Shown: one piece after another, positions 1-32,724 of the stretch
Layout: every line of letters starts with the position of its first letter
Numbering within the stretch: position 1 is the stretch's first letter
Virus record (IMG/VR): IMGVR_UViG_3300045741_000184
Coordinates: 1-32,724 of that record
Strand: one strand, 5' to 3'
DNA length: 32,724 nt
Source: a virus
Translations under genes and position numbers: made by a program
Notes under the pieces: generated by a model
Database searches by the model: none
What the model was told of the DNA's origin: nothing
What the model saw: the letters and a program-made list of their open reading frames with translations, nothing else

Positions 1-95
1 AGTTTACCGTAGGCTGGTGTGTCGATATGGGCTTATGCGGTTGCAATAACCGCGCCGCCCTCGCGCTGGGCGAGCGGCAACAGGAGGGGAAATGA
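1..95 (+). CDS. 3' end of an unidentified small protein (5' truncated by window edge)
   Basis: An open frame runs in from the left edge (codons from position 3) and stops at TGA 93-95. The last visible residues are CGCNNRAALALGERQQEGK. The stop overlaps the ATG of the next gene in an ATGA arrangement, the same spacing as the next two junctions, which argues that this is the tail of a real gene in the same cassette. An internal ATG at 27 could instead make a 22-residue peptide, but it has no clear Shine-Dalgarno sequence. No function can be given. Confidence 0.5.
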   Translation, partial: FTVGWCVDMGLCGCNNRAALALGERQQEGK

Positions 96-301
96 GCGCA
101 TGTGAGAAATGCTGGCGCGACAGTGGCAGCAATCCTGATCGCTATGAAAAACTGCTTGCAGATCGCGCCACGCATGTATGTACAGCGGAGGAACAAGCAG
201 GTGATGACGCGACTGAATGCCCCGTATGTCACCGTAAGACCCTGCATCAATACACGCAGCAGCCAATGTGCCGCTGCGATCAACTGGTAAACGAACCATG
301 A
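92..301 (+). CDS. Small cysteine-rich (putative zinc-binding) phage protein, 69 aa
   Basis: The ATG at 92 has a strong AGGAGGGG ribosome-binding site at 82-89. The protein has a CEKC pair at residues 4-7, a CPVC pair at about 43-46 and a C-x-C pair near the C-terminus, a pattern suited to binding one or two zinc ions. It belongs to the plus-strand cassette: its start overlaps the preceding frame and its TGA overlaps the next ATG. Small zinc-finger proteins of this sort are common in phage early or replication regions and their roles are mostly unknown. I do not recognise a specific family. Confidence 0.75.
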   Translation: MSACEKCWRDSGSNPDRYEKLLADRATHVCTAEEQAGDDATECPVCHRKTLHQYTQQPMCRCDQLVNEP

Positions 302-462
302 ACACCGACTACACGGCGCTGATCGAGCGGCTGGAAGGATGGCGATTGCCATTGCTTGACGAAGCCGCCTCCGCCCTGCGCGAGTTGGTGGCCGAATTGG
401 ACGACGCCCGCAACGAGATCAAGGAACTCGCAGCCCAGCTTGCGAGAGTGGAGGGAAGATGA
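298..462 (+). CDS. Small helical protein, 54 aa, unknown function
   Basis: The ATG at 298 overlaps the preceding stop (ATGA), which implies translational coupling. The protein is almost entirely predicted amphipathic helix: an N-terminal LIERLEGW segment, then LLDEAASALRELVAELDDARNEIKELAAQLARVE with heptad-like leucine and alanine spacing, probably a short coiled coil. Short proteins with this look (LIERL-W followed by an EAA-AL-EL helix) are frequent in phage early regions, but no function is established that I can cite. The start is fixed by the coupling and by the good reading frame. Confidence 0.7.
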   Translation: MNTDYTALIERLEGWRLPLLDEAASALRELVAELDDARNEIKELAAQLARVEGR

Positions 463-623
463 CCCGCACTCGCTGCGCAGCCCCTAGGTGGGCGACATAC
501 CGCAAGGCTCCGCGTAGCAAGCTACGTCTAGGGTACAGGCGGCCGCGGGAGCTGAGCCCCCAGGAGCTAGCCGATTGGTTTACCGCGTTGGAGCAGGCGA
601 TAGAGAAGCGCCGGCACGATTAA
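459..623 (+). CDS. Small basic protein, 54 aa, last gene of the plus-strand cassette
   Basis: The ATG at 459 overlaps the preceding TGA (ATGA), the third such junction in a row, with AGGGA just upstream as ribosome-binding site. The N-terminal half is strongly basic (many Arg and Lys between residues 3 and 30). The C-terminal half, SPQELADWFTALEQAIEKRR, looks like one amphipathic helix. The charge suggests nucleic-acid contact, but that is only inference. Its TAA (621-623) overlaps the TAA of the oppositely oriented spanin gene in a shared TTAA. Confidence 0.65.
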   Translation: MTRTRCAAPRWATYRKAPRSKLRLGYRRPRELSPQELADWFTALEQAIEKRRHD

Positions 624-1090
624 AGCTGTGGGGCTAGTTCGGCCTGGAGGGCTGAGAAGCGGGCTGCGTCACGGTCGCAGGCTTCGATGTAGGAGCCAAC
701 TGCGGCAGTAAGTCGTTGAGCCGCATCCGCTGGATTGGGCTCTCCGGGGGCAGTAGCAACTGGCGGCTGATTACCACCCGAGGACACGGGACAGTGGTGA
801 CTGGCGGCAAGGGCGTTTGACAGCCGGTGAGCAAGGTCGTTGCTACTAGCAGCAGCAGCGTCGAGCTTGCCCTGTAGGTCGTTGAGTATCGCATCGTTAT
901 TGGCCTCCGCTTGCTTATGCTTCGCTTCGTTCACCGCTACCGCATCCGCTACGGCTTGAGCTTGCTGTGTCTTGTAGTCGTGCAATGCCTGCTGTGCCTC
1001 GAGCTTCCCTGAGTGCTCATGCCTCACCGTCCAGGTCAACCCTCCGAGGGCTAGCAGCACCGCGAGATATATGTAGTAAGCCGGCTTCAT
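620..1090 (-). CDS. Rz: Rz-like inner-membrane spanin (i-spanin), 156 aa
   Basis: The N-terminus MKPAYYIYLAVLLALGGLTWTV is a single membrane anchor. It is followed by a long Ala/Gln/Glu-rich periplasmic coiled coil (about residues 30-95) and a C-terminal part with paired cysteines. This is the architecture of Rz-type i-spanins, which join an outer-membrane lipoprotein to fuse the two membranes in the last step of Gram-negative lysis. A lipoprotein gene lies wholly inside it in the +1 frame, the lambda Rz/Rz1 arrangement. Its start overlaps the preceding gene by ATGA. It is the last gene of the minus-strand operon. Confidence 0.9.
   Translation of the reverse strand: MKPAYYIYLAVLLALGGLTWTVRHEHSGKLEAQQALHDYKTQQAQAVADAVAVNEAKHKQAEANNDAILNDLQGKLDAAAASSNDLAHRLSNALAASHHCPVSSGGNQPPVATAPGEPNPADAAQRLTAAVGSYIEACDRDAARFSALQAELAPQL
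634..894 (-). CDS. Rz1: Rz1-like outer-membrane spanin lipoprotein (o-spanin), nested in Rz, 86 aa
   Basis: The N-terminus MRYSTTYRASSTLLLLVATTLLTGC has a basic n-region, a hydrophobic core and an LLTGC lipobox, so lipidation is expected at Cys25. The mature part is proline-rich (TPLPPVTTVPCPR), as is typical of Rz1. The frame is +1 relative to Rz and starts and ends within it (fully embedded class). Both partners contain further cysteines that could form disulfides. Identification rests on position, signal type and composition, because Rz1 proteins share little sequence. Confidence 0.88.
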   Translation of the reverse strand: MRYSTTYRASSTLLLLVATTLLTGCQTPLPPVTTVPCPRVVISRQLLLPPESPIQRMRLNDLLPQLAPTSKPATVTQPASQPSRPN

Positions 1091-1320
1091 CCCTGGAGCA
1101 GCTTGAGCGCGGCCTGCGCCCGGTTCGTGTCGAACCTCACAGCCCCTTCACAGTGGGCCGTGGTGAGCGGCATCCACCTGGCCCACCATGCAGGCTTAGG
1201 TTTCCGGCGTTCGAGTGCAGTCATCGAGCTGATCGTCACCGAGACGCCGCGAAAGCACAGCTCGGAGACGAAAATATCAAGCGCGATGAGGACTTTGAAC
1301 AGGTAGGTGTTCTCGTTCAT
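1087..1320 (-). CDS. Small lysis-region protein with hydrophobic N-terminus, 77 aa, unknown
   Basis: It is coupled at both ends by ATGA overlaps (start with the gene at 1317, stop with Rz). The N-terminus TYLFKVLIALDIFVSELCF is moderately hydrophobic. The rest is basic and aromatic, with RRKPKPAWWARWM and a conserved-looking HCE segment followed by RAQAALKLL. The pattern 'ALD-x-F-V ... HCE' recalls small unassigned proteins seen next to phage lysis genes, but I cannot attach a function. It could be a peripheral membrane protein or a lysis regulator. Confidence 0.6.
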   Translation of the reverse strand: MNENTYLFKVLIALDIFVSELCFRGVSVTISSMTALERRKPKPAWWARWMPLTTAHCEGAVRFDTNRAQAALKLLQG

Positions 1321-1514
1321 CGCTTCTTCCCTATCTGGCCCTCTAACTTACTCACCCGTTCGGCAAGGTTCTCCATGCGTGTCTCAAGCAACGATAGCGT
1401 GTGCATGATGTGCTGCATGGAGTTGTTGAGGAACCACGCGGAAATGCCAACGACCAGAGACAGCACCAGGCCTCCGAGGCCGGCGAACAGGTGCCATATC
1501 TCGCTGGTGGTCAC
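1317..1514 (-). CDS. Single-TM coiled-coil membrane protein of the lysis cassette, 65 aa
   Basis: Residues about 8-30 (LFAGLGGLVLSLVVGISAWFL) form one transmembrane helix. It is followed by a heptad-patterned segment MHTLSLLETRMENLAERVSKLEGQI that should form a coiled coil. The size and layout fit small lysis-accessory or antiholin-type membrane proteins (XhlA-like), but that assignment is by shape only. It overlaps both neighbours by four bases, so it is translated as part of one coupled lysis block with the holin candidate and the spanins. Confidence 0.65.
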   Translation of the reverse strand: MTTSEIWHLFAGLGGLVLSLVVGISAWFLNNSMQHIMHTLSLLETRMENLAERVSKLEGQIGKKR

Positions 1515-1726
1515 GCGGACGGTACTGTTGGAGCATTGAGGTTGCGGGTATTGGTGAAGCCACGGTTTACCGTGAGTACCCCAAGCACCACATTCGTCGC
1601 AGCGACGTACTTCAGGTGCGGCTGTGAGATCAGATCAGGGATTGCAATGAAGCCGCTGAGAATGGTTGTAGCACTTCCAAGTGCCTTGGTCGCATGGTTT
1701 CGCCATGCGTTCGTTATCACTTTCAT
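1511..1726 (-). CDS. Putative holin, 71 aa
   Basis: The start has a good AGGAG at seven bases. Residues 14-32 (KALGSATTILSGFIAIPDL) and about 40-54 (YVAATNVVLGVLTVN) are two moderately hydrophobic stretches, compatible with a small two-helix holin. The N-terminus is basic (KVITNAWRNHATK) and the tail hydrophilic. In a block with spanins and an endolysin, a small membrane protein of this kind is the best holin candidate, but no motif proves it, and the neighbour at 1317 could fill the role instead. On the far side, the plus-strand HNH gene separates it from the endolysin. Confidence 0.55.
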   Translation of the reverse strand: MKVITNAWRNHATKALGSATTILSGFIAIPDLISQPHLKYVAATNVVLGVLTVNRGFTNTRNLNAPTVPSA

Positions 1727-1770
1727 GTCTGTACTCCTGCTACAGTTTTCCAGTTGTCAATTGAAAGTCG

Positions 1771-1779
1771 TGCTATACT
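1771..1779 (+). promoter_or_regulatory. Extended -10 promoter for the plus-strand HNH gene
   Basis: TGCTATACT matches the extended -10 form (TG-N-TATAAT-like). No good -35 sits at 16-18 bp, which is tolerated by extended -10 promoters. Transcription would start about seven bases downstream, at or next to the ATG at 1786, giving a leaderless or nearly leaderless mRNA. No Shine-Dalgarno sequence is seen before that ATG. Confidence 0.4.
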
Positions 1780-1785
1780 TTCTCT

Positions 1786-2298
1786 ATGCATGAAATTTGG
1801 CTTTCTGTGCCGGGCTTTGAGGGTGCTTACGAGGTTAGTTGTCTCGGTAGAGTTAGAAGCCTTGGACGCATTAACGGAACTGGGTATTTTAGGAAAGGAA
1901 CCATCCTCAAAATAGACTGGAGAAAACATGGCTATGGGTTTCTCACACTAATGAAAAATGGAGTTCGCCACACTATCGGTGTCCACGAAATAGTCCTCAT
2001 ATCATTCATCGGCCCAAGAAAAAGAGGAATGGAAAGCCGTCATCTTGATGGCAATCCGTTAAACAACATCCCATCAAATCTTCGATGGGGAACAAAAGCA
2101 GAAAACGAGGCAGATAAAATCAGACACGGAACAATTCTTCGCGGTGCTTTGCACCCAAGATCAAAACTATCTGAAGCCCAAGTAAAGGAAATTCGTAGGA
2201 TGCTCATAGATGGAATAAACCATACTGAAATAGCAGAAAAATTTCCTGTTGGAAGGTCTCAAATAGGGAATATAGCTTGCGGTTTATCTTGGGCATAA
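1786..2298 (+). CDS. HNH homing endonuclease with NUMOD4 domain, 170 aa
   Basis: The N-terminus EIWLSVPGFEGAYEVSCLGRVRSL is a NUMOD4 motif. It is followed by an HNH core (VHEIVLISFIG ... SRHLDGNPLNNIPSNLRWGTKAEN) and a C-terminal helix-turn-helix (LSEAQVKEIRRML ... HTEIAEKFPVGRSQIGNIACG). Such proteins nick or cut recipient phage DNA at a specific site and spread their own gene. The gene is AT-rich and on the opposite strand to every surrounding gene, splitting the endolysin from the holin candidate. Its TAA abuts the endolysin stop with no base between. No ribosome-binding site precedes the ATG. Confidence 0.9.
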   Translation: MHEIWLSVPGFEGAYEVSCLGRVRSLGRINGTGYFRKGTILKIDWRKHGYGFLTLMKNGVRHTIGVHEIVLISFIGPRKRGMESRHLDGNPLNNIPSNLRWGTKAENEADKIRHGTILRGALHPRSKLSEAQVKEIRRMLIDGINHTEIAEKFPVGRSQIGNIACGLSWA

Positions 2299-2700
2299 TC
2301 ATTCCGCTAACCCTGCCAATGATCTCCATGCTGGAGCTTGAAAATGGCACATTTCCATGAACGGACTCCCAGGTGCCCCGAGCCAATCAAGCCCGTGTGT
2401 TTGTGCAAGGCTTGCGATCTGTTGCCACACCGGGGAGTTGCCAGACCAGTCTGGCTTGCCATGAACGAGTGGCACGATATCGAGGGCGAGCCCGTAGTTA
2501 TGCGCGCTCTGTCCTGGTTTTGCGTTGGTGACGATCTTGCCCGGCGTGGTTCTGCCTTGTGCATACAGAATGGCCTGATCCTGCATCGTGCGGATGGTGC
2601 AGGTCACCAGTACGTCTATATCTGCTGCGGCGCAATCGGCGAGCCACGGGTCCACCAGGGTGCGGAACTCTGGCTTCAAGTCATCAAGGTTACGACTCAT
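2299..2700 (-). CDS. Endolysin, M15-family (VanY/L-Ala-D-Glu type) peptidase, 133 aa
   Basis: A single zinc-peptidase domain carries the M15 signatures: QSAHNYGLALDIV (zinc ligands His and Asp) at about residues 84-96 and EMCHFQ (catalytic Glu, third zinc ligand His) near 116-121. The family cleaves peptide crosslinks or stems in peptidoglycan. There is no signal peptide or wall-binding domain, so release depends on a holin. The length is normal for a one-domain M15 endolysin. Its start overlaps the tail appendage gene by four bases, and its stop touches the stop of the opposing HNH gene. Confidence 0.92.
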   Translation of the reverse strand: MSRNLDDLKPEFRTLVDPWLADCAAADIDVLVTCTIRTMQDQAILYAQGRTTPGKIVTNAKPGQSAHNYGLALDIVPLVHGKPDWSGNSPVWQQIASLAQTHGLDWLGAPGSPFMEMCHFQAPAWRSLAGLAE

Positions 2701-3371
2701 ACCAGGCTATAGGTAAAGCTGCAGGCAGGGCCAAAGGCTTTAAGCCCGCTTGCGGTAAAGCCGCTGGCAGTAAACCGGGTGTAGTTTCCACTGGCTACCG
2801 CAAGCAATAGCGTCATGGTCCCAGAGGCGGGCGAGATAAGCACCGATCCTAATAATCCAGTGGTGCTGTTGTTTTCAATATCCGTTACCGGAATTTCCTG
2901 CTGCCGCGCCACCCACAGTGCTGCAGGCAGTCCGGTAAGCGTGGCCGTGGTGACGTTGGATGTTCCTTCCACCCCGGTCGGACAGGTGATGGTGACGATG
3001 TTGGCTGACTTCGCCCAGTAAAACAGCGCCGTAGGCAATGGGTTATTCGAGCATCCTGTAAGCGTTGCGGTAAAGGAACCGCTGGTGAATGCCGAAAACA
3101 CACTGATGTTATCGGTAGTTCCTAGAAGCGTCCCGCTGCTGTCGTACTCTGCAAACTTGTAGCTTATGGACGGATCTAGCCATACATTCGCCTCGCCCCT
3201 GGCATCGAACACGATGGGGTTGGTATTCGGGGTGCTTTGCGTCGAATCGGGATAGGTCACCTGCGGTGTGGTGGTTCCCGCAAGGTATGTGTTCATCGTC
3301 CCCTGTGCATTAGGAGTGCCGTCATTGCGCCATGATTTGTAGATACGGGTGGGGGAGAGTAGGACGGTCAT
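2697..3371 (-). CDS. Tail appendage/tailspike-like protein with adaptor N-terminus, 224 aa
   Basis: The N-terminal 65 residues (RIYKSWRNDGTPNAQGTMNTYLAGTTTP... STPNTNPIVFDARGEANVWLDPS) match the short attachment domain found at the start of many podovirus tail fibres and spikes. The hallmark is PNTNPIVFDARGEANVWL. The remaining 150 residues are a Thr/Ser/Gly-rich beta region with no catalytic motif. At 224 aa it is much shorter than a spike with an enzymatic beta-helix, so it may be an adaptor or a small fibre. It lies immediately upstream of the endolysin, the usual end of the structural block. Confidence 0.7.
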   Translation of the reverse strand: MTVLLSPTRIYKSWRNDGTPNAQGTMNTYLAGTTTPQVTYPDSTQSTPNTNPIVFDARGEANVWLDPSISYKFAEYDSSGTLLGTTDNISVFSAFTSGSFTATLTGCSNNPLPTALFYWAKSANIVTITCPTGVEGTSNVTTATLTGLPAALWVARQQEIPVTDIENNSTTGLLGSVLISPASGTMTLLLAVASGNYTRFTASGFTASGLKAFGPACSFTYSLV

Positions 3372-3469
3372 GGCAGCTCCGTGATGTAGTTCGCAGTTTG
3401 CAGCATGATTTCACCTGCTGGGGGCGATAATGGGCTAGAATCGGGCCAGGTTGGAGCAAGGATGGTCAT
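3368..3469 (-). CDS. Possible 33-aa minus-strand peptide coupled to the tail gene
   Basis: An ATG-initiated frame of 33 codons ends in a TGA that overlaps the ATG of the tail appendage gene (TCATGG on the plus strand), the coupling used throughout this operon. The peptide is proline-rich at first (APTWPDSSPLSPPAGE) and then MLQTANYITELP. No convincing Shine-Dalgarno sequence precedes the ATG. It could be a real small gene, a leader for the tail gene, or chance. Confidence 0.3.
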   Translation of the reverse strand: MTILAPTWPDSSPLSPPAGEIMLQTANYITELP

Positions 3470-3484
3470 AAAAGGATCGCAGCC

Positions 3485-3613
3485 ATGAGCTTGAAGTGGG
3501 AAATCATTACATCCGTCGGTGCCGGTTTACTCATAAGCCTTTTTCTGGGTCCGCTGGTCGGGTTAGTCACTTTTCTGTTCTGCATTGGTGCCCGCGAGAT
3601 CAAGGCTTCGTAG
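3485..3613 (+). CDS. Possible 42-aa small membrane protein on the plus strand
   Basis: The ATG at 3485 is preceded by AAAAGGA at a workable distance. The translation, WEIITSVGAGLLISLFLGPLVGLVTFLFCIGARE, is one long or two short hydrophobic helices with charged ends, resembling tiny phage membrane proteins. It is on the opposite strand to all its neighbours and its last 14 bases overlap the end of the ejection-protein gene. I see no clear promoter, so it may not be expressed. The region 3470-3599 otherwise holds no minus-strand gene. Confidence 0.3.
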   Translation: MSLKWEIITSVGAGLLISLFLGPLVGLVTFLFCIGAREIKAS

Positions 3614-5747
3614 GCCCTACGATTCTGGCATTGGCGCGCTTTAAGGCTTGCGCAGTGGAGATGCGTCCTGCCACATTCCCGCCAATCTGCTCTCCTACCC
3701 CAGCTCCTACCGCGCCCCCTATCGGTCCTCCTGTAACCATTCCTCCCAAGCCTGCCCCACCAATCGTTATCCCGCGTTGCACTAGGCTTGGGATCGTCCC
3801 ACTCTTGTTCAGGTTGTAAGCTTGGTTCGCAGCACCAGGATACTGGGTAGGACGGTGCAAGATCTTGCCTGCTTCATTGGTTGTATAAAGCCTGTGAAGT
3901 GCCTCGGGATTGTCCTTGAATACAATCCCTAAGGATTCGCTGTTGTTCTTCAGGAAGTTGTTATACCCCTTCACATTCCACTGCGTGGCAGTGCTGGTGC
4001 CAACATCATGCGCCCGCTGCGCGAAGTGAGATTGAATCTCCGCCAATGCCGCTTGTGCCTTTGGCTGTGCATCCCCAGTGGCGGCTTTCAGCGTATCGAT
4101 GATGTGGGCTAACTGAGGGGGGTCCATCGTCTCGAGTCTTTTCATCACATCATCGGATGCGACTTTGCGATTGATACCCCCAGGCCCGGAGGTATCCATA
4201 ATGTCCGAGATACCCTTGGGGTTATCTATCGTGTTCGCCCGTTCAGTGTTCAACGCCCTGGCAGACTTGTAGATATCCTGGCCTGCAGCACCGGTTACAT
4301 CCTCATCGAGCGAGTTCTTCAGTGCCTTGACGAACCCGGAATTCTGCGGCGACCAGTTTTCGTTCAGGTACTTGCGGATCGTCTCGGCCTGCTGGACTGA
4401 AGCGGTTACATTACCGTTCTCATCCACTACGCCTAGCTTCTTCAGGTACGCATTGACGGCTGGCCTAAGCGATACCCGATCCGAGTTGGTGAGCATCGAA
4501 TCGTCATTGAGCACGCCCTGGAATCCCTTAAGATCGGTTGCTTCCCCTGCGGCTCTCTTATCCGCTTCAGTATAAAGGGCTTTCAGGCGGGTATCGAAAT
4601 CATCCGATATCGCCTGCAATGCGCCAGTAACTGTATTGCCGCGCCTTGTGGCTGCGGTTTGATCCGCGCCAGTCGTGCCACCCGTGGATTCCACCGTCTG
4701 TTCGGAATACCCATGCAGGGCATCGTTTTCCTGGTTGATCGCCGTTCTAAGCACCCGTCCACCTGCGGAATCACTCAGGCTTACTTGATGATCCGTGGAC
4801 TGTGCTAGTGGATCTCCAGTAATCGCACTCTGTCGGTATCCCTCATTAAGCCCTATTTCAGATAGTACCCGGCCCCTACGTGCCTGTTCAGCGGCTGGCA
4901 GTTCGAGACTTGGCCCCTTCTCATCAGGTATGGCAAACGGATCTGCTGCCTTTGGCGCAGCGTTGGACGGCTCCCACAGCGCTCCCCGTGGCGCTCCCGT
5001 GGCGGATAGTTCCTGAGGTATAGGAGCATTAGCAGGTACCGGAACATCGCCCGGAAGCACCTGTCTGGCAGCAGGCGGGGCAGGAACGTAAGGGGCAACC
5101 TCAGGTTCCTCGGTTATCCCGCCAGCCCCTCTAGGGGCAGCCAACCCAAGCGCCAGGGGACCCGCTTCCGCCACCCCCTGCCCTAACCCCTGGGACAGCT
5201 CTGGACCGGCCCCTAGCCCGCGCGCAGCGGCGCTGACGCCCTTCCCAGCAAGCTCGAAGCCTTTGGGTACCCAGTTCAGCGGGTTGGCTGGATGTTGCAT
5301 AGCCTCTGCTGCCAGCGCACTTGTGGCACTGGCGTTGGGATTGACCTGATAGGGCTGGTGCGCTGCAACAATACGGTTCACATCCCCAGCGGCGGTGTCT
5401 AGTCCCTTGCCGGTGGCAATGTCATACAGGCCCTTCAAACCGGCACCTGCCTTGGCAGCATAGGCACCCATGCCCATGACTGGGACGGCTAGGGCAGCGC
5501 CTAATGCGGTGTCTGTGCCTATGCTTTGCTGTTCCTTGAGAATCTGCCGATCACCAGCAGCTACATTAGGATTGTAGTCTCCGACACCCTTGCGCGATTC
5601 TCCGAACTTCCTGCCATCAGGCATGGTGGGACGCGCCTGGTCCTGGGGGAATGCGGCATTGATTTCATCATCCGTAACACCCTGAACCACAGGGGCACTT
5701 GCCGCTTGGCTGCCAAAGGCCGCTTCAATCTCAGGATCAGCGGCCAA
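3600..5747 (-). CDS. Large ejection-type/internal virion protein, 715 aa
   Basis: In podoviruses a large, low-complexity protein at this position normally travels in the head and is ejected with the DNA. The N-terminus carries a short repeat (PEIEAAFG, DEINAAFP) and an Ala/Gly-rich, weakly hydrophobic stretch (about 78-120). The middle (about 285-640) is mainly helical, with Asn, Asp and Lys-rich segments. The C-terminus has a glycine-zipper region (IGGAGLGGMVTGGPIGGAVGAGVGEQIGG in part), often linked to membrane insertion. The start is TTG, because a stop lies only four codons upstream, and it overlaps the end of the preceding gene. No enzymatic domain is recognised. I assign the role by position and composition. 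Confidence 0.7.
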   Translation of the reverse strand: MAADPEIEAAFGSQAASAPVVQGVTDDEINAAFPQDQARPTMPDGRKFGESRKGVGDYNPNVAAGDRQILKEQQSIGTDTALGAALAVPVMGMGAYAAKAGAGLKGLYDIATGKGLDTAAGDVNRIVAAHQPYQVNPNASATSALAAEAMQHPANPLNWVPKGFELAGKGVSAAARGLGAGPELSQGLGQGVAEAGPLALGLAAPRGAGGITEEPEVAPYVPAPPAARQVLPGDVPVPANAPIPQELSATGAPRGALWEPSNAAPKAADPFAIPDEKGPSLELPAAEQARRGRVLSEIGLNEGYRQSAITGDPLAQSTDHQVSLSDSAGGRVLRTAINQENDALHGYSEQTVESTGGTTGADQTAATRRGNTVTGALQAISDDFDTRLKALYTEADKRAAGEATDLKGFQGVLNDDSMLTNSDRVSLRPAVNAYLKKLGVVDENGNVTASVQQAETIRKYLNENWSPQNSGFVKALKNSLDEDVTGAAGQDIYKSARALNTERANTIDNPKGISDIMDTSGPGGINRKVASDDVMKRLETMDPPQLAHIIDTLKAATGDAQPKAQAALAEIQSHFAQRAHDVGTSTATQWNVKGYNNFLKNNSESLGIVFKDNPEALHRLYTTNEAGKILHRPTQYPGAANQAYNLNKSGTIPSLVQRGITIGGAGLGGMVTGGPIGGAVGAGVGEQIGGNVAGRISTAQALKRANARIVGPTKP

Positions 5748-7101
5748 GGGAATGACTCACACCCTGCACCTGTGCCTTGAAGGCTGCTGCCTCCTGTGCA
5801 GTGGCAAAGTTCCGGCGGTAAAACTCCGTGCGCTCCTGCGGGCTCTTGAGCGCCGTGTATTCGTGCATCAAAGGATTGGTGCTTTGCACTAGCACATCAT
5901 CCGAGTGTTGAAAGCCTGTCAAATCAGGCTGCTTCGTGCGGTAAGCATTCAGGTTCTGCCCCCTCGCAAGGGACTGGCGGAAGCTGCCACGGATGTAATC
6001 CATCGCAGTGTGGATGGTGCGTTCGGCTGAAGTCTCATCCGGATACCCTGAAAGGATCGTGCCCATGCGGGCATCCGAGCCCGCATTCGCTGCCGCTAGC
6101 GTCTTAAGTTGCCCTAGATCCTTGTTGAGCAACTGCCGTGCGTAAACCACAGGTGCCAGCCCTGCCGCAGCAGCAGCGGCAGAAAGGCCCTTGGCGATCT
6201 GGCCTGAGTGGATCTGTTGAGCGAGGCTATCCACGCTCTGCGAGAGTTGAATTGCAGCAGGTGCGGTATTGGCTGCCTGGCTTACTTGGTTGGAGCGGTC
6301 TATATCGCTTCCCGCTACTCCTGTGGCTCGAGAACCTGCGGCGGTGACCGCTGCCACAAATCCTGGCATCTGCCAAGGGGCGGGCGTCTTTGTAACCTTT
6401 CCGCCTACTGGGGTTTGTTGACCTACATTCGGGCCCATCGTGGTCGTGGTGACAGGCTGTATTGCCCCGGCAAGTTCCTGCGTTCCAGGCTCCTGCATTG
6501 ATATACCACCGACTGTTGCGGCAAGTTTAGCCGCAGCATTGGAATAACCACCGCCCGGATCGCTGGACATATGCAGCATGGCGCTCTTTATGGCACGACC
6601 AAAAGCAGGGTCTTTGTTATTCGCCTCCATCTGCTCTGCCCAGTTGAGGATATCGCTCTGCGTGGCACCACCAGGCATATTAGCCAAGCCCTTTAGACCT
6701 GCGGTTATCTGAGCGTTCTGCGCCGCCGATAGCGACTGGATCGCCTGCCGTGTAGCAACCGCTTCTTTCGCATTTGAGGTCAACTGCCCAATCATTGGCT
6801 GTCCATAGGTGGGTGCTACAGCAGTTGCGCCAGTCTGGAATTTCTGCACGTCAAGCGAACCGTCTGGAAGTTGATAGTTAGGGTCTTTGACCGCATTGGC
6901 TGAAAACTGCGCTAAAGCCTGCAACTCCCGGTTCCTCTGCTGGTCCTGCCCCGCTTGCGCCTGTGCGCTCTGCTGCTGGTATTGTCCCGTCTGCAACGCC
7001 TGGCGCTGCTGCTGTATGCCAATCAATCCCGATAGCGAATTGATCGCCGTATTCGGGTTCATCGGGATGATCCCTGCGGCGACGGGTGTGGTCTCAGCCA
7101 T
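5737..7101 (-). CDS. Ejection-type internal virion protein, 454 aa
   Basis: The start is placed at the ATG at 7101 (MAETTPVAAG), with a GGGGG-rich ribosome-binding site about six bases upstream and just after the preceding stop. An in-frame start at 7131 would overlap that gene. The protein is Gln/Ala-rich near the N-terminus (QQQRQALQTGQYQQQSAQAQAGQDQQ in part). It then alternates helical and Gly/Pro-rich segments and has an Ala-rich hydrophobic stretch (GLSAAAAAAGLAPVV) at about 310-325. Composition and place between two similar proteins suggest one of the set ejected into the host with the genome. No catalytic motif is visible. Confidence 0.68.
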   Translation of the reverse strand: MAETTPVAAGIIPMNPNTAINSLSGLIGIQQQRQALQTGQYQQQSAQAQAGQDQQRNRELQALAQFSANAVKDPNYQLPDGSLDVQKFQTGATAVAPTYGQPMIGQLTSNAKEAVATRQAIQSLSAAQNAQITAGLKGLANMPGGATQSDILNWAEQMEANNKDPAFGRAIKSAMLHMSSDPGGGYSNAAAKLAATVGGISMQEPGTQELAGAIQPVTTTTMGPNVGQQTPVGGKVTKTPAPWQMPGFVAAVTAAGSRATGVAGSDIDRSNQVSQAANTAPAAIQLSQSVDSLAQQIHSGQIAKGLSAAAAAAGLAPVVYARQLLNKDLGQLKTLAAANAGSDARMGTILSGYPDETSAERTIHTAMDYIRGSFRQSLARGQNLNAYRTKQPDLTGFQHSDDVLVQSTNPLMHEYTALKSPQERTEFYRRNFATAQEAAAFKAQVQGVSHSLGR

Positions 7102-7103
7102 GT

Positions 7104-8096
7104 TTAGCCCCCGCCCGGTATAGTTGTCCAATCAGTGCCGCCGGCAAAGCCACCGCCAGCACCTGCAGTGTAAGGACCTCCTCCCCCGCCACCTCCGGCT
7201 AGTAGCCACGGGAGCGCGCTCTGTATCCCGCCACTGATGGCATTTGCAGCACCTACCGTTCCAGCTGCTTGTGCAGCTCCTGCACTTGCAACGCTCTGCC
7301 CGATGTTCCCTGCAAGCTGCGTGCCCTGGGAGCCGAGGTTAGCGGCCGCATTCTGACCAAGCTGTGCGACACCTGAAAGGCGGTTGTAGATATTGCCCTG
7401 TTGTGTCTGGTACTGGTTGAACGCGTTCTGAAATGCCGTGTTGGCATAATTCTGGTTGTAGCTCATCAACGCCTGTTGTGCCGCAGGAGCTAGGGCACTT
7501 CCAGAGGTGTTGGCTGAATTGAGAGTTCCCTGCTGGCCTTGCTGCAACTGGAAGTTGTACGCCGGGGAATACTGCTTCATCATATCGGCGCTGAAGGGCT
7601 GAAGGAGCGAGCCAAAGCTTCCGCCTCCACCTGGCCGGGGAGGTGCGCCGGGTGGCACATAACCCTGGCCACCACCCACTGCGCCCAATCGTGCCCCCGG
7701 GCCACTGGCATTGGCTCCCATCAAGCCGCCATCGGCAAATCTTGCTCCCGGTCCGCTAGCGCCAGGTCCCATAACCCCAGTAGCCCCACCGTACTGCACC
7801 GGCATACCTGTAGCACCAGGGGCTGCGGTTGCGCCTCCCTGCGTTCCATATCCGCCCTGCGGGTTGCCTATCCCTAAGAGGTAGTTCAACTGGTTCTGCG
7901 CACCATAGCCAGCCTGCATGAAGGGCTGTTCCTGGGCCGTGATGGTATTGAATTCCTGCTGGCCTATTTGGGCCGCCTGCATCTGTGCATTGGCTTGCGT
8001 TTGCGCTGCATCTGTAGCCGCACTCGCCTGCTGGCCAGCACCCAAGAGCGACATGCCACCGCCGATGATTGCACCAACACCTGCCGAAATACCCAT
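7104..8096 (-). CDS. Glycine/alanine/glutamine-rich ejection-type virion protein, 330 aa
   Basis: The N-terminus (SAGVGAIIGGGMSLLGAGQQASAA, then AAQTQANAQMQAAQIGQQEF) and the following QPFMQAGYGAQNQLNYLLG form a pattern I recognise from a widespread podovirus structural family usually annotated as DNA transfer or injection protein. An early glycine-zipper hydrophobic helix leads into a Gln/Ala helix. The centre is Gly/Pro-rich and flexible, then comes SPAYNFQLQQGQQ and an Asn/Gln-rich helix. The C-terminus is polyglycine. It is the first of three consecutive genes of this type, which probably work together across the cell envelope. Confidence 0.72.
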   Translation of the reverse strand: MGISAGVGAIIGGGMSLLGAGQQASAATDAAQTQANAQMQAAQIGQQEFNTITAQEQPFMQAGYGAQNQLNYLLGIGNPQGGYGTQGGATAAPGATGMPVQYGGATGVMGPGASGPGARFADGGLMGANASGPGARLGAVGGGQGYVPPGAPPRPGGGGSFGSLLQPFSADMMKQYSPAYNFQLQQGQQGTLNSANTSGSALAPAAQQALMSYNQNYANTAFQNAFNQYQTQQGNIYNRLSGVAQLGQNAAANLGSQGTQLAGNIGQSVASAGAAQAAGTVGAANAISGGIQSALPWLLAGGGGGGGPYTAGAGGGFAGGTDWTTIPGGG

Positions 8097-8097
8097 G

Positions 8098-8577
8098 TTA
8101 GTTACCTATCCATTTCATGTAGATGCCATCCATATGCTCAAAGCCCATACGTAGGGCGAGCGGGGACCAGTCAAACCACTTCTTGATGTGCAAGCCGTGT
8201 ACCTGTACGCCTAAAGCCTTTAGCTGCTCCTCGCACCATCTGATGAACCCCGCCCCTTTTCGGCCACGGTACGGTTTATCGATGTACAGCACATCATTCT
8301 GTGCAAAGAGCGTGGTCTTGTAATGCAAGTGCCGGTTGACGATGTAGCAGCTATAACCGATGAGGATGCCATCCATCCTGGCAGTGTAGAAGTGAACTAC
8401 ACCGGCACGCTCAAGTTCCCCGTACCGTTCCCAGTCCACATCCAAGGGGATCTTGTCCCGCTTCCAGGCGATCTCCTCATAGTGCCGCTGGATCAGGTGC
8501 GTAAGTTCTGGTTTCAGGTGAACAATGCTTTCCTTGGCAAAGGCGAGTTCCAGCACTTCTTCTGCGGCGGCGTTCAC
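8098..8577 (-). CDS. GNAT-fold acetyltransferase-like protein, 159 aa
   Basis: The order of segments fits the GNAT fold: N-terminal helices, a central VVHFYTARMDGILIGYSCYIVN beta pair, YIDKPYRGRKGAGFIRWCEEQLKALGV in the place of the acetyl-CoA pyrophosphate loop (R-G-R-K-G-A/G pattern), and the WSPLALRMGFEHMDGIYMKWI end motif. GNAT enzymes move an acetyl group from acetyl-CoA to an amine; the substrate here is unknown. Similar proteins are often found among phage structural genes, so it may modify a virion or host protein. The start is GTG, overlapping the preceding TGA (GTGA). Confidence 0.7.
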   Translation of the reverse strand: MNAAAEEVLELAFAKESIVHLKPELTHLIQRHYEEIAWKRDKIPLDVDWERYGELERAGVVHFYTARMDGILIGYSCYIVNRHLHYKTTLFAQNDVLYIDKPYRGRKGAGFIRWCEEQLKALGVQVHGLHIKKWFDWSPLALRMGFEHMDGIYMKWIGN

Positions 8578-8915
8578 ATCGGCACGAAGGTTACAACTGG
8601 GTTTCCGGTATAGGTGATGCGATAGGAGTCCTCGTTGTCCATCGGAAATATCCCCTGTGTCGTGCCGGTGTCGTAATAGTTGGTGTTGTCCCGCGTGAAC
8701 TCCACCTTCGTTACCGTCGCACCCTTGATGATCAAAAACCCTGGAAATGTACCTATCGAGTGATAGACGTAGGGCGAAGTGCCCAGCTTCACGTTGAATT
8801 CAGCAGCAGGTGCCCTTCCCCCGGCAAGATCCTGGAAGAAACGGTACCAGGAGGCGGTAGTAATCTGCTTCTGCGCTAACGGGGTACCGTAAGTGGGAAT
8901 GCCCCTAAAACTCAC
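8574..8915 (-). CDS. Small beta-rich structural protein, 113 aa, unknown
   Basis: It is coupled by four-base overlaps to the gp10-like gene upstream and the GNAT gene downstream. The sequence looks like one small beta domain with a helix near the start (ASWYRFFQDLAGG) and strands such as VYHSIGTFPGFLIIKGATVTKVEFTRDNTNYYDTG. The tight link to tail-adaptor genes suggests a minor virion protein at the vertex or on the tail. No family is recognised with certainty. Confidence 0.55.
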   Translation of the reverse strand: MSFRGIPTYGTPLAQKQITTASWYRFFQDLAGGRAPAAEFNVKLGTSPYVYHSIGTFPGFLIIKGATVTKVEFTRDNTNYYDTGTTQGIFPMDNEDSYRITYTGNPVVTFVPM

Positions 8916-10645
8916 GCCGCAGCCTCCATATAGGCGGTCGAGCCGATAATGTCGCGCTGTACAGGATCGGTGAACGATAGTTCCCAGATCCTATCGCGTG
9001 CTTCCCCGAGCAAGAACCACATCGCCCGGTTCTTCGTCTCTCCCACCTTGCCTATCGTCACCCAGATCTCATTAGACCAGGTGAACCCTCCGTCATCGCT
9101 GAAGCGAAGCATTGCTTGTGGGTCTGATCCTTGACCTGTCTGCAATCCGACGCCTGGGGTAAATTCAACCTGGAGTGAAGCAAAGAACACCCGCTGTCTA
9201 TTTGCCTTCTGCCAGATGTGCGGGGAGCGTCTGAGGCACTTCAATACATCCCCGTCCTCATCGAACACCGTGCGGGTCATCCAGTACAGATCGCCATCCT
9301 GATAGCTGCCGATGATGCGTAAGTTAGCGAAGTCCATGAATGCATTGCTGCGGTGCCGGTGGAACTGCCCGGCGGCAGAATTCCAGCTAGCGCGCTTGTG
9401 CCATTGTCCAGTAGTGGTATCAAAGCACCAAGTTACATCGGCTGTGGGGAAGGTGAGCATGTAAAAGACATGACCCTCCTCCTCATACCCATAGCCGATG
9501 GCATCGGAGACAATCGGGTATTGTGAGATCGCATGTTCAATGGCATGGTTACTGATGCGTTGCACCGAATACTGTTCGGTCATCACCACCAGGTTCTCGC
9601 CCTGCTCGTTCTTTGCAAGCCAGCATAGTTGCACACCTAAGCGGGTAATGCTGTGGATGGCAGAACATCCTACTTGTGGTCCCACACCAGGGATACGGGA
9701 AAAGGCAAAGTTCTGCCCGCCTGAATCAAACCAGACTTCCGAAGTTCTCTCCCCCACCAGCCACAACTCCCTGTTGTTCTCATGCAGCGTGACGAGATTA
9801 TCCGTGCTCGAGTCCTTCAGGCTGTAGAATGTGGGAGGGAAGATGATCTGGTACGGGGTGGGACCCGTGGTGAAGAACGTCCTCGTTCCCGGTTGGTTGC
9901 AAATGAGCCAGCCTTCGATAAAGGCAATGCGGTTAGCCCCCAGAAAGCCAGGATCGGTGATCTGCCCGAATGCCGGGATGGTAAGCGTGATGGTATCGCT
10001 TCCATTCGTGTTGGTGGCATTCTGATTCATCGTTATCGTCGGGGTGAAGATATCGATGTTGCTAATCAACGTCCCCGCAGGGATGAACCCGGAGGTATCC
10101 GAGAGCGTGGCGTTGTTGGCAATGATCAACCCGTTAGGAAGCGTGGTTACCGTGATGGTCGGAGTTCCTGTGCTTACCCCGCCGGTAAAGGTAACGGTAG
10201 ATTGAACGCCTGAGAGCCGGTAGTAATACCCGATGGGACTGCCGTCAACGATCAAAGCGTAACCACCCAAATTTGCCACCTGTACCCCGTTATCCCGTAT
10301 GCATACCGGCCCCGTACTGGTAAGCAGCGTCCCGACTGCCGTGGCACTGATGGTGGCTATGGAGGTGGCAGAGGCAGGCGTAACCACGTTGATTACAAAC
10401 AGCGTGTCAAGGCTTACGCACAACGCTTGTGTACCGCCTGGCAGCACCCACAAACCGCGTACCGGTCCGACCTTGGTGGTACACAGCTTCTTCAAACCAG
10501 GGGCCCCAAGCATCGCTATGGGCTCCTTGGAGTGCTCTTCTATAGATTTTTCTAAATACCAATTCACGGCTTCTTGTTGATCTTGTAATGGATCAGCCGC
10601 CGTATATGCCGGTCCTACGAATCCTGTGTCAACACCTTCAAACAT
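8912..10645 (-). CDS. P22 gp10-like tail hub/packaged-DNA stabilisation protein, 577 aa
   Basis: The N-terminus GFVGPAYTAADPLQDQQEAVNWYLE and the many WYLEKS/ELWLVGERTSEVWFDSG/GVGPQVGCSAIHSITRLG-type beta-propeller repeats match the gp10 family. In P22 this protein forms the hub below the gp4 ring that closes the head and anchors the spikes. The length is above P22 gp10 (about 470 aa). The excess is a Thr-rich beta insert at about residues 148-227 (TPTITVTTLPNG ... PAGTLISNIDIFTPTITMNQNAT). Its first 31 bases overlap the end of the HNH gene, and only a weak GGGAC-type ribosome-binding site is present. Confidence 0.88.
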   Translation of the reverse strand: MFEGVDTGFVGPAYTAADPLQDQQEAVNWYLEKSIEEHSKEPIAMLGAPGLKKLCTTKVGPVRGLWVLPGGTQALCVSLDTLFVINVVTPASATSIATISATAVGTLLTSTGPVCIRDNGVQVANLGGYALIVDGSPIGYYYRLSGVQSTVTFTGGVSTGTPTITVTTLPNGLIIANNATLSDTSGFIPAGTLISNIDIFTPTITMNQNATNTNGSDTITLTIPAFGQITDPGFLGANRIAFIEGWLICNQPGTRTFFTTGPTPYQIIFPPTFYSLKDSSTDNLVTLHENNRELWLVGERTSEVWFDSGGQNFAFSRIPGVGPQVGCSAIHSITRLGVQLCWLAKNEQGENLVVMTEQYSVQRISNHAIEHAISQYPIVSDAIGYGYEEEGHVFYMLTFPTADVTWCFDTTTGQWHKRASWNSAAGQFHRHRSNAFMDFANLRIIGSYQDGDLYWMTRTVFDEDGDVLKCLRRSPHIWQKANRQRVFFASLQVEFTPGVGLQTGQGSDPQAMLRFSDDGGFTWSNEIWVTIGKVGETKNRAMWFLLGEARDRIWELSFTDPVQRDIIGSTAYMEAAA

Positions 10646-11139
10646 TTAGTTGCCGTCCCATAGACTTTCCCATACTTGATGCTAGAAATCGTACAACAAC
10701 TGACTCCATATTTATCTGCCAACCCCTGATGTGGGACTTTGTTCCATGTTGCGATGTAAATCTCTTTAGCCTGTTCATTAGTCAATTTTGATCGCTGACC
10801 ACGTTCCCCATCAAAATTATGGCGACGCCCCTTGCGAACCATGTCCCATATGTTGTCTGAGGGCTTACCCAGAAACAGATGCTTCGGATTGCAGCATCCA
10901 GGGTTATCGCATGAATGCATCACAATATCGCTGTCAGAAGAGAAGCGGCGATTACGCTTTAATTCAACGCCATTGCTTAGCTCATAAACTACCCTATGAG
11001 CCCGGCATGAGCGCCAATTGATAGCAATCTTTCCGTATCCAAATGGGCTCTTAGTACCTAGCCATTCCCAACACTCATCCTTGCCAGCAACTTTGATGAA
11101 CTTCCATACAGATTCTTTCGTATACGCAGGTCTGCCCAT
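10615..11139 (-). CDS. HNH homing endonuclease, 174 aa
   Basis: Hallmarks in order: DECWEWLGTKSPFGYGKI, AHRVVYELSNG, VMHSCDNPGCCNPKHLFLG, SDNIWDMVRKGR, and a C-terminal helix-turn-helix (LTNEQAKEIYIATWN ... GLADKYGVSCCTISSIKYGK). This is the common phage HNH fold with a Cys-rich beta-beta-alpha metal site. The ATG at 11139 with GAGG nine bases upstream is preferred to an in-frame TTG at 11154. The gene is AT-rich and free-standing, wedged between the gp4-like and gp10-like adaptor genes, and its last codons overlap the gp10-like start in another frame. Confidence 0.9.
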   Translation of the reverse strand: MGRPAYTKESVWKFIKVAGKDECWEWLGTKSPFGYGKIAINWRSCRAHRVVYELSNGVELKRNRRFSSDSDIVMHSCDNPGCCNPKHLFLGKPSDNIWDMVRKGRRHNFDGERGQRSKLTNEQAKEIYIATWNKVPHQGLADKYGVSCCTISSIKYGKVYGTATKCLKVLTQDS

Positions 11140-11184
11140 GATGCAATTCCTCAAAAGGGAGAAACATCATAGCATATAAGATGG

Positions 11185-12171
11185 TCACCTGAATCCCCCG
11201 TCTAGAATGAAGGATGCATCAGTATGACGGCTATAGATAAGGTCACTGTCATACCGCAGTGCAGTAACCGGGGAGGTATTGAGATCCATCAGCATCCCTT
11301 TAGCCTCTTTCGCTTGGTTGATGAGCTGCGGCGAGGGGGTCTTGCCAAAGATGGGTGCTAGTTCCAACCCAAGCAGTTTCTTCAGCGCCCTTGCATATCC
11401 TTGGGGAAGGTTTATTTGCTGCGTAAGGTTAGCAAATTCCTGCAGCAAATAGTCAGTGAACAGGTGCACTTCGCCTGCAATCGAAGGGTTTGGATATACC
11501 CACAGCGTCCCGTAGGGGAAAGTCGGCTGCCAACATGCCTGGTACGGCCACGGTCCCCTCACTCCCTTGAATCCTATCTCGTTGTACCGCTCGAGCGATT
11601 GGTAGACCTCAAAGTGATAATCCAAGCCTTGTGCCACACCACCTGTTACGCGGGTATAGCCTGAACGGATACGCAACGGTCGGGGAAAGGAGAAGTTTCC
11701 TGGATTCGTGTAGGTGATGGAATCCAGTACCGCAGTAGTTGCTAAAGCAGGAACGGTCATCGTCACCGTCTGGCCGATAGGATCGTAGGAGACAAGCGTG
11801 GAGGTAGGATCAATGGCATTGGCGGTATCGGTGAGATTACCTCCCAGGTACACACCTGCTGTCCCCGTGAACCCAAAGGTAATCGGTACGGTGGAAGTCA
11901 CGCCGGTAATCGTGGTGGAACCTATCGCAGTAAATCCTGTAAACGTCCCACCAGTAGGGTTTCCTACCGTGTACTTGTACTGTCCTGGCGTCCAAGCCAC
12001 CACATTCTCGTTCTGCGTGAATACGAAAGCCTGATCGGTAGAGAGCGAGTCAAGCAGGTCATTAAGTGCTGTCAATCCAACAGAGGCAATGTTCGGTGCC
12101 AAAGGTTGACCGGGAGAGTAGGCATTGAGATTTAGCAAACCTCCCTGGATGATATCTAGCGCCGTACTCAT
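11185..12171 (-). CDS. P22 gp4-like head-to-tail adaptor, 328 aa
   Basis: The N-terminal helix pair (TALDIIQGGLLNLNAYSPGQPLAPNIASVGLTALNDLLDSL) and the C-terminal half (LPQGYARALKKLLGLELAPIFGKTPSPQLINQAKEAKGML) match the gp4 tail-accessory family. In P22 this protein forms a ring under the portal and holds DNA in after packaging. At 328 aa it is about twice the P22 protein (166 aa). Much of the difference is a Thr/Gly-rich beta segment (about residues 70-155: TGGTFTGFTAIGSTTITGVT ... TVTMTVPALATT). The gene is placed with the gp10-like hub, separated only by the HNH gene. AGGAG precedes its ATG. Confidence 0.85.
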   Translation of the reverse strand: MSTALDIIQGGLLNLNAYSPGQPLAPNIASVGLTALNDLLDSLSTDQAFVFTQNENVVAWTPGQYKYTVGNPTGGTFTGFTAIGSTTITGVTSTVPITFGFTGTAGVYLGGNLTDTANAIDPTSTLVSYDPIGQTVTMTVPALATTAVLDSITYTNPGNFSFPRPLRIRSGYTRVTGGVAQGLDYHFEVYQSLERYNEIGFKGVRGPWPYQACWQPTFPYGTLWVYPNPSIAGEVHLFTDYLLQEFANLTQQINLPQGYARALKKLLGLELAPIFGKTPSPQLINQAKEAKGMLMDLNTSPVTALRYDSDLIYSRHTDASFILDGGFR

Positions 12172-12179
12172 GCTGTCTC

Positions 12180-12962
12180 CTAAATCAATGGCACCATCTG
12201 CTGCGTATCCACTGCTGGCAAGGAACCCTCAGAAACGATGATATTCACCACCTGCCGTGGGATATATCCCACGCCATCAGGCGGAGCTTGTGAGAGTACA
12301 AGTCCTGGTCTGTAGGCACTTGGGATTTCACCGATCATCACCACCAGTCCCAAGGCACTTAAGATCTGGCACGCCTGCAGGTAGTCCAATCCCACCACGT
12401 TTGGAATGGTGGGCCCAAAGGCAACAACGATGCTTGTAGCCGTGAGGCTATTGACATGCGTTCCAGCTACCGGAGACTGGCTTATCACCAAACCTGCCGG
12501 AACCGTGGTGCTAAAGGCCGTGGTTACCGTTGCTGCAGGTAGACCGTTGTTAGCCAGCTCCGTCTGTGCATCCGCCTGCCTCAACCCCACAAGGTTGGGC
12601 ATGATGATGAATACCGGCGCTCCTGGGAGAGCACCGATATAGCCGACTTGCGGCGGGAACATAAACGGCGGTTCCCACGTCATCCTTAAAGCCATCTGCT
12701 GTGCTACGGAGATGGGGATAACAGGACCGGGGGCAGGAGGAGGAGGATAGCTGGCGATGGGCGCTAATTCCTCCTGCCCCTGAATCCAGATCACATCGGG
12801 CTGCCAGCCCCTGAGGATGATATTCAGAACGCGCTTGTCAACGCCCCCGATGGTTGGAGCGTTGACTGGGGCCGGAGCACTAGCGGGGACTAAAGCAAGC
12901 GGGGCATAGGGTTGCCGCCCACCGATAAATACCGGCGGCGGCGGATAGAAAGCCCCTGCCAT
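12180..12962 (-). CDS. Virion-region protein with two PASTA-like domains, 260 aa
   Basis: The N-terminal 115 residues are Pro/Ala-rich and extended (FYPPPPVF, SYPPPPAPGPV). Two PASTA-like repeats follow, at about 120-183 (MPNLVGLRQADAQTELANNG ... VISQSPVAGTHV ... SIVVAFG) and 186-246 (IPNVVGLDYLQACQILSALGL ... VLSQAPPDGVGY ... VNIIVSEG). Both show the P-x-V/L-V-G start, the central helix and the SQ-P-G turn. PASTA domains in bacterial Ser/Thr kinases and PBPs bind peptidoglycan fragments or act as spacers. In a phage head-tail gene block this suggests a virion-surface or wall-contact role, which is inference. The start is close behind the preceding stop. Confidence 0.7.
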   Translation of the reverse strand: MAGAFYPPPPVFIGGRQPYAPLALVPASAPAPVNAPTIGGVDKRVLNIILRGWQPDVIWIQGQEELAPIASYPPPPAPGPVIPISVAQQMALRMTWEPPFMFPPQVGYIGALPGAPVFIIMPNLVGLRQADAQTELANNGLPAATVTTAFSTTVPAGLVISQSPVAGTHVNSLTATSIVVAFGPTIPNVVGLDYLQACQILSALGLVVMIGEIPSAYRPGLVLSQAPPDGVGYIPRQVVNIIVSEGSLPAVDTQQMVPLI

Positions 12963-12965
12963 CGA

Positions 12966-13454
12966 TTAGCCCATTTCAGCGTATGTGACGCCCACCTGCC
13001 AGTTGTTCAATGTCCCTGGGGCCACAGGTACGTGCAACCCAAAGCCTGATGCGATGCCAGCACCAAGCACGATGGTCTCTCGAGGAGTCGGAACCCACAG
13101 ATACCCGTTCAGATTGTTGAACGTGTCATTGTTGATGATCGTTTTACCACCGGCACCTTCCGCACTCGCGTTGATCCCGCAGGTTCCCGCAGCACCGTTG
13201 GTGTTGCCGGTGATGTTAGAGGCAGGATCACCGAACTTCGTCTTTGCAGGCGTGGTAGATACCACGGTTGGAAAAGCCGTTACCTGCGTATTCGTTTGGA
13301 TTCGCTGCTGTGCGCTGGTTCCAGTTCCCGTCTGTCCAGCCCAGCAGCGAAGGACTTCAAAGCCCTGCGTCAAGCCGGGGTTGATCCATACTAGGGTGAC
13401 GGCCTGGTTCGCCAAAGTTAATCCACCACCCCCTACGTTGTACTCGCGCGCCAT
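12966..13454 (-). CDS. Small structural protein, 162 aa, unknown
   Basis: A strong AGGAG at six bases precedes the ATG. The sequence is Gly/Thr/Asn-rich and beta-prone (NVGGGGLTLANQAVTLVWINPG ... NNDTFNNLNGYLWVPTPRETIVLGAG), with one cysteine in each half and no catalytic signature. Position among small virion proteins downstream of the capsid gene suggests a decoration or minor structural role. It resembles the proteins at 15934 and 16288 in size and composition, but I cannot claim homology by eye. Confidence 0.6.
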   Translation of the reverse strand: MAREYNVGGGGLTLANQAVTLVWINPGLTQGFEVLRCWAGQTGTGTSAQQRIQTNTQVTAFPTVVSTTPAKTKFGDPASNITGNTNGAAGTCGINASAEGAGGKTIINNDTFNNLNGYLWVPTPRETIVLGAGIASGFGLHVPVAPGTLNNWQVGVTYAEMG

Positions 13455-13476
13455 AAATTGCTCCTACATCAATGGG

Positions 13477-13755
13477 TTAGATAAAATACTTCCCGGTCCA
13501 CACTTTCCATCCCTCACGGCCGAAGATGCGGACCTTTCCACCCCGGCGCTCAATCCTTGATGCAAACTCTCCCGTGATCTGCCCGTCTTTTAACACATCG
13601 AACGAATACTCACCCTTTGGGCCCGCCTGCCGTGCAAAACCCAGCGTCCACACACTTCCCTGCTCATCCATGATGATTAACGCAGGCGGGACAGAGACGT
13701 AGTTTTCGGTCTGGAACAACTGCTCGCCCTGTCGCTTCATGTACGGAAGCATCAC
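13477..13755 (-). CDS. Small hypothetical protein, 92 aa
   Basis: It starts with an ATGA overlap with the gene at 13752 and ends 22 bases before the next gene. The sequence has an N-terminal polar stretch, then a compact alternating beta pattern (PPALIIMDEQGSVWTLGFARQAGPKGEYSFDVLKDG) and a basic C-terminus (RIERRGGKVRIFGREGWKVWTGKYFI). It has fewer Thr/Ser residues than its neighbours and could be a soluble accessory factor rather than a surface protein. No family is recognised. Confidence 0.6.
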   Translation of the reverse strand: MMLPYMKRQGEQLFQTENYVSVPPALIIMDEQGSVWTLGFARQAGPKGEYSFDVLKDGQITGEFASRIERRGGKVRIFGREGWKVWTGKYFI

Positions 13756-14483
13756 TGCACTAGTATGGAGCCCATGCCGCCGATATCAGCCCAAGGCGTG
13801 GGGCCGATGTTTCCAGGGGTCGAAGGAGGGAGCAAGGCCACAAAGTCAGATAACTCAGTCTGGTTCGCTCCTTCAACCTTGCTACCGTTGAAATCAGCCG
13901 TGGTATCAAGACTGGTCGCCGTGGTCTGTATCCAGTACGACAGCGCAGCAGAATTGTTGGTGCCGTTGGTCTGAAACTGTCCACCAGTAGGGATGGTGAA
14001 GTTCGCTCCCTGCGTGCCGATCATGTTGTAGACGATGCCATCGGTGGTGGCAGTCTTGTTGCGCTGGCCGCAGAAGATAATCAGGCAGTTATTCTGCGTG
14101 ATGGTCAGTGCACCTGGATTCTTGATATCACTGTTACTGGTCGTTTGCCTGTCGATAGAGGCATGTACGATTCCGCTGATGCTAGCTGGCGCTCCGGTGA
14201 AGGCGAACACCTGCCCGAATTGAAACTGGTTGCCATAATTAAACGTAGGCATCGAATCAGACCCCACCGCGATCCTGCCGTAGAGCTGCGAGGCGTGGGA
14301 GCTTTGCGTATCAGGGGTGAGTTTCGTCCACCCGCTGATGGTAGGGGCTGCATCAGTTCCCATGAACTCACCACAGAACAATAGCAGTAAGTCTCCTGCT
14401 ACGAATCCTGCTGGGGCTGCTGGTGTTCCGCTGGTATTGAACCAGGTGGAAAATCCCCCGCCACTTCTATATCCCCAAGCCAT
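13752..14483 (-). CDS. Beta-rich virion protein of the 'AGDLLLLF' type, 243 aa
   Basis: The segment APAGFVAGDLLLLFCGEF ... APTISGWTKLTPD near the N-terminus, then FAFTGAPASISGIVHAS, recalls a recurring phage and bacterial beta-sandwich protein that begins with 'GDLLL ... GWT' and is usually annotated only as hypothetical or tail-associated. The rest is Asn/Thr-rich (TGGQFQTNGTNNSAALSYWIQTTATSLDTTADFNGS). It is likely a decoration or fibre-associated protein. Coupled to the next gene by ATGA; nine bases separate it from the preceding stop. Confidence 0.55.
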   Translation of the reverse strand: MAWGYRSGGGFSTWFNTSGTPAAPAGFVAGDLLLLFCGEFMGTDAAPTISGWTKLTPDTQSSHASQLYGRIAVGSDSMPTFNYGNQFQFGQVFAFTGAPASISGIVHASIDRQTTSNSDIKNPGALTITQNNCLIIFCGQRNKTATTDGIVYNMIGTQGANFTIPTGGQFQTNGTNNSAALSYWIQTTATSLDTTADFNGSKVEGANQTELSDFVALLPPSTPGNIGPTPWADIGGMGSILVQ

Positions 14484-14491
14484 GCGTTATC

Positions 14492-15928
14492 TCATGGGTA
14501 ATTCGATGGGTAGACTTTATTGCCAGAGGGAATTGGGTTTGAATTGATCGCGGGTAGAACCTGCGTCGTCCAATCCCCTGATCCCCCGCCTGTAATCACA
14601 CACCAGAATACGTGACTTGATCCCAACCCCACGGGCGATTGACCTGGATTATTGATCGCTGAGGTCATGATCTGCGACACCGTGGCTTTCGAATAGTCTG
14701 GTTGTTGCACCTGTGCCATGTACGGCGATTGCTGATACAGGCTCGTAAAGCCAGGCGTCCCCCCAGCGGCAGCGCCAATGTAGCCCTTTTGGCCCCAACT
14801 GAAACTTGATACTGGATACACCACATCCGGCCCGCTTGCTGCAGCACGGGTATCGTTGGAAGTGCAATCCTCCAGTAGTACTTGACTTGTGGCGGCCTGG
14901 CTTCCGCCGTAACCGAAGAAATTCACCTGATCCATGATGCTGGTATGCGGCCATGAGGTTCTCATGTGCGCCAGCAGCGTCTGCCACTGCGTTTTTGCAG
15001 TATTGGCGTTATAGTCGCCAACAGTAATCAGATCCAGGGAGGATTCCGTGAAACTTATTGCCTCGAAGTACGGGTCCGTGTCATACGTATAGGCCCCGCC
15101 ACCATAGGGGCTGGTATGCTTGGCAAGGGAATCAAACAGCGCGGTAAGGCGCGTAATGATAGACGCCCGCCACCATGCGCAAGTAGCGCCATAGGTTCCA
15201 AGCTGCCAGTATCCACCGTGGACCCCATCGTAGCCAAGCCCGTAAGTGCCAGGATCATTGGCGATGTAAGCCGGGACGCTACCGGAAGCGTTGGTATTGT
15301 CAAACCGCTCGCCCACCAGCACCACGGCCATGCGCTTGCCTGGATAGTTGGCCGCGATGTAACTTCTGATGCTGTCGATATTGGTCCAGTCGTAGGTGTT
15401 GAGGGCTGTTTCGTAATCCACCCATCTTGCCAGCACGCAAAATCCCAATACGTTTGAGTTAGGCAACGTAAGGTCAACTTCGGATTTCACCGCAGCTAGT
15501 TTTGAAGTCGATAGCCAGGAATTGCTCTGCGTGTAATGGCCAGGATTCCACTTGTACAATCCACCACTCGCACTTGTGGTTGCTGACACCTGTGCGCTGG
15601 CATCGCCAACCTGAGAGGCGGTGGTCTGTACCTGCCCGTAAAAGTAATAAAGCGTGCTGGCAGTTAATCCAGTAACCGGCACAGTAACGGGACTTTGTGT
15701 ACCTCCAATCACATAATAAACCGCTGTCCAAGGGCCATTCGATGAGGTCGAGTACCAGATGATGTACTGGTATAACCGTCCTAACGCGGGTCCTGTATAG
15801 GTTGCGGTAATATCAATCTCAGTGGCACCTGCTACTTGCGCGCTTAAACTTGGCGCACCAATGCTTACCCCGCCCCCAACGCTCCTTCCAGGGCCTAAGC
15901 CAGAATCAATGAGCCTGACGTTCCGCAC
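14492..15928 (-). CDS. FN3 domain plus glycoside-hydrolase-like protein, 478 aa
   Basis: I start it at GTG 15928, just past the preceding stop. The frame extends upstream to 16021, but that part is in another frame of the neighbouring gene and reads like noise. Residues about 24-120 form a fibronectin type III-like domain (APSLSAQVAGATEIDITATYTG ... VTGLTASTLYYFYGQVQTT). The C-terminal 330 residues resemble a TIM-barrel glycosidase: VLGFCVLARWVDYE, TYDWTNIDSIRSYI, KRMAVVLVGERF, WWRASIITRLTALFDSLA, and FEAISFTESSLDL, whose Glu is a candidate catalytic residue. It could trim surface or capsule glycans or be a non-catalytic relative. Confidence 0.6.
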   Translation of the reverse strand: MRNVRLIDSGLGPGRSVGGGVSIGAPSLSAQVAGATEIDITATYTGPALGRLYQYIIWYSTSSNGPWTAVYYVIGGTQSPVTVPVTGLTASTLYYFYGQVQTTASQVGDASAQVSATTSASGGLYKWNPGHYTQSNSWLSTSKLAAVKSEVDLTLPNSNVLGFCVLARWVDYETALNTYDWTNIDSIRSYIAANYPGKRMAVVLVGERFDNTNASGSVPAYIANDPGTYGLGYDGVHGGYWQLGTYGATCAWWRASIITRLTALFDSLAKHTSPYGGGAYTYDTDPYFEAISFTESSLDLITVGDYNANTAKTQWQTLLAHMRTSWPHTSIMDQVNFFGYGGSQAATSQVLLEDCTSNDTRAAASGPDVVYPVSSFSWGQKGYIGAAAGGTPGFTSLYQQSPYMAQVQQPDYSKATVSQIMTSAINNPGQSPVGLGSSHVFWCVITGGGSGDWTTQVLPAINSNPIPSGNKVYPSNYP

Positions 15929-15933
15929 CAGTG

Positions 15934-16278
15934 TTAGTCCAGCAGAAAGGTGACCAGCCCCCCGCCCGTGGCAAGCGCAGTGGCATCCGTGTAGACGTTG
16001 TTCTTGACGATGGCATACCACAATGGGCCTGAATGCACTATGGGTACATCCAAAGGCGCTACGATGCCGGTGATGGGAATGTTGAAGGTCACATCAGGGA
16101 TCGAAGTACCAAGTACAGGGACAGCATTGTTATTGCCGCCCCAGAACAGTTTCACGTACATGGAATTTGCCGCCTCTGCACTGGTGGCAATGATCCCCCA
16201 AAGATCACACTGCTGGCCGCCTTTAAGCAAAACCAGTGCCGGGGCACTTGTCGTACTCACAACGGTATAGGGAAACAT
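15934..16278 (-). CDS. Small structural protein, 114 aa, unknown
   Basis: TAGGAGG lies seven bases before the ATG and includes the stop of the previous gene. The sequence is a beta-strand-rich single domain (VSTTSAPALVLLKGGQQCDLWGIIATSAEAANSMYVKLFWGGNNN ... GPLWYAIVKNNVY) without charged clusters or catalytic residues. It lies two genes downstream of the major capsid gene, where podoviruses often encode head decoration or minor capsid proteins. That role is a guess from place and size. Confidence 0.58.
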   Translation of the reverse strand: MFPYTVVSTTSAPALVLLKGGQQCDLWGIIATSAEAANSMYVKLFWGGNNNAVPVLGTSIPDVTFNIPITGIVAPLDVPIVHSGPLWYAIVKNNVYTDATALATGGGLVTFLLD

Positions 16279-16287
16279 AAGCGCCTC

Positions 16288-16629
16288 CTATACGATGGCA
16301 CCAGGAAAGCCAGCGGTTCCAAAGGCTGCATTCTCGCACCTTGTCACGCTCATGATCATGTTCACCGTCCCCGCAGCAGCACCAGTGCCATCCGTCCCCC
16401 ACAGGAATGTGATGGTATTGGCAGAGGATACATAGGCATTGTCCAGCACCACATGCGCTGCCGGGGCCTGCAGGTTCCAGCTAATGAGGTCATTCGGCAG
16501 TACACCGTTGACGGTAAGCGTGGTGGTGGCCGATGCGCTCGCACCAAGCAGGGGAGTGGGAACAGCCGAGAGATAAAGCATCTGGTCGAATGCTTCATTA
16601 CCGATTTGAACTCGAGTACCAACGGGCAT
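16288..16629 (-). CDS. Small structural protein, 113 aa, possible head decoration protein
   Basis: AGGAG precedes the ATG and directly follows the T-run of a terminator-like hairpin. The protein is a compact beta domain (GTRVQIGNEAFDQMLYLSAVPTPLLGASASATTTLTVNGVLPNDLISWN ... NTITFLWGTDGTGAAAGTVNMIMSVTR). Apart from the inserted HNH gene it would be the first gene after the major capsid gene, the usual site of a decoration protein. No family motif confirms this. Confidence 0.58.
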   Translation of the reverse strand: MPVGTRVQIGNEAFDQMLYLSAVPTPLLGASASATTTLTVNGVLPNDLISWNLQAPAAHVVLDNAYVSSANTITFLWGTDGTGAAAGTVNMIMSVTRCENAAFGTAGFPGAIV

Positions 16630-16640
16630 TGAAATCTCCT

Positions 16641-16670
16641 AAAAAAGAGGGCCCTTGTTTAAGGGGCCCC
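16641..16670 (-). terminator. Terminator-like hairpin after the HNH gene
   Basis: On the minus strand a GC-rich stem (GGG and CCCTT pairing with AAGGG and CCC, one bulged C, loop about AAAC) is followed by CTCTTTTTT. It lies between the HNH stop (16692) and the ribosome-binding site of the next gene. It could end HNH transcripts or partly attenuate the operon. The bulge makes efficiency uncertain. Confidence 0.6.
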
Positions 16671-16691
16671 GTAATGGCTAAGGGCTAGAGT

Positions 16692-17471
16692 CTAAGCAAC
16701 GTGCGCCCAGACGCGTTTTGCTCTGATATTACTGATCATCTGCCTGCTGACCTTAAACTTGGCAGCGAGATCGCAACCACGTTCTTGGCTTGTACGTATT
16801 TCACGCACAATTTCAGGATTGATGCGATTGCTCTTCCCTCGTCGGTTTGCACGCGGAGGAGGATGAGCAACAACATCTACTTGCAAATGGCCCCAGGATT
16901 TACGTTGCTTTACGCTTCCAATCGTCGTAATGGCAACATTGTAATCTGAGGCAATCTGCGCATAAGGACGCGGATCAGCCAAGATCTTCAGCACCTGCGC
17001 CTCATTCAAAATGGCTCTGGTTGGTGGCTGAAAACCTTGCAAACTACATCGGCCTTTCCTGTACATATCTTTCGCATTGTCAGCTGCGTCACCCAGCCAT
17101 AAGTGCGCTGGATTGACGCAAACAACATTGTCGCATTGATGGCATACCATCATGCCAGAAGGAATGACCGAATCAGTATGATAGGCCCAAGAGAATCGGT
17201 GCGCTTTATTGTGAACAACTCCGCGCACCGCTCCCCTGAATCTCCCATACCCATCCTTATCAACACATGCGGTCCAAGTCCAACATCCATCAGGATTTGC
17301 ACCCTTAGAATGCTGGCGATTAAACCTCTCAATTGCCGTCAGCCCGTGCATCTCGGCAGACAATGCCTTTATCGCCACTGGCGAACCGTACTGCCTGGTA
17401 CGACGCCAGTGCTTATTGCACATGCCCAAATACAAGGCTTCTAAATCGCAATCCTTGATACAGCAAAGCAC
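16692..17471 (-). CDS. HNH homing endonuclease next to the split capsid gene, 259 aa
   Basis: The start is GTG at 17471 with AAGGGAG six bases upstream. The N-terminal zinc finger is CCIKDCDLEALYLGMCNKHWRR. It is followed by an HNH core (GCWTWTACVDKDGYGRFRG, NKAHRFSWAYHTDS, MVCHQCDNVVCVNPAHLWLG, DNAKDMYRKGR) and two tandem helix-turn-helix units (ILNEAQVLKILADPR ... IASDYNVAITTIGSVK; INPEIVREIRTSQE ... LAAKFKVSRQMISNIRA). Two DNA-reading units make it the largest of the endonucleases here. It sits 71 bases after capsid exon 2, so its likely target is the capsid gene end or the intron insertion site. A hairpin hides its ribosome-binding site and a terminator-like hairpin follows it. Confidence 0.92.
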   Translation of the reverse strand: MLCCIKDCDLEALYLGMCNKHWRRTRQYGSPVAIKALSAEMHGLTAIERFNRQHSKGANPDGCWTWTACVDKDGYGRFRGAVRGVVHNKAHRFSWAYHTDSVIPSGMMVCHQCDNVVCVNPAHLWLGDAADNAKDMYRKGRCSLQGFQPPTRAILNEAQVLKILADPRPYAQIASDYNVAITTIGSVKQRKSWGHLQVDVVAHPPPRANRRGKSNRINPEIVREIRTSQERGCDLAAKFKVSRQMISNIRAKRVWAHVA

Positions 17472-17477
17472 TGCCGT

Positions 17478-17515
17478 CTCCCTTGGTGTAGTGCCTTCGC
17501 ATTGTACACCAAAGG
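17478..17515 (-). promoter_or_regulatory. Hairpin sequestering the HNH ribosome-binding site
   Basis: CCTTTGGTGTA pairs with TACACCAAGGG over about 11 bp (one U-G), with an inner UGC-GAAG-GCA stem in the loop. The 3' arm contains most of the AAGGGAG ribosome-binding site (17478-17484) of the GTG start at 17471. In long capsid transcripts this should repress the endonuclease. The same logic is known for T4 intron endonucleases such as I-TevI. Confidence 0.6.
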
Positions 17516-17542
17516 AAACGACTAATCAGCACTAGCAGTGCA

Positions 17543-17611
17543 TCAACCCGCAATACGCAAGCCAAGACTCCGGTAAAGGCTCGCTGGTCCATACAACACA
17601 TCGGCTCTGGT
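17543..17611 (-). CDS. Major capsid protein exon 2 (22 codons)
   Basis: It begins at ACC directly after the intron's last G and ends at TGA 17545-17543. It encodes TRADVLYG, PASLYRSL and GLRIAG, continuing the exon 1 frame with no codon split. The preceding ATG belongs to the intron 3' end; it and an upstream GGAG could by chance look like the start of a 23-aa gene. The peptide makes better sense as the coat C-terminus. Confidence 0.85.
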   Translation of the reverse strand, partial: TRADVLYGPASLYRSLGLRIAG

Positions 17612-19124
17612 CATTTTGTTACTCCCCCTTTCGGGGTGGGGGAACCTCTTCGGATTCCCCTCAGCGGCTTCTGTATACCGCTGTTCAGACTATCGCATCC
17701 CCTTTCGGGGCCCTCTCACTTAGTCGTTCAGGCCGCCTTTCGGCTTGCCCCTTGTCATCCTGGGTTTCAGGATTTCCAAGTCAATCAGAGAAGGTTTTCA
17801 TCCCGTCCTAATGGACGGTATGGCCCACACTAGGCTCAGAGTCGTTGTTGATCGTGTATTGCGTCACCATGCGGATGCTCATTCCCACATCCTCATCGTC
17901 ATACGCCCTTGCGGCCATCTCCACGCCCTGCGGCAGTGGAAGATCAGCAAACGCCAGTGCATAGGCATACTTGTGGAACACCAGCCCCTGGGGGGTGACG
18001 GTTCCATTCGTTGCCGACTGGTTGAACACGATAGCAGCCGTTGGCGAGGGTGCAGCAGTCACGTTCTGGAACTGCCCACCCGAAATGACGCACTCTGCAA
18101 CCGCTAGCGAGCAATAGCCTGAGGCATCCGAGGTGTAGACCCCAGTGGCGCTATTGAACGAGCCGTTCGTGAGAGTCGCAGGCGAGAAGTACAGTCCAGT
18201 GGTTGCGGCACCGTTCGGCGGTGTACCAAATCCACCCGGCGGCAGCACAACAAACTGCTTGAGTGACCGTCCATACTGGCGGCGGTTCTGCGGGTTCACC
18301 GGATAGACACCTGCAATGGTGAAGGTATCCCCCACCGAACACACCGAGCTATTGGCCGTGAAGCCCTGCACACCAAGCACGCCAGAGGCAGCCCAACCGG
18401 TGCTTAGAAGCGCACTGGTTCCGCCCGTGGCATACAGGGTGAAACTCGAGGCTGTTCCCGTGTTAGTCCCAGTCGTGAACACATACACGTTCTGGTCTTC
18501 CCACCAGTCCAAACCGGCCCATTCCTTGGCGATCATTCCTTTGTCGTTGTACTCGCCAATCTTCGCCTGAGGGTTGAACAGGCCCTTCATGGCATCAGTC
18601 ACTGCAGACATGGTGATGGGATCAAGCACACAGCACTTCTCACCCTCCGTGGGGCAGGCTTCCATAGCCAGATAGGCCCTAGCATCGGAGAAGATCTTGT
18701 AGCTGGCCGGCTGCACGCCGGGAGTACCCAGGGTCGTAGCGGTGTTCAAGGCAAAGTAAGCGGCAGAATCGGCATCGATCCTATTGGCGACCGTGGCGAT
18801 CTGCGGCTTCAAAATGCGCTTCTTGAACATATCCATCGACAATGCCAAGTCCTGCGTCGTGAACTGCACATCAACGTGGTACTGGTAGTTAAGGACCACC
18901 GGGGTATAGGTCTCGAAGGTGTCCTCTACCAGGAGCGGTGGACCATAGGTGCCGATGTAGCGGGGCGGTCTACGGATGTTCACCGTATTTCCGACTTTCG
19001 CGCCGGTCCGAGCGAATTCGTTCGAGTATTGTCGCTCGACGCGGTTCGCTATGACCAGCTCGTTTTCCAGCACCACCAATGCTTGATTGGTGATGTAGGA
19101 CATGGTTAAGAGCTGTTGAGTCAT
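17543..19124 (-). CDS. Major capsid protein (P22 coat group), split by a group I intron
   Basis: Exon 1 is 19124-17832 (431 codons) and exon 2 is 17611-17543 (22 codons plus TGA). The spliced product is 453 aa. GGAG precedes the ATG. The sequence has coat features of the P22-type HK97 fold: YITNQALVVLENELVIANRVERQY, NTVNIRRPPRY, YHVDVQFTTQDLALSMDMF, AAYFALNTATT, an inserted beta domain (about 240-300) and AYALAFADLPLPQGVEMA near the C-terminus. Read without splicing, it ends in the odd tail SVGHTVH. Joined at CCT|ACC, it reads NNDSEP-TRADVLYG ... LGLRIAG, the (P)TR-x-DVLYG ... RPEL-type ending I recall for this coat family. The scaffold gene precedes it. Confidence 0.9.
17612..17831 (-). ncRNA. 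Group I self-splicing intron, ORF-less, about 220 nt
   Basis: Counting from the intron's first base (17831), I see these elements. P1: exon GCCU pairs with GGGC at 6-9, giving the required U-G at the 5' splice site. P2: CCGTCC/GGACGG, 14-29. P4: CTTG/CAAG. P5: ATCCTG/CAGGAT, 59-75. P6: GCC-GAAA-GGC, 88-97. P3: TCTCT/AGAGG. P7: GACTA 107-111 with TAGTC 140-144. P8: CCCC-GAAA-GGGG, 122-133. P9: AGCGG/CCGCT, 150-169. P9.1: GGGGAA/TTCCCC, 172-193. P9.2: CCCC-GAAA-GGGG, 196-207. It ends in G. The core segment CCTGAACGACTA closely resembles the phage T4 td intron. The short P7-P3 link argues against subgroup IA. Confidence 0.88.
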
Positions 19125-19151
19125 TTAAGTCATCTCCGAAAGGGTTAAGAA

Positions 19152-20162
19152 TTACCCCTTCCGCTTGTTCTTCTCCCGCTCATAGGCACGGAGCTGCCTG
19201 AAGTCCATCTTCGATGGATCTAGCTGGACAGTCCCCGCACCTGCTGTCGAGATCGGAGTAATCGGAGGTGGGGCAGTAGATGTACGCTCGATCCTGGGCT
19301 CAACCTTGGTCTCAACCTTCGCTTCAGCCTTGGGAGATTCCTCTTTTGACTCAAATCGCGCCTCAACCTTGCCTAATCGTGCCAGCGCCATGATGGGCGA
19401 TAGCTTCAAAATCTTGGTTAGCTCCTCACGGTTCTTGGCAAAGTAGTACGTCAGTTCACCTACCTGTTCAGACTCCATCAGGAACTGCATCACATAGGGT
19501 GGTATGTCTTTCTCATCCCGCGCCTGTACGGCTTCCTCGAAATCAGGATACTTAGCCTTAGTCACATCCAGCCTTTCCTTGACCCTGGCCTCCAAAGCAG
19601 CTCGCTCTGTTGCCTGCTGCTGCTCTCTTTGCTGCGCCTTGAACTGCTCAACCCTGTATTCAGCCTGTGCATCGGTGAACTTATCCCACTGAAACTCACC
19701 CTTGTCATTAAGGTACTTGGGATCAGATTTGTCCGGTGGCTTGATCTCAGTGACCTGCACGGGCTGGGCACGGATCTTCAGTTCCTCGACTTCCCGTGCG
19801 AGCTTGTCCCGCTCGCTTTCCACCAGGCGGCGCTGGTTGTACTGGCTTTCCGCAAGCCTTTCGTTCTCGTCTCGCTCCTCCTGGATACGCTGCCGCAAAG
19901 CCTTTTCTGCTTTCAGCTCGCGGTGCTTCTTGGCAATCTTGGCCTTTGCTTGTTCCAAGGTTTCCTCAGGCATCAAGTCGCCATCGGCTTCTACAGGAAC
20001 CTCCTTCGGTTCCTCTTTCGCTTCTACCTTGGGTTCCTGCTTGGCTTCCTCTTTAGGTGCCTCTTTGGCTTCCGCCTCCTTGATGACCGCTTTCATGTTT
20101 TCGGTCTTGCCCGATTCAATGAACTCGTTCAAGCCAGCGGAGGTAACAACCTTGGCAGTCAT
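19152..20162 (-). CDS. Capsid scaffolding protein, 336 aa
   Basis: It lies just upstream of the major capsid gene. The composition is highly charged and helical: Lys/Glu/Ala repeats at residues 25-60 (KEAEAKEAPKEEAKQEPK), a long coiled coil at about 65-135 (TLEQAKAKIAKKHRELKAEKALRQR) and a Gln/Glu-rich helix at about 168-200. A flexible Pro/Thr linker (STAPPPITPIST) leads to a short basic C-terminus (DFRQLRAYEREKNKRKG), the part that in P22 scaffold contacts coat. Scaffold guides coat assembly and leaves before DNA entry. No protease motif is visible. It starts in an ATGA overlap with the methyltransferase gene. Confidence 0.85.
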   Translation of the reverse strand: MTAKVVTSAGLNEFIESGKTENMKAVIKEAEAKEAPKEEAKQEPKVEAKEEPKEVPVEADGDLMPEETLEQAKAKIAKKHRELKAEKALRQRIQEERDENERLAESQYNQRRLVESERDKLAREVEELKIRAQPVQVTEIKPPDKSDPKYLNDKGEFQWDKFTDAQAEYRVEQFKAQQREQQQATERAALEARVKERLDVTKAKYPDFEEAVQARDEKDIPPYVMQFLMESEQVGELTYYFAKNREELTKILKLSPIMALARLGKVEARFESKEESPKAEAKVETKVEPRIERTSTAPPPITPISTAGAGTVQLDPSKMDFRQLRAYEREKNKRKG

Positions 20163-20728
20163 TTCTTCACCAGCGAGGCGATCAAATCGCCCGCCGCCTC
20201 CTTGTAGAAGGAAAGCGCAAACATCTTGCTCACATCATTGCGGTTGGCGAACTCACCGTGAATCCCCCCATAACCCCAAGTAGCATCAAAATCGCAGTTG
20301 TACCCGTCCTTGTTCCACTCAATATCGTTATCCGGCGCGTTCGTGGCACGCCAGGTCTTCGAGAGGTAGAAGTACAGCATCTCACTCACCGGGGGCCACT
20401 CATGCGTGAAATCCCCGTAAGCGCGGTTAGAGGACCACAGGGGAGTGATGATGGATGCCTTAGCGCCCATTTGCATCACCCGGTACATTTCATTGAAGAT
20501 CCACACGCGGTTCTTCCCACCGAAGTGCTCGAGGGTGTGCGACATGTGGATTTCAGCCACCGTCCCATCCTTCCACGGCCAGGGTTTAAGCAAGTCATGG
20601 ACGATATCCACGCCGGGGAACTTGTTCCTATCGACCCCAATGAAACCCTCTTTCTTGTTCTTGCCGCAACCAAGGTCCAATCTCGTTGGCTCAGTTACTT
20701 CCACAGCCTTCAACTTTGCCTTAGCCAT
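20159..20728 (-). CDS. SAM-dependent methyltransferase, 189 aa
   Basis: TRLDLGCGKNKKEGFIGVD at about residues 15-33 is a class I SAM-binding motif with the acidic residue ending beta 2. DIVHDLLKPWPWKDGTVAEIHMSHTLEHF and NEMYRVMQMGAKASIITPLW follow in the order of the type 11 group. The DFTHEWPPVSEMLYFYL and WGYGGIHGEF segments may shape the acceptor pocket. The acceptor cannot be read from sequence. Gene order (glycosyltransferase, sugar dehydratase, methyltransferase) suggests methylation of a sugar or glycan, although a DNA or protein target is not excluded. It starts immediately after the dehydratase stop. Confidence 0.8.
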   Translation of the reverse strand: MAKAKLKAVEVTEPTRLDLGCGKNKKEGFIGVDRNKFPGVDIVHDLLKPWPWKDGTVAEIHMSHTLEHFGGKNRVWIFNEMYRVMQMGAKASIITPLWSSNRAYGDFTHEWPPVSEMLYFYLSKTWRATNAPDNDIEWNKDGYNCDFDATWGYGGIHGEFANRNDVSKMFALSFYKEAAGDLIASLVKK

Positions 20729-21727
20729 TTATGCAACCATCCTTTTACCAGCCACTAGCCATTCTGGATGCTTGAGCGTCCAGTCCACTATCCTCCCGAT
20801 GCTCTGCTCTATCGCACAGGGGGGAGTCCAACCTAACTTTGCCAGCTTCTTGCCACTCAAGGCATACCGAAGATCATGCCCAGGCCGCTGGGAGTGGAAG
20901 TCCACTAATCTAAAGCGGAATGTGGTTTGCATTGCCTTGGCTATCAGCCCGGCAAGCTCCAGGTTATCCATCTCCCGCTCGCCCACGATGTTGTACTTCT
21001 CCCCAGCCTCGCCTTTGGCAAGGATGAACAGCACCGCATGAGCCACATTCTCCGCATCAATGTAAAAGCGACTGCCAGGCTTGCTGCAGGTCTTATCGGC
21101 ATGGATCGTCACCTCATCGCCCGCCAGTACCTTGGCAATGGTCATCGGTACCATCTTCTCAGGGTGCTGCCTGGTACCGATGACGTTCATCGTATGGGTG
21201 GTGATGACGGGCAGTTTATAGGTGTTGTGAAACGAAAGCCCAAGCTGCACGGCCCCCGCTTTCGTCGCGGCATACGGATTACCGGCGTTGTACCGGTCAT
21301 CCTCTGCGTAAGCGACACCTACCGGGGCAGGTCCGAAGACCTCATCTGTGCTGAAGTTGAGGAACTTCTCGCACCCCGTAAGACGGGCAAAATCAAGGAT
21401 GTTGCATGTGCCTACGACGTTATCGAGCACGAACTCCATCGGATTTTCGATGGAACGGTCCACATGCGTACCAGCCGCCAGGTGCAGTATGTAATCGTGC
21501 GCCCCGATCTGGCTGGCAAGCTGGTCATTGGTTGCGGCCCGCAGGTCGTGGTAGACAAATCTCACGCGCTTGTTCTTCGCAGCTCCAATCTCTGCCAGGC
21601 GGTTGAGGTTCCCACTGCAATCCAGACGGTCAATGATGGTAATGCGCCAATCCGTGTTCTCAAGGATCGCTTTTACAAGGTGATGGCCGATGAAACCCGC
21701 AGCACCTGTTATGAGTACCTTCACCAC
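20729..21727 (-). CDS. NDP-sugar 4,6-dehydratase-like SDR enzyme (RmlB group), 332 aa
   Basis: An extended short-chain dehydrogenase fold: TGAAGFIG (7-14, NAD binding), HLAAGTHVDRSIENP (82-96), FSTDEVFG (125-132, with the Asp-Glu pair used by 4,6-dehydratases), NPYAATKAG (Tyr152 and Lys156 of the YxxxK motif) and RFYIDAENVAHAV. RmlB-type enzymes make 4-keto-6-deoxy sugars from dTDP-glucose; the actual nucleotide sugar here is unknown. The length is typical. The start is GTG, overlapping the glycosyltransferase stop. The gene likely feeds the adjacent glycosyltransferase with an activated deoxysugar. Confidence 0.85.
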   Translation of the reverse strand: MVKVLITGAAGFIGHHLVKAILENTDWRITIIDRLDCSGNLNRLAEIGAAKNKRVRFVYHDLRAATNDQLASQIGAHDYILHLAAGTHVDRSIENPMEFVLDNVVGTCNILDFARLTGCEKFLNFSTDEVFGPAPVGVAYAEDDRYNAGNPYAATKAGAVQLGLSFHNTYKLPVITTHTMNVIGTRQHPEKMVPMTIAKVLAGDEVTIHADKTCSKPGSRFYIDAENVAHAVLFILAKGEAGEKYNIVGEREMDNLELAGLIAKAMQTTFRFRLVDFHSQRPGHDLRYALSGKKLAKLGWTPPCAIEQSIGRIVDWTLKHPEWLVAGKRMVA

Positions 21728-22461
21728 ATGTGATCCTCAGGGCCGAAGGACCCAGAAAAGTCGTAATGTCCTACTCGCACTGAGCAATCTATACCGCAGC
21801 GGTAACCGAACTTGCGGGCCTTGGACCAAAACGTCAAATCTTGCGTCCCTATCCCCTTCCCGTCCTTGCCGTTGTAGGTCTCGAACCACGGCTTTTCGAT
21901 CTGCTTGTCCTTGAAGGTCTTCATGCGCCAGAGGTTAAAGCCCATACCCGTTCCATAACATTCCACCAGTCCACCGTTGGGATCAGGCGGCACTGGGCGG
22001 TAATTTACGAGCGGGTCTTTGATATCTCCCCATATCTGCGCCACGCCTTCAGGTCCCTTGGTGTAGTACAAACCACCGATGCAGGCCATCTCAGGGTGCG
22101 CTTCCATGCGCTCGAGTAACCGGATAACACCGTCTGCAGGCGGGCAGTTATCGGCTTCAATCGTAAGCAGGTACTCCCACTGACTTAAGTCAGGGTGCGC
22201 GAGGATCTGCTCGATAGCAGTGCTGTAAGCGTCCCCCACCTCCATGCCGGTAGCGAGTATCCTGCACACTCCGTTGTTTGGCGGGAAGGCAAGGTTCATC
22301 CAGGACAGCACGACCTTGGCGGCAATGAGATCGGCAGACGGCATGACAACGACAATTCGTTGTCGTTTCCAAGAACTGCCTCTCAATAATCTAGCTGAGG
22401 TTTTTTCTAGGTCTTTGTTGTGAGCCCCCGCAAAGTCTTGCACCATCAATTGTGGCTTCAT
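21721..22461 (-). CDS. GT-A (family 2-like) glycosyltransferase, 246 aa
   Basis: Features: RIVVVMPSADLIAAKVVLSWMNL at about 35-57 (nucleotide-sugar binding fold), EYLLTIEADNCPPADGVIRLL at 96-116 with EADN in the place of the metal-binding DxD, an ACIGGLYYTKG segment, GGLVECYGTGMGFNLWRM, and GTQDLTFWSKARKFGYRCGID near the C-terminus (D-x-x-F acceptor or base region). There is no membrane segment. It probably attaches a sugar to a virion or host surface component. The start ATGAAGCCACAATTGATGG repeats, with synonymous changes, a displaced start at 22923 beyond the endonuclease VII-like gene. Confidence 0.78.
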   Translation of the reverse strand: MKPQLMVQDFAGAHNKDLEKTSARLLRGSSWKRQRIVVVMPSADLIAAKVVLSWMNLAFPPNNGVCRILATGMEVGDAYSTAIEQILAHPDLSQWEYLLTIEADNCPPADGVIRLLERMEAHPEMACIGGLYYTKGPEGVAQIWGDIKDPLVNYRPVPPDPNGGLVECYGTGMGFNLWRMKTFKDKQIEKPWFETYNGKDGKGIGTQDLTFWSKARKFGYRCGIDCSVRVGHYDFSGSFGPEDHMW

Positions 22462-22865
22462 TTTTCACCCAAGTATTTAAGAGCCGTATTTAAAAATCCC
22501 GGTTTCTCAAGATGCCCGAGTGCAACGTTGCAACCAGAGCATAGAATCCCCCGAATCATCCCAGTTCTGTGGTCGTGATCAATCTGCGGCTTCAACGCCT
22601 TTTTCTCTCTGTCAAAAGTAATTTTGCAAATAGCACATTTATTGCCCTGTGCCGAAATGAGCTTTTCAATGGTCTCGATATCCGTGCCATAAAGCCTTTT
22701 CAGGTGAGACTTAACCCACTCCCTGGGATTAGCAGCTCGCTTGGCTTTCGCATAGGCGATCTTCTCAGCCCGATGTGATGCGTAGTACTTAAGCGCATAG
22801 GCCCGCTTCTTATAGCCATTAACCGCATACCAAGCTTTGTACTTGGAAGAATCATATCCTTTCAT
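22458..22865 (-). CDS. Endonuclease VII-like (T4 gp49 type) nuclease, 135 aa
   Basis: The C-terminal half carries the recombination endonuclease VII signature: NKCAICKITF (Cys77, Cys80), PQIDHDHRTGMIRGILCSGCN (DHDH at about 97-100, Cys109, Cys112) and ALGHLE. The N-terminal half is Lys/Ala/Tyr-rich (KAWYAVNGYKKRAYALKYYASHRAEKIAYAKAKRAANPREW in part), a common DNA-binding lead. T4 gp49 resolves branched DNA, while many free-standing phage members behave as mobile endonucleases. AT-rich composition and insertion at the start of the glycosyltransferase gene support mobility. It ends in an ATGA overlap with that gene. Confidence 0.88.
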   Translation of the reverse strand: MKGYDSSKYKAWYAVNGYKKRAYALKYYASHRAEKIAYAKAKRAANPREWVKSHLKRLYGTDIETIEKLISAQGNKCAICKITFDREKKALKPQIDHDHRTGMIRGILCSGCNVALGHLEKPGFLNTALKYLGEK

Positions 22866-22923
22866 TCTTCCATTCTATCACCACAGCTATCACCACAGCC
22901 TGAATCATCAACTGTGGTTTCAC
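22852..22923 (-). pseudogene. Displaced original start of the glycosyltransferase gene
   Basis: AAAGGAG followed five bases later by GTGAAACCACAGTTGATGA encodes (M)KPQLMIQ, almost the same peptide as the present glycosyltransferase start (MKPQLMVQ) but with different third codon positions. After eight codons the frame becomes unrelated (AVVIAVVIEWKNERI) and stops within the endonuclease gene start. It looks like the stump of the ancestral gene start left when the endonuclease cassette entered. It may still serve as a leader that couples translation to the endonuclease. Confidence 0.65.
22875..22898 (-). repeat. 12-bp tandem duplication at the cassette edge
   Basis: CTGTGGTGATAG occurs twice in direct succession on the minus strand, at the join between the displaced glycosyltransferase start and the endonuclease VII-like gene. 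It may mark repair of a break at insertion. Confidence 0.7.
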
Positions 22924-22933
22924 GCCCGCTCCT

Positions 22934-23497
22934 TTACGCTGTAAGCCATGCCACCGGCCAGATATCCGTGCCCGCAGCCCAACTGCTGATTCCAGCCCCT
23001 GAGCTATCTACTGATGAGTACCAGATGCCCGGATACCCGCTTGATAGATCCGTGTCAGTGATGCTGAAAAATACAACATTGTTCTTTGAACATCTCATCG
23101 ATGAGCCGATAATCTCGATCTTCAAGCTATCCCCATTGGCAAATACCGGCGTCGTGCCAGTAGTGGCAGTGTTAGTGCCATTCACGTACTTGATCCATTG
23201 CCAACCCGCTTGACTACCCGATATGGCATAGCCTGATTGCGTGCTATTCGATACCCGTATAGCAGGACCGTAACCGGCATAGAAATGCGCTGCTGTCGGG
23301 TTTGACAGCACCGTGGAGGCCCACTGGTTTGTCAGTGACCCTGAGGTGGTGTTGTAGTACATATCATCCGCAGCCAGACTGCTCACCAAACACACATTGC
23401 TGGTAATCCTGAAGTTCGCCGGGAATACTGCATTCCCCCACGGTGAGCTTAAAGGCCCATCGGCGCGGGTGAAATTATCGGTTGCCAGCACCCCCAT
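22934..23497 (-). CDS. Concanavalin-like (LamG-type) carbohydrate-binding protein, 187 aa
   Basis: The N-terminus LATDNFTRADGPLSSPWG and the later strand pattern (AGYGPAIRVSNSTQSGYAIS ... GWQWIKYVNG ... FANGDSLKIEIIGSSMRCSKNNVVFFSITDTDLSSGYPGIWYSS) are typical of a beta-jelly-roll lectin or glucanase fold often seen in phage fibres. No catalytic acid pair is evident, so binding rather than cleavage is more likely. It directly follows the 1021-aa fibre-like gene with its ATG adjoining the fibre stop, which suggests a partner protein on the virion surface. Confidence 0.65.
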   Translation of the reverse strand: MGVLATDNFTRADGPLSSPWGNAVFPANFRITSNVCLVSSLAADDMYYNTTSGSLTNQWASTVLSNPTAAHFYAGYGPAIRVSNSTQSGYAISGSQAGWQWIKYVNGTNTATTGTTPVFANGDSLKIEIIGSSMRCSKNNVVFFSITDTDLSSGYPGIWYSSVDSSGAGISSWAAGTDIWPVAWLTA

Positions 23498-26400
23498 CTA
23501 TGCGTTCCTGAACACCAGCGCGATATTAGCGGCTGACAAGGCTGCTGCGGTCTGCACAATAGCCGATATCGACAATGCTCCAGGCATACCTGTAGACGCC
23601 ACGCTGTAACATCCCATTGCCCCCCACAACTGCCCGGTAGTGGCATTGGTGGTCGAAGCCATATCCGCATACTGCGAAGCGGTCTGGATATCATTCCCAC
23701 CGTATATCGACTGGGTAAGGCTGACGGCAGTACCCGCAGTGATGTAGTTCACCCCGACGTAATACTCGCCAGGCTGCATGTTGACGTTGACCGGGACCGA
23801 CACGTAGCGAACAGCCGCCTGCGATAACTGCGTCTGTCCCGCTGTGTTCGAGGCCATAGTCCAGGTGGTCTGTGTCGAACCGCTCGACAGCGAGGACAAG
23901 CTGGCACCGTTCTTGGTGTAGATAACCGCGTAACGGGACTCTTGCAGCGTCTGGGTTCCCGCTCCAGCCGTAGTCGAAAACGACATGCCAATCAGCATAT
24001 CCATGCGGCTCGCGGTGAGAAACGCCTGCTGATCGACATAGCGAAAGGTCATCGAAGCATTCGTCGGAGACACGACTGCCGTAACCTGTTCATCAGCGGG
24101 CAGAATCATCCGCGTCAGGTACGGCTGCACCATCGACAAGCCGGCGCTATTTCCTGTGGCGCTCCACGCTCCCGTGGTGCTGCCAGTCGTGAAGCCAGTC
24201 CCCATCAGGCTGTTTGCGTTGATGCTCAACGCAATGCTGCTGCTGTCGGCCGTCAGGGTAAGGGCAATGTTACCTGTCTTGGCAGTGCCTGTGCCGACAC
24301 CCGCGAGACTCAGGCCATTGAATGATATGCCTTGGCTATTGGCCGTAATTGAAGCTCGCCCTGTAATCGCCGCTCCAGAGCCAACTAGATCCAATCCGTT
24401 GAACGATATACCCGCACTGCCCAGCGTAATCGACGCGCCGCCGGTAATGGTCGTGCCTGTTCCCACGTTGAACAAAAGGGAACCATTGCTCACACCCACC
24501 GCAGCCATGCCACCGCCCGAGAGCGTGACAGCATCTAGGTTCTGTGTGCCTGAAGATGCCTGCGTCGTGTTGCCCGCAGCGAAGAACGAACCGCGCAGTT
24601 CCGCTAGGGCTACCTGCCCGACTGTGTTCGTCCAACTGGCATAAGCGTTATTCGAGAAGTTCAGCGTGCCAAAGCTACTTGACCCGCCCGAAGCACTAAA
24701 TGCCGGAGCCGGTACGCCGATGCTAATAGTGCTGGCATTGGTGCTGATCGAGACAATGCCCGTGGCCGACAGGCTCGAAGTGGCCGGCACTGATAGCACA
24801 ATCTGGCTGTTATTGGTGCCAGAAAGCGTCATGTTAAGGCCCGACAAGCCTATGGTTGACCCCGTAGCTGTCGTGTTGCCTGCGGTGTTGTTGCCCAGCA
24901 GGTTGAAGGCGTTGGATTCCTGCGCCGCACCTGGTGTGGGCGCATACCAGATGATGCTATTGGAAGTCTGCGACAGCGTGATGTTCGAGCCGGCATAAAA
25001 GCCTAGCGTCGTACTCAACCAGCTGGTCGTGGCACCACCCGTGCCGCCGCCAAAGGTGCTGGTTCCGACCGATACGATGTTGTAGCCATCGCCACCGCCG
25101 GCGGTAAGCCACTTTGGAACACCCAGGCTTAGGCCCGATGTATTCAGCGTGGCGGCAAGATCGCTCCCTGCCGTCGATGCAGTGGTGACTCCCGTACCCG
25201 CATAGGTCGTGGCAATGCTGGCCTGGATCGCAGGCCCTGCTGCAGTGACGAAACTCACCCCATTGACGTTCGAGAACGACAGGGTGCTGAAATTCACCGA
25301 CCCATTCGCTGCACTGGCATTGACCGGCTGTACAGTCTGCGCCGGGAATGTGGCCGTCGCATACACCTGGCTGTTGTTGCTTAACGAGAAACTGACGTTC
25401 CCGTTATTGCTGAACGACAGGTTCGGCACGGTGTAGGACGTATTGGCAGCACTCACCGTGAGCGTCTGTGCCTGCACAGACTGCGCCGCATACGTTGTTA
25501 TCCAGGCCGGGACCCCTAAGCTCAACCCCGCCGTATCATGCGTGCCTGCAAGCTGCGATCCTGCCGTGGCACCGGTGGTAAACCCACTCCTGGGGATGTT
25601 CCCTGAGGCTTGCGTCTGTACGCTCTGGGCAAATGATGCTGTGGCGTAAACCTGAGAGTTGTTGCTCAGGCTGAAGCTCACGTTATTAGCGTTGCTAAAG
25701 CTAAGGTTCGGGACCGTATAGCTGGTATTCGCCGCACTGACAGTCAGGGTCTGAGCCTGTACCGTCTGTGCAACGTAGGTCGTGATGTAGGGCGGTACGG
25801 CGAGCGTCATGCCCGTCGTGTTGTTCGTCCCCACAATCACTACACCATTGGTGGTCGTGGTCGCAAAGCCCGTTGCCCCGATGTTCCCTGATGCCTGAGT
25901 CTGTACCGTCTGGGTCGTCAGCCAGTTAGGTACCCCAAGGCTCAGGCCATTGGTGCTGTTAGTTCCTACCAGCACCGCACCAGCGGTAGTGGTCGAAGTA
26001 AACCCAGTGCCTGCTATCGCCCCCGAGGCTTGCGTCTGTACGCTTTGCGAAAAACTCCCCACAACCCCCTGTCCAGTGGTAGACAGGAACGTGAAGTTGT
26101 TCGAGTTGAAGAACTGGAACGTACCACTGGTATAGGTGGTATTCGGAAGCTGTACCGCGGCTATACCTGCAGCAGCTCCCGGCTGAACCGTCGCCGTTAT
26201 GTTCCCGGCGTTATCCAGCCCGAAACTGATCCCATTGGCATTGCTAAAGACTACGGTTCCGGTGTTCTGGCTATTGGCACCGGCCGATATGGCTACATTG
26301 CTACCTCCTGGGACTATGCTTCCCGTTATGGTCTGTCCGTTGAACCCGAAACTCACGCCATTGGCGTTGCTGAAGACCGCCGTGCCACTGGTGATGCTGT

Positions 26401-26563
26401 TGACCCCATCGTACAGGGCCACTCCTCCACCGCCTGCCCCAAGAGGGACAAGCGAGCCAGCAGGGCCTACAACAGCAGTCTGGTTTGTTCCACTCCAGCC
26501 GACATTCAGGAACCCACCAGGATTCCCGCTGCTTTGAGTGGCAGGGCCTTTAGGTGTCGTCAT
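23498..26563 (-). CDS. Long repeat-rich fibre-like virion protein, 1021 aa
   Basis: It is almost entirely Ser/Thr/Asn/Gly beta repeats. FSNANGVSFG-type units recur from residue 63 on. A unit VQTQASG-I--GF-TTT-G--LVGT--T-GLSLGVP-WL-T recurs at about 175, 220, 315 and 455. A 45-residue block is present twice (266-310 and 361-405). The C-terminal 200 residues (819-1021) form a distinct domain shared with the 240-aa protein at 27032. This build suggests a trimeric fibre ending in a binding or trimerisation domain. Unusually, it lies between portal and capsid genes. The start overlaps the preceding gene by 14 bases. Confidence 0.72.
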   Translation of the reverse strand: MTTPKGPATQSSGNPGGFLNVGWSGTNQTAVVGPAGSLVPLGAGGGGVALYDGVNSITSGTAVFSNANGVSFGFNGQTITGSIVPGGSNVAISAGANSQNTGTVVFSNANGISFGLDNAGNITATVQPGAAAGIAAVQLPNTTYTSGTFQFFNSNNFTFLSTTGQGVVGSFSQSVQTQASGAIAGTGFTSTTTAGAVLVGTNSTNGLSLGVPNWLTTQTVQTQASGNIGATGFATTTTNGVVIVGTNNTTGMTLAVPPYITTYVAQTVQAQTLTVSAANTSYTVPNLSFSNANNVSFSLSNNSQVYATASFAQSVQTQASGNIPRSGFTTGATAGSQLAGTHDTAGLSLGVPAWITTYAAQSVQAQTLTVSAANTSYTVPNLSFSNNGNVSFSLSNNSQVYATATFPAQTVQPVNASAANGSVNFSTLSFSNVNGVSFVTAAGPAIQASIATTYAGTGVTTASTAGSDLAATLNTSGLSLGVPKWLTAGGGDGYNIVSVGTSTFGGGTGGATTSWLSTTLGFYAGSNITLSQTSNSIIWYAPTPGAAQESNAFNLLGNNTAGNTTATGSTIGLSGLNMTLSGTNNSQIVLSVPATSSLSATGIVSISTNASTISIGVPAPAFSASGGSSSFGTLNFSNNAYASWTNTVGQVALAELRGSFFAAGNTTQASSGTQNLDAVTLSGGGMAAVGVSNGSLLFNVGTGTTITGGASITLGSAGISFNGLDLVGSGAAITGRASITANSQGISFNGLSLAGVGTGTAKTGNIALTLTADSSSIALSINANSLMGTGFTTGSTTGAWSATGNSAGLSMVQPYLTRMILPADEQVTAVVSPTNASMTFRYVDQQAFLTASRMDMLIGMSFSTTAGAGTQTLQESRYAVIYTKNGASLSSLSSGSTQTTWTMASNTAGQTQLSQAAVRYVSVPVNVNMQPGEYYVGVNYITAGTAVSLTQSIYGGNDIQTASQYADMASTTNATTGQLWGAMGCYSVASTGMPGALSISAIVQTAAALSAANIALVFRNA
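25349..25768 (-). repeat. Protein-level repeats inside the fibre gene
   Basis: The blocks 25634-25768 and 25349-25483 encode nearly the same 45 residues (starting VQAQTLTVSAANTSYTVP), but their DNA differs at many third positions. Conservation of the peptide with drift of the DNA indicates selection on the repeat unit and an older duplication rather than recent slippage. Confidence 0.75.
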
Positions 26564-27029
26564 GCTTGCCGTCTTCCTTCAGGAAGAACCGGGGCACATA
26601 ACCTTCCAACTTGTCTCCCGCTGCCTGTGGAGCGCCCGTGGGCACGTTCTCGCTCACCCCATACACCTCAACTGCACTCGTCTGTGCCGCCAGCGCCACT
26701 GGTTTTGCATCAGCCCTGGCAGTCTCCACGCACTGCACCGCCTCGCGCTCTAGCTCTGTTCCACGTGGAACCAAGCCAATCGCACTGACACTCTCGGGCA
26801 TGACAAACCTATCGACATGCCCTGCCAACTTGTCCCCGGCAGCTGTCAAAGCCATATCTTGGGCAGCATTGGCGCGCACCTCGAGCCTTTCCTGGATGTT
26901 CTCATTGCCTACGGCTAAGGGGGTCGCGGGTGCGCGCTCGCTCTTCGGGATCGGATAGGCGTACTCCTCCCGACTGTTGTGCGTGACCCGCGTGGGCAAA
27001 TCCCCAACCCCAAGGCTCGAATTGACCAT
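26550..27029 (-). CDS. Hypothetical protein with an internal duplication, 159 aa
   Basis: It is polar, charged and poor in Ser/Thr, unlike its fibre-like neighbours. Two copies of AAGDKL-G-V-RF occur (AAGDKLAGHVDRFVM at about 63-77, AAGDKLEGYVPRFFL at 136-150), separated by an Ala/Glu helical linker. The start lies two bases after the stop of the 240-aa gene and its end overlaps the fibre start. It could be a fibre adaptor or chaperone, given its place between two fibre-type genes. No family is recognised. Confidence 0.6.
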   Translation of the reverse strand: MVNSSLGVGDLPTRVTHNSREEYAYPIPKSERAPATPLAVGNENIQERLEVRANAAQDMALTAAGDKLAGHVDRFVMPESVSAIGLVPRGTELEREAVQCVETARADAKPVALAAQTSAVEVYGVSENVPTGAPQAAGDKLEGYVPRFFLKEDGKHDDT

Positions 27030-27031
27030 TG

Positions 27032-27754
27032 CTAGTAGTTACGCATCACGAAGGCGAAGTTACCCGCGAGTGCATTGGCACCGGTCTGGTTGATCGCCGT
27101 GATGGGCGCTGTAACAGGCAGTGCCCCAGTGCTTGCGCTGTAAACACCCCAACCACCCACAAGGTTGGTCGAGGCATTGGTAACGGCATTGAGTTCCGCA
27201 TAGTTGGTAGCCGTCTGGTTGGTCAAGGCCGCCTGGATCGACATGCTCCATGCCAAAGCGGTGGTCGAAAGACCCACACTTGAGCTGTTTGTCGATACAC
27301 CGAATGCCACCAGATATTCGCCAGCGCCCATGTTGATGTTCACCGGGACCGAAATCGGTCTCACGGCGGCCGTAATGAGCTGCGTGCTGCCGGCGCTATT
27401 GGATGCCGCGGTAAAGGAAATGGTCTGCGAACCACCGGAAAGCAGCGATATGGCATTAGTGGAACCTGCCGAATTGGTGCTCTGGAAGGTTTGGTAGATG
27501 CCGCCAATCGCGGTAGCCAGGAAGGCTCCCGTGTTGGTGGTGGCCGAGCTTGCGATTGCCATATTGAACAGGCAGTCCAAGCGCGTGGCACTCACCGGCA
27601 TCAGCGCGTTGTAGTACTGGAAGGAAAGCGAACCGTTGGTGAAGGCCGCGCCGTTGGTAAAGCCAGCTGGGTAGATGACTCTTTGCGCGGGCCCGGTTGA
27701 AATGTAAAGTTCTGTATTGGGTATGCCGGCTACTGCCGGTCCTGGATTTGCCAT
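27032..27754 (-). CDS. Fibre-type protein sharing the C-terminal domain of the 1021-aa protein, 240 aa
   Basis: From about residue 50 on it aligns by eye with the C-terminal 200 residues of the 1021-aa protein. Shared features are SATRLDCLF / TASRMDMLI, a SLLSGGSQTISFTAASNSAGSTQL / SSGSTQTTWTMASNTAGQTQL block, AAVRPISVPVNINMGAGEYLV / AAVRYVSVPVNVNMQPGEYYV, and FAFVMRNY / IALVFRNA ends. A short N-terminal leader (GPAVAGIPNTELYISTGPAQRVIYPAG) replaces the repeats. It directly follows the portal gene with AGGAG upstream. It may form a short fibre or compete for the same partner as the long fibre. Confidence 0.7.
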   Translation of the reverse strand: MANPGPAVAGIPNTELYISTGPAQRVIYPAGFTNGAAFTNGSLSFQYYNALMPVSATRLDCLFNMAIASSATTNTGAFLATAIGGIYQTFQSTNSAGSTNAISLLSGGSQTISFTAASNSAGSTQLITAAVRPISVPVNINMGAGEYLVAFGVSTNSSSVGLSTTALAWSMSIQAALTNQTATNYAELNAVTNASTNLVGGWGVYSASTGALPVTAPITAINQTGANALAGNFAFVMRNY

Positions 27755-27766
27755 CTGAGTAAACTC

Positions 27767-29920
27767 CTAAGGGGTTGATTTTTCCACTCGTTCGGCAGCC
27801 TTGGCCGTCTCTTTGGCCAGTTCCTTCTGGTGTGCTGCCTCGGCGTGGGTGTTCATGATCTGCGCGGCGGCTCCAATCTCGGCCACCGCTATGCTCGCCT
27901 GAGCCCTGGTGTGCGTATCGACCATCTTGGTGTGGCTCGAGACCACAGCATCGTGAGCCTTGGTATCCGTTCTCAGCTTTTCCTTTTCAAGCTCAGTTTT
28001 CATCCAACCCTGTTCAATGGAGCCTTTGTACTTCAACTCTAGCTGTGCGTGCTGCAATGCCTGCTGCAATTGAGTCACTTGCTGCTGCATGGCAGTTACG
28101 ATGTTCTTAGCCTGTTCTGGCAAGCCTTCCATGACCTTCTGCAACCCCTGGGGCGTCTGGGGCATTACCCTGTCGGCAAGCTCCTGCGCCCCCACGAAAT
28201 CAAGCGACCTTAGGAACACATCCGCACCCACTTTGGTGATCACTTCACCCACGGGTGTCTTCATAAGATCGATCATCATTTCGGCCGATTCCATCCGCCT
28301 GGTCTCATACCCAGGCCCGGTATCCATTACCACGTCATACCGTCCCACCGTCACGTCGTTCTTGATGCGGTTTACCGTAGGATCGCGTTGATTAATCGCA
28401 ACCACGCTGGGAGTTCCATCATCTCCGATGATGCGCTGCATCCTTTCCTCGGAGTAGTAATGAGGGATGAGGTCCAGCAGAAGGCGACCGGTATGGCATA
28501 TGGCTCTGGTCTGATTGTCGTAGTACTGGAAGTGCCCAATGTCGGACAGGGCAGCGCGTTCCCGTAAGGCTTTGCCACTGATGACCTCCCCTACCTTGTC
28601 CTGGCCGGGTTCATGCGGCATACCGGCGAGAGCCATTAAGTCTTTGGCTGCGGACTCTGCGGCGTTCACGAACCCGGCCGGGATCGCTACCGGCTCGACC
28701 CGCATCGGGGGAGGAAGCGGGGTCTTCGAGCCGTCTGGCTGTTCGATGAAGCCAGGATTGTATGTGAGGTGTGAGTACGGTTTCTGGTTGGCATCGTTCC
28801 ACTCAGGATGCCCGTCAAAGTGCTGTGTCGTGCCGATCCAGGGGGCAAGTGAGGATAAGGCTATGGCCTCGGTCTCCTTTGTCCTCCAGTAGTTGTACAT
28901 CCTTGCGGCGTCCATCATGTCCCGCACCATTCCGCGGCGTCTGATTTGGCCGTTCAGGTGCAGGACATTGCCCTCGCAGCGGATGACCGGTATCCACTTC
29001 CCAGGCAGTTCCGTGTGCTGCACAACGCTAGATCCGTTGAGGCGAAACCACTCAACCTGACGGCGGTATGTGGGACGGCGAATCTCACGGCCCCGTAGGT
29101 CGAGCGCAGGCGTAATTCTAGCAGCCTCGAACGCATCCCGATTGCGGTTGTAATCACTACCATACATGGAGCGTCCATCAGATAGTTTGATGAGCACGTC
29201 CTTGCGCTTGGCAATGCGGAAATACTCCGCGAGCCTGATTTCTTCCTTTGTTTCCCAGTCGGCAAGCTGATCCCCCTGTGCCCCTTCACGCCACTCGCTT
29301 TGTTCTTCCTTCGGGTACTTCCTTTGAAACTCGGAGCGTTTCATCTTCTCCGAGAGGATGCACCATTCCATATCCTCGCCCGCAGGTAACATGGCGGCAG
29401 GGTCCATGTACACGGTAAATGTGTTTGGTATCGCTAAGAGCTTCAGCTCCTGCTCGAAGCTATCCTCATCGATGTACTCTGAAAGCACCCGCCAGTAGCC
29501 CCAGCCGATCTTTACCGCGCTCTCCCCACCCGTATCGTAGGCTGTGGCCCCATCGCTACGTGTTTCGATGTGGCGTATGAGGCCGCCTATCTTTTTAGCC
29601 AGGTCCACATCCGCACCATCCCCAACAGGATGCACTTTGATCCTGGGGCGCTGCTGGCGCATGTTGTTCACCACGCGCTTGACCATCGTGCGGGTGTGGT
29701 TGATCGTCAAGGTGGGACGGCGCATGACCTTACGCATGTTGTACAGGTCATCAGGCCATTGGTTCCCATCTTCAAATTCCAAATCCGCCACGGCCCTGAT
29801 TCTGTTTTCACTTTCGGCCTGTTGACAGATCCTTAGGCGTTCGGCTGCTTCTGCGAAGATAGCTGCAAAATCATCAGACGCCGCCGGCTGATCATTAGTA
29901 CGCTCAGGACTCACAGGCAT
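27767..29920 (-). CDS. Portal protein, P22 gp1-like, 717 aa
   Basis: The length (P22 portal is 725 aa), the position directly after the terminase, and conserved segments support this: EDGNQWPDDLYNMRKVMRRPTLTINHTRTMVKRVVNNMRQQRPRIKV near residues 50-98, GWGYWRVLSEYIDEDSFEQEL, NTFTVYMDPAAM, EVISGKALRERAALSD, and a C-terminal coiled-coil tail (about 620-717, MQQQVTQLQQALQHAQLELKYKG), the barrel region of P22-type portals. Twelve copies form the DNA entry ring. Its ATG overlaps the end of the HNH gene, and only a weak ribosome-binding site is visible. Confidence 0.92.
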   Translation of the reverse strand: MPVSPERTNDQPAASDDFAAIFAEAAERLRICQQAESENRIRAVADLEFEDGNQWPDDLYNMRKVMRRPTLTINHTRTMVKRVVNNMRQQRPRIKVHPVGDGADVDLAKKIGGLIRHIETRSDGATAYDTGGESAVKIGWGYWRVLSEYIDEDSFEQELKLLAIPNTFTVYMDPAAMLPAGEDMEWCILSEKMKRSEFQRKYPKEEQSEWREGAQGDQLADWETKEEIRLAEYFRIAKRKDVLIKLSDGRSMYGSDYNRNRDAFEAARITPALDLRGREIRRPTYRRQVEWFRLNGSSVVQHTELPGKWIPVIRCEGNVLHLNGQIRRRGMVRDMMDAARMYNYWRTKETEAIALSSLAPWIGTTQHFDGHPEWNDANQKPYSHLTYNPGFIEQPDGSKTPLPPPMRVEPVAIPAGFVNAAESAAKDLMALAGMPHEPGQDKVGEVISGKALRERAALSDIGHFQYYDNQTRAICHTGRLLLDLIPHYYSEERMQRIIGDDGTPSVVAINQRDPTVNRIKNDVTVGRYDVVMDTGPGYETRRMESAEMMIDLMKTPVGEVITKVGADVFLRSLDFVGAQELADRVMPQTPQGLQKVMEGLPEQAKNIVTAMQQQVTQLQQALQHAQLELKYKGSIEQGWMKTELEKEKLRTDTKAHDAVVSSHTKMVDTHTRAQASIAVAEIGAAAQIMNTHAEAAHQKELAKETAKAAERVEKSTP

Positions 29921-30321
29921 AATCGTGCTCTGTATTTCTTCGCTGCCTCAGTATTGCAGGCACGACACCGCTTCAGTCCATTCGGAGCAATATAGGTGTT
30001 ATCAGCCACAGGGTGTCCTTTACGGCAGAACTCGCGGACAGGATAGACAGCACGTCTGTGATTTTCGTCTGGAGTGACTTGCTCTAAATGCGCCGGATTA
30101 ACGCATATCCGGTTTCTGCAGAGATGATCAAGCTGCATCCCGGTAGCTATCGGGCCAACTAAAGCCTCATACACGACACGATGAGCGCGATACCCACGAT
30201 TGCCAACAGAAGCGCGACCATATCCATCTTGATCGGTGCTGGCAATCCAGATCCAGCACGTATCAGTCTTACGTATATACCTGTTCATCAAACGTTCGGC
30301 TGTGTTCTTAGGTCGCCCCAC
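29911..30321 (-). CDS. HNH homing endonuclease between terminase and portal, 136 aa
   Basis: The core motifs are TCWIWIASTDQDGYGRASV, RAHRVVYEALVG, MQLDHLCRNRICVNPAHLEQVTPDEN and a C-terminal zinc ribbon (CRKGHPVADNTYIAPNGLKRCRACN). Start choice: GTG at 30321 has GGAG seven bases upstream and lies just past the terminase stop. The longer frame from an ATG at 30354 would overlap terminase. The gene is free-standing, and its last bases overlap the portal ATG. The terminase C-terminus and portal N-terminus both look intact, so it sits in an intergenic slot rather than breaking a gene. Confidence 0.9.
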   Translation of the reverse strand: MGRPKNTAERLMNRYIRKTDTCWIWIASTDQDGYGRASVGNRGYRAHRVVYEALVGPIATGMQLDHLCRNRICVNPAHLEQVTPDENHRRAVYPVREFCRKGHPVADNTYIAPNGLKRCRACNTEAAKKYRARLCL

Positions 30322-30322
30322 T

Positions 30323-31801
30323 CTATGACTCCATCCAAGACAACCCGTCCCCATTAGCTCGCTGGTTCATTGGCACCGACACCTTGGCAGTCTTTGGCAT
30401 CTCTGGTGCCCTTGCGTGTTCTAAACCTCTCCCAATCAATGAGCAAACGTCTACTCCATCATCAAATTTCGCAGCTGGGAAGCGCATCAACTGACTCATC
30501 AAGTCCGGCAGCCATGGACTTGTAGAAGGTAGGAATACATTGCCCATTGCACAGCGGGCCTGGAAAGGACGAGCGCGGACCACTTTGTCCACAATACTGG
30601 CAAGCCATTCGAGCCGGCACGGCACCCGTCGCTCTTGCATACGCTTCTTCAAAAATGGCTCGATGGCTTTTCGTATCGGTCCTGATTCCCCAAACCATAT
30701 CAAGGGGGAATACTGGGCGATCAGGTCGCATTGCTTCTCGATCCAAACGTTACTAGCAGCTTGCCCCCGCCACCAATCCACAAGGTACAGGTCTCCGTTG
30801 TAGTCCAAGCCAAAGATACCGTGCTCAGTGTAATCTCCTCCGCCTTCAGTAACCGCATAATCGCTGGCTCCGTAGTAGTGCATGTTCTGCGGGGCTGTAC
30901 GGTACTCGTTGAACCACTCGCGCTTGAAGTAATCGCCCTCGTCTGGCGCTGGATCTTGTTGGTATAGCGCGTTCCAAGCCCTGTTATCCATCTTTGCAGT
31001 CTGCACCATTTCATCCGTGAACCACTCCGGCCACAAGCGTTCGCCTGGCTGGCGGCCTACAGGATCGGGCGCAATCGCCTCCATTGGCAATTTCAGTACC
31101 GTCCATCTGTTTGATTCCCTCTCGATCAGCCTGCCCGACAGATCCGCTTCCGCCCACCTGGTCTGTATCAGCACTTGCCGTGCTTTCGGCAACAGGCGTG
31201 GATAGAAGTCGTTCCTGTACCAGTCCCATTGCTTGTCGAGGTTGCGCGGGTTATCGGCATCCTCGCGCCCCTTCACTGGATCATCAATCTGCCCAAGCAA
31301 CGCCCTACGGCCCGATATGGTCGAGCCCGTGCCGGCAGCAAAGAATGCCCCGCCGCGCTCATTCTCCCAGAAGCCTGCAGCCCTGGAGTCTTCGGAACAC
31401 CCAAAATCAAATACATTCCGAAACTGCGGGCTGGATACTATGTTCCTGGCCCTACGGCTGAAATACTCAGCCAATTCCGTCGTATTTGAAACGCCCACGA
31501 TAGAGGCGTCCGGGTGACGGCCCATAAACCACGGCGGGAATAGCACGCTCGCGTATGTACTCTTGGCCGATCCTGGCGGCATCCAGATCATCAGCCTGTC
31601 AATATCGCCCCGATCCAGCGCCTCGAGGTATTCGATCAGCAACAGGTGATGCTTGGCCGGGACGATTCCAATATCAAGAATCGAGATGAACTTTGCCAGG
31701 CTGTGCTGCGCTTCCTGAAACTCCAGCTCCCGCTCGAGCAGCAACTCTTCGCGCTCTAAGGTCGGCAAGCTCGGCTCTGATTTCATCGCGACTAAGCTCA
31801 T
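30323..31801 (-). CDS. terL: Terminase large subunit, 492 aa
   Basis: The ATPase domain has the Walker A variant PPGSAKST at 75-82 and a Walker B-like ALLGQIDDP at about 167-175, with the TGSTISGRRA loop before it. The C-terminal RNase H-like nuclease has YYGASDYAVTEGGGDYTE (first Asp), LIWFGESGPIRKAIEPFL and FDDGVDVCSLIG (last Asp). It packages DNA into the prohead through the portal. The length is normal for this terminase group. The start lies 128 bases inside the end of the small-subunit gene. A second in-frame ATG (31786) is also possible. Confidence 0.95.
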   Translation of the reverse strand: MSLVAMKSEPSLPTLEREELLLERELEFQEAQHSLAKFISILDIGIVPAKHHLLLIEYLEALDRGDIDRLMIWMPPGSAKSTYASVLFPPWFMGRHPDASIVGVSNTTELAEYFSRRARNIVSSPQFRNVFDFGCSEDSRAAGFWENERGGAFFAAGTGSTISGRRALLGQIDDPVKGREDADNPRNLDKQWDWYRNDFYPRLLPKARQVLIQTRWAEADLSGRLIERESNRWTVLKLPMEAIAPDPVGRQPGERLWPEWFTDEMVQTAKMDNRAWNALYQQDPAPDEGDYFKREWFNEYRTAPQNMHYYGASDYAVTEGGGDYTEHGIFGLDYNGDLYLVDWWRGQAASNVWIEKQCDLIAQYSPLIWFGESGPIRKAIEPFLKKRMQERRVPCRLEWLASIVDKVVRARPFQARCAMGNVFLPSTSPWLPDLMSQLMRFPAAKFDDGVDVCSLIGRGLEHARAPEMPKTAKVSVPMNQRANGDGLSWMES

Positions 31802-32057
31802 TCACATCCCGTCGATCTCTGTTGGTGTGTTCAATCGCTTTCAGATCAGGCAACGCCTTGTTGAGCAGCTTCATGTACACGTCTGCCTTCAGGCGGTACG
31901 CGGCTACCTCAGTGGGATCAGTGAGCGTGTGGGCCTTACCCGCAATGCTCTCCAGCAACCGCAGATATGCCATCGCCCTAAGGCGTTCACGCAGTTCCTC
32001 TTGCCTTACCGCTCTACGCCGGTACGCATCATTTGTTTTTGCACCGAAATCAGCCAT
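31674..32057 (-). CDS. terS: Terminase small subunit, 127 aa
   Basis: Position just before the large subunit plus a helical, highly charged sequence support this call: NDAYRRRAVRQEELRERLRAMAYLRLLESIAGKAHTL, then AAYRLKADVYMKLLNKALPDLKAIEHT and a basic C-terminal tail (LADLRARRVAARAGAG). The small subunit recognises the packaging site and controls the motor. The ATG at 32057 overlaps the end of the HNH gene by eight bases and is preferred over an in-frame TTG at 32081. The basic tail is encoded within the 128-base overlap with the large subunit. Confidence 0.82.
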   Translation of the reverse strand: MADFGAKTNDAYRRRAVRQEELRERLRAMAYLRLLESIAGKAHTLTDPTEVAAYRLKADVYMKLLNKALPDLKAIEHTNRDRRDVNELSRDEIRAELADLRARRVAARAGAGVSGSAAQPGKVHLDS

Positions 32058-32592
32058 TTGCAATTCTAGCCCTGTCTGCAACCGCAGCGCACCATTTGGT
32101 GAACTCCGTCTGTGTCATATCCAGTTTCATCAGGTTAACTATGGTGCATACCAGTTGGATGTTATCCAGGGAGTAGCCCTTACTGCTATCGATGCGGTCA
32201 ATGGATACGTTGGTGCGCTTCCTGCCTTCCCTGATCCCCGTAGTCATTGGGATCAGCGTAATCGCACATAGTCCTCCTTGCGCCTCGTAAAGTGCAAGAA
32301 GATCCTCTATTTTCATGTACTTGTGGCGGGATCGGTGCTTGAGCAAGTGCGCCAAGAATCCGCGTAGATCCATCTTCTGCCCCTGTATGCGACAGGAAGA
32401 TCCACAATATTTGGCTTTACGCTTAGTTTCGAACGGTTTATCGCAGACTACGCAGGTCCCAAAGAATGGCTTGTGATAGCCCGGCTGTCTGGATCGTTCA
32501 TCCCTGCAGCGCATGGAACAGAATCGGTGTCGGCCGTATGTCCTGGGCCCATCGCAAACCTCACAGGTGCCGATGACTGGGAGCTGTTCCAT
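32050..32592 (-). CDS. HNH endonuclease with two zinc-ribbon motifs, 180 aa
   Basis: Two treble-clef-like cysteine units precede the nuclease: TCEVCDGPRTYGRHRFCSMRCRDE and TCVVCDKPFETKRKAKYCGSSCR. The HNH core follows (GGLCAITLIPMTTG, VSIDRIDSSKGYSLDNIQLVC, VNLMK). The ATG at 32592 shares a TGATG with the stop of the gene upstream, so translation is coupled. An in-frame GTG at 32613 would overlap that gene. It lies directly in front of the small terminase. HNH proteins next to terminase genes can also assist cos cleavage, so a packaging role is an alternative to simple homing. Confidence 0.88.
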   Translation of the reverse strand: MEQLPVIGTCEVCDGPRTYGRHRFCSMRCRDERSRQPGYHKPFFGTCVVCDKPFETKRKAKYCGSSCRIQGQKMDLRGFLAHLLKHRSRHKYMKIEDLLALYEAQGGLCAITLIPMTTGIREGRKRTNVSIDRIDSSKGYSLDNIQLVCTIVNLMKLDMTQTEFTKWCAAVADRARIANG

Positions 32593-32724
32593 CAGGGCCT
32601 GCCATTGGGCCACCTGTCAAATAGCGGCTGGTAGCTGTCCTCTGAGGTATCAGGGGTACGGATGTTCTCCAGGATGGTTGTGCGGGTGTTGAGGTTTTGC
32701 ATGGCTTCGTGCAAGGCGTGGAGT
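32592..32724 (-). CDS. C-terminal part of an unidentified gene (5' truncated by window edge)
   Basis: The minus-strand frame enters from the right edge, reads ...LHALHEAMQNLNTRTTILENI, then RTPDTSEDSYQPLFDRWPNGRP, and stops at a TGA that overlaps the HNH ATG (TGATG). The helical start and ordered C-terminus, with tight coupling, suggest a real gene. It is too short to identify. Confidence 0.55.
   Translation of the reverse strand, partial: LHALHEAMQNLNTRTTILENIRTPDTSEDSYQPLFDRWPNGRP

What the first reader, a model, noticed from the sequence alone, without database searches (positions are those of the whole stretch)
17543..19124. Major capsid gene split by an ORF-less group I intron with a 22-codon second exon
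The continuous capsid frame ends in an implausible tail (SVGHTVH) with its stop in the loop of a hairpin. About 220 bases downstream a short frame encodes TRADVLYG ... LGLRIAG, which continues the coat sequence in frame when joined at CCT|ACC. The bases between contain a full set of group I elements: P1 with a U-G at the 5' splice site, P7 GACTA/TAGTC, three GAAA-capped hairpins, P9 series and a terminal G, plus a CCTGAACGACTA core like the T4 td intron. Plain gene calling would give a 438-aa coat with a wrong C-terminus and miss both exon 2 and the intron. An intron in a capsid gene places virion assembly under splicing control.
Basis: partly seen in the sequence, partly recalled or inferred. 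Interest (0 to 1): 0.95.

Follow-up and report, generated by a model that had tools for sequence, protein, structure and literature searches.

The report
Phage coat gene interrupted by intron
The main shell-protein gene of this phage is cut near its end by a small RNA element that should splice itself out, one of a large, overlooked family of such elements that repeatedly invade virus shell genes.

Summary
Confirmed. The coat gene is on the minus strand: exon 1 19124-17832, a 220-nt insertion 17831-17612, exon 2 17611-17543 (22 codons plus stop). About 75 metagenomic homologues lack the insertion and read straight through (...NDSEP|TRADVLYG...), so the empty site is directly visible. The insertion has the group I border signatures (U|...G|), a P1 with U-G, and a full P3-P9 core. 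Rfam does not see it, but a covariance model built from 30 related introns without the window finds it at 163 bits (E about 1e-39), and the family's helices covary strongly. It is an ORF-less group I intron in a P22-type major coat gene. It is not unique: introns sit at about 17 positions in such coat genes, up to three in one gene, and Rfam reported none of the family members tested. Capsid-gene introns are already known (mycobacteriophage LittleE), so this is a new member of a known kind. The claim that splicing controls virion assembly has no support; the intron looks like a mobile passenger with a nearby HNH endonuclease gene. Splicing itself was not shown.

The parts
17832..19124 (-). Exon 1 of the P22-type major coat gene (431 codons)
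   Evidence: Pfam P22_CoatProtein and PHROG major head protein; homologues
17612..17831 (-). ORF-less group I intron, 220 nt
   Evidence: Empty site in homologues; model R2 built without the window, 163 bits; covariation
17823..17835 (-). P1: exon GCCU paired with intron GGGC, U-G at the 5' splice site
   Evidence: Sequence, fold, own-site pairing test
17789..17822 (-). P2 hairpin region; its loop holds the in-frame TAG stop that ends the unspliced frame
   Evidence: stop upstream of P3 in 30 of 30 coat introns
17630..17798 (-). P3-P9.1 catalytic core, with P7 strands GACTA and TAGTC
17543..17611 (-). Exon 2: 22 codons (TRADVLYGPASLYRSLGLRIAG) and the stop
   Evidence: the matching residues are largely invariant in homologues
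16692..17471 (-). Free-standing HNH endonuclease gene just downstream, absent at this place in nearest relative L001; possible partner in intron homing
   Evidence: its role in moving the intron is inferred

Best explanation
A 220-nt group I ribozyme has inserted after codon 431 of the major coat gene. Shown: the insertion is precise, its borders follow the group I rules, the core is complete and conserved by covariation in its family, and removal restores the standard coat C-terminus. Inferred from the chemistry of the family: in the transcript the RNA folds, guanosine attacks after the exon U held in P1, and the exons are joined, giving a 453-aa coat protein. Also inferred: ribosomes stop at the TAG in the P2 loop, 22-24 nt into the intron, so translation does not unfold the core. 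The intron is a mobile passenger. It probably arrived by recombination together with exon 2 and perhaps the adjacent HNH gene.
For: Intron-free homologues with the identical protein junction. Model R2 without the window finds it at 163 bits, E 1.5e-39. 97.1% of cells pair, against 39-45% when slid; 26 of 42 pairs change on both sides. Fold z -5.8. U at the exon end, G at the intron end, own-site P1 pairing. In the same coat family the intron 10 nt away in L079 is an RF00028 hit at 70 bits and also matches R1. The only R1 hit in 31 kb of T4 lies in the nrdD intron (weak). For acquisition together with exon 2: exon 2 is 62% identical to L001 in DNA where the last 66 nt of exon 1 are 92%, a drop seen in 1 of 141 pairs.
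Against: No RNA evidence. The Rfam group I model gives no match to the window. P7 is invariant in the family, so covariation cannot test it. The HNH link is weak: introns near such HNH genes sit at different sites, and L012 has the HNH gene without an intron.
Confidence: 0.94

Rival explanations
1. A decayed, non-splicing intron: the phage makes a 438-aa coat protein, or the record is a dead variant.
For: Splicing was not observed; Rfam gives no hit.
Against: All family-invariant core positions are kept and the model score lies within the range of the family; the lost C-terminal residues are largely invariant in homologues.
Confidence: 0.04
2. Splicing of the coat gene is a regulatory switch that couples virion assembly to cell state.
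For: The gene is a late structural gene, and T4 intron splicing depends on translation according to work cited in PMC3984707.
Against: The intron is absent from the nearest relatives and from most homologues, and the sites used differ from phage to phage, as expected for a mobile element.
Confidence: 0.03
3. The insertion is an assembly artefact or chimera.
For: It is a metagenomic contig, and no second copy of this exact junction was found.
Against: Both borders fall exactly at a splice-competent P1 and a terminal G, and the flanks form one in-frame gene; the same arrangement recurs at about 17 positions in other contigs and in deposited phage MW202674.
Confidence: 0.01

Closest known systems
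Capsid-gene intron of mycobacteriophage LittleE and tail-gene intron of BAKA (PMC3706429)
   Same: Intron in a major capsid gene (LittleE); ORF-less 265-nt intron (BAKA); U and G at the borders; found by comparison with intron-free relatives
   Different: Splicing was shown there by RT-PCR; other capsid family, and the LittleE intron is 819 bp with a reading frame for a putative endonuclease
Podovirus MW202674 (Manatee Spring)
   Same: Same intron family (170.7 bits) inside a P22-type coat gene
   Different: Inserted after codon ~90; annotated as two coat genes and a hypothetical protein, not as an intron
Rfam RF00028 group I introns, including the C-terminal coat intron of L079
   Same: Same gene, insertion 10 nt away; P1 with U-G, terminal G, P7 strands GACTA/TAGTC
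   Different: L079's intron is 269 nt and Rfam-positive; the window intron belongs to a shorter family that Rfam misses
Bastillevirinae group I introns (PMC11878797)
   Same: Several introns per phage gene; known models are incomplete for phage introns
   Different: Found there with Rfam and GISSD models, many with endonuclease genes

Membership tests
Group I intron | U at the 5' exon end paired to G of an internal guide sequence (P1) | tested here: met
   GCCU with GGGC; family test
Group I intron | Intron ends in G | tested here: met
   ...CAAAATG|ACC
Group I intron | Conserved P3-P8 and P4-P6 core with P3/P7 pseudoknot | tested here: met
   P3, P5, P6, P8, P9 covary; P4 and P7 are always paired but nearly or fully invariant
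Group I intron | Removal restores the uninterrupted gene | tested here: met
   Empty sites in homologues
Group I intron | Match to Rfam RF00028 (a detection test, not a defining property) | tested here: not met
   No hit; other members of this intron family are missed too
Group I intron | Guanosine-dependent self-splicing | not testable with these tools
   Needs RNA or in vitro transcription
Subgroup IA (T4 td type) | P7.1/P7.2 between P7 and P3' | tested here: not met
   Only 3 nt between P7 and P3' in the alignment; the criterion itself is from my own knowledge
Intron with its own homing endonuclease | Endonuclease reading frame inside the intron | tested here: not met
   The intron is 220 nt with no endonuclease frame
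Collaborative homing with a free-standing endonuclease | Adjacent endonuclease that cuts the intron-free allele | tested here: inconclusive
   An HNH gene is adjacent and statistically linked to coat introns (3 of 5 versus 2 of 59), but at differing sites; cutting not testable here
P22-type coat protein | Sequence match to P22 gene 5 protein and its family | tested here: met
   Pfam 100 bits for the joined protein; homologue profile matches 7sp4 and 5l35

The most novel reading that the evidence does not exclude
P22-type coat genes of environmental podoviruses are a hotspot for a large family of roughly 200-280 nt, ORF-less group I introns that the Rfam model does not detect. They occupy about 17 different positions in this one gene, up to three in the same gene, each with a guide sequence fitted to its site, and they are left unannotated. 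New sites are reached by transposition and not only by homing.
Probability: 0.65. Interest if true: 0.68.

Novelty: new member of a known kind. Interest (0 to 1): 0.55.

Why it matters
Gene callers give a wrong coat C-terminus for such phages and miss the intron. The standard group I model misses a family with at least 182 matches in the contigs fetched here, so counts of phage introns that rely on it are probably too low. Several introns in a gene whose product is needed in hundreds of copies per virion ask how efficient splicing must be, and how ORF-less introns reach so many sites.

Tried and rejected
Rfam scans of the window and of the intron segment: no group I match; the weak hits (mir-244, mir-29 and others) are chance. 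Structure prediction of the intact homologue L001 to place the exon-2 residues: mean pLDDT 47 and 42, not used. The idea that the window intron moved within the gene from the site used in L011 was dropped: the tree puts L011's intron in another clade, and the nearest is L111, 85% identical, whose host gene was not identified. Automatic splice sites failed for a subset of introns near codons 49-51 (such as L097, L105, L122, L130, L141, L156, L200, L209) and for L190; these were left out of the statistics. JN699009 was fetched as LittleE from memory but is another phage and was not used. L003 shifts frame inside the gene and its row was ignored.

Full report
What is there. The window is a 32.7-kb virus record. 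On the minus strand it has terminase, P22-type portal, scaffold and coat genes. The coat frame runs from 19124 to a stop at 17808 and ends SVGHTVH. In about 75 IMG/VR homologues the protein continues ...INNDSEP-TRADVLYGPASLYRSLGLRIAG without a break. In the window the same 22 residues lie 220 nt further on, at 17611-17543. Joining after CCT gives a 453-aa protein, which scores 11 bits better on the Pfam coat model than the unspliced frame. Alignment of the joined sequence with L001-L003 shows a clean insertion.

Is it a group I intron. The exon ends in U; GCCU pairs with GGGC in the intron; the intron ends in G. The RNA folds 5.8 sd below shuffled sequence. Blast against phages found partial relatives, among them one between the split coat frames of podovirus MW202674 and one between two ribonucleotide reductase frames of Roseobacter phage CRP-118. 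An alignment of 54 introns gave a consensus with P3, P4, P5, P6, P8, P9 and P9.1. With P7 added, 97.1% of cells pair, against 39-45% when partners are slid, and 26 of 42 pairs have changes on both sides. P7 is invariant, so covariation says nothing about it. A model trained on 30 introns without the window finds the window intron at 163 bits, E 1.5e-39.

The Rfam group I model does not see this family. The tie to known group I introns comes from two sides. The intron 10 nt away in the coat gene of L079 is an RF00028 hit (70 bits) and also hits R1 (23.9 bits). In 31 kb of phage T4 the only R1 hit lies inside the span of the split nrdD gene, which the record annotates as holding a group I intron (weak, E 0.037).

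Not a single case. A coat profile placed exons in the fetched contigs. Best joins restore the coat sequence for 35 introns, with 17 distinct 5' exon ends (the site in L120 near residue 206 is less certain, and L079's intron is of the Rfam-positive type). L087, L120, L215, L220 and L223 each have three introns in one coat gene. R1 gives 182 matches in 139 loci, some of them overlapping contigs. Intron-bearing coat genes are a minority: 6 of 80 in the second coat clade, with a query biased against interrupted genes. In 21 distinct coat introns the guide sequence always makes at least 4 pairs with its own exon, closed by U-G; mismatched exon-intron combinations do so in 34%. When the coat frame is read into the intron, a stop occurs before P3 in 30 of 30 introns, against 43 of 60 for the other frames (p 0.0004; the introns are related, so the true weight is less). 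[quoted passage not shown] In the window this is the TAG in the P2 loop.

Movement. The nearest relative L001 has neither intron nor HNH gene. An HNH gene follows the coat gene in L012, L059/L061, L079 and, more distantly, L014. Coat introns occur in 3 of 5 such cases and 2 of 59 others (p 0.002), but at different sites and in different lineages. L013 and L078 carry an endonuclease frame inside a coat-gene insertion at codon ~33. In DNA, exon 2 of the window is only 62% identical to L001 while the last 66 nt of exon 1 are 92%; such a drop occurs in 1 of 141 comparable pairs. This suggests that intron and exon 2 came in together by recombination. The intron tree puts the window closest to L111 (85%), not to the coat intron of L011.

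Known or new. An intron in a phage major capsid gene was shown by RT-PCR in mycobacteriophage LittleE, and that paper cites one in Tuc2009 (PMC3706429). Several introns per gene are known in Bastillevirinae (PMC11878797). Neighbouring endonucleases are discussed as collaborative homing (PMC10448857). My searches of the held papers found no report of introns in P22-type coat genes or of this intron family; most subscription papers are not held. The window intron is a new member of a known kind. The family, its invisibility to Rfam and the number of sites in one gene are the interesting part.

Not shown. Splicing, its efficiency, any regulatory role, and the cutting site of the HNH protein.

Noticed in passing
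L087, L120, L215, L220, L223: P22-type coat genes with three introns of this family in a single gene.
   Followed up: partly
L134 5488-7281: Five matches to the intron model within about 1.8 kb; host gene or genes not identified.
   Followed up: no
L083 (Roseobacter phage CRP-118) 1501-1645: Intron of this family between two annotated ribonucleotide reductase fragments of a cultured phage.
   Followed up: partly
L082 (MW202674) 2686-4201: Coat gene annotated as two genes plus a hypothetical protein because of an unrecognised intron.
   Followed up: yes
L013 and L078, 2387-2926: HNH/endonuclease VII-like frame inside a ~690-nt insertion at codon ~33 of the coat gene; neither Rfam nor R1 detects an intron there.
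   Followed up: partly
window 29911-30354, 22458-22865, 32050-32613 (minus strand): Three further free-standing HNH or endonuclease VII-type genes in the window, so the phage is rich in such nucleases.
   Followed up: no
window 20159-22461 (minus strand): Nucleotide-sugar epimerase, a methyltransferase-like and a glycosyltransferase-like gene between the portal and scaffold genes.
   Followed up: no
L304 2309-2478 and L305 2191-2356: The intron family also occurs in contigs binned as Lachnospiraceae and Burkholderiales genomes; whether these are prophages was not checked.
   Followed up: no
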